Source of the DNA: a virus
Reading direction: 5' to 3' (one strand)
Length of the DNA stretch: 39,066 nucleotides
Virus record (IMG/VR): IMGVR_UViG_3300042305_000949
Span: 1-39,066 of that record
A program made the translations under genes and the position numbers. Positions within the stretch are counted from its first letter, which is position 1. Each line of letters starts with the position of its first letter. The notes beneath the pieces are model-generated. The model was not told where the DNA came from and ran no database searches. It was given only the letters and a program-made list of their open reading frames with translations. Below, in pieces: positions 1 through 39,066 of this stretch.

Positions 1-63
1 TCAGGCTTCACCCTCCCCACCGGACTCGACTGGAAATTATCCAAAACGATACGACCGAAATAA
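1..63 (+). CDS. 3' end of the gene that starts at 38455 (partial)
   Basis: The first 60 bases read in frame as the last 20 codons of the 180-residue protein encoded at 38455-38997, ending at a TAA that overlaps the next start codon (TAATG). The two copies agree from codon 3 onward. The first two codons here are TCA GGC (Ser-Gly) but the complete copy has TCT AAA (Ser-Lys). This piece is therefore the wrapped-round end of the genome, probably from a slightly different strain. Function unknown. Confidence 0.7.
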   Translation, partial: SGFTLPTGLDWKLSKTIRPK

Positions 64-132
64 TGCCAATTGATTATAAACTATATCACCCGGAATGGAA
101 ATCACGAATCAGACCGGATATTCTTAAACGGG
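7..132. repeat. Left copy of 126-bp exact terminal repeat
   Basis: Bases 7-132 are identical to 38941-39066. The six bases to the left differ at four positions from 38935-38940. This fits a circular or circularly permuted phage genome whose ends overlap in the assembly, giving a circle of about 38,934 bp. The repeat spans the end of one gene and the start of an HNH gene, which is not where a biological terminal repeat would be expected. Confidence 0.85.
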
Positions 133-488
133 CTGATAATAAATGTGAGTGCTGTGGAGTGGAGAATTATGCGGTTGGTTATCGTGATTTAAATGGAATA
201 TTTCAGCGTACAGATGGAAATGAAATGCACGACAAAGCAGGGTTTGGCGAGTTAAAATACATGGATGCAATTCAACTTATTAAACATTGCAACGAGTATA
301 GTGATGATGATTATAAGTTAATTATTATCGTCCTAACCATTGCTCACCTTGATCACGACATCAGCAACAACGATTACTCGAATCTAAAAGCCATGTGCCA
401 AAGATGCCACAACCGATACGATATGCCTAACAGGGTTAAGAATCGTAAAAATAATGTAACCAATTCAGACCAAACCTCGTTATTCTGA
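63..488 (+). CDS. HNH endonuclease-like protein
   Basis: A 141-residue zinc-stabilised HNH protein, likely a DNA-binding or nicking endonuclease. The first zinc pair is C28/C31; the catalytic segment AHLDHD lies near residue 95; the second zinc pair with the final His is in CQRCHNRYD near residue 112. The start ATG overlaps the stop of the upstream gene (TAATG). A paralogue at 35668-36066 shares the MPIDYK start, the spacing of the zinc residues and the CQRCHNRYD segment, but sits inside a cassette-like insertion. Here the gene is in the ordinary early operon. Free-standing HNH proteins in phages may be homing nucleases or help packaging; nothing here decides between these. Confidence 0.8.
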   Translation: MPIDYKLYHPEWKSRIRPDILKRADNKCECCGVENYAVGYRDLNGIFQRTDGNEMHDKAGFGELKYMDAIQLIKHCNEYSDDDYKLIIIVLTIAHLDHDISNNDYSNLKAMCQRCHNRYDMPNRVKNRKNNVTNSDQTSLF

Positions 489-490
489 AT

Positions 491-532
491 ATGCAAACAA
501 TCGAACTACACGGCAAAACAACACGACCATGA
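491..532 (+). CDS. Possible 13-residue peptide
   Basis: A short frame reading MQTIELHGKTTRP starts 3 bases after the HNH stop codon and overlaps the next start by ATGA. Its only support is this tight spacing at both ends, which matches the coupling seen throughout the early arm. It may be a remnant of a longer gene or chance. No function can be proposed. Confidence 0.2.
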   Translation: MQTIELHGKTTRP

Positions 533-717
533 CCATCTGGATTAATAATACCGAATACTTCGTCAGTGCCGACCTATTCCCCGGCTACGACTTGGAACGA
601 TTGGCGAGGTGGTTCGCAAAGAACAGACCCAACCAAGACCTGCAAGCGTTTGTCCAATTCTGGCAGAACCGAATCAGTGGGGCAGATGATAATTTCAAAG
701 AGATGATTGTGCTATGA
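529..717 (+). CDS. Hypothetical protein, 62 residues
   Basis: A small acidic-to-neutral protein rich in Trp and Phe (ARWFAKNR, FVQFWQNR), probably a compact helical domain. I do not recognise the family. It lies in a run of small early genes with ATGA or near-zero spacing: its stop overlaps the next start (ATGA at 714-717). Co-translation with its neighbours is likely. Confidence 0.6.
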   Translation: MTIWINNTEYFVSADLFPGYDLERLARWFAKNRPNQDLQAFVQFWQNRISGADDNFKEMIVL

Positions 718-833
718 AACGCAACGACTACATCAAACAATTTTACTCGCTCGGTATAACGATACCGGCACTGGCTCAGGCGTATAATTTGCCTGAATAT
801 TATGTTGAACGAATTGTAAAGTATTGGAAGTAA
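714..833 (+). CDS. Small helix-turn-helix-like protein, 39 residues
   Basis: Starts at ATG 714 inside the previous stop (ATGA) and encodes a peptide of 39 residues. Its middle and end (GITIPALAQAYNLPEYYVER) have the shape of a resolvase-type or sigma-like helix-turn-helix: a short helix, Ala-x-x-Tyr, a turn, and a second recognition-like helix. It could be a tiny DNA-binding regulator. The gene is short, but its ATGA coupling and 1-bp gap to the next ATG support it. Confidence 0.5.
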   Translation: MKRNDYIKQFYSLGITIPALAQAYNLPEYYVERIVKYWK

Positions 834-834
834 T

Positions 835-1305
835 ATGACAAAACGATTTAAACTAACCCCCGACCTTACCTGCCCTGAGTTGGCTGGGTATAGGTTGCCA
901 CCATGTTCCCGAAGTCAGGAAGATGGTGTTGAGGCAATTGTTAAGAACCTAATGGGATTGCCAGACTATTTAAATTTAGAGTCAATGAGTCCATCCATGA
1001 AAGGCTCTTTTGACTTTGGGGTTCAATGCTACAACAAAGCCCGAGAGAAGTATGAGTTTAGCCGGGAGGATTTAGTCCATGCCATTGATTTAGCACAAGA
1101 GGTGCATAAGCCTAAATACTGCCACCATTATGAACACACTTATACTCCTGAGCAAATAATGTCAATTTTACTCACCCCGATTGCGATTGAGGTGGAGATG
1201 GTTCAAAAGTCTATAAATGGTTCGATTCCTGTTGGGCAGGATTGGGAGTGTGTTCCAGCAACCAACCCGGACGGAACGCTGAAAGGGAGGTGGGTGTATG
1301 AGTAA
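835..1305 (+). CDS. Hypothetical protein, 156 residues
   Basis: A soluble protein of unknown function. It contains a helical segment around residues 60-100 with Lys, Tyr and His clusters (CYNKAREKY, KYCHHYEHTYTPEQI) and ends in a Gly/Trp-rich strand (VGQDWECVPATNPDG) resembling conserved short early proteins of Bacteroidota phages. It overlaps the next gene by 8 bp. The start follows a TAAT stop/start junction. Confidence 0.6.
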   Translation: MTKRFKLTPDLTCPELAGYRLPPCSRSQEDGVEAIVKNLMGLPDYLNLESMSPSMKGSFDFGVQCYNKAREKYEFSREDLVHAIDLAQEVHKPKYCHHYEHTYTPEQIMSILLTPIAIEVEMVQKSINGSIPVGQDWECVPATNPDGTLKGRWVYE

Positions 1306-1546
1306 GGTAATTAATTTACTCCCCCATTTTATCAAAGTTAGATTACTTGCAAAGAAGTTTGATATTTGGAAAGAAGTTCAAGATGACAATAGGAAACCCG
1401 ATGCGTTTATGTCAGGCGATTGGATTTCATACGATGGCAATTTATATTACGGGCATCCGCTTGGAGTATTTTTATTATCTAATCAAAACGAATTGTATCA
1501 ATTAAATAAACAATACAGAGATAAATATGACACCACAACCAATTAA
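1298..1546 (+). CDS. Hypothetical protein, 82 residues
   Basis: Small protein with a basic amphipathic N-terminus followed by a beta-rich, aromatic middle (DWISYDGNLYYGHPLGVFLL). Family not recognised. A GGGAGGTGGG stretch lies 6-15 bases before the ATG and may act as a ribosome-binding site, which is unusual for this phylum. It overlaps the neighbours on both sides. Confidence 0.55.
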   Translation: MSKVINLLPHFIKVRLLAKKFDIWKEVQDDNRKPDAFMSGDWISYDGNLYYGHPLGVFLLSNQNELYQLNKQYRDKYDTTTN

Positions 1547-1601
1547 ATTCCGGGGATTCCGGGTGGACTTGAACCAATTTGAGCAGGACTATGGCAAATA
1601 A
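1527..1601 (+). CDS. Possible 24-residue peptide
   Basis: A short frame beginning MTPQPIKFRGFRVDLNQFEQ starts inside the previous gene and ends inside the next. The start is a clean ATG and the composition looks protein-like, but the overlaps are larger than usual in this operon, so support is weak. Function unknown. Confidence 0.3.
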   Translation: MTPQPIKFRGFRVDLNQFEQDYGK

Positions 1602-1845
1602 ACAACAAACCGCAATCACATTTCTGATTGAACAGATAGATAAACTTGAAGAAGAAGATGGATATCTTGATATTGATAAATTTTATTGGCTCAAACAAGA
1701 TGCCATCCAAATGGAACGGGAGCAGATTGAACAAGCCTTTATAAAAGGGAATGAATTTGTTCCTAAATGGAAAATAAATGGTGTGCCATATATTGAATCT
1801 GAACAATATTACGAACAAACCTATGGAACTTCAAAAAGCCATTGA
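1591..1845 (+). CDS. Conserved phage hypothetical protein, 84 residues
   Basis: Starts at ATG 1591 (MANKQQTAI) rather than at the upstream in-frame alternative, which would overlap more. The protein is helical and acidic with the order: helix with EQIDKLEEE, MEREQIEQAFIKGNEF near residue 43, then EQYYEQTYG at the C-terminus. This order resembles a widespread short protein of Bacteroidota phages whose role is unknown. It overlaps the next gene by 23 bp. Confidence 0.65.
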   Translation: MANKQQTAITFLIEQIDKLEEEDGYLDIDKFYWLKQDAIQMEREQIEQAFIKGNEFVPKWKINGVPYIESEQYYEQTYGTSKSH

Positions 1846-2017
1846 CATATTAATGAACCTGCACCGCCACAAGTTAGGCAAAGCAGACAAGCCAAATTGC
1901 ACCGATGCGGAGATTAACACAGCACGGAACACGCTCAGGCATTACAATAATACCCAGCGAATCAGGTCACTTCAACACAACCCTAAGCCAAGCATTCCCC
2001 ACGAACGGGGCAACTAA
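1823..2017 (+). CDS. Hypothetical protein, 64 residues, last gene of the rightward arm
   Basis: Begins MELQKAIDILMNLHRHKLGK, a short helical N-terminus followed by a second helix (DAEINTARNTLRHYNN). The order resembles small phage proteins that have an AIxIL...HxxxxG helix followed by an acidic linker. Its last 51 bases lie opposite the end of the convergent gene at 1967-2278, so either its C-terminal end is dispensable or the two genes truly overlap tail to tail. Confidence 0.5.
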   Translation: MELQKAIDILMNLHRHKLGKADKPNCTDAEINTARNTLRHYNNTQRIRSLQHNPKPSIPHERGN

Positions 2018-2278
2018 CACCATCCACCAAGACGATTCAACCTGCCCCAGAGCGATTAACGCAATGTTGAAGGCAATCACTTCCAACCAAACATTTTGAC
2101 ACAATACACACAAGCCTAATGGCTTTGACCAGTGCTTATCGTGGTGCTGTTGTAGCCATCTGCCATATCTTTGAAAGATATGCCCCGGCTGAATCCAGAC
2201 CTCGAACGCATACGATACGCACGAAACGGCAAAACTGAACGCCAGCAGGACGAATAAGTTTATAGCAAAGTCAAACAT
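1967..2278 (-). CDS. Small membrane protein, 103 residues, last gene of the late arm
   Basis: Two hydrophobic segments are visible: residues 2-25 (INLFVLLAFSFAVSCVSYAF) and about 65-95 (VIAFNIALIALG...WWMVLVAPFVG). A cytoplasmic or periplasmic loop between them carries KPLGLCVLCQNVW with a CxxC pair. Phage membrane proteins with such a Cys-containing loop are common in Bacteroidota phages and have no agreed role. Position at the end of the late operon, downstream of lysis candidates, is compatible with lysis or exclusion, but this is inference. Confidence 0.65.
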   Translation of the reverse strand: MFDFAINLFVLLAFSFAVSCVSYAFEVWIQPGHIFQRYGRWLQQHHDKHWSKPLGLCVLCQNVWLEVIAFNIALIALGQVESSWWMVLVAPFVGNAWLRVVLK

Positions 2279-2279
2279 A

Positions 2280-2585
2280 TCAGGCAGGTATATTCGTCCA
2301 CTGAAACCAGATATGACCGCTCGGGTCGTTTATGTATGAGTTCGTATCGGTTCGATTTGCTATGGGCAATTTTATGCGAACCATAACGGTTGCGTCATTC
2401 GCGTAGCCATTAACCAATACAATCGGATTGCCTGCCGTACCTGCCAATGTATTGATGTAAAATTGCCCGTTTATAAGAGCCTCAATGCTGAAATTCCCCG
2501 AGAATGGGAAAACCATAGCGGGAAGCGTTATTGCCGTCTGAGTGGACGGGAAATTGCCTAAATTAAGTGTGCTGTATGTGTTCAT
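2280..2585 (-). CDS. Putative virion or tail accessory protein, 101 residues
   Basis: Beta-rich sequence (ITLPAMVFPFSGNFSIEALI, VMVRIKLPI) with few charged residues, as in small phage structural proteins. It is separated by 1 bp from each neighbour in the late operon. Family not recognised; a tail-tube or decoration role is possible but cannot be shown from sequence alone. Confidence 0.6.
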   Translation of the reverse strand: MNTYSTLNLGNFPSTQTAITLPAMVFPFSGNFSIEALINGQFYINTLAGTAGNPIVLVNGYANDATVMVRIKLPIANRTDTNSYINDPSGHIWFQWTNIPA

Positions 2586-2586
2586 A

Positions 2587-3144
2587 TTAAATTAGTTCAG
2601 GAGGATTGCGACATTCGGAAAACTCTCTTGCAAAGATAACATTTATATCAATGGCGAACGATTGCAACTCGGGCATATACGACCTCAATTCATTGCCGGT
2701 ATCCTCGTCATTGAAGTTGAAATAATCGTATTGAATTGACGCCAAATCGACCTTGATAGTATCGACCTGAGGAAAGTCGGGAATGAATGTACCCATGATT
2801 GTATTTAGCGTATAATCGCCAACCTCGTATTGGTTGTTCCCCGTAAACACAAACACGCCACGAAGTGTAAACGACTGCTCAAAGCGTTCTTGGCACGACC
2901 CGAATCGGGGCAAAGGTCTGAATGTTGATTTCTCTAACTCCTCGTATCTAAGGTAAAAGAAATTCCCGTTCGTGTCGATGTTCGGAAACCGCACTAACTC
3001 GCTGTTGTCGTCCATCCTGCGGAGGTAAATGTAACCCGTATCAGGTTCACGAAAACAGAAGTCATATCCGCTCGGGAATATGACATTGTTTTGCTCGATG
3101 TGCTGGCGGATGGAGGAGATTATATGGATTGTTTCTGAGGTCAT
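2587..3144 (-). CDS. Hypothetical late protein, 185 residues (possible tail connector)
   Basis: A beta-rich protein with an initial helix (IHIISSIRQHIEQNN) and many aromatic residues. Its ATGA start overlaps the stop of the gp10-like gene upstream, so the two are probably translated together. In siphophages, genes next to gp10-like proteins usually encode tail terminator or head-tail joining proteins of 120-190 residues. That role is an inference from place and size. Confidence 0.6.
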   Translation of the reverse strand: MTSETIHIISSIRQHIEQNNVIFPSGYDFCFREPDTGYIYLRRMDDNSELVRFPNIDTNGNFFYLRYEELEKSTFRPLPRFGSCQERFEQSFTLRGVFVFTGNNQYEVGDYTLNTIMGTFIPDFPQVDTIKVDLASIQYDYFNFNDEDTGNELRSYMPELQSFAIDINVIFAREFSECRNPPELI

Positions 3145-4274
3145 TTTTTCTTGCGTTTTTTAGGTTTGTATATTCCCATTCTGAGTTGTTTGGCTCGTAG
3201 TTCAACTTTTTTTATCCGCTCTTTCTTCATCACTTTTTTCTTGTACGCCTTACTCTTTGCTGTTTGAGTTTTATATTTCTCCCTCGATTTTTGTAACTGC
3301 TTAGAACTGGTTGTTATTGTCTTTTTTAATTTATTGACCTGCTTAACTTCTGACAAGGCTTGTTTAGCCATATCAATTTCTTTTTTCTGCTGTGCCAATT
3401 TACGAGCGTACTCTTTGCTCGCCTTACTGCCCGGTCTTGACTTGCTTAGTTTTTGAGCATTAGCATCGGCATAGGCTTGTTTGCGTTTAATAACTCCTTG
3501 AAGATAATCGGCACGCTTTTTAGTGTCAATTCTTCTAAATTGATTCGCCTTTAATGCTTTTTCAGCAGACTGCTTTTTCTTAATTGCTTCACTTGTTTTA
3601 AGGTTGGTTTTGTTGAGACTTTTTTGCTGAATTTCAAGTCTTGTTTGTTTTTTTGCATAACTGACCTGTGCCTGTTGTGCTTTTTTCTTCAACGCTTGCT
3701 TGCGTTCAAACTTTCTTCGCTTCGCTTTCTTCTGTTGTTGGCGACTTATAGACTTCGAAACGGCATCACGCTTTTGAATTGTTTTTGCGGTCGGCACGCT
3801 TGGAAAATTATCAATCGCACTTTGCAAGATAGCATAGGCATCGAGAGCCATCTGCTTTTCCATCTTTGCCTTTTCTTTTTCGTTCAGTTCAAAGATAGGC
3901 TCATTTACCTGCTTATCGCTTGTCTGTTGCCATTCGGCAATCTGGGCAGTATCGCTATTATTAAAGCCGTAGGTGACTTCTTTTTCGGCAGTCGATAGAA
4001 TGTTCATCGAATAGAACAAATTGCCCGTAAAGGTCAAATCTTTGTAACTGATTTGTAACCCAGCATCTAGCCTTAAATTGGTGTAGTTAGAGGGGGCGTT
4101 TCGGTATTCCATCCGCTTGCCCGCAGTTGTCAAGCCTCGATTAAACACCCTCCTTTGCATTTCAGCCGACCCGATACTGCTTGCATTTACCAATATCTTC
4201 CCCATATTGGCTTGGAGTGCCTGCTTTGCATTATTCAAAGCCTTCTCGAACTGCTCAGGCGTTAGGTTTGCCAT
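3141..4274 (-). CDS. gp10-like tail-completion candidate with a long Lys-rich C-terminal extension
   Basis: The first ~165 residues resemble the HK97 gp10 / virion morphogenesis type: an N-terminal helix (TPEQFEKALNNAKQALQ), a loop with Asn and Gly, a strand pair (GNLFYSMNIL, KEVTYGFNN) and a C-terminal helix around KAKMEKQMALDAYAIL. After this the protein changes to an extremely basic coiled-coil-like tail (~residues 170-377), mostly Lys, Arg, Gln and Ala, ending KPKKRKKK. Normal gp10 proteins have about 120-170 residues, so the extension doubles the size. ATG 4274 is preferred to the TTG six bases upstream. The extension may bind DNA or RNA; the gp10 assignment itself is moderate. Confidence 0.6.
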   Translation of the reverse strand: MANLTPEQFEKALNNAKQALQANMGKILVNASSIGSAEMQRRVFNRGLTTAGKRMEYRNAPSNYTNLRLDAGLQISYKDLTFTGNLFYSMNILSTAEKEVTYGFNNSDTAQIAEWQQTSDKQVNEPIFELNEKEKAKMEKQMALDAYAILQSAIDNFPSVPTAKTIQKRDAVSKSISRQQQKKAKRRKFERKQALKKKAQQAQVSYAKKQTRLEIQQKSLNKTNLKTSEAIKKKQSAEKALKANQFRRIDTKKRADYLQGVIKRKQAYADANAQKLSKSRPGSKASKEYARKLAQQKKEIDMAKQALSEVKQVNKLKKTITTSSKQLQKSREKYKTQTAKSKAYKKKVMKKERIKKVELRAKQLRMGIYKPKKRKKK

Positions 4275-4683
4275 TGACAATCGTGATAAAGACCTTACGC
4301 CCCTCGGTTAATGCTTTGCGAATCTTAAGAATTAAATCGTTGGTAGCAGGAATCGAACTGAACACGCCCGTATCGTTGCGAGTGCGACCGGGTAATAAAC
4401 AACCCTCTGTATGTGCCTCGGTGTTGCCTGAATGAATGCGGATGCCTGCATAATTCGGTACATTCAAAAGCAGTGGCAGTTCCCGTTTGAAGCGGTTGGA
4501 TAGAGTTATTACAACCTCATACCGCCCTGCTGGAATAGCCGTTTGACCTGCAATCTTCTTGGGTCGAACTGCATCCTCGCAAATAAAGCATTCATGGACG
4601 CCATTAATAGACAACTTGCCCAATGTGCGATTGGGTAGCATTATATCTCTTTCGAGATGTAATTCTAAGTTGTCTTTCTTCAT
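4255..4683 (-). CDS. DUF5675 family protein, lysis-enzyme candidate
   Basis: Starts at MKKDNLELHLERD (ATG 4683), giving 142 residues; the longer frame reads into the upstream gene. Signature stretches of the DUF5675 family are present: LERD...RTLGKL near residues 10-24, IPAGRY at 50-55, VPNYAGIRIHSGN at 75-87 and TEGCLLPG at 92-99. The H84...C95 spacing recalls the His/Cys catalytic pair of L,D-transpeptidase (YkuD) enzymes, so a peptidoglycan-active role is possible, though unproven. It lies two short genes downstream of a holin-like protein, and no other recognisable endolysin is visible in the window. Confidence 0.75.
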   Translation of the reverse strand: MKKDNLELHLERDIMLPNRTLGKLSINGVHECFICEDAVRPKKIAGQTAIPAGRYEVVITLSNRFKRELPLLLNVPNYAGIRIHSGNTEAHTEGCLLPGRTRNDTGVFSSIPATNDLILKIRKALTEGRKVFITIVNGKPNA

Positions 4684-4684
4684 G

Positions 4685-4828
4685 TTACTTACGCTTGCTT
4701 TTAGGCTTAGATTTCCCAGCCTTTGATAAAGCGATTGCAACTGCTTGTTTTTGTGCCTTTCCACTTTTCATCTCAGATTTGATGTTGGACGAAATTGTCT
4801 TTTGCGAGTAACCTTTTTTTAACGGCAT
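4685..4828 (-). CDS. Small basic conserved phage protein, 47 residues
   Basis: Begins [18 protein letters not shown], contains [17 protein letters not shown] and ends in a Lys/Ser-rich tail. This MPLKKG...ISSNI...[13 protein letters not shown] pattern recurs in many phages and some bacteria (DUF6496-like), where the role is unknown. Its stop is 1 bp from the DUF5675 start and its start is 3 bp from the stop of the holin-like gene, so it is part of a compact lysis-region cluster. It is too short for many ORF filters. Confidence 0.75.
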
Positions 4829-4831
4829 GGA

Positions 4832-5089
4832 TTATATAATTTCTTCGTTTGTTTTTTCTTCAACACCAAACGCCTGACTAATCGCACTAACAAGAGTAGT
4901 CAGACTCCCCCCATAAATTACCGCATTTGTCGCAATCGTCACGACTGACGCCGGCAGTGATACAGGCAGAGCCACAATCGCCCCGCCAATCAATACCAAC
5001 GCACCGCCCACTTTCAATGCTGTGTTGCGGACTTTCTTCGCCCATAACGGAGTCGGGGCGGACATTTGCCCAAAAGTCAATTTGCTCAT
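4832..5089 (-). CDS. Holin-like membrane protein, 85 residues
   Basis: N-terminal MSKLTFGQMSAPTP followed by two hydrophobic segments (ALVLIGGAIVALPVSLPAS, residues ~30-48; ATNAVIYGGSLTTLVSAIS, ~54-72) and an acidic C-terminus. The same MSKLTFGQM...APTP start and two-helix layout is frequent in Bacteroidota phages in proteins usually taken as holins. It lies three genes from a DUF5675 lysis candidate. Holin function is inferred from topology and context. Confidence 0.65.
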   Translation of the reverse strand: MSKLTFGQMSAPTPLWAKKVRNTALKVGGALVLIGGAIVALPVSLPASVVTIATNAVIYGGSLTTLVSAISQAFGVEEKTNEEII

Positions 5090-5094
5090 AATCG

Positions 5095-5346
5095 TTATTT
5101 AAAATTATCTCCAATTTTTTTCGCTTTGCTTGCCACTGATTTCGACCCAACACAACCCCACATCTGCCGAGCAAGTTTATTCGGCACGCCTGAGCCGGGT
5201 ATCTTCATCGAGCGGGCGCAATACGCATGGCCTCGAGGCGTTCCGGGACTTACCTTAGCGTTATCATCGCCGGCATGATATACTTTACCACCAACCTCGA
5301 CAGACCACTTCTTGCCTTTCGCTGAACTTGGTTTTATCTTGCCCAT
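5095..5346 (-). CDS. Hypothetical basic protein, 83 residues
   Basis: A Lys/Gly/Ser-rich protein with a short strand region (WSVEVGGKVYHAG), then PGTPRGHAYCARS and a WGC segment, ending AKKIGDNFK. The order resembles short late proteins of Bacteroidota phages with paired Cys residues. It may be a small virion or DNA-associated protein. Function unknown. It is 3 bp from the next upstream gene. Confidence 0.6.
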   Translation of the reverse strand: MGKIKPSSAKGKKWSVEVGGKVYHAGDDNAKVSPGTPRGHAYCARSMKIPGSGVPNKLARQMWGCVGSKSVASKAKKIGDNFK

Positions 5347-5349
5347 GAC

Positions 5350-5481
5350 TTAGCGTTTAATGCCGGGAATCCTAACCGTACCCGGTCTTGGTGCAGGTCT
5401 GCCTGTACTTGGTCTTGGTTGTGGTCTTGAGCCACCGCAAGTTGAACAACCTGCATACATTGGAAGCATTGGATTAATCAT
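5350..5481 (-). CDS. Proline/arginine-rich 43-residue protein
   Basis: Reads MINPMLPMYAGCSTCGG, then a Pro/Arg/Gly-rich tail (SRPQPRPSTGRPAPRPGT). A CxxC pair lies near residue 12. ATGA overlap with the gene upstream (5478-5481) and a 3-bp gap to the gene downstream strongly support that it is translated. Function unknown; the composition suggests a flexible, nucleic-acid-binding or linker peptide. Confidence 0.55.
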   Translation of the reverse strand: MINPMLPMYAGCSTCGGSRPQPRPSTGRPAPRPGTVRIPGIKR

Positions 5482-6473
5482 CTGTAATATCCTTTAGATT
5501 GTCTTTGAGTTTCTGCATAGCGTGTACCGTTACATGCGATGCAATTCGTTCTGGGTCTGGATAGCATTGTTCTTGCCTCAACCCGTAGTATTTCCATCCT
5601 GCGTTCGTAGTCGTTTTCAAACTTTGCACGCAGTTCTATTTTTTCTTCTTTGTTATGTATAGTCTTGGAGTTTGCCCGAACCGTGTTAATCAACTCGTCC
5701 AATAAGTCCACACCCAACCGATATAAGCACGCCTGCTGGAATGATACGCTATTACGGAAGATACAAGCAATCTGTGACTGGTCGCATTGATATTGAGCCT
5801 CTGCAATGAAGCCAAATGTATTATCAACCTCGTTTGAACCATCCCAACCAGACGCACGCCATAAGCCAACATTCGATTCGTTGTAAGGTCGATTGCAACA
5901 CCCTCCGACTTTCAATTCAGCAGTGGCAAGACTTGCGTTATCCAAGGTTAGATACGCCTCACCTCCATCGGTGATGAAGTCCGTATTAACCTCGGTTGGA
6001 ATGCCTGCAACTGCAGTAAAATTAACACTCTTCACCTGACCGATATTGTCGGTAATTGTTATAGTGTTTAGCCCTGAGTTATTGACCAGAACTTTGACAT
6101 AAGGAATCACTAACAATCCGTAGTCATCATTCTTCCTACGGGTAAATTTGATGCCTCTGTTAAGCGGTTGAGGCGTATTGTATGCAATCACCCCAGTCGG
6201 GTACTTACCCGCTTTCATGCGGTCTAAGACGCTATTCTGGCGAAAGTCCTGAATAATCCATTGCGACAATTCAGCCACGACCATATTCATTGCAAAACTT
6301 ACTTTGTCCTGAATGAAATCGCCCGTAGTTTGATAGTCGCTATCTGCCATTGCAACAATATCCGCACGGCTAAGACCGGGCAATGACTCAACATAAAGAT
6401 TGAAGTCACTCGGCACATTCCATTGCGGATTGTTAGACCCGATGATATTACGCAGGCAGTTTATCAGGTTCAT
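5478..6473 (-). CDS. Conserved late protein, 331 residues, probably structural
   Basis: N-terminal helix with LRNIIGSNN, then SDFNLYVESLPGLS, a pattern shared by structural proteins of Bacteroidota siphophages next to the capsid gene. The middle is beta-rich (TITITDNIGQVKSVNF); the C-terminal part holds Cys residues (GGCC, CDQSQIAC, NCIACNG) and a helix. Likely a connector or minor head/tail protein; the exact role cannot be read from sequence. It overlaps the next upstream gene by 26 bp. Confidence 0.6.
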   Translation of the reverse strand: MNLINCLRNIIGSNNPQWNVPSDFNLYVESLPGLSRADIVAMADSDYQTTGDFIQDKVSFAMNMVVAELSQWIIQDFRQNSVLDRMKAGKYPTGVIAYNTPQPLNRGIKFTRRKNDDYGLLVIPYVKVLVNNSGLNTITITDNIGQVKSVNFTAVAGIPTEVNTDFITDGGEAYLTLDNASLATAELKVGGCCNRPYNESNVGLWRASGWDGSNEVDNTFGFIAEAQYQCDQSQIACIFRNSVSFQQACLYRLGVDLLDELINTVRANSKTIHNKEEKIELRAKFENDYERRMEILRVEARTMLSRPRTNCIACNGTRYAETQRQSKGYYR

Positions 6474-6888
6474 ATAGGTAGATTACAGAATATTCTTTGT
6501 TATGCAACACCTCAACTGACTTGCCCTGAGCCGTTGCGAGTTCGTATATCTTGTCAAACAACTCGTCAGGCAAGAACTCTTTAATGTGAATCGAGTTGTA
6601 CCAATGTAGCGTGAAATAAACGCCTGAGCCATCGTGTAACCCTTTCCAAGTCTTATCAACTTGCGGAACATTGAACTCAGGTGTGACCGCCCACATACCA
6701 GCGTCAATGCGTGCGACATTGTACTTCTTCAAGTCCTTTCCAGCCTTGCACAACGCCTTAAACTGACCCTCGTTGGGCAGGGGCAACATACGAATATGAA
6801 ACCCCTGTCCTTCGAGTGTGTCAGCAACCATCCGAGTGACATAAGCCACCCGGATGTTTACCGTTTTGTCTGTCCAATTAAGAACCAT
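6448..6888 (-). CDS. Late protein, 146 residues (head-tail joining candidate)
   Basis: Mixed alpha/beta protein directly downstream of the major capsid gene (6-bp gap). In siphophage gene order this place is usually taken by head completion or adaptor proteins of 100-160 residues. No recognisable family motif. The overlap with the following gene suggests coupled translation. Confidence 0.55.
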   Translation of the reverse strand: MVLNWTDKTVNIRVAYVTRMVADTLEGQGFHIRMLPLPNEGQFKALCKAGKDLKKYNVARIDAGMWAVTPEFNVPQVDKTWKGLHDGSGVYFTLHWYNSIHIKEFLPDELFDKIYELATAQGKSVEVLHNKEYSVIYLYEPDKLPA

Positions 6889-6894
6889 TACCGA

Positions 6895-7926
6895 TTAGGT
6901 AGCGGCGTTGAATTGGAAGATACCATTTACACCCAACAATGGGTCACCTGTGCGGTAGTTGTTGTTATAAAGGGCAGAGATAGCGTAGTGAAGTGACAAC
7001 TGAGCATTCCACTCGTCACAACCTTGTGGCTTGTAGATTTTGAAGTCATAAACCAGCCCGGGAATCAATGGGTCAACGATAGTTGAGCGAGTTTCAGTTT
7101 CGGTCAAGGTTTCGTATTCGCCCAAGTAGAACGGTACTGGAATGAACTGCAACGCACCAGCCTCAAGAACATAGAAGTTGTTGTTAGCAAGGGCAGTTGT
7201 CAATTGGTCATCTTCGAAATATGCGAACTGACCAGCCTGCATCATGTCGATACCGCCGTTGTTGCAACATCCGATTTTTTGCATTTTGGTGTAGGTGCGT
7301 AAATCACCGTTACCGATAGCCATTGGCAGACCAGACACACGAGCGTCGCTCAATGCGTTCAACATTGTTGCCTCACCGATGTAGTTACCAACTGTGATAC
7401 CGCCAGTAGCGATTGGGTCGAGTAAGTTCAATGCAGCAGGAGTAGTACCAGAGTTAGTACCGCCAGCGTAGTTACCAGCGTTGGCAATCATCTCGGTGAT
7501 GATGTCGTTGTTGATGTACTGACGCATAGCATCAAGTCTGTTTGCAATGTCCTTAGTAACCCAAGAATTGCGACCTTCGCAAAGTTCGCGGATATTCTCT
7601 TCGGTGTACTTAAATTGCTGACCTGCTTGGAAGCCAATAGTGATGTTCTCAGCGAAGTTGTCGCTTTCATCAAATGGACCGTTCAAACAAGAATCAACGG
7701 TGGAAGTTACCTCGTTGATGGTTGAACGCTTTTGGTACATCACTTGAACGGTCTTAATTTGACCATTCTGGCGATTCAATGGTACGATGTTTACATTGTA
7801 GCGATTGTATTGGTCGCTAACGGCTCTGAGCGTACCAACCTGAGAAGATTTCAAGGCAGGTGTATGCTCGTTAGCCAAGTTAAGAAGTTGCTCGTTAATA
7901 GCCGGGCAAATTGCGGAAAATGACAT
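6895..7926 (-). CDS. Major capsid protein
   Basis: 343 residues, the usual size for an HK97-fold capsid subunit. The sequence is rich in Asn, Gly, Thr and Ala with few Lys, contains a long helix candidate near residues 125-150 (DIANRLDAMRQYINNDIITE) and a beta-rich P-domain-like C-terminal half. It follows a scaffold-like gene, has its own perfect promoter (TTTG, 19 bases, TATCTTTG) and a ~110-nt leader with two hairpins, as expected for the most abundant protein. The C-terminus (LLGVNGIFQFNA) recalls other Bacteroidota phage capsid proteins. The call rests on size, composition and gene order. Confidence 0.75.
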   Translation of the reverse strand: MSFSAICPAINEQLLNLANEHTPALKSSQVGTLRAVSDQYNRYNVNIVPLNRQNGQIKTVQVMYQKRSTINEVTSTVDSCLNGPFDESDNFAENITIGFQAGQQFKYTEENIRELCEGRNSWVTKDIANRLDAMRQYINNDIITEMIANAGNYAGGTNSGTTPAALNLLDPIATGGITVGNYIGEATMLNALSDARVSGLPMAIGNGDLRTYTKMQKIGCCNNGGIDMMQAGQFAYFEDDQLTTALANNNFYVLEAGALQFIPVPFYLGEYETLTETETRSTIVDPLIPGLVYDFKIYKPQGCDEWNAQLSLHYAISALYNNNYRTGDPLLGVNGIFQFNAAT

Positions 7927-7960
7927 GATAAGAAATGAAAGAAATGTTTGCGTTTGAAAT

Positions 7961-8034
7961 CCCTCGTCATTTATGGGTTCGAGGGGATAACCCTAATGCG
8001 GAAGGTCGCCACCTAAGTTCGATTGGCATCGAAC
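7961..8034 (-). promoter_or_regulatory. Structured 5' leader of the capsid transcript
   Basis: Two hairpins lie between the promoter and the capsid ATG. The first is at the very 5' end of the transcript (GTTCGAT / ATCGAAC, 7-bp stem, 4-nt loop, 8017-8034). The second is CCCTCG / CGAGGG with a 13-nt loop (7961-7985). Hairpins at the 5' end commonly stabilise mRNA; here this would favour high capsid expression. Confidence 0.6.
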
Positions 8035-8038
8035 GGAA

Positions 8039-8069
8039 CAAAGATAAAAAAAATATTCGATAAAACAAA
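8039..8069 (-). promoter_or_regulatory. Late promoter for the major capsid gene
   Basis: On the minus strand TTTG (8069-8066), a 19-base spacer and TATCTTTG (8046-8039) match the Bacteroidota primary sigma consensus. The expected start of transcription is near 8035, about 110 bases before the capsid ATG. A terminator hairpin lies immediately upstream, so this promoter isolates the capsid operon. Confidence 0.8.
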
Positions 8070-8093
8070 AAACCCGACTTGTTAGGTCGGGTT
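8066..8093 (-). terminator. Intrinsic terminator after the 153-residue gene
   Basis: Stem AACCCGAC (8071-8078) with GTCGGGTT (8086-8093), followed on the minus strand by TTTTGTTTT. The stop codon of the gene at 8082-8543 lies inside the stem. It separates this gene from the capsid promoter. Confidence 0.75.
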
Positions 8094-8543
8094 GGAATCA
8101 AATAAACTTGGCTCTATTTGTTTGTGCTTTGTTTTGTTTTTTATGCCTATGCTATTAATAAGTTTTTTCAATTCGTTAATGTATTCTTTTTTGTCCCATC
8201 CCTCAATTTCGCATACCATTAAATCAAACTGAATTTCTTTTAATAGTTGTTTTTGAAATCTTAATCTGGCTAAAGTATTTACGGTTTTAGATGGAAAAAC
8301 AAAATCATCGTTTTCCTCTGTTTTTGTAACTATGGGTGTTTGTTTTATAGGCTTTACAAACTCAATTCGAGGAGTTCCTTTACGAATTGACCTAACTAAA
8401 GCACGCTGACCGCCATTCAAAATACTTTTGCCATCAGTACAAAAGTCATAACCAAAAAGAGGAGAGCCAGTATGATTGTCAATCTTCCACCCTTTTGGCA
8501 AAACTTCAAATACATTCCATCCTTTATATTTATTATTTTCCAT
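8082..8543 (-). CDS. Hypothetical protein, 153 residues, separate transcription unit (moron candidate)
   Basis: Inserted between scaffold and capsid genes and flanked on both sides by near-identical terminators on its own strand. The protein has an N-terminal beta-rich part (GWNVFEVLPKGWKIDNHTG, then YDFCTDGKS) and a helical C-terminal half with Lys/Glu. It is visibly more AT-rich and uses more AAA/AAT codons than its neighbours. The layout is that of a moron, an independently transcribed late accession. Function unknown; the N-terminus could suit a nucleic-acid or protein interaction role. Confidence 0.6.
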   Translation of the reverse strand: MENNKYKGWNVFEVLPKGWKIDNHTGSPLFGYDFCTDGKSILNGGQRALVRSIRKGTPRIEFVKPIKQTPIVTKTEENDDFVFPSKTVNTLARLRFQKQLLKEIQFDLMVCEIEGWDKKEYINELKKLINSIGIKNKTKHKQIEPSLFDSNPT

Positions 8544-8586
8544 ACTTTATGTACGAATTTTATGCTTTTAAGTTACAACAAACAAC

Positions 8587-8610
8587 AAAAAACCCGACAT
8601 AAGCCGGGTT
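8587..8610 (-). terminator. Intrinsic terminator after the scaffold gene
   Basis: Stem AACCCGAC (8591-8598) with GCCGGGTT (8603-8610; one G-U pair), 4-nt loop, followed on the minus strand by a T-rich stretch. It ends the transcript that carries the scaffold gene. The stem sequence is nearly the same as that of the terminator at 8071-8093. Confidence 0.7.
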
Positions 8611-8634
8611 CGTTGCAGATGAATAGAATCAATT

Positions 8635-9459
8635 TTAGCCAGCAAGCCCGGCACGCTGTTTCATCTGAGCGACTCGCTCTGCCTGCTCTTGTTGCCACTT
8701 GCTGATTTGATTTTTAGCAGGTGCAGGGGCAGGCGTTGGAGGTGTTGGATTGCCTGACTTCTGTGGCTGTGGGTCGCCATTAGACTCTTTGAATATCTTG
8801 GCTTCTTTACCCTCCATGACGATGAGTTCAGACAAGGTCAATTCTTTCTTATTCTTGTCGTACACCTTTGCCCCGTTTAAGTCGGTTACAACGGCATTGC
8901 CTGAATCATCTACATCGACTTTGTACTTCTTGTTAAAGTCGGATGTGAAGCCGGGAACTACATACTGACTCGCACCAATCAAAGGATGCTTGCTCACCTC
9001 AGATTGAATTGCCTGATTGACTTTGAATGTACGAATGGCGTTTTCCGATTCCGATTTAATCGAGGGAATTACGCTCTCCTCAAACTCCTTGACCTTGTTT
9101 TCATAGTCAATAATCGTCTGCTTGGCGTTGTTCAGTTGCTCTAATACCTCTTTGTTGCCTGACTTCTCGCTGATGCGGTCATTAACTAATTTCAACACGC
9201 CTTGGAAGTCGAGTTCTTTAATTTCAGCCTCGGTTAATCCGAATTGCTTTTTGACAAAGTTCTTTGCCTCGGCATAAGCCGACCCCTTTCCAGCCTTGTG
9301 TATCTCGTCCTTAACACGCTCTTTGTAATAGTTGGTGAAGTGTGTCTCGGTCGATTCGACAAAGCCGGAAAGGTCTGTTTGGTCATCGGCAGATTCGATT
9401 GAAGTAACCACATCTTCGGGTACTCCCATCAGTTTCAAAAATTCGATTGCTTTACTCAT
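8635..9459 (-). CDS. Capsid scaffolding protein
   Basis: 274 residues, acidic and mostly helical, with a long coiled-coil-like region (KEVLEQLNNAKQTIIDYENK, residues ~103-135), a small beta-rich section (KVDVDDSGNAVVTDLNGAKV) and a Pro/Ala linker followed by a basic C-terminal helix (ISKWQQEQAERVAQMKQRAG). Scaffold proteins usually have this order, the basic C-terminal helix binding the capsid subunit. It lies one gene upstream of the major capsid gene. The assignment is from pattern and position. Confidence 0.7.
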   Translation of the reverse strand: MSKAIEFLKLMGVPEDVVTSIESADDQTDLSGFVESTETHFTNYYKERVKDEIHKAGKGSAYAEAKNFVKKQFGLTEAEIKELDFQGVLKLVNDRISEKSGNKEVLEQLNNAKQTIIDYENKVKEFEESVIPSIKSESENAIRTFKVNQAIQSEVSKHPLIGASQYVVPGFTSDFNKKYKVDVDDSGNAVVTDLNGAKVYDKNKKELTLSELIVMEGKEAKIFKESNGDPQPQKSGNPTPPTPAPAPAKNQISKWQQEQAERVAQMKQRAGLAG

Positions 9460-9481
9460 GATTGCTGACTTGGTTTGGTTG

Positions 9482-9670
9482 TTACTCGGTTACTTCTTTG
9501 GATTTCTTAGGCTTCTCAGTCGGTGCGGACACGCTCGGAACGATTTCGAAGTCGCTAAACCCGTTTTTCTTCAATGCCTTTTGGCGCTCAAAGAAATGCT
9601 TAGACAAGATAACCTGCTTGCCCGTTTTGGTGTTTTGCACCAATACTTGTTTTTCGTTTAACTTTTGCAT
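9482..9670 (-). CDS. Hypothetical protein, 62 residues
   Basis: A small Lys-rich protein (KLNEKQVLVQNTKTGKQVIL, then HFFERQKALKKNGF) with a charged C-terminal tail (APTEKPKKSKEVTE). Similar short proteins with a KQVxLSxxxFExxK pattern lie upstream of scaffold genes in other Bacteroidota phages. Role unknown. It is 12 bp from the gene upstream. Confidence 0.6.
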   Translation of the reverse strand: MQKLNEKQVLVQNTKTGKQVILSKHFFERQKALKKNGFSDFEIVPSVSAPTEKPKKSKEVTE

Positions 9671-9682
9671 GGTATAAATTGA

Positions 9683-10171
9683 TTAGAATGAACGCCAAGC
9701 GGAAGTCCTGCGTACTTGCGGGCTATCGATAGTGGTATTGAATATAATTGTTCCAACTGGTGCAAGACCCCAAGACACGAGGCTATCTCTAACGGCATTG
9801 GTAACATTTAACTGACGCAAGTTTGGAGGATTGAAATAAGTAGCATTTAACCAAGTTGCAGTCATTGCAGTGATTCCGTAAGTAGCGAAATAGAATGCTG
9901 TCTTGCGGTAACGGGTGATAACGGTCTGGGTCTTTACATTGCGAAGAAATACCATTGTGTCGGCATTGGCAGTTGAATAAACTGCTTCGATGTTTCCAAA
10001 TCCATTATACTCGAATGGATTGATAACAAGGTTGCCTGATTTCTGACTGCGAAGTGTAATAACGCCAGTAGATGAGTTTTGAGACACGGTCAAAGTGTCT
10101 TTTGTCTGACCGCTCAAACCGATAAAGGCGAACAGCGTCAAACTGATTGAAAGGAAAATTGCTTTTTTCAT
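9683..10171 (-). CDS. Protein with signal peptide, 162 residues, in the head gene block
   Basis: The N-terminus MKKAIFLSISLTLFAFIGLS has the charge, hydrophobic core and small residues of a Sec signal peptide; cleavage near LSG-Q is plausible. The mature part is beta-rich with many Thr/Asn. A protein exported to the periplasm is odd inside a capsid operon, so it might act on the host envelope, or the hydrophobic N-terminus could anchor it in the virion. A TAAATTTG box (10203-10196) just upstream may be a promoter -7 element. Family unknown. Confidence 0.65.
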   Translation of the reverse strand: MKKAIFLSISLTLFAFIGLSGQTKDTLTVSQNSSTGVITLRSQKSGNLVINPFEYNGFGNIEAVYSTANADTMVFLRNVKTQTVITRYRKTAFYFATYGITAMTATWLNATYFNPPNLRQLNVTNAVRDSLVSWGLAPVGTIIFNTTIDSPQVRRTSAWRSF

Positions 10172-10195
10172 TGTATGATTGGTTTTAATTTATTA

Positions 10196-10203
10196 CAAAT
10201 TTA
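10196..10203 (-). promoter_or_regulatory. Possible promoter -7 box before the signal-peptide gene
   Basis: TAAATTTG on the minus strand matches TAnnTTTG, with the predicted start about 20 bases before the ATG at 10171. No TTTG is present at the usual upstream distance, so this is a partial match only. Confidence 0.35.
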
Positions 10204-10419
10204 CGAATTATTGGAATACCACTCATTCCATAATTCCGCCTCTTCTGGCGTAGATTCGGGCGAACCCTCAGGAATGATTGTACCTTGATTGTCCTCTGGA
10301 ACAGCATAGTCACTTGGCGAATAAACGCCATACACGCCCTCCATGATTAATTGCATTGCCTTTGCAGTCCTTTCACCCTGCGGGGTCTGAATCTGGTAAT
10401 ATTTGCCTATTTCTATCAT
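10201..10419 (-). CDS. Hypothetical acidic protein, 72 residues
   Basis: Beta-rich N-terminus (MIEIGKYYQIQTPQGERTAK) followed by an acidic C-terminus with repeated Glu/Pro/Ser and the end ELWNEWYSNNS. Overlaps the gene upstream by 4 bp (ATGA type). Function unknown. Confidence 0.55.
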   Translation of the reverse strand: MIEIGKYYQIQTPQGERTAKAMQLIMEGVYGVYSPSDYAVPEDNQGTIIPEGSPESTPEEAELWNEWYSNNS

Positions 10420-11285
10420 TGCTGTAAACTATAAACTCTGATTCTTGTACCAACGGCATACCCGTTACTTATTGAAGCATAACCAAGTTGAATGCTTGTA
10501 ATATTAGTCGAATTGTCACGCCACAAACCGCCAAAGGTCGGGTATAATGGTGCGGTGATTTGATTCGCCCCAAACACATTCGCCACGCCCTGAACGGTGC
10601 GATTCTTGCCCGTAACTGGGTCAATGTTTATATCAAACATAGTGAGCGAATTCGCCCCGTTGTTTGGTGCAATAAAGATATGCGTCTGCAAGTTTGACCC
10701 AGTGCTTGATGCAGACCCGACATACGAATAACGGCTATCGTAAACATTGGTATTGATTGTATTAAATCGCATCGTGTGCGTATCGGCACTGCCTGCGTTT
10801 ATCGTTGTGCCTTGAATGCGGTAATACCCATCTGTGTTGCCGTTCAATCCTGTTATGCTTATGGTCGTCTGCGCCCCGACTAAGTATGTAACGGTTGGGT
10901 CTGGATTGCTTGGCAAAGCCGAAACGACTTGAATATCTCTGAGCAATTTGTACGATACGACCATAGCCGTGTTCAGGTTGTTTATCGCAGGAACAAAACT
11001 ATCGACATTGGTGATGGCTGTTGCGTTTACCTTAAATCGGTAGAAGTTAAATGTCCAAGAATCAACTTGTGACGCCCCGTTAAAGATTGATACTTGCGTG
11101 GGCAGAATAGGACTGACAATCTTATTAGCACTAATCAAACTACGAGGCACGGACTTGACCGAGCCTTTGTAGGTGATAGTTACATTACTTCCAGAATTGG
11201 CGATATACACCGTGTCTTGGGCATTGGCTGTTGCCGTGGCAATCAGCATCGAGAAGATGATAATTATCCAGTCGTGTTTATTCAT
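10416..11285 (-). CDS. Secreted or virion-surface beta-rich protein with signal peptide
   Basis: Starting at ATG 11285 gives MNKHDWIIIIFSMLIATATA, a likely signal peptide with a small-residue site before NAQ; a longer frame starts at 11306. The C-terminal ~150 residues show a pattern seen in phage surface modules: a G-rich turn, YRIQGTTI, MRFNTINTNVYDSRYSY, an Ile/Thr strand set, GLWRDNSTNITSIQLGYAS and a final RIRVYSL strand. In other phages this pattern occurs in decoration or fibre proteins. The combination with a signal peptide is unusual. Confidence 0.6.
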   Translation of the reverse strand: MNKHDWIIIIFSMLIATATANAQDTVYIANSGSNVTITYKGSVKSVPRSLISANKIVSPILPTQVSIFNGASQVDSWTFNFYRFKVNATAITNVDSFVPAINNLNTAMVVSYKLLRDIQVVSALPSNPDPTVTYLVGAQTTISITGLNGNTDGYYRIQGTTINAGSADTHTMRFNTINTNVYDSRYSYVGSASSTGSNLQTHIFIAPNNGANSLTMFDINIDPVTGKNRTVQGVANVFGANQITAPLYPTFGGLWRDNSTNITSIQLGYASISNGYAVGTRIRVYSLQQ

Positions 11286-11487
11286 TTGTTTTATCTGATT
11301 TTTCATTTTTGTCGAAAAGTTTTTTCCAAAATCTTACTACGAAAAAACCGATAGTCGCACCGATTGCCGGGGCAATAACTACCTTGAAAAAAATAGCATC
11401 AACAGAAAAAAAATGTGCCATAATATACCCCAATATGGAGGACAAGATGCCCCCGATTGATTCCGATTGCCCGTGATTATCACTCAT
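11278..11487 (-). CDS. Small membrane protein, 69 residues (second holin candidate)
   Basis: Starts at ATG 11487 (MSDNHGQSESIGGILSSILG); the longer in-frame alternative lies within the MuF-like gene. Hydrophobic segments cover roughly residues 12-25 and 30-52 (FFKVVIAPAIGATIGFFVVR), followed by a Lys-rich tail. Two helices and a charged end fit a holin or an inner-membrane accessory protein. It overlaps the neighbours by 8 bp on each side. Confidence 0.6.
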   Translation of the reverse strand: MSDNHGQSESIGGILSSILGYIMAHFFSVDAIFFKVVIAPAIGATIGFFVVRFWKKLFDKNEKSDKTNE

Positions 11488-12346
11488 TGTCTTCGCCCTC
11501 ACTTTCAAATACGGGAATTGCTTTGTGTCGGCAGTTGTAACCGCCCCGATATGTGCAGAATGTTTCTTTGGTCGTAGCAAGGTTCATTCCTGAACCTGAA
11601 TTGTACGCCCAATTTATTTCACTTTGTAATTTGTTCATTGGAATTTTACCATTGTACTTCGTTATCCACCGAACGCACTGCGGACGACTATCGCCAATTA
11701 GACTACCGATATACCTGATGCTGTTTGGTGCGTACTCTGTGCGGAATCTATCGTATATCATGCCGTCATACTGCATGATGCCATCCTGCGCCCAAACATT
11801 TGCATAACGAGCCATGCGATTGAATTTATCCGACTCGGAAGCCAATAAAAAGTCACGCAGTCTCGCTTTGGTATCGGTCACCTTTGCACCTGCAAAAACA
11901 TTTCGATTTATAGCGTCCCGAATCGGCTGGCGTATCTCAGCAGTCAAACCTGTGCCGGTCATGTTCTGAACAATTGTTTCGGTCTGGGCAAGGCGTAACT
12001 GCGACACTCCCAATCGGTCGAAATCAAATGCAAAGGTGCTATTGTATTGACGCAGTACCATCTCGCTCAATCGTTCAATTTCAGGCAGGCTTCGGACGAT
12101 TTCGGACACGCTGGATGGGTAGGTACTTGCGTTGATTGCTTTGGCAATCTCGCTGTCCAGACCAGTGAGAAGTCGGCTGTTCTGTTCTGATAGTACGAAA
12201 CTTCCGTCAGATAGTTGGAAACCATCCAAGTACTTGTCCAATAACTTAATGATACGCTGAGTGGCATCGTCTGCCCCTTTACGGGCATTATCAACCAAGT
12301 TATCAATGAGCAGGTCGATTTCATCTTCAGGTGAACGCTTCGCCAT
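11480..12346 (-). CDS. MuF/SPP1 gp7-like head morphogenesis protein
   Basis: 288 residues. The long helical N-terminal part is followed by the diagnostic MuF C-terminal core: DSRPQCVRW near residue 220, a Lys/Asn stretch, and CTYRGGYNCRHKAIPVF near the end, matching the Cys-x-GGYNCRH signature of this family. Family members sit directly downstream of the portal gene, as here (the start overlaps the portal stop), and are minor capsid proteins that help DNA ejection or portal assembly. Confidence 0.85.
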   Translation of the reverse strand: MAKRSPEDEIDLLIDNLVDNARKGADDATQRIIKLLDKYLDGFQLSDGSFVLSEQNSRLLTGLDSEIAKAINASTYPSSVSEIVRSLPEIERLSEMVLRQYNSTFAFDFDRLGVSQLRLAQTETIVQNMTGTGLTAEIRQPIRDAINRNVFAGAKVTDTKARLRDFLLASESDKFNRMARYANVWAQDGIMQYDGMIYDRFRTEYAPNSIRYIGSLIGDSRPQCVRWITKYNGKIPMNKLQSEINWAYNSGSGMNLATTKETFCTYRGGYNCRHKAIPVFESEGEDNE

Positions 12347-14184
12347 TATTCAAATGTCGGAATCTGAATCTGCGTGGCAGGAGGTGGAACGATTGTATTG
12401 AACTCGGTCTCCATCAATGCAAGGATCTCAGGCTCTTCCATCTCGTGTTCCATGTCGTCAACCTTTTCCATGACCCTTTCCAAAACATGGTAACAATACG
12501 CATGCTTCTGAACCGACCTTGTATCAATCGCACCCATTCGTTGCATACGCTCGATGTCCTCCATTGATTGTCCATAGAGCGGGTCAAACTGCACCATTAA
12601 CTCGATGACTTCGCTCGCCTCGGCTTTGCCTGAGAATCGTTTTTTCATCAAGTCTTTTTGTGCTTTGACTTTAACGGGAATCGGGGCGTCCGCTTCGTTT
12701 AACTGCTTCAACTCCTCGATAATCATTCCCTCGTCACGAATGGCAAACGATGTAGGCTTGACGATAATCGGAGGTTCAGGATTTACAATGTTTCTTAAAC
12801 GAATCAGGAAGTTCAGGTGGTTGTAGATGATATGGTCAAAGATGTGATTTGACATTGCCATAATCATCGCATATTTACCTTCCCTGTCCACCTTTTTAGC
12901 CTCGCCAGATTGAGCCGAGTCGGTGAAGAGTTGATACAACTCCAACTCGGCTTTGTGTATCAATGTCTCCCATGCTTTCTGCATGTACTCCAACCCATCA
13001 ACGGGAGGCGATACATACGACACGGGGTCATCAACAAGCGTCTGGTTTTCGAGCGTTGTGCTATCGGGTACTTTGACCTGATAAATACCATACGGACTGC
13101 GAACCATTACGCCTGAACCGTTGCAGGTATTACACGCACGCCTTGAATCGTTGCCATCGCTATCATGCCCCCAGACATAGCCGTTATTGCACCCCTCGGC
13201 AGTGCAAGGCATTTGCTTCTCAACTCGGATCGGGTTGGAAGTCATGACCCTCGCACCTTTCCAATCGTCAAAGGTCTTTAGTGCCTCGTTAGCATATCCA
13301 ACAAACCCGACAAAGAAAGACTCAAGATAGTCAATGAATTGAGGCAGATAGGTATTCTGCAACAATGCCGACCCGCTTGTAAACGAGTAAGGTGACCAAC
13401 CCATATAAGTTGATTCGCCCCAGACGGCTTTGCGTGTCTTGTAATCAAATTGACCGATAGCCGACTTCCTGAATCCACCATTCAACACGATAGGAATTTC
13501 GCCTAAGTTGTGTCGGTAAATTAACTCCGTTCCGAATGTGGTCTTATCGTCAGGCAGTTCAATCTCGTAGTGCCTATAATAAGCCTCTCTGTCGATAGTG
13601 TAAAATATTCGACCTGTTGTGCCTGAGTTAAGATAGAATCTTTCCTCGGGCTTGTAAAAGGTAATTCTGTCCTTGGTGAGTCGGGTTATACAAACCGAAT
13701 AAATCTGGTACGGATAAACATCAACCTTTTGTGTCGGGTCTGTCGTACCTTCACCAAATGGCATCCAAGTAATATAACCGTTCGGGTCGTCAATGATTCG
13801 TTCGCAGGCAACTTTGAAAATATATTGCCAATAGTCGTAACCCGTGCCGTAACCTTCGGACATACCAAACACAGGGCGTTCAATGAACTCTTCCGTGTCC
13901 TCGTCCACCTTGTATGAGAACTTAGCAGACCCAATAGGACTGAACACCTCGTTCTTTGCCCGACTAATTGCACCTTTCGTTATCGCCTCGAAGTTAGCCA
14001 GACGATATCGGTAGATATCATCGGCTTCATTCGGGCGTTGTAGGTAGAGCAGTTTACCCGGATTGTGTCCTTGCGTATGCACAATCATCGAATAATACTG
14101 CTCTGCCCAACGCAGGTACGCATCAGGTCGTTCTTCGGGGTCGAAATAGAACCCGAAACCCGTATCAATAGGCTCGTATGCCAT
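12346..14184 (-). CDS. Portal protein with zinc-finger insertion
   Basis: 612 residues, directly upstream of the MuF-like gene and two genes from the terminase side of the late arm. The long mixed alpha/beta body, hydrophobic stem-like region (FDHIIYNHLNFLIRLRNI) and acidic C-terminus fit a siphophage portal. Unlike typical portals (400-500 residues), it carries a DnaJ-like zinc-finger pair near residues 326-356: CTAEGC...GYV then CNTCNGSGVM. I judge this a portal by position and size more than by a named motif. Confidence 0.75.
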   Translation of the reverse strand: MAYEPIDTGFGFYFDPEERPDAYLRWAEQYYSMIVHTQGHNPGKLLYLQRPNEADDIYRYRLANFEAITKGAISRAKNEVFSPIGSAKFSYKVDEDTEEFIERPVFGMSEGYGTGYDYWQYIFKVACERIIDDPNGYITWMPFGEGTTDPTQKVDVYPYQIYSVCITRLTKDRITFYKPEERFYLNSGTTGRIFYTIDREAYYRHYEIELPDDKTTFGTELIYRHNLGEIPIVLNGGFRKSAIGQFDYKTRKAVWGESTYMGWSPYSFTSGSALLQNTYLPQFIDYLESFFVGFVGYANEALKTFDDWKGARVMTSNPIRVEKQMPCTAEGCNNGYVWGHDSDGNDSRRACNTCNGSGVMVRSPYGIYQVKVPDSTTLENQTLVDDPVSYVSPPVDGLEYMQKAWETLIHKAELELYQLFTDSAQSGEAKKVDREGKYAMIMAMSNHIFDHIIYNHLNFLIRLRNIVNPEPPIIVKPTSFAIRDEGMIIEELKQLNEADAPIPVKVKAQKDLMKKRFSGKAEASEVIELMVQFDPLYGQSMEDIERMQRMGAIDTRSVQKHAYCYHVLERVMEKVDDMEHEMEEPEILALMETEFNTIVPPPATQIQIPTFE

Positions 14185-14198
14185 GATTTACGGGTGGA

Positions 14199-14747
14199 TT
14201 AGACTGTACCTAAATCAAAAACATATTGAGTTCCCATTGTCAAGCCTTGATACATGACTTGAACATTCATGTAACGAGCATCTTGGTTGTTATCGGGAAC
14301 GATGACATTCATCATTAAAGTGAAATCAGACACGAGCCACATACGACCATCGCAAGAACCATAGAACAAGTAGTATTTACTTGGGTCGGCTTGGATGTCG
14401 TTGTAGAACGCTTCTTTCTCGAATACAAGCGGACTGCCTGTTTCGGTAAAGTTGTAGTCTTGGAAGTTAAGCGTCCAGACCCGACCTAACAAAGTTTCTG
14501 GGTCGCAAGAACCGATACGCTTGGTAGTGTTGGATGGGTCAGCCAAAGAGCCGAGCAGACCTTTAACAACACGAGCGTTGTTGTTGGTGATTGCAGTTGC
14601 CCATTCTGCTGGGTCGGTTGGATTGGTAAAGGTGTAGTCACACGCTACGATTGCAAGGTATGGCAGACCGCCTTGCTTCTTGTTTTTACCGCAAGATGCG
14701 GAGAGGGTAGGGACGCTAACAGAGCATCCTGTGCAAGTTAATGGCAT
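14199..14747 (-). CDS. Late structural protein, 182 residues (major tail protein candidate)
   Basis: Beta-rich, Cys-containing N-terminus (MPLTCTGCSVSVPTLSASCG), few Lys, many Thr/Asn/Asp. It has its own -7 promoter box and a leader with a 5' hairpin, as for the capsid gene, suggesting high expression. A size of 182 residues is typical for a siphophage tail-tube subunit, and no other clear tail-tube gene is seen, so that is the leading guess. Position upstream of the portal is unusual for a tail tube. Confidence 0.55.
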   Translation of the reverse strand: MPLTCTGCSVSVPTLSASCGKNKKQGGLPYLAIVACDYTFTNPTDPAEWATAITNNNARVVKGLLGSLADPSNTTKRIGSCDPETLLGRVWTLNFQDYNFTETGSPLVFEKEAFYNDIQADPSKYYLFYGSCDGRMWLVSDFTLMMNVIVPDNNQDARYMNVQVMYQGLTMGTQYVFDLGTV

Positions 14748-14804
14748 ATTGATTGTTTTTTAGTGAGAACGATTTTTGTTCCCGAAATATGGCAAACTGC
14801 CTAC

Positions 14805-14846
14805 CCTCTGGGAGAGGTTGTACAAAGATAAAAATAAATTTGCAAA
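14805..14846 (-). promoter_or_regulatory. Promoter and 5' hairpin for the gene at 14199-14747
   Basis: TATCTTTG (14830-14823, minus strand) is an exact -7 box. A TTTG at 14846-14843 is only 12 bases upstream, closer than the usual 19, so the -33 part is doubtful. A CCTCT / AGAGG hairpin with a CCC loop (14805-14817) falls right after the expected start. Confidence 0.55.
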
Positions 14847-14854
14847 TAAAAAAA

Positions 14855-15157
14855 TTACGACCTATCCTGATACATCGCCCGAATGATTAGGAGATAATTA
14901 ATCGCATCGATAAACTTCTCGTCCAGTTCGGCATGGGTCGGCTTGTGGTCGGTCTGGATGGCGTCTTTTATCCATTGCAAATGCTTTGTCATGTATTCCC
15001 AAGCGACTGCCTGCGGTTTAGATTGCAGGCTTATGCCGGTACGGAAATTCCTGAACACATCGTTATCGGTTGCGTATTCCTCATTCTTTTTGAGCAAGGT
15101 TTTTTCGACTTGAACGAGTGCTTCTTGGACTGAGCGTCTTAATTCTGAATTGTTCAT
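14855..15157 (-). CDS. DUF1599-like protein (nucleotide-modification-associated), 100 residues
   Basis: All-helical protein with the family-like order KKNEEYATDNDVFRNF (residues ~23-38), AVAWEYMTKHLQWIKDAI (~51-68) and LDEKFIDAINYLLI (~79-92). DUF1599 relatives resemble all-alpha NTP pyrophosphohydrolases (MazG type); the paired acidic residues around ExxY and DEKxxDAxNY fit metal binding. It may hydrolyse or guard nucleotides during DNA synthesis. It is out of place in the late arm and has its own promoter followed by a hairpin. Confidence 0.7.
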   Translation of the reverse strand: MNNSELRRSVQEALVQVEKTLLKKNEEYATDNDVFRNFRTGISLQSKPQAVAWEYMTKHLQWIKDAIQTDHKPTHAELDEKFIDAINYLLIIRAMYQDRS

Positions 15158-15160
15158 AAA

Positions 15161-15196
15161 TAAAAAAAATGCAGGAGGACATCACCCCTCCTGCAT
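15161..15196 (-). terminator. Strong terminator-like hairpin just before the DUF1599 gene
   Basis: Stem ATGCAGGAGG (15169-15178) with CCTCCTGCAT (15187-15196), 10 perfect pairs, loop of 8, followed on the minus strand by eight T residues. It would end the tail operon upstream. Because the promoter at 15228-15258 is also upstream of it, the DUF1599 gene depends on read-through, on hairpin control, or on another promoter. Confidence 0.8.
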
Positions 15197-15227
15197 CCCA
15201 CTTAAACCTTAATAAATGACAACGGCA

Positions 15228-15258
15228 CAAAGATAATTAACATTGGTGATAATCCAAA
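15228..15258 (-). promoter_or_regulatory. Promoter with exact Bacteroidota consensus
   Basis: TTTG (15258-15255), 19 bases, TATCTTTG (15235-15228) on the minus strand. It overlaps the end of the tail gene at 15237. Expected transcription start is near 15224, followed 28 bases later by a terminator-like hairpin and then the DUF1599 gene. Confidence 0.75.
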
Positions 15259-16373
15259 CATTCGCACCCGTTTAATGTCAAATCGACTACCCACATATTG
15301 CTGATGTCGTTTGCTTTTTCCGCACCGCCATTCGGCTGGACTTCAATCGCACCTTTACCCGGCACGCCCGACAAATACGCTACCTTTCCAGATAAGTTGT
15401 TATTCACAATCTCGGCAACATAGGGCGGTATTGGCTTCAATTTGACATTGTACTGCTCTTTTATGCTCGTTTTGATTGATAAACACTGACGCTCGGGTAT
15501 GTCTTTCTCAATCATTCTACCCACATACGAAGCCGTGCCACGCAGTCGGTGAGCGTTGCGGTATTGGTTTGATACATTCTGGAATAGGGCGGAACTGAAT
15601 AGAACTTGGTCAAATGGGCTATAACTACGCTCTGTCAGTAGATTATCGGTCGGAATGGAATAATCATACCCAAAGCAATCTTTAAGGCTGTACGCACCTT
15701 CTAAATAGACCGTATTTGAGCAAGTATCAATCTCATAAAGTTGGCTGTAAACGGTTGACCCAACATTGGAAAAGTTGCGTACTTCAAAGGTGAAATAGAA
15801 CTGACTCGGGAAGTTAGCAGGCAGTTGCGATGGTATGCAAATTTGAGCGTTTTGCGTCCATCTGTACCAAGAGTTAATCGGCAGGGTCTTGCTCGATGCT
15901 TTGCGGTCTTGGCTCAAGAAAATGCCTGCCTGACGCATAAATATATCGGCATAGTTATTACCCGTTAATGGGTCGGTGTATTCTTGATTCGTGCAAGCGT
16001 TAAACATCCTCGCCCGAATCGTCCAGTCGGTTGGGTTTAGTGTTGGGTGATACCAGTTGTATCTAATTTTTGGATTGGGTCGTTGCAGGAATTGCAAGTA
16101 ACTGATGGTGTTCTTTGCGTTGCGAGTGTTCTGGAATAGGAATTGAAAATGCAAACAATCACCCGGCACGACTGGGGCGGAGTAGCAGAAGTCGTTTGGA
16201 CATAAATTATTATTCCACGCATCGGCTTGGTTGCAAATAATCTCGTCCTGAATTATCTCGTCACAAAGTTGCCCGCAGTTAGGCGTCACGGGTACTTGCC
16301 AAACTATATCTTCCGCATTGACTGTCCCGTTACCCGGATTCAGAACGACATCAACATTTCTAATGATTCCCAT
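15237..16373 (-). CDS. Cys-rich tail protein, 378 residues
   Basis: Beta-rich, Asn/Tyr/Pro-rich protein with about 16 Cys spread over its length (CGQLCDEIIQDEIICNQ, CPNDFCYS, GCECLDYHQC at the end). It lies directly downstream of the giant tail protein and is probably a tail-tip or receptor-binding component; that is inferred from order (tape measure, hub, long tail protein, this gene). Disulfides or metal sites may stabilise it outside the cell. No family recognised. Confidence 0.6.
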   Translation of the reverse strand: MGIIRNVDVVLNPGNGTVNAEDIVWQVPVTPNCGQLCDEIIQDEIICNQADAWNNNLCPNDFCYSAPVVPGDCLHFQFLFQNTRNAKNTISYLQFLQRPNPKIRYNWYHPTLNPTDWTIRARMFNACTNQEYTDPLTGNNYADIFMRQAGIFLSQDRKASSKTLPINSWYRWTQNAQICIPSQLPANFPSQFYFTFEVRNFSNVGSTVYSQLYEIDTCSNTVYLEGAYSLKDCFGYDYSIPTDNLLTERSYSPFDQVLFSSALFQNVSNQYRNAHRLRGTASYVGRMIEKDIPERQCLSIKTSIKEQYNVKLKPIPPYVAEIVNNNLSGKVAYLSGVPGKGAIEVQPNGGAEKANDISNMWVVDLTLNGCECLDYHQC

Positions 16374-16375
16374 TG

Positions 16376-19300
16376 TTATTGTGTAATAAAGTGAAGTACT
16401 ATTTCATAATCGCCAGTCAAGTTAAGAGCAGGCGTATCAATCTTGAACGATACGGAACTTGTCGTGCCGTATGCAGGTGTTAGGTCATAGATATAAGGCG
16501 AATCGCTTGGTATTGAGATAGGCGATGCTGACGACTCTGAACTAACCATACCGCCTCTGACTGGCTGTAATTCGATGCCTACCGACATTACCTTTTGCGG
16601 ATTGATAAAGTTGCCCGTTACAATGACCTGACCCGTTGTTGGGCAGAGGTTGTCGATTGGAATTGGAGTCGGTGTGCCATCATCAGGATATTCCTCGATA
16701 ATGATATCGACAAAGTCATTCACGAAGTCGGCTATCCTGCTCGGACTTGGTCTGTTCAATTCCTGAGTGATGGTGTAAATTTCGGTGTTGTCGAAGAACT
16801 CAAACTCCAAGTCCCAATTCAGGTTGATGTTGCGATTGACCATCGTGAACGGGGGAAGCGAGTCGTTGCAGTCGAGCAGGAATGGTCGGACGGAATCGGA
16901 AGTAAATTGAGATAGCCACAAATGACCGCCACCGAATAACAAGCGTCTTGGATTTGCTACGGCAGGGTATGTTGCAATTTCGCTGAATGTGGTGTTGTCA
17001 ATTAATCTGACAAGGTTGTTTGCCGTATCGCCAACATAGATTATACCTGCATTTTCGATTATTGAGCGACCGCCCAACCCAGTGTAAGGCAATGAAGTTA
17101 TGAGCGTATTGGTGTAGTCGTAAACCTCAATAGTGTTGGTTGTGCCGATAAATAAATTATTGGCTGAGGCAAATACGGAAAATGGCTGTGCAGGAACAGA
17201 TACGGGGGCAGATGGAACAAATGTATTACGAGGTGTTTCGACAAAGTCAGATGAACTATTTGCAACGGTATAAAGCGAATCGTTGCCTGCGTAATATGTT
17301 ACGGATTGACCGCCTGTCTGCCCCGTGTTTACGCTGTTTGTTATTGTGTTTGTTTGTGGGTCAATTTCGTAAAGGTCTGCACTTGAACAGAAAACAAAAA
17401 GTTTATCTATGCTTGACGCGTAAATTATTTGTCTTGGTGCTGTTGGTGTTGCTATTGTTGTTGTAATTGACCTTGTATAAATGTCAATTAATATGGTTGA
17501 GTTTGCCCCTTGTAATGTTACATAACACCCCTTTTGAGGCACATAAACAATACCAACAGGGGCATCGCCTGCTGTTAGTGTTATGGTGGCTGTTATTGTG
17601 AGCGTTGCAACATCAATGATTGATATTGTATGGCTTGCCAAATTACACACCCACACCTCATTTGTATCGGGAATGTATGCCATGTATTCGGGATTGTCTG
17701 CCCCTGCAATATCTGGCAAAGCAAACAACACATCGCACTGGTCACTTGTCCGATTCTGAACGCAACTGAGCGATGCAAGGCTTAATGTAGACCAAGAGTT
17801 CGAGTTGTTTATATCCGATTGAAACAACCCCTCTCTGCCTATCTTGCGGTAAACATTGTCGGGTATGGTAAATGGAAAGACCAAATCTATATTTGCCCCT
17901 TGCGAGTTGTTTACAATCGGGTCAAGTCCGTTATCCGTAACCTTGTCGCAAATTAACTGACCTTTCGCCCCGAAGTATTGCGTATTGAGTAGGGTCGAGC
18001 CAGTCAAAGGTGATTGCTCGTAAATGCTCAATGTCGCCCCTCTGTACGCTTCGAATGCGGTCGTAATTAATCCGCCCGTCTTTGCTTGTACCTCTGCGTC
18101 TGACAAAGGCAAATTGGCTTGTAGAACCGTTTCCAAATTCATATTGACGCATGTGCCTAACAGCGTTCCAACCGTGCCAGCGTATTCCTGCTCAACGGTG
18201 CGGAACTTTGCCTCAACGCCCGTTAATTTTAAGTTCTCATCGTCATAATTAATCAACTGAATCGGTTCGGTTATCCAAGACCGACTCTGTCTATCTAATG
18301 CGGAGGTCGTTATAAAGATGAATCGGTAATTGTTGGATATATTTTCAACGCCCGTTAAATCTTGCCTTAGATTTAATACATCAAACTCGGCAAAGAACTC
18401 ATTGGAGGTGATGTTTGTCGGAGGCGTTACGGGTGTAATAACATTACCTGCCACTAAGTTGGTCAAGTCGGCTTGGTCGTACTCATAATTCTCGTAATAA
18501 TCGAGTTGGTTGTTCTGCGAATCGTTGCGAATCAAATACACCCACATATCGGTCGGAGGTGTACCAGTCACATTGTTATCGGCAAATTGAAAGTCCACAC
18601 GCACCTTAGTCTGGCGTATGGTCGAAAGGTATTGAGTCGGCTGTCCCGTGGGCGTTGTAAGGCTAGTGCTAAGCAAAAAGAAAGCGACTGCATTTGCCCC
18701 GACTCCTTCTTTCTCAAATGGGAACTTGCCACGAATTGAAAAGATATCGTCCTGATAAACCGAACCAATTGAACGATACACGACAAACGCCCAACTCATG
18801 TATTTCAGGTTGCGATAAATTGAGTTCTCGCTTTGATTATTCAACTCAACTTCATTGCGTGTTGAGTTGGCTAAAAGTATCCGATGATTGGCAAGAGGGA
18901 AGTTGCTCGGGGCATTCAGGCTGTCTTCGGGTAGGTTAAACTCAACCCGATACTGAATGTTTGTGCCGCCTGCCGAGACTATCGCAAACACATAAGGCGT
19001 ATCTTGGCTGTTTTCTTCACTCGGTTGCTGTCCATACCACTCCATTTGATATGTACCATCCACGCTTGGGTCTTCGCCCTCTCCTGCTGGCTGTAAACAT
19101 ATCCGAGTTTTCCATCCTGCAACGGGGTAATTCTGATACGACCAATCGACTATCTGAGCGAATAGCCACTGACTAAGAAATAACTCATCACCTGCAACAA
19201 GTGGCTGAGCGACTTGTAAATCTCTCTGCAAATAAACGGCTTGGGCAAATGCGTAATTGTCCGTTGTGTCGCACTCGGCATTAAATGTTCTTCTTTGTAA

Positions 19301-19669
19301 TATTATTGAACTATTCAGGTCGCCAAATGTCCAGTCAAGTTCTTTAATATCGCAATATACTTCGTTCCAATTCAGATTGACAAAACTCTTGCGGTTGTTA
19401 AAATCAACTTCGATAAAGCAGTTGCCAGTTCCGGGATAGCCGTTGCCGTTGAATGTCGCTGTTATCGTGGTGCATTGGCACGGGGCAAGCGTGAATGTAG
19501 TAGGTACAAATGTAAACGCCTCGCACCCACAAATTCGAAGTGAGCCAGTATGCGTGCCTCCGTCATAGTTGCACAGACGCAATTCAACTGTGTCGCCATC
19601 GCATAAGTTACCGAAGTTTATGTTCCAGTTGCGGTCAATGCCGACCGTGATAGTTTGATTATTTGCCAT
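16376..19669 (-). CDS. Long tail protein with embedded YVTN-type beta-propeller
   Basis: 1097 residues. N-terminal ~100 residues resemble an Ig-like beta-sandwich with several Cys. Residues ~655-935 contain repeated units of the YVTN/NHL beta-propeller kind: YIPDTNEVWVCNLASHTISI, DVATLTITATI, YVPQKGCYVTLQGANSTILI, NTIEVYDYTNTLITSLPY, AGIIYVGDTANNLVRLID. The C-terminal part is again beta-rich. It lies between the tail hub and a Cys-rich tail protein and is probably a tail-tip protein or receptor-binding platform. Beta-propellers commonly bind proteins or glycans. Confidence 0.7.
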   Translation of the reverse strand: MANNQTITVGIDRNWNINFGNLCDGDTVELRLCNYDGGTHTGSLRICGCEAFTFVPTTFTLAPCQCTTITATFNGNGYPGTGNCFIEVDFNNRKSFVNLNWNEVYCDIKELDWTFGDLNSSIILQRRTFNAECDTTDNYAFAQAVYLQRDLQVAQPLVAGDELFLSQWLFAQIVDWSYQNYPVAGWKTRICLQPAGEGEDPSVDGTYQMEWYGQQPSEENSQDTPYVFAIVSAGGTNIQYRVEFNLPEDSLNAPSNFPLANHRILLANSTRNEVELNNQSENSIYRNLKYMSWAFVVYRSIGSVYQDDIFSIRGKFPFEKEGVGANAVAFFLLSTSLTTPTGQPTQYLSTIRQTKVRVDFQFADNNVTGTPPTDMWVYLIRNDSQNNQLDYYENYEYDQADLTNLVAGNVITPVTPPTNITSNEFFAEFDVLNLRQDLTGVENISNNYRFIFITTSALDRQSRSWITEPIQLINYDDENLKLTGVEAKFRTVEQEYAGTVGTLLGTCVNMNLETVLQANLPLSDAEVQAKTGGLITTAFEAYRGATLSIYEQSPLTGSTLLNTQYFGAKGQLICDKVTDNGLDPIVNNSQGANIDLVFPFTIPDNVYRKIGREGLFQSDINNSNSWSTLSLASLSCVQNRTSDQCDVLFALPDIAGADNPEYMAYIPDTNEVWVCNLASHTISIIDVATLTITATITLTAGDAPVGIVYVPQKGCYVTLQGANSTILIDIYTRSITTTIATPTAPRQIIYASSIDKLFVFCSSADLYEIDPQTNTITNSVNTGQTGGQSVTYYAGNDSLYTVANSSSDFVETPRNTFVPSAPVSVPAQPFSVFASANNLFIGTTNTIEVYDYTNTLITSLPYTGLGGRSIIENAGIIYVGDTANNLVRLIDNTTFSEIATYPAVANPRRLLFGGGHLWLSQFTSDSVRPFLLDCNDSLPPFTMVNRNINLNWDLEFEFFDNTEIYTITQELNRPSPSRIADFVNDFVDIIIEEYPDDGTPTPIPIDNLCPTTGQVIVTGNFINPQKVMSVGIELQPVRGGMVSSESSASPISIPSDSPYIYDLTPAYGTTSSVSFKIDTPALNLTGDYEIVLHFITQ

Positions 19670-21420
19670 TAGAATTCACAAGTAAATTGAATAGTTCTTT
19701 CGCCAAGATTAGCGTTGATTTGATTGATTCGGGCATTGACAATTGCCCCGTATGGTGTGCGTAGTCGCACGGTTCTGTTCACATCGAGTTGCTGTACGAG
19801 TTGGCAGTTGGCTCTGACGGTCAATTCAGCATTCCAGAATCGAAATGGATTAATGTTTGGGTCGTCAATGCGGTGGAATTTATCGTATAAATCAGACTGC
19901 CCCGAATTAACCATTGCAGGCATATTCTGAACGCCGTTGTAAATTTTAACATAGGCGTCCGTATAACTCTGCCCATCCCAGATTAACATCTTCGGGTTTG
20001 ACGCTGTGCCTTTTGCCATTAATAACGCACGGCTGTATTGGCTGATATTATTGCCCCAAATTAGATTTGATAGTGGCAAGTTATCAAAGAATGTCAATAC
20101 ATCCGCTTCGATGCCATCATTCCTAAATCGTGCAGGTGAGTATGATAACATCTTCTTGTTCGCACCCTCCCAATTCGGATTTGAGCCATAGTCAAAATAA
20201 ACGGTGTATCTATTCCTATCCTCGTTACCTACATCGTCCAGAGCGTCCATTGTTGCCTCCACTTTTATTGAAGAGAATAACTTGCCCTCATTGTATGTAA
20301 AGCAAGTACCTTCTAATATATCGCCCGTGTCTTGATTAATATCAGCGTCATAAATAACAGGTTGGTTTAGGAAATAATCTTTACGCTCAAAGTATAATTG
20401 GTTTTGATTAATCCACCAACGAGCGTTGAAATCTTTCGCAATCATATCAAGCCAAGCGGACATCGTGGCGGTTGGTCTGTTTTCGCTGATATATCCGACC
20501 GCTGAACGACTGCCTGAATCGGCTGGGGCGTTGAAGTATAATGCGTTGTAGTATTCGCTGTTTGGGTCGTTTAATATTGATGAATTGAATTGGTTGATTC
20601 CGCATATCTGACAAGCATTTTCGACATATTGCCGATATAACGGGGTAGGATGTTTACGACCGCACCCGATGAAGTTCTGAATGATTCGGTCAACAAAGTC
20701 GTTTACCTCTTTGATTAAGAAGAATGGGTCTTGTAATATCTGGTCACAAAGTGGAGGGGTAATATTGACCGGATTGCCGGGTAAAAGCAAATTTAAAAAC
20801 CATTCAATGGCTTTAAGTGTTCCACATATTCCTATAAGTAATATTGATACATTTATAAGAAATAGTATTAAAAATGGGACTAATGTTGATTTAATCCATA
20901 AGTTCAAAAGCAATATGCTCAACAGCACCGCCATCAACCAATTCGGGCGTAATTCGTTGCAATAGACTACGAGGGGGAATCGTGGATTTGAATTAGTCTG
21001 ACCTGTTATCGGGTCGGTATATGGATAGTTAAAATACCCATTCTTGTTTGAACTTATCTCGTACTTGTTCAGGCATTGATAAATCAACTCGTCTGGGTCT
21101 TGGCGGGTCAATCGTGCCGTTACGAAGCAATCGCCCGTACAAAAGTCCACCATATCGCCACGAATGATAAGGTCGCGATATACGGGGGCATTACAGCAGT
21201 CGTCCCATATCTCAACATTGGCAGATTGATTTAACCCGTTTGGATTGGCTACCATCAAGGGGTAAATTATGTTAAACGCATCGTCATAGAACTTTAACTG
21301 ATTCGTATAACTCTTTTGCGTCCTGCCTGTTTCGGAATCACGGGAGTAATTCAGCGTAAAGTCCTCGAGTCCCTCAATCCTGCCCGTTATCGGTGTACCG
21401 TTTATCTTGACTTGTAACAT
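19669..21420 (-). CDS. Tail hub/distal-tail-like protein with hydrophobic multi-helix insertion
   Basis: 583 residues, directly downstream of the tape measure gene, the usual place for distal tail and hub proteins. N- and C-terminal parts are beta-rich (KINGTPITGRIEGLEDFTL; VRLRTPYGAIVNARINQINA), as in hub proteins that have two beta barrels. Residues ~158-213 form an uninterrupted hydrophobic block (WLMAVLLSILLLNLWIKS..., LVPFLILFLINVSILLIGIC, AIEWFLNLLLPG) long enough for two to three membrane helices, followed by Cys-containing loops. The block may insert in the host membrane at DNA entry. It overlaps the next gene by 1 bp. Confidence 0.65.
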   Translation of the reverse strand: MLQVKINGTPITGRIEGLEDFTLNYSRDSETGRTQKSYTNQLKFYDDAFNIIYPLMVANPNGLNQSANVEIWDDCCNAPVYRDLIIRGDMVDFCTGDCFVTARLTRQDPDELIYQCLNKYEISSNKNGYFNYPYTDPITGQTNSNPRFPLVVYCNELRPNWLMAVLLSILLLNLWIKSTLVPFLILFLINVSILLIGICGTLKAIEWFLNLLLPGNPVNITPPLCDQILQDPFFLIKEVNDFVDRIIQNFIGCGRKHPTPLYRQYVENACQICGINQFNSSILNDPNSEYYNALYFNAPADSGSRSAVGYISENRPTATMSAWLDMIAKDFNARWWINQNQLYFERKDYFLNQPVIYDADINQDTGDILEGTCFTYNEGKLFSSIKVEATMDALDDVGNEDRNRYTVYFDYGSNPNWEGANKKMLSYSPARFRNDGIEADVLTFFDNLPLSNLIWGNNISQYSRALLMAKGTASNPKMLIWDGQSYTDAYVKIYNGVQNMPAMVNSGQSDLYDKFHRIDDPNINPFRFWNAELTVRANCQLVQQLDVNRTVRLRTPYGAIVNARINQINANLGERTIQFTCEF

Positions 21421-21421
21421 A

Positions 21422-23734
21422 TCAGCCTATCCTCCTTCTAAGTCTGCGTATTTCGGTTTGGCTTCGCTCGGTAATAACCGCAATGCCTCGGTCATTGATA
21501 GCCACATTCGTATGCGGAATGTGCTTGGCGATGGCTTTTCCGATAATGTCGGGGTCAATGCTTTGTTGCGTGCTGGTACGCCTCATTCCTGATGTTGCCA
21601 ACTCCGCCAAGAACCCAGCCTCTTTGTCGCTTATCTTTTTGTCTTGAGCGAGGTCAAGCAGGGCAGAGTAGCCGGGTTGCATATTAATATCAGCAGGCAC
21701 GACTCGCTCGTCTGGTGTCAGGATGGCGTGTACCGAATCACGACCACGCACCGCCCCTCGCATCATTGGCACTCGTTTCGTTCCTTTGTTGTACGGAAGA
21801 GGCTGGGCGAGGACGATACCTGTTTGGATTGCACCCGATGCGATGATGAAAGGCGATATTGCCCCGAATGATGCTATGTTGGTTGGGTTGGTCAAGGCGA
21901 CTGCTGTGTTAATCGCAATCTGAGCAATCGCAGCGATTCGGTCTGCGATGGCTTGCTTTCGTTTAATCGCTCTCATCTGTTGGTCGTACTGCTCTTCACT
22001 AATCAATCCTGCCTGCCGTTGCTTTGCAACCATGTCCGCCTCGCCATCAAGTTCTTTCTTTTTGTATGCCATTAAAGTATCGACCGTGCCTGTTGCGGTC
22101 TGAACGATAATGTCTCTTTTTAATTCCTCTTTTTTTTGCTTGGTTGCAACAATATCCGATTCTAATGTCTCGGTGTTTTTTTTGTCTTCAATGCCATACT
22201 TTTTGCGAAGAGCGGATAATTGCAAAAGATACTCCTCGTCTTGTATTAATTTGTCTTTATATTGAGCATTAAGTTGGCGTAGTTCAAGTTCAAAGTTTTT
22301 GCGTCTGATTGCCTGAACATCTGTTTCGTTTGTTTTTAAATCAACTCGAATCAGGTCATTATATTTCTTCTTAGCATCGGCAATCTTTTTGGCGTTTTCA
22401 GATTCTTTTTCAACCAAGAAATCACTGAAAAATGCTATACCTTGTATTCTGTCTTTTTCGCTTTTCAACTCGGCATTTTTTGCCTTTTCCTGCTCTTTGC
22501 GAATCTTATCTAATTTCTTTTGCTTTTCTTTAATTGACTCAGTGGATTCAATCTCGGCTTTTTGCGAACTGCGAAGAATATCCAACTCCTCTTCCATTAT
22601 TTTCAATGTTGCCCGCTTCAATTCGTTCTGGGTAACAAACTCCTGCGTAATGGCAACATCTGCTGAAACACCAAGCCGTCTTTTGCGATTGCTTTCAATT
22701 CGTCTGTCAGCGTCTTGAACCTCGCCTGCTAATGTGTTGTATTTTTTTGTGTATTCAGAAATAGCAACCTCGGCATCACCATACGACTCAATCTCTTTGC
22801 GTATCTGCTTAACAATTGGTTGCATCTCAGCACTAATCTTAGCGTCTCGTTCAGCGTTTAATTTTGATTGGGCGTACTTGCTGTAATTGTCCGTAACCAA
22901 TGCCCAAGCGACCGACAACGCCTCAACTGAGCCGGTTAATAAATCAACTGCTAATGCCGTAACTTTGCTCTGTCCAACTTGTGTAAGAAATGCGTCCCAA
23001 GAATTTGTGAGTCGGTTAATATTTGCATTTAGTCCCGTTGCAAGTTTTTCCGCATCAGCACCAAACGCATTCTCCATTTCACGGGCAAATTTTGGCAAGA
23101 CTTCACCAGCCAACAACTCACCGTTAGCCATCATCTTGTCCAATTCCTGAGTTGTTACGCCTAAAGATTTTGCCATTATGCCAAATGCTTGCGGAAGTGC
23201 CTCCCCAAGTTGTTGTCGCATTTCTTCGGCACTAATTTTGCCCTTACCCATCATTTGAGTAAGTGCCATAAATGCCCTATTTGATTGTTCAGCACTTGCA
23301 CCACTCCCTGCGATGGCTATCGACATTGACTTAAATATTCTGTCTGCCTTTGCCACTTCAATTCCTGACGCCTTTGCAGCACCGACAAACTTTGCATATT
23401 CGCCAGCCAACCCCTTAAATTCCAACCCGAGTCTGTTTGCAAGATTTTGAAGTTCTTGCATCGCCACTCCACCCTCATTCACTCCGCCTGCAATGGAATT
23501 TAATCGCATCCGAATAGACTCCATTTCACCTGCAACCTTTGCCGCCTCCTTGCCAAATTGAATCAGTTTATCGACCGCAAACGCACCCGCAACCATTGTT
23601 CCCAACTTTGCAAGCGATTTGTCAAGACCTGATACTGAATTGGTGGTTTGTTTTGTGGCAGATTGTAATTTGTCCATCCCATCCACTGCTGGCTGAGTGT
23701 CGGCAACTACACGGAATATTATATTTTGAGCCAT
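21422..23734 (-). CDS. Tape measure protein
   Basis: 770 residues. Residues ~45-215 match the tape-measure N-terminal domain pattern: LGTMVAGAFAVDKLIQFGKE, GEMESIRMRLNSIAGG, LQNLANRLGLEFKGLAGEYA, ALTQMMGKGKISAEEMRQQL and LPKFAREMENAFG. It is followed by a long Lys/Glu coiled-coil (~300-560) and a hydrophobic stretch (AAIAQIAINTAVALTNP...). At about 0.15 nm per residue the tail would be roughly 110 nm, typical of siphophages. The gene follows tail-chaperone genes, and the hub gene follows it. Confidence 0.9.
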   Translation of the reverse strand: MAQNIIFRVVADTQPAVDGMDKLQSATKQTTNSVSGLDKSLAKLGTMVAGAFAVDKLIQFGKEAAKVAGEMESIRMRLNSIAGGVNEGGVAMQELQNLANRLGLEFKGLAGEYAKFVGAAKASGIEVAKADRIFKSMSIAIAGSGASAEQSNRAFMALTQMMGKGKISAEEMRQQLGEALPQAFGIMAKSLGVTTQELDKMMANGELLAGEVLPKFAREMENAFGADAEKLATGLNANINRLTNSWDAFLTQVGQSKVTALAVDLLTGSVEALSVAWALVTDNYSKYAQSKLNAERDAKISAEMQPIVKQIRKEIESYGDAEVAISEYTKKYNTLAGEVQDADRRIESNRKRRLGVSADVAITQEFVTQNELKRATLKIMEEELDILRSSQKAEIESTESIKEKQKKLDKIRKEQEKAKNAELKSEKDRIQGIAFFSDFLVEKESENAKKIADAKKKYNDLIRVDLKTNETDVQAIRRKNFELELRQLNAQYKDKLIQDEEYLLQLSALRKKYGIEDKKNTETLESDIVATKQKKEELKRDIIVQTATGTVDTLMAYKKKELDGEADMVAKQRQAGLISEEQYDQQMRAIKRKQAIADRIAAIAQIAINTAVALTNPTNIASFGAISPFIIASGAIQTGIVLAQPLPYNKGTKRVPMMRGAVRGRDSVHAILTPDERVVPADINMQPGYSALLDLAQDKKISDKEAGFLAELATSGMRRTSTQQSIDPDIIGKAIAKHIPHTNVAINDRGIAVITERSQTEIRRLRRRIG

Positions 23735-23774
23735 ATCAATTCGATTTTATCCTTTGTATGGCGATTCGCCTAAT

Positions 23775-23799
23775 GACCGGGGCGGTCAGGGCAAAGATA
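23775..23799 (-). promoter_or_regulatory. Promoter -7 box and 5' hairpin before the tape measure gene
   Basis: TATCTTTG (23799-23792, minus strand) matches the -7 consensus; no TTTG lies 19 bases upstream. A GACCG / CGGTC hairpin with a 3-nt loop (23775-23787) would be at the very 5' end of the transcript, followed by a GGCGA / TCGCC hairpin, as in the capsid leader. Confidence 0.5.
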
Positions 23800-23807
23800 C
23801 GAAAAAA

Positions 23808-24131
23808 TTACGGCAATAAACTAATCCCAGCCAATTCGCACAAAGCCTCTAATTCTATAATTGCCTTATGTCTTATACCCCTGATTCTAAACAATTCGGC
23901 TCGAGATAATTTTGATAAATCTTCAACTTTTGAATCCCACCTACTAATATAAATGCCGTTTTGAGAAAACAAAGCATTTGCAACCCTAATAGACAAAAAT
24001 TCATGCAAAGGGGATTTTTTTATTAATTCTTTGTCATTGTCATAATGACCAATTGTCTTTTCAAAAATAGATTGCCTATTATATTCTTTGACAATTTTTA
24101 ATGCTTTTTCGTATTCGGTTCTTGTTATCAT
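23808..24131 (-). CDS. Stand-alone RNA polymerase alpha-CTD-like protein, 107 residues
   Basis: The C-terminal ~60 residues have the helix-hairpin-helix order of the RNA polymerase alpha C-terminal domain: LSIRVANALFSQ, then VEDLSKLSRAELFRIRGIRH, KAIIELEALCELAGISL. The N-terminus (MITRTEYEKALKIVKEYNRQ) is a helix common in small Bacteroidota phage and plasmid proteins. Such a protein could bind DNA or contact polymerase and sigma, and it lies just before the tape measure promoter. A second alpha-CTD-like gene is at 33356. Function is inferred. Confidence 0.65.
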   Translation of the reverse strand: MITRTEYEKALKIVKEYNRQSIFEKTIGHYDNDKELIKKSPLHEFLSIRVANALFSQNGIYISRWDSKVEDLSKLSRAELFRIRGIRHKAIIELEALCELAGISLLP

Positions 24132-24152
24132 ACCCCCTTAAACGCAACCTCC

Positions 24153-24272
24153 TTATATTTGTTTCAGCGGGTCAATCCGCCTCCCTTTTTTGTCGATAAA
24201 AAACAGCACATTCCCGTTTTCATCCACAACAGGTCGTATCGTCCCTCTCCTTAATTTGCGCCCTATTCCCAT
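24153..24272 (-). CDS. Small basic protein, 39 residues
   Basis: Begins MGIGRKLRRGTIRPVVDENG and ends IDKKGRRIDPLKQI. The start lies 1 bp after the stop of the tiny membrane gene upstream, and the stop is 21 bp before the alpha-CTD-like gene, with an AAGGAGG-like stretch between. Rich in Arg/Lys and Gly, a likely small nucleic-acid or protein-binding peptide. Function unknown. Confidence 0.55.
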   Translation of the reverse strand: MGIGRKLRRGTIRPVVDENGNVLFFIDKKGRRIDPLKQI

Positions 24273-24273
24273 A

Positions 24274-24342
24274 TCAATCCTTTACAGATTCCCTTAATGC
24301 AATACCACAAATGACGCCAATTAAAAAGACAAGAACTATCAT
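24274..24342 (-). CDS. Tiny membrane peptide, 22 residues
   Basis: MIVLVFLIGVICGIALRESV, almost entirely one hydrophobic helix with a charged C-terminal end. Its ATG overlaps the stop codon of the frameshifted tail-chaperone frame (ATGA, 24342-24339), which supports translation by coupling and also supports the chaperone frame. Role unknown. Confidence 0.5.
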   Translation of the reverse strand: MIVLVFLIGVICGIALRESVKD

Positions 24343-25030
24343 ACTTTGACGCTTTTTTGTTTCAAATGCAGTTCGTACTTCCATGCGTTCACGGTCGAAG
24401 CATACTCCTCGATTCCCATCTTTTCGAGCATTTTAATCTCGGTCAATGACCCGTTACAAAGCATCCGGTGCATTAGATTCACCTCGGTCACGAAAGTGCT
24501 GAACTCGTCAGCCCAGTTTCTTCCAAGGGAAAGATACTCGTGCTTGGGTCGCTCGACTCCATCAAAGTCCTTTGAAGGATAAGCGAACGGATATAAGCGT
24601 CGGAGATGTCCGATAAGTCCATTGTATAGCGTACTGCCAACTGAATAAAAAAAAACCGTGCATCGTCATCTTTTGCCCATAGTTCGAGTTTTACCCGTTG
24701 CATCTTCGGGTCGAAGTCCATCGGGTCTTCGTCAGGATGGACAACAAACACACACGCCAAATCCTGCAGAAGCAACTCGTCTGGAATGTCAGCAATCCGT
24801 CTTTCGAGTTGGTCGAACTTTGAAAAGCCTCCGACAATATCGCCCCTGTTCAGGTCGTCTTTAATCTCCTTGAACGCTTTGACGAGTCGTTCGGGGGTTA
24901 GTCCCATTGATGCCCTGCGAACGGCAAGGTCGGCAGGAATAACGCGATTCGCTGGAATGTCGCCCCAGGTCTCGAATGTCCGCCACTCGATGCCGTTTGC
25001 GTCAGTGTAAATTGGTTTTAAGTTGCTCAT
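24339..25030 (-). CDS. Tail assembly chaperone, -1 frameshift fusion product (G-T type)
   Basis: If ribosomes slip back one base at the U9 run (24655-24647), the first 128 residues of the gene at 25030 are joined to a 102-residue frame that stays open down to TGA at 24341-24339 (fusion of 230 residues). The second frame reads as a real protein: RLYPFAYPSKDFDGVERPKH, LGRNWADEFSTFVTEVNLMH, LTEIKMLEKMGIEEYASTVN. Its stop overlaps the next start. In lambda and most siphophages the two chaperone proteins just before the tape measure are made this way. An in-frame ATG in the second part could instead give a separate 44-residue protein. Confidence 0.6.
24488..25030 (-). CDS. Tail assembly chaperone, unshifted product (G type), 180 residues
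   Basis: Starts MSNLKPIYTDANGIEWRTFE; helical middle with ERLVKAFKEIKDDLNRGD, acidic segment HPDEDPMDFDPKM near residue 98, and Phe-rich FFF at 126-128 encoded by the U9 run. The zero frame continues to residue 180 and ends by itself. It lies between the terminase large subunit (4-bp ATGA overlap) and the tape measure. Size and place fit a lambda gpG-like chaperone; sequence similarity was not tested. Confidence 0.65.
   Translation of the reverse strand: MSNLKPIYTDANGIEWRTFETWGDIPANRVIPADLAVRRASMGLTPERLVKAFKEIKDDLNRGDIVGGFSKFDQLERRIADIPDELLLQDLACVFVVHPDEDPMDFDPKMQRVKLELWAKDDDARFFFIQLAVRYTMDLSDISDAYIRSLILQRTLMESSDPSTSIFPLEETGLTSSALS
24647..24655 (-). promoter_or_regulatory. U9 slippery site (programmed -1 frameshift candidate)
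   Basis: Nine T residues on the coding strand read as CGG TTT TTT TTT ATT. They contain U_UUU_UUU in the zero frame, a classical -1 slippery heptamer. The -1 frame is open from here for 102 codons. A run of nine could also cause slippage by RNA polymerase. Confidence 0.6.
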
Positions 25031-26355
25031 ACGCTTGCAAAGTTACCAGATTTGGCGAACCTATCCAAAAATGAACGGTGGAATGTCCAGAGGTAATAAA
25101 TAAAGCAGTCAAACAAGTGACCGTGCATATTGGTCGGGGCAATCTTCTTCCCATCGTCACCCCTCTGCATCATTTCGCAATCTTCGACCAGATACTTGCA
25201 CGCTCGGTTGATAACAAGGTCAGGATGCTTCGATAGCATCGAATTAATCAATACAATCGTGTCCTTGCTGTCCGGATTGGACGATAACAGGCGTATCTGA
25301 GCGTCCGATAGTTTCAACGCCCCCTTTACCGCTTTCCAGTTCGTGACGCCTTTCATTGTGGCTGACCTATTGCGACCTGATGCGTCACCGGTCAGGATAA
25401 GGCGTGCCGTATCGGGGTATCTCGTCTTGATTCGCTCGCATAGTTCGTACACATCGGAGTTCATAATGCGCTCTTCCCCCAATATCCTAATCCTGTTCCT
25501 GCTTGGGTCGTGCTGAGCGTAAATGCAGGTCATTGGCGACACATTAAAGTCCATTGATACATAAATAGGCAAATCGGGTCTTTCCTGAATATCTGCCACA
25601 TGCTTCTTGTGTTCGAAACAGTACGCCCAGACAGTCTCTTGTTTGGTGACGAGCATGCCCAACACCTCACGCTTGAATGAATTCGGGTCGAGGGTGCGTT
25701 CGAGTTGCTCGATGTAGCCGGGTCTTAGGTTGTGCTGGTTGGCGTAGGATTCGGCTCGGATTAACTTAATCCTGCCCTTACTTACTTTGGCTTGGCTTTC
25801 CAATTCCCGATAATATGCGACATTATCGGGCGGAGTTGTGGCGGTCTTGATGCGGTGGCGTAAACCTAACTTCTTGAAAGTTGTCCCCCTCGTCCTTGCT
25901 CTGCACTTGTCCAAAGCCTCCTGAAAGTTCCGCACATCTCGAGTTTCGTCAATGCTGATAGTGTCCCACTCTGAGCCGTTCACAACATTGTAGTTATCGA
26001 GGTGGGTCAGGACGACATAAGACCCCCAGCGGAATGTAATGACCTTGTCCGAAGATATGCCGGAATAAGGCTTAACGCCAGACATTCGCTTGTTTACCAC
26101 ATAGTCCACGCCCTCCCGAAGTCCCCATTCTTCCCATGCTTCCTGAACCTTTTTGAATGTGGCGGTCTTCATCATTGCGAATGTGGGCGAGCATATCAAA
26201 TGCTTTGAGTTGGGGACTGATAGGTCTGGAATCAAATCGACCGCAAGCCAGTAGGTCTTGCCCACTCCAACGCCCGTCAGCATGTGTATCTCTTCCGCTT
26301 CGAGGTGATGGCTGGAGTAGTATGCTATCTGCTGTGCTTCGTTCAGTTCGGGCAT
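25027..26355 (-). CDS. Terminase large subunit
   Basis: 442 residues. ATPase domain: Walker A-like TGVGVGKT at residues 27-34, SPTFAMMK at ~56-63, Walker B with ISIDET (D136/E137). Nuclease domain of RNase H type: acidic residues in YVSMDFNVSP (~265), LILTGDASGR (~325) and HGHLFDCFIYYLW (~420). This is the motor and nuclease that packages DNA. It overlaps the small subunit gene by 1 bp upstream and the tail-chaperone gene by 4 bp downstream. Confidence 0.92.
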   Translation of the reverse strand: MPELNEAQQIAYYSSHHLEAEEIHMLTGVGVGKTYWLAVDLIPDLSVPNSKHLICSPTFAMMKTATFKKVQEAWEEWGLREGVDYVVNKRMSGVKPYSGISSDKVITFRWGSYVVLTHLDNYNVVNGSEWDTISIDETRDVRNFQEALDKCRARTRGTTFKKLGLRHRIKTATTPPDNVAYYRELESQAKVSKGRIKLIRAESYANQHNLRPGYIEQLERTLDPNSFKREVLGMLVTKQETVWAYCFEHKKHVADIQERPDLPIYVSMDFNVSPMTCIYAQHDPSRNRIRILGEERIMNSDVYELCERIKTRYPDTARLILTGDASGRNRSATMKGVTNWKAVKGALKLSDAQIRLLSSNPDSKDTIVLINSMLSKHPDLVINRACKYLVEDCEMMQRGDDGKKIAPTNMHGHLFDCFIYYLWTFHRSFLDRFAKSGNFASV

Positions 26356-26879
26356 TATTCCTCCGATGCTTTGCGGATTGCTTCGGGCGAAATATGCAGG
26401 TTAATTTGAGGCGGTTGGTAGTCTTTTTGTTCCGTATCTGCATCAACCTGCTTGCCGTACTTTTTCGGGGCGAGTCTTTCCATTAGCCACATTCGAGTTT
26501 CGACACGCAATTTTGAACGACTCGTAAATTCCCGATTTTCGATTCGGTTTCCGTTGGGAGAGAATATTTCGTCTTGGCTCGAATCGTCTGAAATTATAAG
26601 CACATTGTCTCCCATAAAATCCGCTTGAAGTGCCTTTGCCCGTGCGTATTGTAAGGAAAACTCTGGCTTGTCGTCAATCCAATCCATTATTGTTGATGGG
26701 TCAGGAAACCAATCTAACTCCCGATGAAGCCTATGCAGACCTTTTTCGGACTGCCCAATTTCGGTACAAATTCGCTTTGCAAGTTCTGGGGTATAAATAG
26801 TCGGTCTGCCTCCTGCGTGCTTTGGTTTTGCCTCTGTTTCGGTCTCGGCTTGACCTATTGGCTTTTTCGTTTTTGCCAT
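26355..26879 (-). CDS. Terminase small subunit (Sf6 gp1-like)
   Basis: 174 residues with a Lys-rich N-terminal tail, then GGRPTIYTPELAKRICTEIG, a helix-turn-helix with DPSTIMDWIDDKPEFSLQYA near residue 60, and a helix with SRSKLRVETRMWLMERLAPK. This order matches the Sf6-type small terminase that recognises DNA and recruits the large subunit. The start is near a 7-bp inverted repeat (CATAGTT / AACTATG). Confidence 0.85.
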   Translation of the reverse strand: MAKTKKPIGQAETETEAKPKHAGGRPTIYTPELAKRICTEIGQSEKGLHRLHRELDWFPDPSTIMDWIDDKPEFSLQYARAKALQADFMGDNVLIISDDSSQDEIFSPNGNRIENREFTSRSKLRVETRMWLMERLAPKKYGKQVDADTEQKDYQPPQINLHISPEAIRKASEE

Positions 26880-26908
26880 AGTTCAGTTGTGCTAACTATG
26901 CAAATATA
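26877..26908 (-). promoter_or_regulatory. Terminase operon promoter box and inverted repeat
   Basis: TATATTTG (26908-26901, minus strand) fits the -7 box; a TTTG lies only 9 bases upstream, too close, so the -33 half is weak. CATAGTT (26877-26883) and AACTATG (26894-26900) form a perfect 7-bp inverted repeat across the expected transcription start and the ATG. It could be an operator for a late regulator or a 5' hairpin. Confidence 0.5.
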
Positions 26909-26910
26909 CG

Positions 26911-26942
26911 AAAAAAACAAACCCAGTCGGGGAGACTGGGTG
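26911..26942 (-). terminator. Intrinsic terminator after the PEGA lipoprotein gene
   Basis: Stem ACCCAGTC with GACTGGGT (8 pairs, 5-nt loop) followed on the minus strand by TTGTTTTTTT. It lies 65 bases downstream of the lipoprotein stop and just upstream of the terminase promoter box, so it isolates the lipoprotein gene from the terminase operon. Confidence 0.8.
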
Positions 26943-27006
26943 TTGTTACTCTAAACTCTTGAAAAAAAATGGTAGAATCAAAAAAACCTATGTGTGACAA
27001 TTTATA

Positions 27007-27396
27007 TTATTTTTTATCCAAATCAAAATAATAATCCGATTCTTCCTGCTTGTACCATGCCCCAGTGCAGGCGTCAATGATTAAAGAGGGCAATCCGAAC
27101 AAGTTTACATACGGCACGAAACACATCCCGATATTCCCGATAAGGTAGCCGGGTCGGATTTGGCGATTCGTTTTGATTTGAGCGTTTTCGTATCCCTCCG
27201 CCTTTACTACGATAGTGTTGCGTTTTTTTACGGGTACTTCCGCAACGCATGTTCCATCTCCGACCTTGTTGCCGTTCACATAAACTTTGGCGTGGTCAGG
27301 TTTGACATTGATAGTTACTTCCTGCTTCATGCTGGAAGTGATTGTGGCACAACTCGTAAGCGTTGCCAGAGCGATGATTAAAAGTGTTTTTTTCAT
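27007..27396 (-). CDS. PEGA-domain lipoprotein
   Basis: 129 residues with a lipoprotein signal (MKKTLLIIALATLTSCATI; lipobox LTSC with Cys16). A PEGA-type strand domain follows: EVTINVKPDHAKVYVNGNKV, TIVVKAEGYENAQI. A later hydrophobic stretch (GYLIGNIGMCFVPYVNLFG, then LIIDACTGAWYK) resembles bacterial PEGA lipoproteins. Such membrane proteins made by phages often block other phages at the receptor. It is the first gene of the leftward arm with its own terminator, so it can be expressed apart from the late genes. Function is inferred. Confidence 0.7.
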   Translation of the reverse strand: MKKTLLIIALATLTSCATITSSMKQEVTINVKPDHAKVYVNGNKVGDGTCVAEVPVKKRNTIVVKAEGYENAQIKTNRQIRPGYLIGNIGMCFVPYVNLFGLPSLIIDACTGAWYKQEESDYYFDLDKK

Positions 27397-27462
27397 AATA
27401 TTTTTTCAGTTTTAACGGACTTGATGAAACTTTGTTACACCGATTCCGTTTAATTTTACATT

Positions 27463-27831
27463 ATGCAGGAATTCGAATTTGACATTATCGGAATGGGTGC
27501 GGTTCGAACTACGCAAAGGGCGAAGTTCAGCGAGCCGTTCCAGAGATACGCAAGGTATAAGACAGCGTTACGGATGTTCCTGCGTGGCGTAGGAATTAAG
27601 GAATGCCCAGAGCGGTTTGAAATAACCTTTGTCATGCCGTTCCCGATTAGTTACACCCAGAAGCAACGCAAGGAACTCGAGGGTCAGCCACACCGGTACA
27701 AGCCGGATTTGGACAACTTAGTCAAAGGGTTCATGGATTGCTTTGGCAAGGATGACAGCGGAGTTCATGAGTTTTACGCCCGCAAAATTTGGGGCAAGGA
27801 TGGCAAGATAATTTTGAAAGTAGTGAATTAG
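27463..27831 (+). CDS. rusA: RusA-type Holliday junction resolvase
   Basis: 122 residues. Family signs: MPFPISYTQKQRKELEGQPH, then YKPDLDNLVKGFMDCF with the acidic residues that bind metal, and VHEFYARKIWGKDGKI at the C-terminus. RusA cuts four-way junctions before packaging. It is the first gene of the rightward arm; the intergenic region to the left has only a weak promoter (TTTG 27431, TAATTTTA 27451). Its 3' end contains a perfect promoter for the next genes. Confidence 0.85.
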   Translation: MQEFEFDIIGMGAVRTTQRAKFSEPFQRYARYKTALRMFLRGVGIKECPERFEITFVMPFPISYTQKQRKELEGQPHRYKPDLDNLVKGFMDCFGKDDSGVHEFYARKIWGKDGKIILKVVN

Positions 27832-27843
27832 TTTGTATATTTG
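27813..27843 (+). promoter_or_regulatory. Early promoter, exact Bacteroidota consensus
   Basis: TTTG (27813-27816), 19 bases, TATATTTG (27836-27843). The -33 half lies inside the rusA coding end. The expected start is at about 27847, one base before the first leader hairpin. It should drive the replication genes. Confidence 0.85.
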
Positions 27844-27847
27844 CAGT

Positions 27848-27955
27848 TCCTGAATCAGTCAGGATATCCGGGTGAGAGCGGATACGAAAAACTTCCTTAA
27901 CGGAAACCAAACCCCTTGAAATGAGCGACTCTCACCGCTTGTTTCGGGGGTTTTT
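27848..27955 (+). ncRNA. Structured leader RNA ending in a terminator; possible attenuator or small RNA
   Basis: Four hairpins follow directly after the promoter: P1 TCCTGA / TCAGGA (27848-27864); P2 TATCCG / CGGATA with loop GGTGAGAG (27865-27884); P3 TTCC / GGAA (27893-27905); P4 AAACCCC...GAAA / TTTC..GGGGTTT (27909-27953) then TTTTT. The P2 loop is fully complementary to CTCTCACC (27929-27936) in the P4 loop, so a kissing-loop or pseudoknot is possible. P4 with its T tract should act as a terminator, giving a ~108-nt RNA; read-through expresses the replication genes. An in-frame ATG inside P4 (27921) extends the next gene's frame. I do not recognise a known riboswitch class. Confidence 0.65.
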
Positions 27956-27968
27956 AATTTTAAGTAAA

Positions 27969-28178
27969 ATGAAAAAAGTACAAGTAGTTGATGCACGGGT
28001 TGTAATTCAAAGCCATCCAGATTATGAAAACATTTTAGGTGTTTTTATATGTTCAGATGAATTGTTAGATACTCATCTTAAAATGATGAATGAAATTACT
28101 ATTGATGAACCCGGATGTATAAGTTTTGTGGAATGTAAGGCTATAATTGAATTAAATTCAACAAATGAACAATCCTGA
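27969..28178 (+). CDS. Hypothetical protein, 69 residues
   Basis: Starts at ATG 27969 (MKKVQVVDARVVIQSHPDYE), just after the leader terminator; an in-frame ATG at 27921 lies in the terminator stem. A compact acidic alpha/beta protein with DELLDTHLKMMNEITIDEPG and a single Cys region. Overlaps the initiator gene by 14 bp. Function unknown; place suggests an early regulator or a replication accessory. Confidence 0.6.
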   Translation: MKKVQVVDARVVIQSHPDYENILGVFICSDELLDTHLKMMNEITIDEPGCISFVECKAIIELNSTNEQS

Positions 28179-29019
28179 CCAATACATAATTCTTCGGTTA
28201 TGGATTATTCAAAAGTATAATTTATCCGTATTCGAGGCTGTATTAATCGAGCGTATCAACTTTTTTGCAACCAACCCAGATAGTAAATGTCCGGGTTGGT
28301 GCTACGCTTCTCGTGGCACACTTGCAAAGGAGTTGAACATAACAAAGCGAGGAATTCAGAAATGCATTCAGCGTTTAGTTGATGCAGGTATTCTTGAAAT
28401 TAGTGAAAACGGATGGATGAAATGCCTAATAAGTGATGAACAAAGTTCACCGATGATGAACAAAGTTCCACAAAGAGATGAACTAAGTTCACCCAATAAT
28501 AATATAGATAATACTATACATAATAATACTAATAATAGTATAGTCTTATTGGGTGAACAAAGTTCGCTACCTACGAATAATGTTCCTGATGAAAAAAGTA
28601 CCAAGCCTAAAAAACCAAAGCGTACTGAATTAGCCAAAAAATTAACAGACGAAGAGTTTGTTCAAGAAATGGCAAAAAAGGGAATAATGCCTTGCGTTAA
28701 ATTTGATTCTCCACTCGTATTGCTTAGCCTTGACCATTGGGAGCAACTTAAAAAGAGATTTCCCGTTGAAGGACTATTGATTGAAATGATTAAGGTCTAC
28801 AATAATTGGAAATTGAAAAAAGGTGGTGTAAAGGCTTATGTAAATGATTTTTCTGGCGTTCAGGAGGGATGGGTGGTTGATAATGCTATGAAAATTTTGA
28901 ACGCAAAAAACTCATTCACCTATGACAAAATGAGAAAACAGCAATTGATGGCAGATGAATTTAACAAGTCAAACCAATTAGGAACAACACAATTTTACAA
29001 CCCCGAACCACAAGAATAA
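28165..29019 (+). CDS. Replication initiator (lambda O-like arrangement)
   Basis: 284 residues. N-terminal ~90 residues form a winged-helix domain: LSVFEAVLIERINFFATNPD, CYASRGTLAKELNITKRGIQ, KCIQRLVDAGILEIS. Then a low-complexity Ser/Asn/Gln linker encoded by the iteron region, a Lys/Pro hinge, and a C-terminal helical domain (EQLKKRFPVEGLLIEMIKVY) possibly binding the helicase. The DnaB-type helicase gene follows directly with 1-bp overlap. As in lambda O, the origin lies inside the gene. The family was judged from layout, not from a search. Confidence 0.75.
   Translation: MNNPDQYIILRLWIIQKYNLSVFEAVLIERINFFATNPDSKCPGWCYASRGTLAKELNITKRGIQKCIQRLVDAGILEISENGWMKCLISDEQSSPMMNKVPQRDELSSPNNNIDNTIHNNTNNSIVLLGEQSSLPTNNVPDEKSTKPKKPKRTELAKKLTDEEFVQEMAKKGIMPCVKFDSPLVLLSLDHWEQLKKRFPVEGLLIEMIKVYNNWKLKKGGVKAYVNDFSGVQEGWVVDNAMKILNAKNSFTYDKMRKQQLMADEFNKSNQLGTTQFYNPEPQE
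28435..28568 (+). other. Candidate replication origin: four iterons and AT-rich segment
   Basis: Four 17-bp repeats with palindromic core GAAC-A/T-AA-GTTC start at 28435, 28455, 28477 and 28552. Between the third and fourth lies a 46-bp AT-only-like segment (28500-28545) flanked by a perfect 13-bp inverted repeat GTTCACCCAATAA (28487-28499) / TTATTGGGTGAAC (28546-28558), with an inner ACTATAC / GTATAGT pair. Spacing of the first three is 20-22 bp, about two helical turns. This fits initiator-bound iterons next to a DNA-unwinding element. Confidence 0.75.
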
Positions 29020-30521
29020 TGGCAACACGAAAAAAGAAGTACGAAGAGAAACCGCAAATCGACCAGAGCGGATTTATGCCGGGCGTTACGCCACCTTACA
29101 GCGAGGAAGCGGAAAAGGCGATAATATCCTCGATGCTGTACGAAACGAACGAACTACCCAACATATTTGCAAACTGCAAATCGGACTGGTTCTTCATCAG
29201 CAAAAATAAATTCATCTACGAGTTAATCGAGCAGATGTACATGGAAGAGAAGCCGATTGACTTGATAACCGTGTACAATGAATTGAAAAGCAAAGAGGAG
29301 AATTATTATATCTCGCATGTGGTCGAGTTGTCCATGATGAAGGATAGCCTGTTCAGTTCCGCCAATCTGCCGTATCACATCAAGATTATTCACCAGCACT
29401 ATGTCGCCCGTGATTTAATCCGGATTGCTAACGATGTCAAGTTGAAAGGATTTGACCCGACTACCGATGCGTTCGAACTTCTCAACTATGTGCAGGAACA
29501 GGCGTATAATTTGACCCAGTCGATATTTCGCAAGCATGCGGTATCTTTTGAGCGTCTTGCGTTGGAAAACATTGTTGAGTTATCAAAGCGGATGGATTCC
29601 AAAAAAGGCGTCACGGGTGTACCTACCGGATTTTATCAACTCGATGAACTTACCTCGGGATGGCAGAAGCAAGCGTTGATAGTCATCGGGGCAAGACCGG
29701 CTATGGGCAAAACGGCACTTGCCCTATACTTTGCTATCACCGCCTCGAAACAAGGCTATCCAGTGGCGTTTTTTAGCCTTGAAATGAGTTGTCATGAGTT
29801 GGTATTCCGCTTGCAAAGCATGGAAGCGGAGATTGAGGGCGAGAAGATTCGGTCTGGGCGTGTCCAGATGGACGAGTTTCACCAGTTCAGGGAATCAAGT
29901 TTGGCGATAAAAGACCTGCCGTTATACATTGACGACTCGGCAAATATCAGTGTTTTGGAATTGAAAGCGAAAGTCCTGAGGATGGTTCAGGAACATGGTA
30001 TCAAGTTGCTCATAATTGACTATCTCCAGTTAATGAACGCAGGGGATGGATTTTCGGGCAATCGTGAGCAGGAAATATCGAGCATAAGCCGAGCATGTAA
30101 GGGCATAGCCAAAGAATGCGACATTCCCGTAATGCTTTTGAGCCAGTTGAACCGCTCGGTTGAAACGAGAGGAAAGGGCGGAAGTATTCCGATGCTGTCC
30201 GATTTGAGGGAATCTGGGGCGATTGAGCAGGATGCGGATATGGTTATTTTCCCGCACCGCCCTGAGTATTACAAAGAGGAACTAATGACGGACGGCAGTA
30301 CGCCATCGCTCGACATGGCGGAGATACATATCTCCAAGCATAGGAACGGGCGGTTAGGTGCGATAATGGTGCGATTTGAGAAGGCTTATACAAGATTTGC
30401 ACCTTACACCCCATTTAGGACTTATCAAGCACAACCACCAATGCCTGAGCCGAAAACAAACTACCTGCCATCACCAAGATTAGATTTTGAAAACCAAGAC
30501 AACACCAAAGCACCATTCTAA
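29019..30521 (+). CDS. dnaB: DnaB-type replicative helicase
   Basis: 500 residues. N-terminal DnaB domain (PPYSEEAEKAIISSMLYETN; MYMEEKPIDLITVYNELKSK). RecA-like core: VIGARPAMGKTALALYFA with Walker A near residue 222-233, FFSLEMS, LLIIDYLQLM (Walker B), MLLSQLNRSVETR and LRESGAIEQDADMVIF. It unwinds DNA at the phage fork and is probably loaded by the initiator encoded just upstream. Pro/Asn-rich C-terminal tail. Confidence 0.93.
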   Translation: MATRKKKYEEKPQIDQSGFMPGVTPPYSEEAEKAIISSMLYETNELPNIFANCKSDWFFISKNKFIYELIEQMYMEEKPIDLITVYNELKSKEENYYISHVVELSMMKDSLFSSANLPYHIKIIHQHYVARDLIRIANDVKLKGFDPTTDAFELLNYVQEQAYNLTQSIFRKHAVSFERLALENIVELSKRMDSKKGVTGVPTGFYQLDELTSGWQKQALIVIGARPAMGKTALALYFAITASKQGYPVAFFSLEMSCHELVFRLQSMEAEIEGEKIRSGRVQMDEFHQFRESSLAIKDLPLYIDDSANISVLELKAKVLRMVQEHGIKLLIIDYLQLMNAGDGFSGNREQEISSISRACKGIAKECDIPVMLLSQLNRSVETRGKGGSIPMLSDLRESGAIEQDADMVIFPHRPEYYKEELMTDGSTPSLDMAEIHISKHRNGRLGAIMVRFEKAYTRFAPYTPFRTYQAQPPMPEPKTNYLPSPRLDFENQDNTKAPF

Positions 30522-30522
30522 C

Positions 30523-30831
30523 ATGAAACAGAACGCACGAATAGCCGATTTAAACAGCGTCATAAACGCACTCGAACCATCCGCCCCCGCCATCATTGGC
30601 TTGAATTACGACTACAATCACAACCAAGACACCGGTCGAACCAGCGTAACCCTGAACGGATTGATGGTAGCCATTGTATCCAGAACCGACACGCCTGATT
30701 TATTTAAGGTGAACATGGTCAATATTGCCACATATTCAATCGAAATAACCGGGCGAGACGAGGCGAAACGCTGGATAGATAGGCAGGTTACACGCTTTTT
30801 ATTCGGTTGCTACAAAAAAATTTCTCTGTGA
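30523..30831 (+). CDS. Hypothetical protein, 102 residues
   Basis: Start at ATG 30523 (MKQNARIADLNSVINALEPS), directly after the helicase stop; a longer frame upstream is a shadow. Beta-rich with a final helix (DEAKRWIDRQVTRFLFGCYK). Similar helix endings occur in small phage proteins associated with replication or recombination. Function unknown. Confidence 0.55.
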   Translation: MKQNARIADLNSVINALEPSAPAIIGLNYDYNHNQDTGRTSVTLNGLMVAIVSRTDTPDLFKVNMVNIATYSIEITGRDEAKRWIDRQVTRFLFGCYKKISL

Positions 30832-30865
30832 AAATCAGCGAGTTATGAGAAAAGTAAAAAAAATA

Positions 30866-30898
30866 TTTGCATTGGAACAAAACAATGCTGTATCTTTG
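30866..30898 (+). promoter_or_regulatory. Early promoter before the gene at 30924
   Basis: TTTG (30866-30869), 21-base spacer, TATCTTTG (30891-30898). The expected start is near 30902, giving a ~22-base leader before the ATG at 30924. Matches the Bacteroidota consensus within normal spacing. Confidence 0.75.
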
Positions 30899-30923
30899 CT
30901 TCATCAAATTTAAACAACACGAT

Positions 30924-31076
30924 ATGACAACGACAACAATGCAAACAAGAACAGAAAATGAATTAACTAAAATGGGTTATTCAGTTGAGCAGGCTAAGAC
31001 GCTTATCGCTAAATTCTGGAATCAAGTCGAATACTTGAAAACAGCAAGAGAAAAGGCGTTATACATGACCGCATAA
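30924..31076 (+). CDS. Hypothetical protein, 50 residues
   Basis: Starts at ATG 30924 (MTTTTMQTRTENELTKMGYS); the longer frame overlaps the promoter and is rejected. A helical protein with EQAKTLIAKFWNQVEYLKTA. Such short helix proteins recur in Bacteroidota phages near recombination genes. Function unknown. It is the first gene after a promoter and so is probably abundant. Confidence 0.6.
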   Translation: MTTTTMQTRTENELTKMGYSVEQAKTLIAKFWNQVEYLKTAREKALYMTA

Positions 31077-31089
31077 CATTCACACAGGG

Positions 31090-31108
31090 GGGTGCGCATC
31101 CGGTACGC
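31090..31108 (+). repeat. Intercistronic hairpin
   Basis: GTGCG / CGCAC with a 9-base loop lies between two small genes. No T tract follows, so it is not a terminator; it may protect the upstream mRNA end or tune expression. Confidence 0.4.
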
Positions 31109-31133
31109 ACAATAAACTTAAACACATCAGACA

Positions 31134-31340
31134 ATGACAACAACAATCAAAATTCAAAGCCAGCAAAGCCACATCACCTTTTACAATCGTACTGAGGTAT
31201 TTTCAAACGACAAACAAGCACGCCAGTACCTTTTGGAATGGCTCGACAAATTAGAACTTGACGCAGAAGTTCCTGAGCAACTTCAAGACGGTCAATTCTT
31301 TGACTGCCGTGACTACATCGTGTATATCGAAATCGCTTAA
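31134..31340 (+). CDS. Hypothetical acidic protein, 68 residues
   Basis: MTTTIKIQSQQSHITFYNRT start; beta-rich N-terminal half and helix (ARQYLLEWLDKLELDAEVPE) then strand FFDCRDYIVYIEIA. The shape is a small alpha/beta domain. Function unknown. Followed after 4 bp by a tiny membrane gene. Confidence 0.6.
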   Translation: MTTTIKIQSQQSHITFYNRTEVFSNDKQARQYLLEWLDKLELDAEVPEQLQDGQFFDCRDYIVYIEIA

Positions 31341-31344
31341 TCCT

Positions 31345-31422
31345 ATGAAACGCTACATAAAAGTAATCTGGCTATTCATCACAACCGTTTATCTTCCACT
31401 TATATTTTACAAAGAAAAATGA
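31345..31422 (+). CDS. Tiny membrane peptide, 25 residues
   Basis: MKRYIKVIWLFITTVYLPLI: basic start then one hydrophobic helix, ending FYKEK. It overlaps the next tiny gene by ATGA (31419-31422), strong support for coupled translation. Single-helix phage peptides often alter host membrane proteins; here function is unknown. Confidence 0.5.
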   Translation: MKRYIKVIWLFITTVYLPLIFYKEK

Positions 31423-31532
31423 AACAACAACCAAACTTTTTCGAGAAGGTCAGTGCCTTCATGCTCGTAGCGATTCTGATGGGAATCGGCATGCTTATCT
31501 TTCACAACATCTTAATTCACTTCGGACAATGA
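31419..31532 (+). CDS. Small membrane protein, 37 residues
   Basis: MKQQPNFFEKVSAFMLVAIL with a hydrophobic stretch (MGIGMLIFHNILIHFG) over most of its second half. ATGA overlaps on both sides tie it to the tiny gene upstream and the 167-residue gene downstream. Function unknown. Confidence 0.55.
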   Translation: MKQQPNFFEKVSAFMLVAILMGIGMLIFHNILIHFGQ

Positions 31533-32032
31533 CAACAAGCACACACTGGAAAAAAATGACCTCAACGGATTACTTCGGGTCGCACGACCTCGTTCAGAAC
31601 GATGGCAGTTATGGTCAAATCACCGTCACCATTGCATCCGTTGCACAGGAGAAGGTCAAAGGGTCGGACGGCAAAGATTCGCTCTGTATCGTCGCCAGAA
31701 CGCAGGAAACTAAGCCGATAATCTTAAACCGTACCAACTGCAAGACCATCACCAAAGTATTGGGTACTCCAATCATCGAACGCTGGGCAGGTCAAAAAAT
31801 TATCGTAGGCGTCGAGCGTGTCAAAGCGTTTGGCGATGTAACGGACGCAATTCGGGTAAAGGCGACCAAGCCGACACCGGAAAAGCCAAAGGACTGGACA
31901 AAGCAAATCGAGGCGATTAACGCCTGTGCAGATATGCCGTCTCTGGTCGCTCTGTGGCAGTCGTTTGATGCCGAAACAAAATCGGCAATGTTATCGTATA
32001 AGGATAACAAAAAGAATGAATTGGAAAAGTAG
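31529..32032 (+). CDS. Conserved phage protein next to recombination genes, 167 residues
   Basis: Contains the pattern HWKKMTSTDYFGSHDL, then ITVTIASVAQEKV, TKPIILNRTNCKTITKVLGT, ERWAGQKIIVGVERVKAFGD and a basic Lys/Pro linker followed by a C-terminal helical repeat. Proteins with this pattern regularly lie next to YqaJ-type nucleases in phages and are probably DNA-binding recombination accessories. The C-terminal helical part may be a protein-binding module. I do not know a named role. Confidence 0.65.
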   Translation: MTTSTHWKKMTSTDYFGSHDLVQNDGSYGQITVTIASVAQEKVKGSDGKDSLCIVARTQETKPIILNRTNCKTITKVLGTPIIERWAGQKIIVGVERVKAFGDVTDAIRVKATKPTPEKPKDWTKQIEAINACADMPSLVALWQSFDAETKSAMLSYKDNKKNELEK

Positions 32033-32058
32033 TATCGTTTAACCCTTAAATAAATAAC

Positions 32059-32370
32059 ATGAAACCAAAAGTAAACATCACTCAGGCATTTCAAAAAGCA
32101 TTTGAAGCAATGCCACAAAAATTCACCGGCGATTCGTTTGTCGGTAAACTCCGGAAGTTAGGCTTATCTGCGGACGAGATTAAGTATTACGAAAAAAGAC
32201 GAGTTGCATTTTACAAAAAGAACTGCATCGCATTGAGCAAAAGAACCTACGAAAAAAGAAACCTATTTTCTTCTTCCAAAAGAGAATTGAACGAGCAATC
32301 TGCAATCGCTCTTTTGAAATCATTGGGATATAAATTACAGCGTCCAACAACTACATTCGAAGAGATATGA
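32059..32370 (+). CDS. Hypothetical basic helical protein, 103 residues
   Basis: Almost all helical and basic (FVGKLRKLGLSADEIKYYEK, FYKKNCIALSKRTYEKRN). The final part (SAIALLKSLGYKLQRP) resembles a winged DNA-binding end. It overlaps the YqaJ nuclease gene by 4 bp, so it may act with it. Function unknown. Confidence 0.6.
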   Translation: MKPKVNITQAFQKAFEAMPQKFTGDSFVGKLRKLGLSADEIKYYEKRRVAFYKKNCIALSKRTYEKRNLFSSSKRELNEQSAIALLKSLGYKLQRPTTTFEEI

Positions 32371-32993
32371 AAGTAATTGACAACACACAGCAGGGCAGTC
32401 GGGAGTGGCATGCCTTGCGTATCGGACGGGTAACTTCAAGCCGAACCAAAGACATCATGAAGTCAGACAACTTGCCCGTAGTGGACGCACTCATTGCCGA
32501 GCGGGAATGTTTTGACGACCATCTTTGGGACGCTCTCGAGAACAATTACGAGTCCGATGCGATGAAGTGGGGGACGGAATATGAACCTGAGGCAAAGGCG
32601 AAATACACCGAGGCGACCGGCATAGAACTAATCGATGTTGCGTTCTGCATTCACGATGAATTGGATTGGTTAGGGATGTCGCCAGATGGCTTAACAGCCG
32701 ACCATACTGGGGCGGTCGAAGTCAAATGTCCCAGCACCAAGACCCATGTACGCACGATTCGCATGGGAGGTCTGCCAAACGAACATAAGTGGCAAGTGTA
32801 CCAATACTTTTTGGTCAATGAGAGTTTGCAATGGCTCGACTTCATATCATACGACCCTCGATTCGCACCGAAGCCACTCTACATTTATCGGGTCGAGCGG
32901 AACGAAATCATTGAAGAACTGAAAGCCACAATGGACGCCCTGCTCAAGTTCTGGGCAAAATTTGAAAAGTATCATCAACAAGTAACATTTTAA
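32367..32993 (+). CDS. YqaJ-like (lambda exonuclease family) nuclease
   Basis: 208 residues. Family signs: N-terminal QQGSREWHALRIGRVTSSRT, MKWGTEYEPEAKAKYTEATG, then WLGMSPDG (metal-binding Asp) and VEVKCPSTKTH (E-x-K), ending in a helix with HKWQVYQYF. These form the PD-(D/E)XK core of a 5'-3' exonuclease used with a single-strand annealing protein. The adjacent DUF3127 protein may serve as the single-strand partner. Confidence 0.85.
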   Translation: MKVIDNTQQGSREWHALRIGRVTSSRTKDIMKSDNLPVVDALIAERECFDDHLWDALENNYESDAMKWGTEYEPEAKAKYTEATGIELIDVAFCIHDELDWLGMSPDGLTADHTGAVEVKCPSTKTHVRTIRMGGLPNEHKWQVYQYFLVNESLQWLDFISYDPRFAPKPLYIYRVERNEIIEELKATMDALLKFWAKFEKYHQQVTF

Positions 32994-32998
32994 TTTTT

Positions 32999-33352
32999 AT
33001 GAATATTCAAGGTAAAGTAGTACGAGTCCTACCGACTCAGATGGTAGGCGAAAAGGGATTTCAAAAGCGTGAAATCCATGTTGAGATTGATGGAGACAGC
33101 AAGTATCCGCAAGTCATCGGTCTCGAGGCTCAAGGCGATAAAGTCAGTCTTCTAGATGGCATCAACCCGAACGACATCGTGTCATTCGAAATCAACTTGC
33201 GAGGTCGTGAATGGTCTGGGCAGTACGATGTGGTCAAGGTGTTTAATACCTTGTCAATCTGGAAAGTTGAGGTCAAGGTTAAGGCGACACCGCCTGCACC
33301 GACAACACCTGCACCAGCACCAAGTCAAACCGGTTCAGATCTTCCATTTTAA
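32999..33352 (+). CDS. DUF3127 OB-fold protein (single-strand DNA-binding candidate)
   Basis: 117 residues with family-like order KVVRVLPTQMVGEKGFQKRE, HVEIDGDSKYPQVIGLEAQG, IVSFEINLRGREWSGQYDV, followed by a Pro/Ala-rich linker and a short end SDLPF. The beta-barrel pattern and the acidic-hydrophobic tail recall bacterial SSB proteins (whose tail ends DDIPF). It follows the YqaJ nuclease and probably coats DNA during recombination and replication. No classical SSB gene is seen in the window. Confidence 0.8.
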   Translation: MNIQGKVVRVLPTQMVGEKGFQKREIHVEIDGDSKYPQVIGLEAQGDKVSLLDGINPNDIVSFEINLRGREWSGQYDVVKVFNTLSIWKVEVKVKATPPAPTTPAPAPSQTGSDLPF

Positions 33353-33355
33353 TCT

Positions 33356-33613
33356 ATGACCAGTTACGAAATACACCGACACAACAAGGCTGTAATCGTC
33401 CGTCTGCAAAAGAAAGTCCTGCTCGATAGCGTATTGCTGTCGAGCAGGGCAAAGCGGATAATAAATGATTTGAACCTTGTAACCTTGTATGACCTTGTCT
33501 CGTTTGACTTGGAAGAACTGCGATTCATTCCAGAACTAAAAAGCATCGCAGGCAAAGGCACGATAAATGAACTTGAACAAATCAAAAAAGAATACGGATA
33601 TGCAAAACCTTAA
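33356..33613 (+). CDS. Stand-alone RNA polymerase alpha-CTD-like protein, 85 residues
   Basis: Residues ~28-82 have the helix-hairpin-helix pattern of the RNA polymerase alpha C-terminal domain: LSSRAKRIINDLNLVTLYDL, FDLEELRFIPELKSIAGKGT, INELEQIKKEYG. It could bind promoter DNA or sigma, or act as a general HhH protein. The late arm carries a second one at 23808. Starts 3 bp after the SSB-like gene. Confidence 0.65.
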   Translation: MTSYEIHRHNKAVIVRLQKKVLLDSVLLSSRAKRIINDLNLVTLYDLVSFDLEELRFIPELKSIAGKGTINELEQIKKEYGYAKP

Positions 33614-33764
33614 CAACACTTACCCGAAACAGCCAGACCCAAATGTAGAATATGGCGAACCGAATCTACCCGAATGCACTTGTGGTGAGTGCGGATTGGT
33701 ATGGGAGACAGACGACATTGACGATATGGGGCGGTGTGGTGAATGTAGGGAGGAGAACAAATGA
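33600..33764 (+). CDS. Small zinc-ribbon-like protein, 54 residues
   Basis: Starts at ATG 33600 (MQNLNNTYPKQPDPNVEYGE). Cys residues in ECTCGECGLVWE and GRCGEC give two CxxC pairs, enough for one zinc site. The C-terminal end is charged. Short zinc ribbons in phages often bind nucleic acid or RNA polymerase. Overlaps the previous gene by 14 bp and the next by 4 bp. Confidence 0.6.
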   Translation: MQNLNNTYPKQPDPNVEYGEPNLPECTCGECGLVWETDDIDDMGRCGECREENK

Positions 33765-33958
33765 CACAATTCGACATCATCCACCTAATCCGCACCACCC
33801 GAGCCGAAAGGGGGTATAAGCAAACCGACATGGCTGAAATGCTCAACATGAATTTGTTGGCATACCAGCGACTTGAACAGGGCAAGACCCAACTGCCCGT
33901 GTTCAGGATGTTGCAGATATTTGAGATGTTGGGTATTGAGATAACTTTGAGCAAATGA
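33761..33958 (+). CDS. XRE-family helix-turn-helix regulator, 65 residues
   Basis: IRTTRAERGYKQTDMAEMLN and AYQRLEQGKTQLPVFRMLQI form the five-helix XRE (Cro/CI) fold in one domain. ATGA overlaps join it to both neighbours. It could repress early genes; candidate operator sites were not found by eye. Confidence 0.85.
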   Translation: MTQFDIIHLIRTTRAERGYKQTDMAEMLNMNLLAYQRLEQGKTQLPVFRMLQIFEMLGIEITLSK

Positions 33959-34392
33959 CAACCTACCAAATCTGCGTAAAACTTTACGGACAAGCCACCG
34001 TAGACCAATGGCTTCTGAGCAAGATGGAAGAGATACCACCGCCAACGATTCAACTCGATATGTTCAACGGCTTTATCAGGTCGTTTGATGTTACGAAACG
34101 CACGACAAGACAATACGAGGTAGTTCGTATTCCTGAACGCAAAATGACGATGGAGGATGTCATCAGTTCACAGCGATACGATGCGGTCAATGTTAGGTTC
34201 GTGCTGGTCAAATACTTTGTCGAGAACTATCCACACTATGACTTCAATATGATTGGATTGGTTTTCGGAGGCAAAGACCAAAGCACCATACGCCACGCAT
34301 ATCAGGAGGCTTGTAATAGGTTGGATATAGGCGACCCAGATACAATCGAGGCGTGGCAAAGATTAATGGATTATGTTGGACAAAGAAAGTAA
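33955..34392 (+). CDS. DnaA domain IV-like DNA-binding protein, 145 residues
   Basis: The C-terminal half matches the DnaA DNA-binding domain: AVNVRFVLVKYFVENYPHYD, FNMIGLVFGGKDQSTIRHAY, where GGKDQSTIRHA corresponds to the DnaA signature GGRDHTTVxHA. No ATPase domain is present. The N-terminal part is helical. Phage proteins with only this domain may bind DnaA boxes and interfere with or recruit host replication. ATGA overlap with the XRE gene. Confidence 0.8.
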   Translation: MTTYQICVKLYGQATVDQWLLSKMEEIPPPTIQLDMFNGFIRSFDVTKRTTRQYEVVRIPERKMTMEDVISSQRYDAVNVRFVLVKYFVENYPHYDFNMIGLVFGGKDQSTIRHAYQEACNRLDIGDPDTIEAWQRLMDYVGQRK

Positions 34393-34612
34393 ATACCTGC
34401 TTCAACTAATTGACTGCAACTGCAACGATTGTAAGTTTATGGTCAGGGACTTCGATAAATTAAACCAACACAAGGCACACTATGATGGTTCAGGATTGAT
34501 GGATAGAATGGCTTATGGCAACTGCACCAAGTTGAACAAGCCTGTATCTTTCATTCCTGAAACTTGCCAACTTGAAACGCAAAAATGTTTTGAGCATAGG
34601 AAACATAAATAA
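34373..34612 (+). CDS. Cys-rich conserved phage protein, 79 residues
   Basis: CNCNDCKFMVRDFDKLNQHK, YGNCTKLNKPVSFIPETCQL and KCFEHRKHK: seven Cys and several His that can bind zinc. The pattern CNCxxCxxMxRD...YGNC...PETCQ...CFEHR is shared by a small protein of Bacteroidota phages with unknown role. It is the last ordinary phage gene before the attC-like insertion. Confidence 0.7.
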   Translation: MLDKESKYLLQLIDCNCNDCKFMVRDFDKLNQHKAHYDGSGLMDRMAYGNCTKLNKPVSFIPETCQLETQKCFEHRKHK

Positions 34613-34621
34613 TTTAAACCC

Positions 34622-34753
34622 GTATAACGGTTCGAGTATTGGCGAAGAAGCGGACTTATACCACTAAAGTTGATACGAAGCACTAATGTTGATGACACTA
34701 CAAATGTTCATACGAAGCACCAAAACCGCTTTTTTGCCAATACTTTGTTATGC
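34622..34753 (+). repeat. attC-like recombination site A
   Basis: GTATAAC (34622-34628) and GTTATGC (34747-34753) are the outer complementary boxes (R'' and R'). GTATTGGC (34636-34643) and GCCAATAC (34735-34742) are exact inner complements (L'' and L'). AGCGG / CCGCT extend the stem. The central ~72 bases contain repeated TACGAAGCAC motifs shared with site B. Left spacer 7, right spacer 4: the asymmetry is as in integron attC sites. Length 132 bp is in the attC range. Confidence 0.75.
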
Positions 34754-34832
34754 GTTCGACTTATTTTTTCGTTTTGGTTTTCAGTACGTTAGAAACTATT
34801 TTAAAAATAAATCAAAAATACCTTGAAATATG

Positions 34833-34863
34833 TTTGCAGTTATCAAAATAGGTTGTATATTTG
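34833..34863 (+). promoter_or_regulatory. Cassette promoter, exact Bacteroidota consensus
   Basis: TTTG (34833-34836), 19 bases, TATATTTG (34856-34863), 23 bases before the ATG at 34887. Gene cassettes usually lack their own promoter, but toxin-antitoxin and small-gene cassettes often carry one. It matches the early phage promoter at 27813. Confidence 0.8.
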
Positions 34864-34886
34864 TATCAACAAAAACGATAAACAAA

Positions 34887-35126
34887 ATGACAACAGTGCA
34901 AAACATAGCAAAAAAATTGGTAGCAGCTGGACTAAAAAAAGCAACTACTCAAAGAGTAAATTTTCAAACAATATTTGTAGGTGATTATGAAGCAAGACAC
35001 TTAAAAGTTTTTGGATTGAATTGCATAACTGTAAGTCCAAAAAATGGAATGACTTGCGAAAGAATACAACAAATACTTTCTGATGAAAATACAGAAATTA
35101 AAAACGGACTTGTAATAATAAAATAA
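34887..35126 (+). CDS. Cassette gene 1, 79 residues
   Basis: Starts at ATG 34887, downstream of the cassette promoter; the longer frame overlaps the promoter. MTTVQNIAKKLVAAGLKKAT is a helical start, followed by strands (LKVFGLNCITVSP) and a short helix. AT-rich codons (AAA, AAT, ATA) differ clearly from the flanking phage genes. It may be an antitoxin-like or anti-phage component, but there is no family match I can make. Confidence 0.65.
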   Translation: MTTVQNIAKKLVAAGLKKATTQRVNFQTIFVGDYEARHLKVFGLNCITVSPKNGMTCERIQQILSDENTEIKNGLVIIK

Positions 35127-35127
35127 A

Positions 35128-35367
35128 ATGGATAACAGATTTGTAAAAACATTAGAAAGGCGGGAACTTGACCCGCTTTTCTATAAAGAAATTTTTGAAA
35201 CTTGCACAACGTATAAAAAATTGCGCGGTGATAATTATTGGATTGGAATGAGCTTACATGATATGGGACTAATGGCAATAAAAAGAGTTCCAATGCACAA
35301 TAATAATGGTTCATTCATTGGAGTCGAAGTTTATTTTAAATCAATGTTTGAAGATGAAGAAAAATAA
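35128..35367 (+). CDS. Cassette gene 2, 79 residues
   Basis: One bp after cassette gene 1. N-terminal MDNRFVKTLERRELDPLFYK, then GDNYWIGMSLHDMGLMAIKR and an aromatic strand pair. AT-rich like its partner. The compact pair with one promoter resembles a toxin-antitoxin or small defence unit; that is only an idea from layout. Confidence 0.6.
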   Translation: MDNRFVKTLERRELDPLFYKEIFETCTTYKKLRGDNYWIGMSLHDMGLMAIKRVPMHNNNGSFIGVEVYFKSMFEDEEK

Positions 35368-35512
35368 AGGCGGTAAACGTATTGGCTCAGGTCGTAAAAA
35401 AGCACCATACGAAACTAAAACTATTGCCTTTCGTGTCCGTGTCGAATTTGTCGAACCGATTAAAAAAATGGTAAAGGATTATGTTTCGGCTCGTCTGCAA
35501 GGTGACGCCTAA
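35354..35512 (+). CDS. Cassette gene 3: small basic DNA-binding-like protein, 52 residues
   Basis: Starts at ATG 35354, overlapping the end of cassette gene 2 by 14 bp. MKKNKGGKRIGSGRKKAPYE, then TKTIAFRVRVEFVEPIKKMV. The GGKRxGSGRKK...TKxIxFRVP-like pattern is common in short phage and plasmid proteins, with a ribbon-helix-helix-like end. The TAA stop lies inside the R'' box of attC-like site B, a usual feature of integron cassettes. Confidence 0.65.
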   Translation: MKKNKGGKRIGSGRKKAPYETKTIAFRVRVEFVEPIKKMVKDYVSARLQGDA

Positions 35513-35640
35513 CGTTTGGCGGCTACCCGCTGAAGGGGATTTTAACCACTAAATTTAATACGAAGCAATGAACTTAAATATTAACACAGAATTTTCAAAC
35601 GAAGCACATAACCCCCTTTTGCGGGTAGGTGCTGTTATGC
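35507..35640 (+). repeat. attC-like recombination site B
   Basis: GCCTAAC (35507-35513, R'') and GTTATGC (35634-35640, R'), with inner exact complements CTACCCGC (35523-35530, L'') and GCGGGTAG (35621-35628, L'). AAGGGG / CCCCTT continue the stem. The central part repeats CCACTAAA..T.ATACGAAGCA as in site A and a second ACGAAGCAC. Length 134 bp. Shared centre and layout show that A and B belong to one family. Confidence 0.78.
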
Positions 35641-35667
35641 CTTCGTGCTTTCTCAAATCTCAATATT

Positions 35668-36066
35668 ATGCCAATAGATTACAAAAAATATCCGTCAAAC
35701 TGGAAAACAGAAATACGTCCTGCAATAATGGAACGTGCTAAAAATTGCTGTGAGTTTTGCAAAGTACCAAATTACAAGCTAATTCTTAGAGGGAATTGGA
35801 ATGATAAAGAATGCTATCAAGATGATGATGGAACTATTTACGATGCAAAAACAAGCGAAGTAATTGGAAGCGATTACGTTGGTGAAGTGCATCCAACAAA
35901 TAAACTAATCAAAGTGGTCTTAACAATTGCACATTTAGACCACGATGTAAATAACAATGATTTTTCAAATCTAAAAGCACTTTGTCAGCGGTGTCATAAT
36001 CGTTACGATGTTGGTTTTAGGAAAGAAAATCGCAAAACTAACAAAGGTGTCTTGTCGCTCTTTTAG
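35668..36066 (+). CDS. Cassette HNH endonuclease-like protein, 132 residues
   Basis: Start at ATG 35668 (MPIDYKKYPSNWKTEIRPAI), 27 bases after site B. Zinc Cys C28/C31 (CCEFC), catalytic AHLDHD and CQRCHNRYD as in the phage HNH at 63-488, with which it shares most of its core. The codon usage is AT-rich. It ends TAG, 6 bases before GCATAAC, the first box of a third attC-like site. So it appears to be the payload of a second cassette. Confidence 0.8.
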   Translation: MPIDYKKYPSNWKTEIRPAIMERAKNCCEFCKVPNYKLILRGNWNDKECYQDDDGTIYDAKTSEVIGSDYVGEVHPTNKLIKVVLTIAHLDHDVNNNDFSNLKALCQRCHNRYDVGFRKENRKTNKGVLSLF

Positions 36067-36072
36067 CATGAG

Positions 36073-36079
36073 GCATAAC
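36073..36079 (+). repeat. Remnant of a third attC-like site (R'' box only)
   Basis: GCATAAC is the exact complement of the R' boxes GTTATGC of sites A and B and lies at the right distance after the HNH stop, as in site B. The rest of an attC is missing: phage sequence follows. Confidence 0.45.
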
Positions 36080-36131
36080 AATAAATATACGCAACTCGCA
36101 ACCTTTTTAACCCTATTCCGTATAAACCAGT

Positions 36132-36608
36132 ATGACAAAAATCAACATCATCGAAACGCCAAAAACCAACTTAGACTGGCTGTATCAGTTCGACCTGCCA
36201 AACGGCAAAACGGCTTACATTGAGCCAACATTAATCGACCACGCCAATCCGTACCAGTATCATTCATTCCTGCTGAACAACTTGAAGTCAGGCGAGGTTC
36301 TGGAAATTCGGCAGGGTATCATCACCCCGAAACAAGTCTATCGAGATTGGTTTGTTATGCCGTATTATACCGACCGCAATTACTTCTTCCAGTTAATCAT
36401 GCCTGAATTAATTCGTGATGGCTGGGATATTGATGAACTGCTCAGAATGGAAACCGAGTTTGACTATAAAGGTCATAACGCTTTCAAGTTATACCGAAAC
36501 GACTACGGGCATACCTGCTACGATGTGGATAATATCGATCGGAATTATACCGGAATAGACGGCTGGTGGATTGGAATCATAAAAGATGAGGAGGTGCAAG
36601 ATGTTTGA
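36132..36608 (+). CDS. Hypothetical protein, 158 residues
   Basis: First ordinary phage gene right of the cassettes. MTKINIIETPKTNLDWLYQF start; a beta-rich, aromatic protein with FVMPYYTDRNYFFQLIMPEL and the end GIDGWWIGIIKDEEV. The upstream motif CCGTATAAACCAG also precedes the gene at 38455 and flanks site A. Function unknown. Confidence 0.6.
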   Translation: MTKINIIETPKTNLDWLYQFDLPNGKTAYIEPTLIDHANPYQYHSFLLNNLKSGEVLEIRQGIITPKQVYRDWFVMPYYTDRNYFFQLIMPELIRDGWDIDELLRMETEFDYKGHNAFKLYRNDYGHTCYDVDNIDRNYTGIDGWWIGIIKDEEVQDV

Positions 36609-36882
36609 AATAAACGGCAAAACCTACACGGAACGACCACAACCTGAAAAGAAAGCTCGAATGAGCCGTGTTGAACTTATGGCAATCGCAATGGCTAACA
36701 TTGAACTATACCCTTACGAAGGTTCAAATTATACCAGACCGTTTCCAGAACTTAAAAATAGTTTAGTTGATGAATTTAGGCTGATTCAGGAAAAGAAATC
36801 GAGCCTAACATCAGCAGAAAGAAAAATGGTTGAAAATCAATTTCACAGAGTTTATCAGGAGGTGCAGGATGAATCGAAATAA
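36601..36882 (+). CDS. Hypothetical protein, 93 residues
   Basis: Starts at ATG 36601 after GAGGAGGTG, a clear Shine-Dalgarno-like site that is uncommon in Bacteroidota. The sequence starts MFEINGKTYTERPQPEKKAR and is helical (VELMAIAMANIELYPYEGSN). Family unknown. Overlaps the gene before by 8 bp and the next by 14 bp. Confidence 0.6.
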   Translation: MFEINGKTYTERPQPEKKARMSRVELMAIAMANIELYPYEGSNYTRPFPELKNSLVDEFRLIQEKKSSLTSAERKMVENQFHRVYQEVQDESK

Positions 36883-37177
36883 TTTTTACTCATACCGATT
36901 CGGCTATAAGATAGCCACATACGCCCTTGCCGTGCTTTGTATCGCATTATCTGTTGCTTGGATAAGTACAAGTATCAGCCGAGACAATTCAAGCGAAATG
37001 GAGATGTATTGGCGTTCTGGCTACATTGAAAGTCGGGCAATGCTGAACTATTCCATGCGGGAGAAGGATATTTTGATTGATGTCATTACCGCTCAGGAAT
37101 CGGGCATATGCGAAATATACTGCGAGCATATCAGGCAGTTTAAGTTGGAACATGCAAAGAGACACGGGAATGATTGA
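36869..37177 (+). CDS. Membrane protein, 102 residues
   Basis: Start at ATG 36869 after CAGGAGGTG, a second Shine-Dalgarno-like site. A hydrophobic segment (IATYALAVLCIALSVAWIST, residues ~14-33) is followed by a long soluble helix. Single-pass membrane topology. Function unknown; early expression suggests host takeover or exclusion. Confidence 0.6.
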   Translation: MNRNNFYSYRFGYKIATYALAVLCIALSVAWISTSISRDNSSEMEMYWRSGYIESRAMLNYSMREKDILIDVITAQESGICEIYCEHIRQFKLEHAKRHGND

Positions 37178-38180
37178 GGTGAATAAAATATATCATTCCG
37201 ACTGGATGCAAAACGGACTACCTGATAAATCGGTTCAGTTGATTATTGCAGACCCGCCATATTTTGAAGTAAAAGGCGATTTTGATTTTGTCTGGAAGTC
37301 TTTTGATGATTATCTAAAAGATGTTGAGAAGTGGGCAAAGGAATGTAAAAGGGTTTTAGCAGATAATGGAACGCTTTTTTGGTGGGGACACGCTAAAAAG
37401 ATAGCCTATGCTCAGGTTATATTTGACAAGTATTTTAACCTTGAAAATAATATAACTATTGAATTTAACAGGCAAACGAAAAAAGGTGTTGAGTTATTTA
37501 GATGTTTTGCCCCTGTTAGTGAAAGGTTGCTTATGTATAGTAACGAAGTAAATAAAACTGGATTGCAAGAAATACATGACAACCCAGATTGTTTTTCAAC
37601 TATAAAAAAATACATGAGGGACGAAAGGGACAGATTAATGAAAGACAAAGGATTTAGAACAATAGATGCTTTCAATAATTTTATTAATGAATGGACAAAT
37701 ACATCAAGTGTTGTTTCAAGGCATTATTTTGCAGATAGTCAATATTGCTTCCCGACAAAAGAAATATACTCAAGGATGCAAGAGAGCGGATATTGGATGG
37801 CAGAATATGAGGAACTAAGGGCAGAATATGAGGAACTAAGGGCAGAATATGAGGAACTAAGGGCAGAATATGAGGAACTAAGGCGACCATTTAACAACTA
37901 CTTAAAACTATTTGATGTGATGAGTTTTGACCAAGAGGCACACATTACAGGCAAATATGACCATGACACCTGTAAGCCTGAAACATTAACAGGTGTGTTA
38001 ATCCTCACCTGCTCACGAAAAAACGACCTCGTATTAGTTCCATTCGCAGGAAGCGGAACGGAGTGTGCGATGTCTGCCAAAGAGGGCAGGCGTTTTATTG
38101 GATTTGATGTGAATCCTGAATATGTCGCAATGGCGACAAAGCGATGCAACTATATTTTATCTTCACCAACCCTATTCTAA
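37170..38180 (+). CDS. DNA N4/N6-methyltransferase (beta class)
   Basis: 336 residues from ATG 37170. Catalytic DPPY (28-31) comes first and the SAM-binding PFAGSG (~291) comes last, the order of the beta class. The region ~95-280 between them should recognise DNA and carries a heptad repeat (YEELRAE units, ~211-238) encoded by four 21-bp DNA repeats. Likely protects phage DNA from host restriction; no partner nuclease is seen. An earlier in-frame start (37154) would overlap the previous gene more. Confidence 0.88.
   Translation: MIEVNKIYHSDWMQNGLPDKSVQLIIADPPYFEVKGDFDFVWKSFDDYLKDVEKWAKECKRVLADNGTLFWWGHAKKIAYAQVIFDKYFNLENNITIEFNRQTKKGVELFRCFAPVSERLLMYSNEVNKTGLQEIHDNPDCFSTIKKYMRDERDRLMKDKGFRTIDAFNNFINEWTNTSSVVSRHYFADSQYCFPTKEIYSRMQESGYWMAEYEELRAEYEELRAEYEELRAEYEELRRPFNNYLKLFDVMSFDQEAHITGKYDHDTCKPETLTGVLILTCSRKNDLVLVPFAGSGTECAMSAKEGRRFIGFDVNPEYVAMATKRCNYILSSPTLF
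37800..37883 (+). repeat. Tandem repeat, 4 perfect copies of 21 bp
   Basis: Four identical copies of a unit starting GCAGAATATGAGG and ending AACTAAGG. They encode AEYEELR heptads inside the methyltransferase. Perfect identity suggests recent gain or a hot spot for copy-number change in frame. Confidence 0.9.
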
Positions 38181-38183
38181 CCC

Positions 38184-38432
38184 ATGACAACTAAAACCCT
38201 ATCCTGCGGTATAAAAATTGACGACAACAGGTCGATTAATTGTGGCGTGTCGATATCGAATCAGAATAACCCGATTTATCTGCTTTGGTATAACTCAACA
38301 AGGAACGAGTTTTATTTTATGCAAAGGTCTAACAGCAATGAATACTACATGGACGACCTGAACGACTACATCAACGCCCTTGCCGATATAATTCAGGCAA
38401 TGGCTGAGGCGAATGAGTTTGTAACAAAGTAA
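38184..38432 (+). CDS. Hypothetical protein, 82 residues
   Basis: MTTKTLSCGIKIDDNRSINC, beta-rich N-terminal half and an acidic C-terminal helix (YINALADIIQAMAEANEF). Follows the methyltransferase by 3 bp. Function unknown. Confidence 0.6.
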   Translation: MTTKTLSCGIKIDDNRSINCGVSISNQNNPIYLLWYNSTRNEFYFMQRSNSNEYYMDDLNDYINALADIIQAMAEANEFVTK

Positions 38433-38454
38433 CACCAAACCCGTATAAATCATC

Positions 38455-38997
38455 ATGACACCAAACGAAATCCAAAACGAACTGAACCGACTCCAAGCCG
38501 AGTTGGACAGACTCAAACAAGCCGACACATACTTCCCCGAATCGGGAGAGGTTGTCTGGGTATCGGACGACTTAGAAGAGTGGCATAAGCGAATCTTCAT
38601 CAAGTTCCTTGGCTTCAAATCCAGTCCGTACAAATGCGTCTGGGAAAACAAATCCAACACGACTAAGAACTATCTGCTCGGGAAAAATTACATCACATCG
38701 GATTGGGCGTATTGTCGCAGGATGGATGGGGAAATAATTCCGTTCGGTCGGGACAAGTCAATCCAATACCATGTAGCCGTACACGAGGCGGTAACAACCG
38801 AACCCAACCCATACAGCGTGGATTGGAGTAATGCACCGATTTGGGCGGATGTGCATTGTTTTGATGAAGATGGAAGAGGTTTTTGGTATGGGTCAGAATG
38901 CCTTACAAAAGTATGGGTGGTTGAAACTTGCCCATCTAAATTCACCCTCCCCACCGGACTCGACTGGAAATTATCCAAAACGATACGACCGAAATAA
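38455..38997 (+). CDS. Hypothetical protein, 180 residues
   Basis: N-terminal coiled-coil (IQNELNRLQAELDRLKQ, residues ~4-20) and a beta-rich remainder (EVVWVSDDLEEWHKRIFIKF; FGRDKSIQYHVAVHEAV). The last 18 residues and stop repeat at the window's left end. CCGTATAAATCATC precedes the ATG, as for the gene at 36132. The stop overlaps the HNH start (TAATG). Function unknown. Confidence 0.6.
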   Translation: MTPNEIQNELNRLQAELDRLKQADTYFPESGEVVWVSDDLEEWHKRIFIKFLGFKSSPYKCVWENKSNTTKNYLLGKNYITSDWAYCRRMDGEIIPFGRDKSIQYHVAVHEAVTTEPNPYSVDWSNAPIWADVHCFDEDGRGFWYGSECLTKVWVVETCPSKFTLPTGLDWKLSKTIRPK

Positions 38998-39066
38998 TGC
39001 CAATTGATTATAAACTATATCACCCGGAATGGAAATCACGAATCAGACCGGATATTCTTAAACGGG
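38941..39066. repeat. Right copy of 126-bp exact terminal repeat
   Basis: Identical to bases 7-132. See the left copy. It carries the end of the 180-residue gene and the start of the HNH gene, so joining the ends gives an uninterrupted operon. Confidence 0.85.
38997..39066 (+). CDS. 5' start of the HNH gene (partial copy)
   Basis: First 23 codons of the HNH gene that is complete at 63-488, cut by the window end. It confirms that the gene at 63 follows the gene at 38455 on a circular map. Confidence 0.8.
   Translation, partial: MPIDYKLYHPEWKSRIRPDILKR

Follow-up and report, generated by a model that had tools for sequence, protein, structure and literature searches.

Integrons are thought to need the I2 helix of the integrase IntI for recombining folded, single-stranded attC sites. 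This additional domain is described as docking the extrahelical bases of attC and as needed for cassette capture (PMC7790495). In Bacteroidota, complete integrons are on record for Salinibacter only (PMC9024848), and in the archaeal integrons, which share the integron architecture outside the usual taxa, the IntIs retain the IntI-specific domain (PMC9668308). Clusters of attC carried by phages are also already on record: Qi et al. (2023) found integrase-free clusters (CALINs) in phages, including the Bacteroidota phage P12002L, with DNA methyltransferase cargo (PMC9892861). The 39,066-bp virus record studied here (the window) encodes tailed-phage functions (terminase subunits, portal, tape measure, DnaB-like helicase, RecE-like exonuclease) and, as in a phage CALIN, it has two attC sites in a genome without integrase. 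At a probability of roughly 0.88, sequence comparison points to an array of two cassettes that is docked in an attI-like site resident in the phage and belongs to an integron-like system found in Bacteroidota and their phages. Like IntI integrons, this system has an attI followed by tandem attC cassettes, a G|TT crossover, an R''/R' match within the cassette and a recombinase beside attI. Unlike theirs, and unlike that of the archaeal integrons, its recombinase lacks the I2 helix (host versions carry an N-terminal extension). It departs from IntI integrons also in that most attC sites measure about 130 nt, have stem arms of equal length and lack a conserved extrahelical base, and in that the phage genes are inverted. 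It differs from the phage CALINs in its attC family, in having a phage attI and phage-encoded cognate recombinases by the arrays, and in its reversed polarity; P12002L itself was rejected as a member of the attC family, scoring only 19.7 bits with our model.

The two hairpins noticed in the initial annotation are real attC-type sites. They lie at 34622-34753 and 35507-35640, both on the + strand, with the outer boxes it had read (GTATAAC/GTTATGC and GCCTAAC/GTTATGC), exactly complementary inner 8-mers (GTATTGGC/GCCAATAC and CTACCCGC/GCGGGTAG), left spacers longer than the right ones (7 vs 3 nt and 9 vs 5 nt) and a shared repeated centre, with ACGAAGCAC at 34675, 34712 and 35599 and ACGAAGCAA at 35560. 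The R''/R' and L''/L' boxes pair and AAC/GTT is conserved, as in integrons. The covariance-model check that had been proposed for them was made with a model trained on 32 chromosomal (host) sites only, no window site being included, for a family seeded from one attC pattern; both sites are detected at scores well above chance (110.2 bits, E 6e-23; 97.1 bits, E 7e-20). The host model itself has compensatory changes in 15 of its 19 pairs, and no bulge or extrahelical base is conserved across the 32 host sites. Conserved G.T pairs favour folding of the intended strand in 28 of these 32 sites, this strand being the bottom strand of the chromosomal arrays. Hairpin 1 has its folding strand on the + strand of the window, with a stem energy of -18.1 vs -13.9 kcal/mol. 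The attC sites would recombine as folded single strands. Could the hairpins simply be terminators, or a repeat family that has nothing to do with cassettes? Their right arms are T-rich and a hairpin after a gene can end transcription, but they stand in arrays, the ends of their cassettes match, they are linked to recombinases and cassettes are gained or lost exactly, as described below, all of which makes such an origin vanishingly improbable. An Rfam scan of 34000-36700 gave no meaningful match.

The same attC family is found in chromosomal arrays. A half-attC pattern derived from the window and one relative (L010) matches 32 stretches, nearly all from Bacteroidota with a few Ignavibacteria, and the full sites make up a family of ~132 nt. 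The arrays adjoin a ~370-aa recombinase in Chryseobacterium, Ferruginibacter, Flavipsychrobacter, Chitinophagales, Saprospiraceae and Taishania loci, and of 30 loci with recombinase homologues from a Bacteroidota sample, 16 had attC no more than 1.5 kb away. These arrays define the cassette. Over 37 chromosomal cassettes, the R' box is complementary to the R'' box of the attC that follows at 6.08 of 7 positions, compared with 2.81 of 7 for the R'' of its own site and 3.11 after shuffling (p about 1e-4); the unit is therefore attC, then gene, then xxxTAA. Crossover takes place at TAA|C, and the final unit of an array stops at attI.

Read in this way, the window holds two cassettes on its + strand. 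Cassette A extends from crossover to crossover over 34628-35512, with TAA|C boundaries set by the end complementarity of the 37 cassettes, and consists of attC1 and three small genes. As the initial annotation had it, the hairpins bracket these genes and the last stop codon falls inside an R'' box, that of attC2. The genes encode proteins of 79 aa (34887-35126), 79 aa (35128-35367) and 52 aa (35354-35512; 68 aa if started at 35306), all on the + strand, preceded by a probable promoter at 34833-34863 (+; TTTG, 19 nt, TATATTTG) that fits the -33/-7 Bacteroidota consensus. The first two have no known family (no PADLOC, Pfam or PHROG match) and the third a weak match to phrog_8312 (E 0.005); searches of cassette A with PADLOC, Pfam and PHROGs thus gave nothing useful. 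Cassette B (35513-36078, +) combines attC2 with a gene for a 132-aa HNH endonuclease (35668-36066, +; PF01844, E 3e-4; phrog_1571, E 9e-21), followed as previously noticed by GCATAAC at 36073-36079 (+). This box had been taken for the remnant of an attC; it is instead the end of the HNH cassette, exactly complementary to the R' of its own attC2 (GTTATGC) and joined to a separate attI-like site. The cargo had also been proposed to serve defence, anti-defence or toxicity, for which PADLOC, Pfam and PHROGs offer no support beyond the phage-type HNH nuclease, and no role in defence is claimed here.

A second HNH gene (phrog_1571) lies at 63-488, near the start of the record; it has no surrounding attC, is 49% identical to the cassette HNH and shares its SLF ending, and another HNH-like start is seen at 38997-39065. 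Such a paralogue, together with near-perfect 10-bp inverted ends, might indicate that cassette B inserted by its own means as an HNH homing element, the 7-bp inverted repeat GTTATGC/GCATAAC being its end. However, the same end complementarity is seen in the 37 chromosomal cassettes with unrelated genes, attC2 is inside the unit, and cassette A is free of nuclease, so that the nuclease gene alone is not the mobile unit, and the ends of the unit are common to nuclease-free cassettes; homing is accordingly very improbable.

The locus was compared with that of close relatives, retrieved via the two genes flanking the insert. The cassettes are absent at this spot from eight of them (L004, L005, L006, L007, L009, L014, L016 and L017), and present in L003, which is the same phage. 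L015 has another attC with other cargo at this leader, and in L010, L008 and L025 other cassettes occupy the locus. Because close relatives lack them at this spot, the cassettes were acquired, and this by a phage without recombinase gene, as had been noticed: no tyrosine recombinase was found in the window with PF00589 (14 of 14 control genomes were positive), nor in the sampled close relatives. The comparison that had been suggested for an empty site was borne out in part, the insert being absent or different in relatives while an exact empty attI allele of the window phage was found in none of them. Known phages resemble the segment only in matches of 65-73 nt, to the HNH start and the region upstream in cassette A. 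On the left, the phage flank AAACCCGTATAA (34616-34627, +) provides the outer 6 nt of the attC box, and its motif also precedes genes at the same locus in insert-free relatives. In addition, AAACCCGTATAAA lies 5-8 nt ahead of start codons (window 34616, 36118 and 38441; L004-L017), tagging most gene modules of the array locus while nearly absent from the rest of the phage genomes; it is possibly a promoter or an exchange repeat.

On the right, the junction is constant: a cassette end YAAC, then AATAAATATWC, then the leader of the phage gene. The same junction occurs in an unrelated phage family (L028, L030, L037). At 36079-36101 the - strand of the window reads GGTTGCGAGTTGCGTATATTTATTG|TT, an attI-like docking site. 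With a matrix built from 17 host attI sites, which have AAC-N4-WWATATRCGMAA in common, position 36083 scores highest of the whole window on both strands (12.65, compared with 7.5 for the runner-up among 3222 AAC-anchored positions). Compared with the consensus of host and viral sites, this one is short by 1 nt. Viral array ends resemble host attI (p 5e-19), and an attI at the array end beside the recombinase is found in hosts and viruses alike, the window having its attI-like site without adjoining recombinase. Searching Saprospiraceae genomes for the phage-type attI yielded chance-like near matches only and no host. Directly ahead of the host recombinase start (L084, L087, L089), attI-core-like AATACAAAATRCGCA repeats are present, possibly as accessory binding or regulatory sites.

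Alternatively, a host block of attI and cassettes might have entered once by homologous or illegitimate recombination and be inert, any exchange being homologous via the CCGTATAAA leader repeats. The lack of a recombinase in the phage, the leader repeats flanking the modules, and the truncated attC halves at the left junctions of L008, L010 and L025 would all fit, and the truncations do show that ordinary recombination also acts at this locus. An inert block is nevertheless unlikely, if the most serious of the alternatives, given that at least four different cassettes, each with matched ends, stop precisely at one and the same attI junction, that the sequence beyond the attI core is phage-like, and that phage gene polarity is opposite to that of host cassettes (see below). 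Cassettes are also shared between diverged phages: L010 and L008 have one cassette identical over 436 of 436 nt next to a phage gene of 84% identity, and L010 and L025 have others that are 100% identical beside a gene of 90%. At the same spot in L008 (2718-3930), the cargo is an ATPase and an acetyltransferase-like gene with no recognisable attC and a degenerate attI-like junction at the end.

Such arrays are common in phages, and other viruses do carry the recombinase. A ~265-aa relative of the host enzyme, with a strong match, was found in 7 of 48 viral records searched, mostly beside an array, and a search with one viral enzyme recovered 184 viral stretches that encode it; phage hallmark genes were confirmed in three of four contigs sampled. 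In the best 80 of the 184 loci, the host-only model detects 225 attC sites, all upstream of the recombinase gene and all on its strand (225 in 326 kb upstream vs 0 in 425 kb downstream), and 54 of the 57 loci with at least 1.5 kb of upstream sequence have attC. The viral attI (AAC|TATTATATATA) is typically located 42-90 bp ahead of the recombinase start. Five viral contigs (L141, L204, L237, L241, L244) have ~10 to 16 detected attC per array, with mostly very small genes, a large set of cargo.

These enzymes do not make the array a simple member of the known integron family, as the initial annotation had implied: the recombinases that accompany this attC family have no I2. Host and viral enzymes alike match the IntI structure 2A3V only on either side of a gap, where 69 IntI residues face 26 and 80 face 32, leaving 43-48 residues of 2A3V absent, and matches to TIGR02249 are split at the same place and fall below its cut-off. 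Every array-adjacent enzyme measured has a spacing of 53-63 from K..DR to HxLRH, and in the AlphaFold model of one viral enzyme (pLDDT 85, pTM 0.62) the extra helix is absent between residues 181 and 196. The nearest folds of this model are Xer proteins, with IntI close behind; XerA/XerC-like recombinases (NF040815; 4A8E, 5HXY) provide the best sequence and fold matches of the array enzymes, which are however tied to cassette arrays and not to chromosome dimer resolution. In a recombinase tree the viral enzymes cluster together, a result of little weight as one host sequence (L092) was mis-parsed. It could still be argued that a canonical host integron with an I2 integrase placed the cassettes at secondary phage sites, since IntI1 can use attC of other phages (PMC9892861) and complete integrons are recorded in Salinibacter (PMC9024848). 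The spacing, the missing residues and the split TIGR02249 matches speak against such an origin, which we regard as improbable.

Gene polarity further separates phage from chromosomal cassettes. Chromosomal genes run from attI toward their attC, as in integrons (31 canonical and 4 reversed, three of the latter in L061; 31:1 outside this locus). In contrast, viral cassettes are reversed in 119 cases and canonical in 4, over 71 loci that were picked by attC patterns alone and are partly redundant, so that the p-value is nominal (Fisher p 4e-27); a count of 101:5 in favour of reversal was also obtained in viruses. The window is of the viral type. Canonical polarity, which the initial annotation implied and which we had at first assumed for the + strand, was dropped once the host arrays were read: crossover occurs at the left box (TAA|C), and gene direction is opposite to that in chromosomal cassettes. 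This reversal likely reflects co-orientation with phage transcription. L061 is a phage-like contig from the bin of a Saprospiraceae genome; it has four tandem attC, and its reversed cassettes carry a Dcm-type methyltransferase, an HNH-like gene and a second methyltransferase.

A natural experiment is provided by the Freya isolates, cultured Polaribacter phages with genomes of 44.0-48.9 kb and one integrase (PMC8776804); the passages of that paper that we consulted do not mention an array. Their attCs score weakly (20.7 bits) and were rejected as matches of the model; the phages are linked instead by their architecture and a homologous integrase (37.6% identical). Across seven of the ten records, a core of 43,138 nt is identical in five isolates and differs at 1 position in one and at 4 in another, and the isolates differ mainly by loss or replacement of cassettes in an array upstream of the integrase. 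Relative to Freya_10, single deletions of 4942, 4100, 3198, 902 and 307 nt are observed, all five pure deletions having AAC at their bounds with an overlap of 3-4 nt, while Freya_6 has a replacement cassette of 469 nt that is missing from Freya_10. One attI, ahead of the integrase, is the common end point of four of the deletions and of this Freya_6 cassette. A mobile cassette with crossover at G|TT is thus seen both in the end complementarity and in the Freya breakpoints at AAC. In the Freya_6 cassette (L311), a 71-aa gene apparently lies in the loop between the attC hairpin arms, with a second small gene outside.

How would the window phage exchange its cassettes? The mobile unit is an attC hairpin followed by its gene(s) and ending in xxxTAA. 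We propose that a tyrosine recombinase without I2 helix joins the folded attC to attI in its double-stranded form, at TAA|C, which reads G|TT on the opposite strand; cassettes would therefore be gained and lost next to attI. In many phages the recombinase gene adjoins attI. The window phage lacks a tyrosine recombinase of its own, so that one would have to be supplied in trans by the host, a prophage or a co-infecting phage; it would retain attI and cassettes, and exchange these through the borrowed enzyme. Being inverted relative to chromosomal cassettes, phage cassette genes would be read with the phage operon. Cassette B contributes a phage-type HNH nuclease, and cassette A three small genes with a plausible promoter.

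We found no published description of such phage arrays in the open-access PubMed Central papers searched, and the family of arrays is apparently large and undescribed. Taken further, it is probable, though less so than the docked array itself, that Bacteroidota phages own an integron lineage with a no-I2 recombinase, a phage attI, opposite polarity and a shared pool of accessory genes, the window phage being a passenger that borrows the enzyme. If true, I2 would not be the sole route to recombining attC-type hairpins. A widespread attC-attI-recombinase system without I2 helix, in chromosomes and many phages, could explain how small accessory genes (nucleases, methyltransferases and unknowns) are shuffled between phages. 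The Freya isolates, which differ in cassette content, offer a cultured model, and how a plain Xer-like enzyme handles hairpin cassettes is therefore directly testable.
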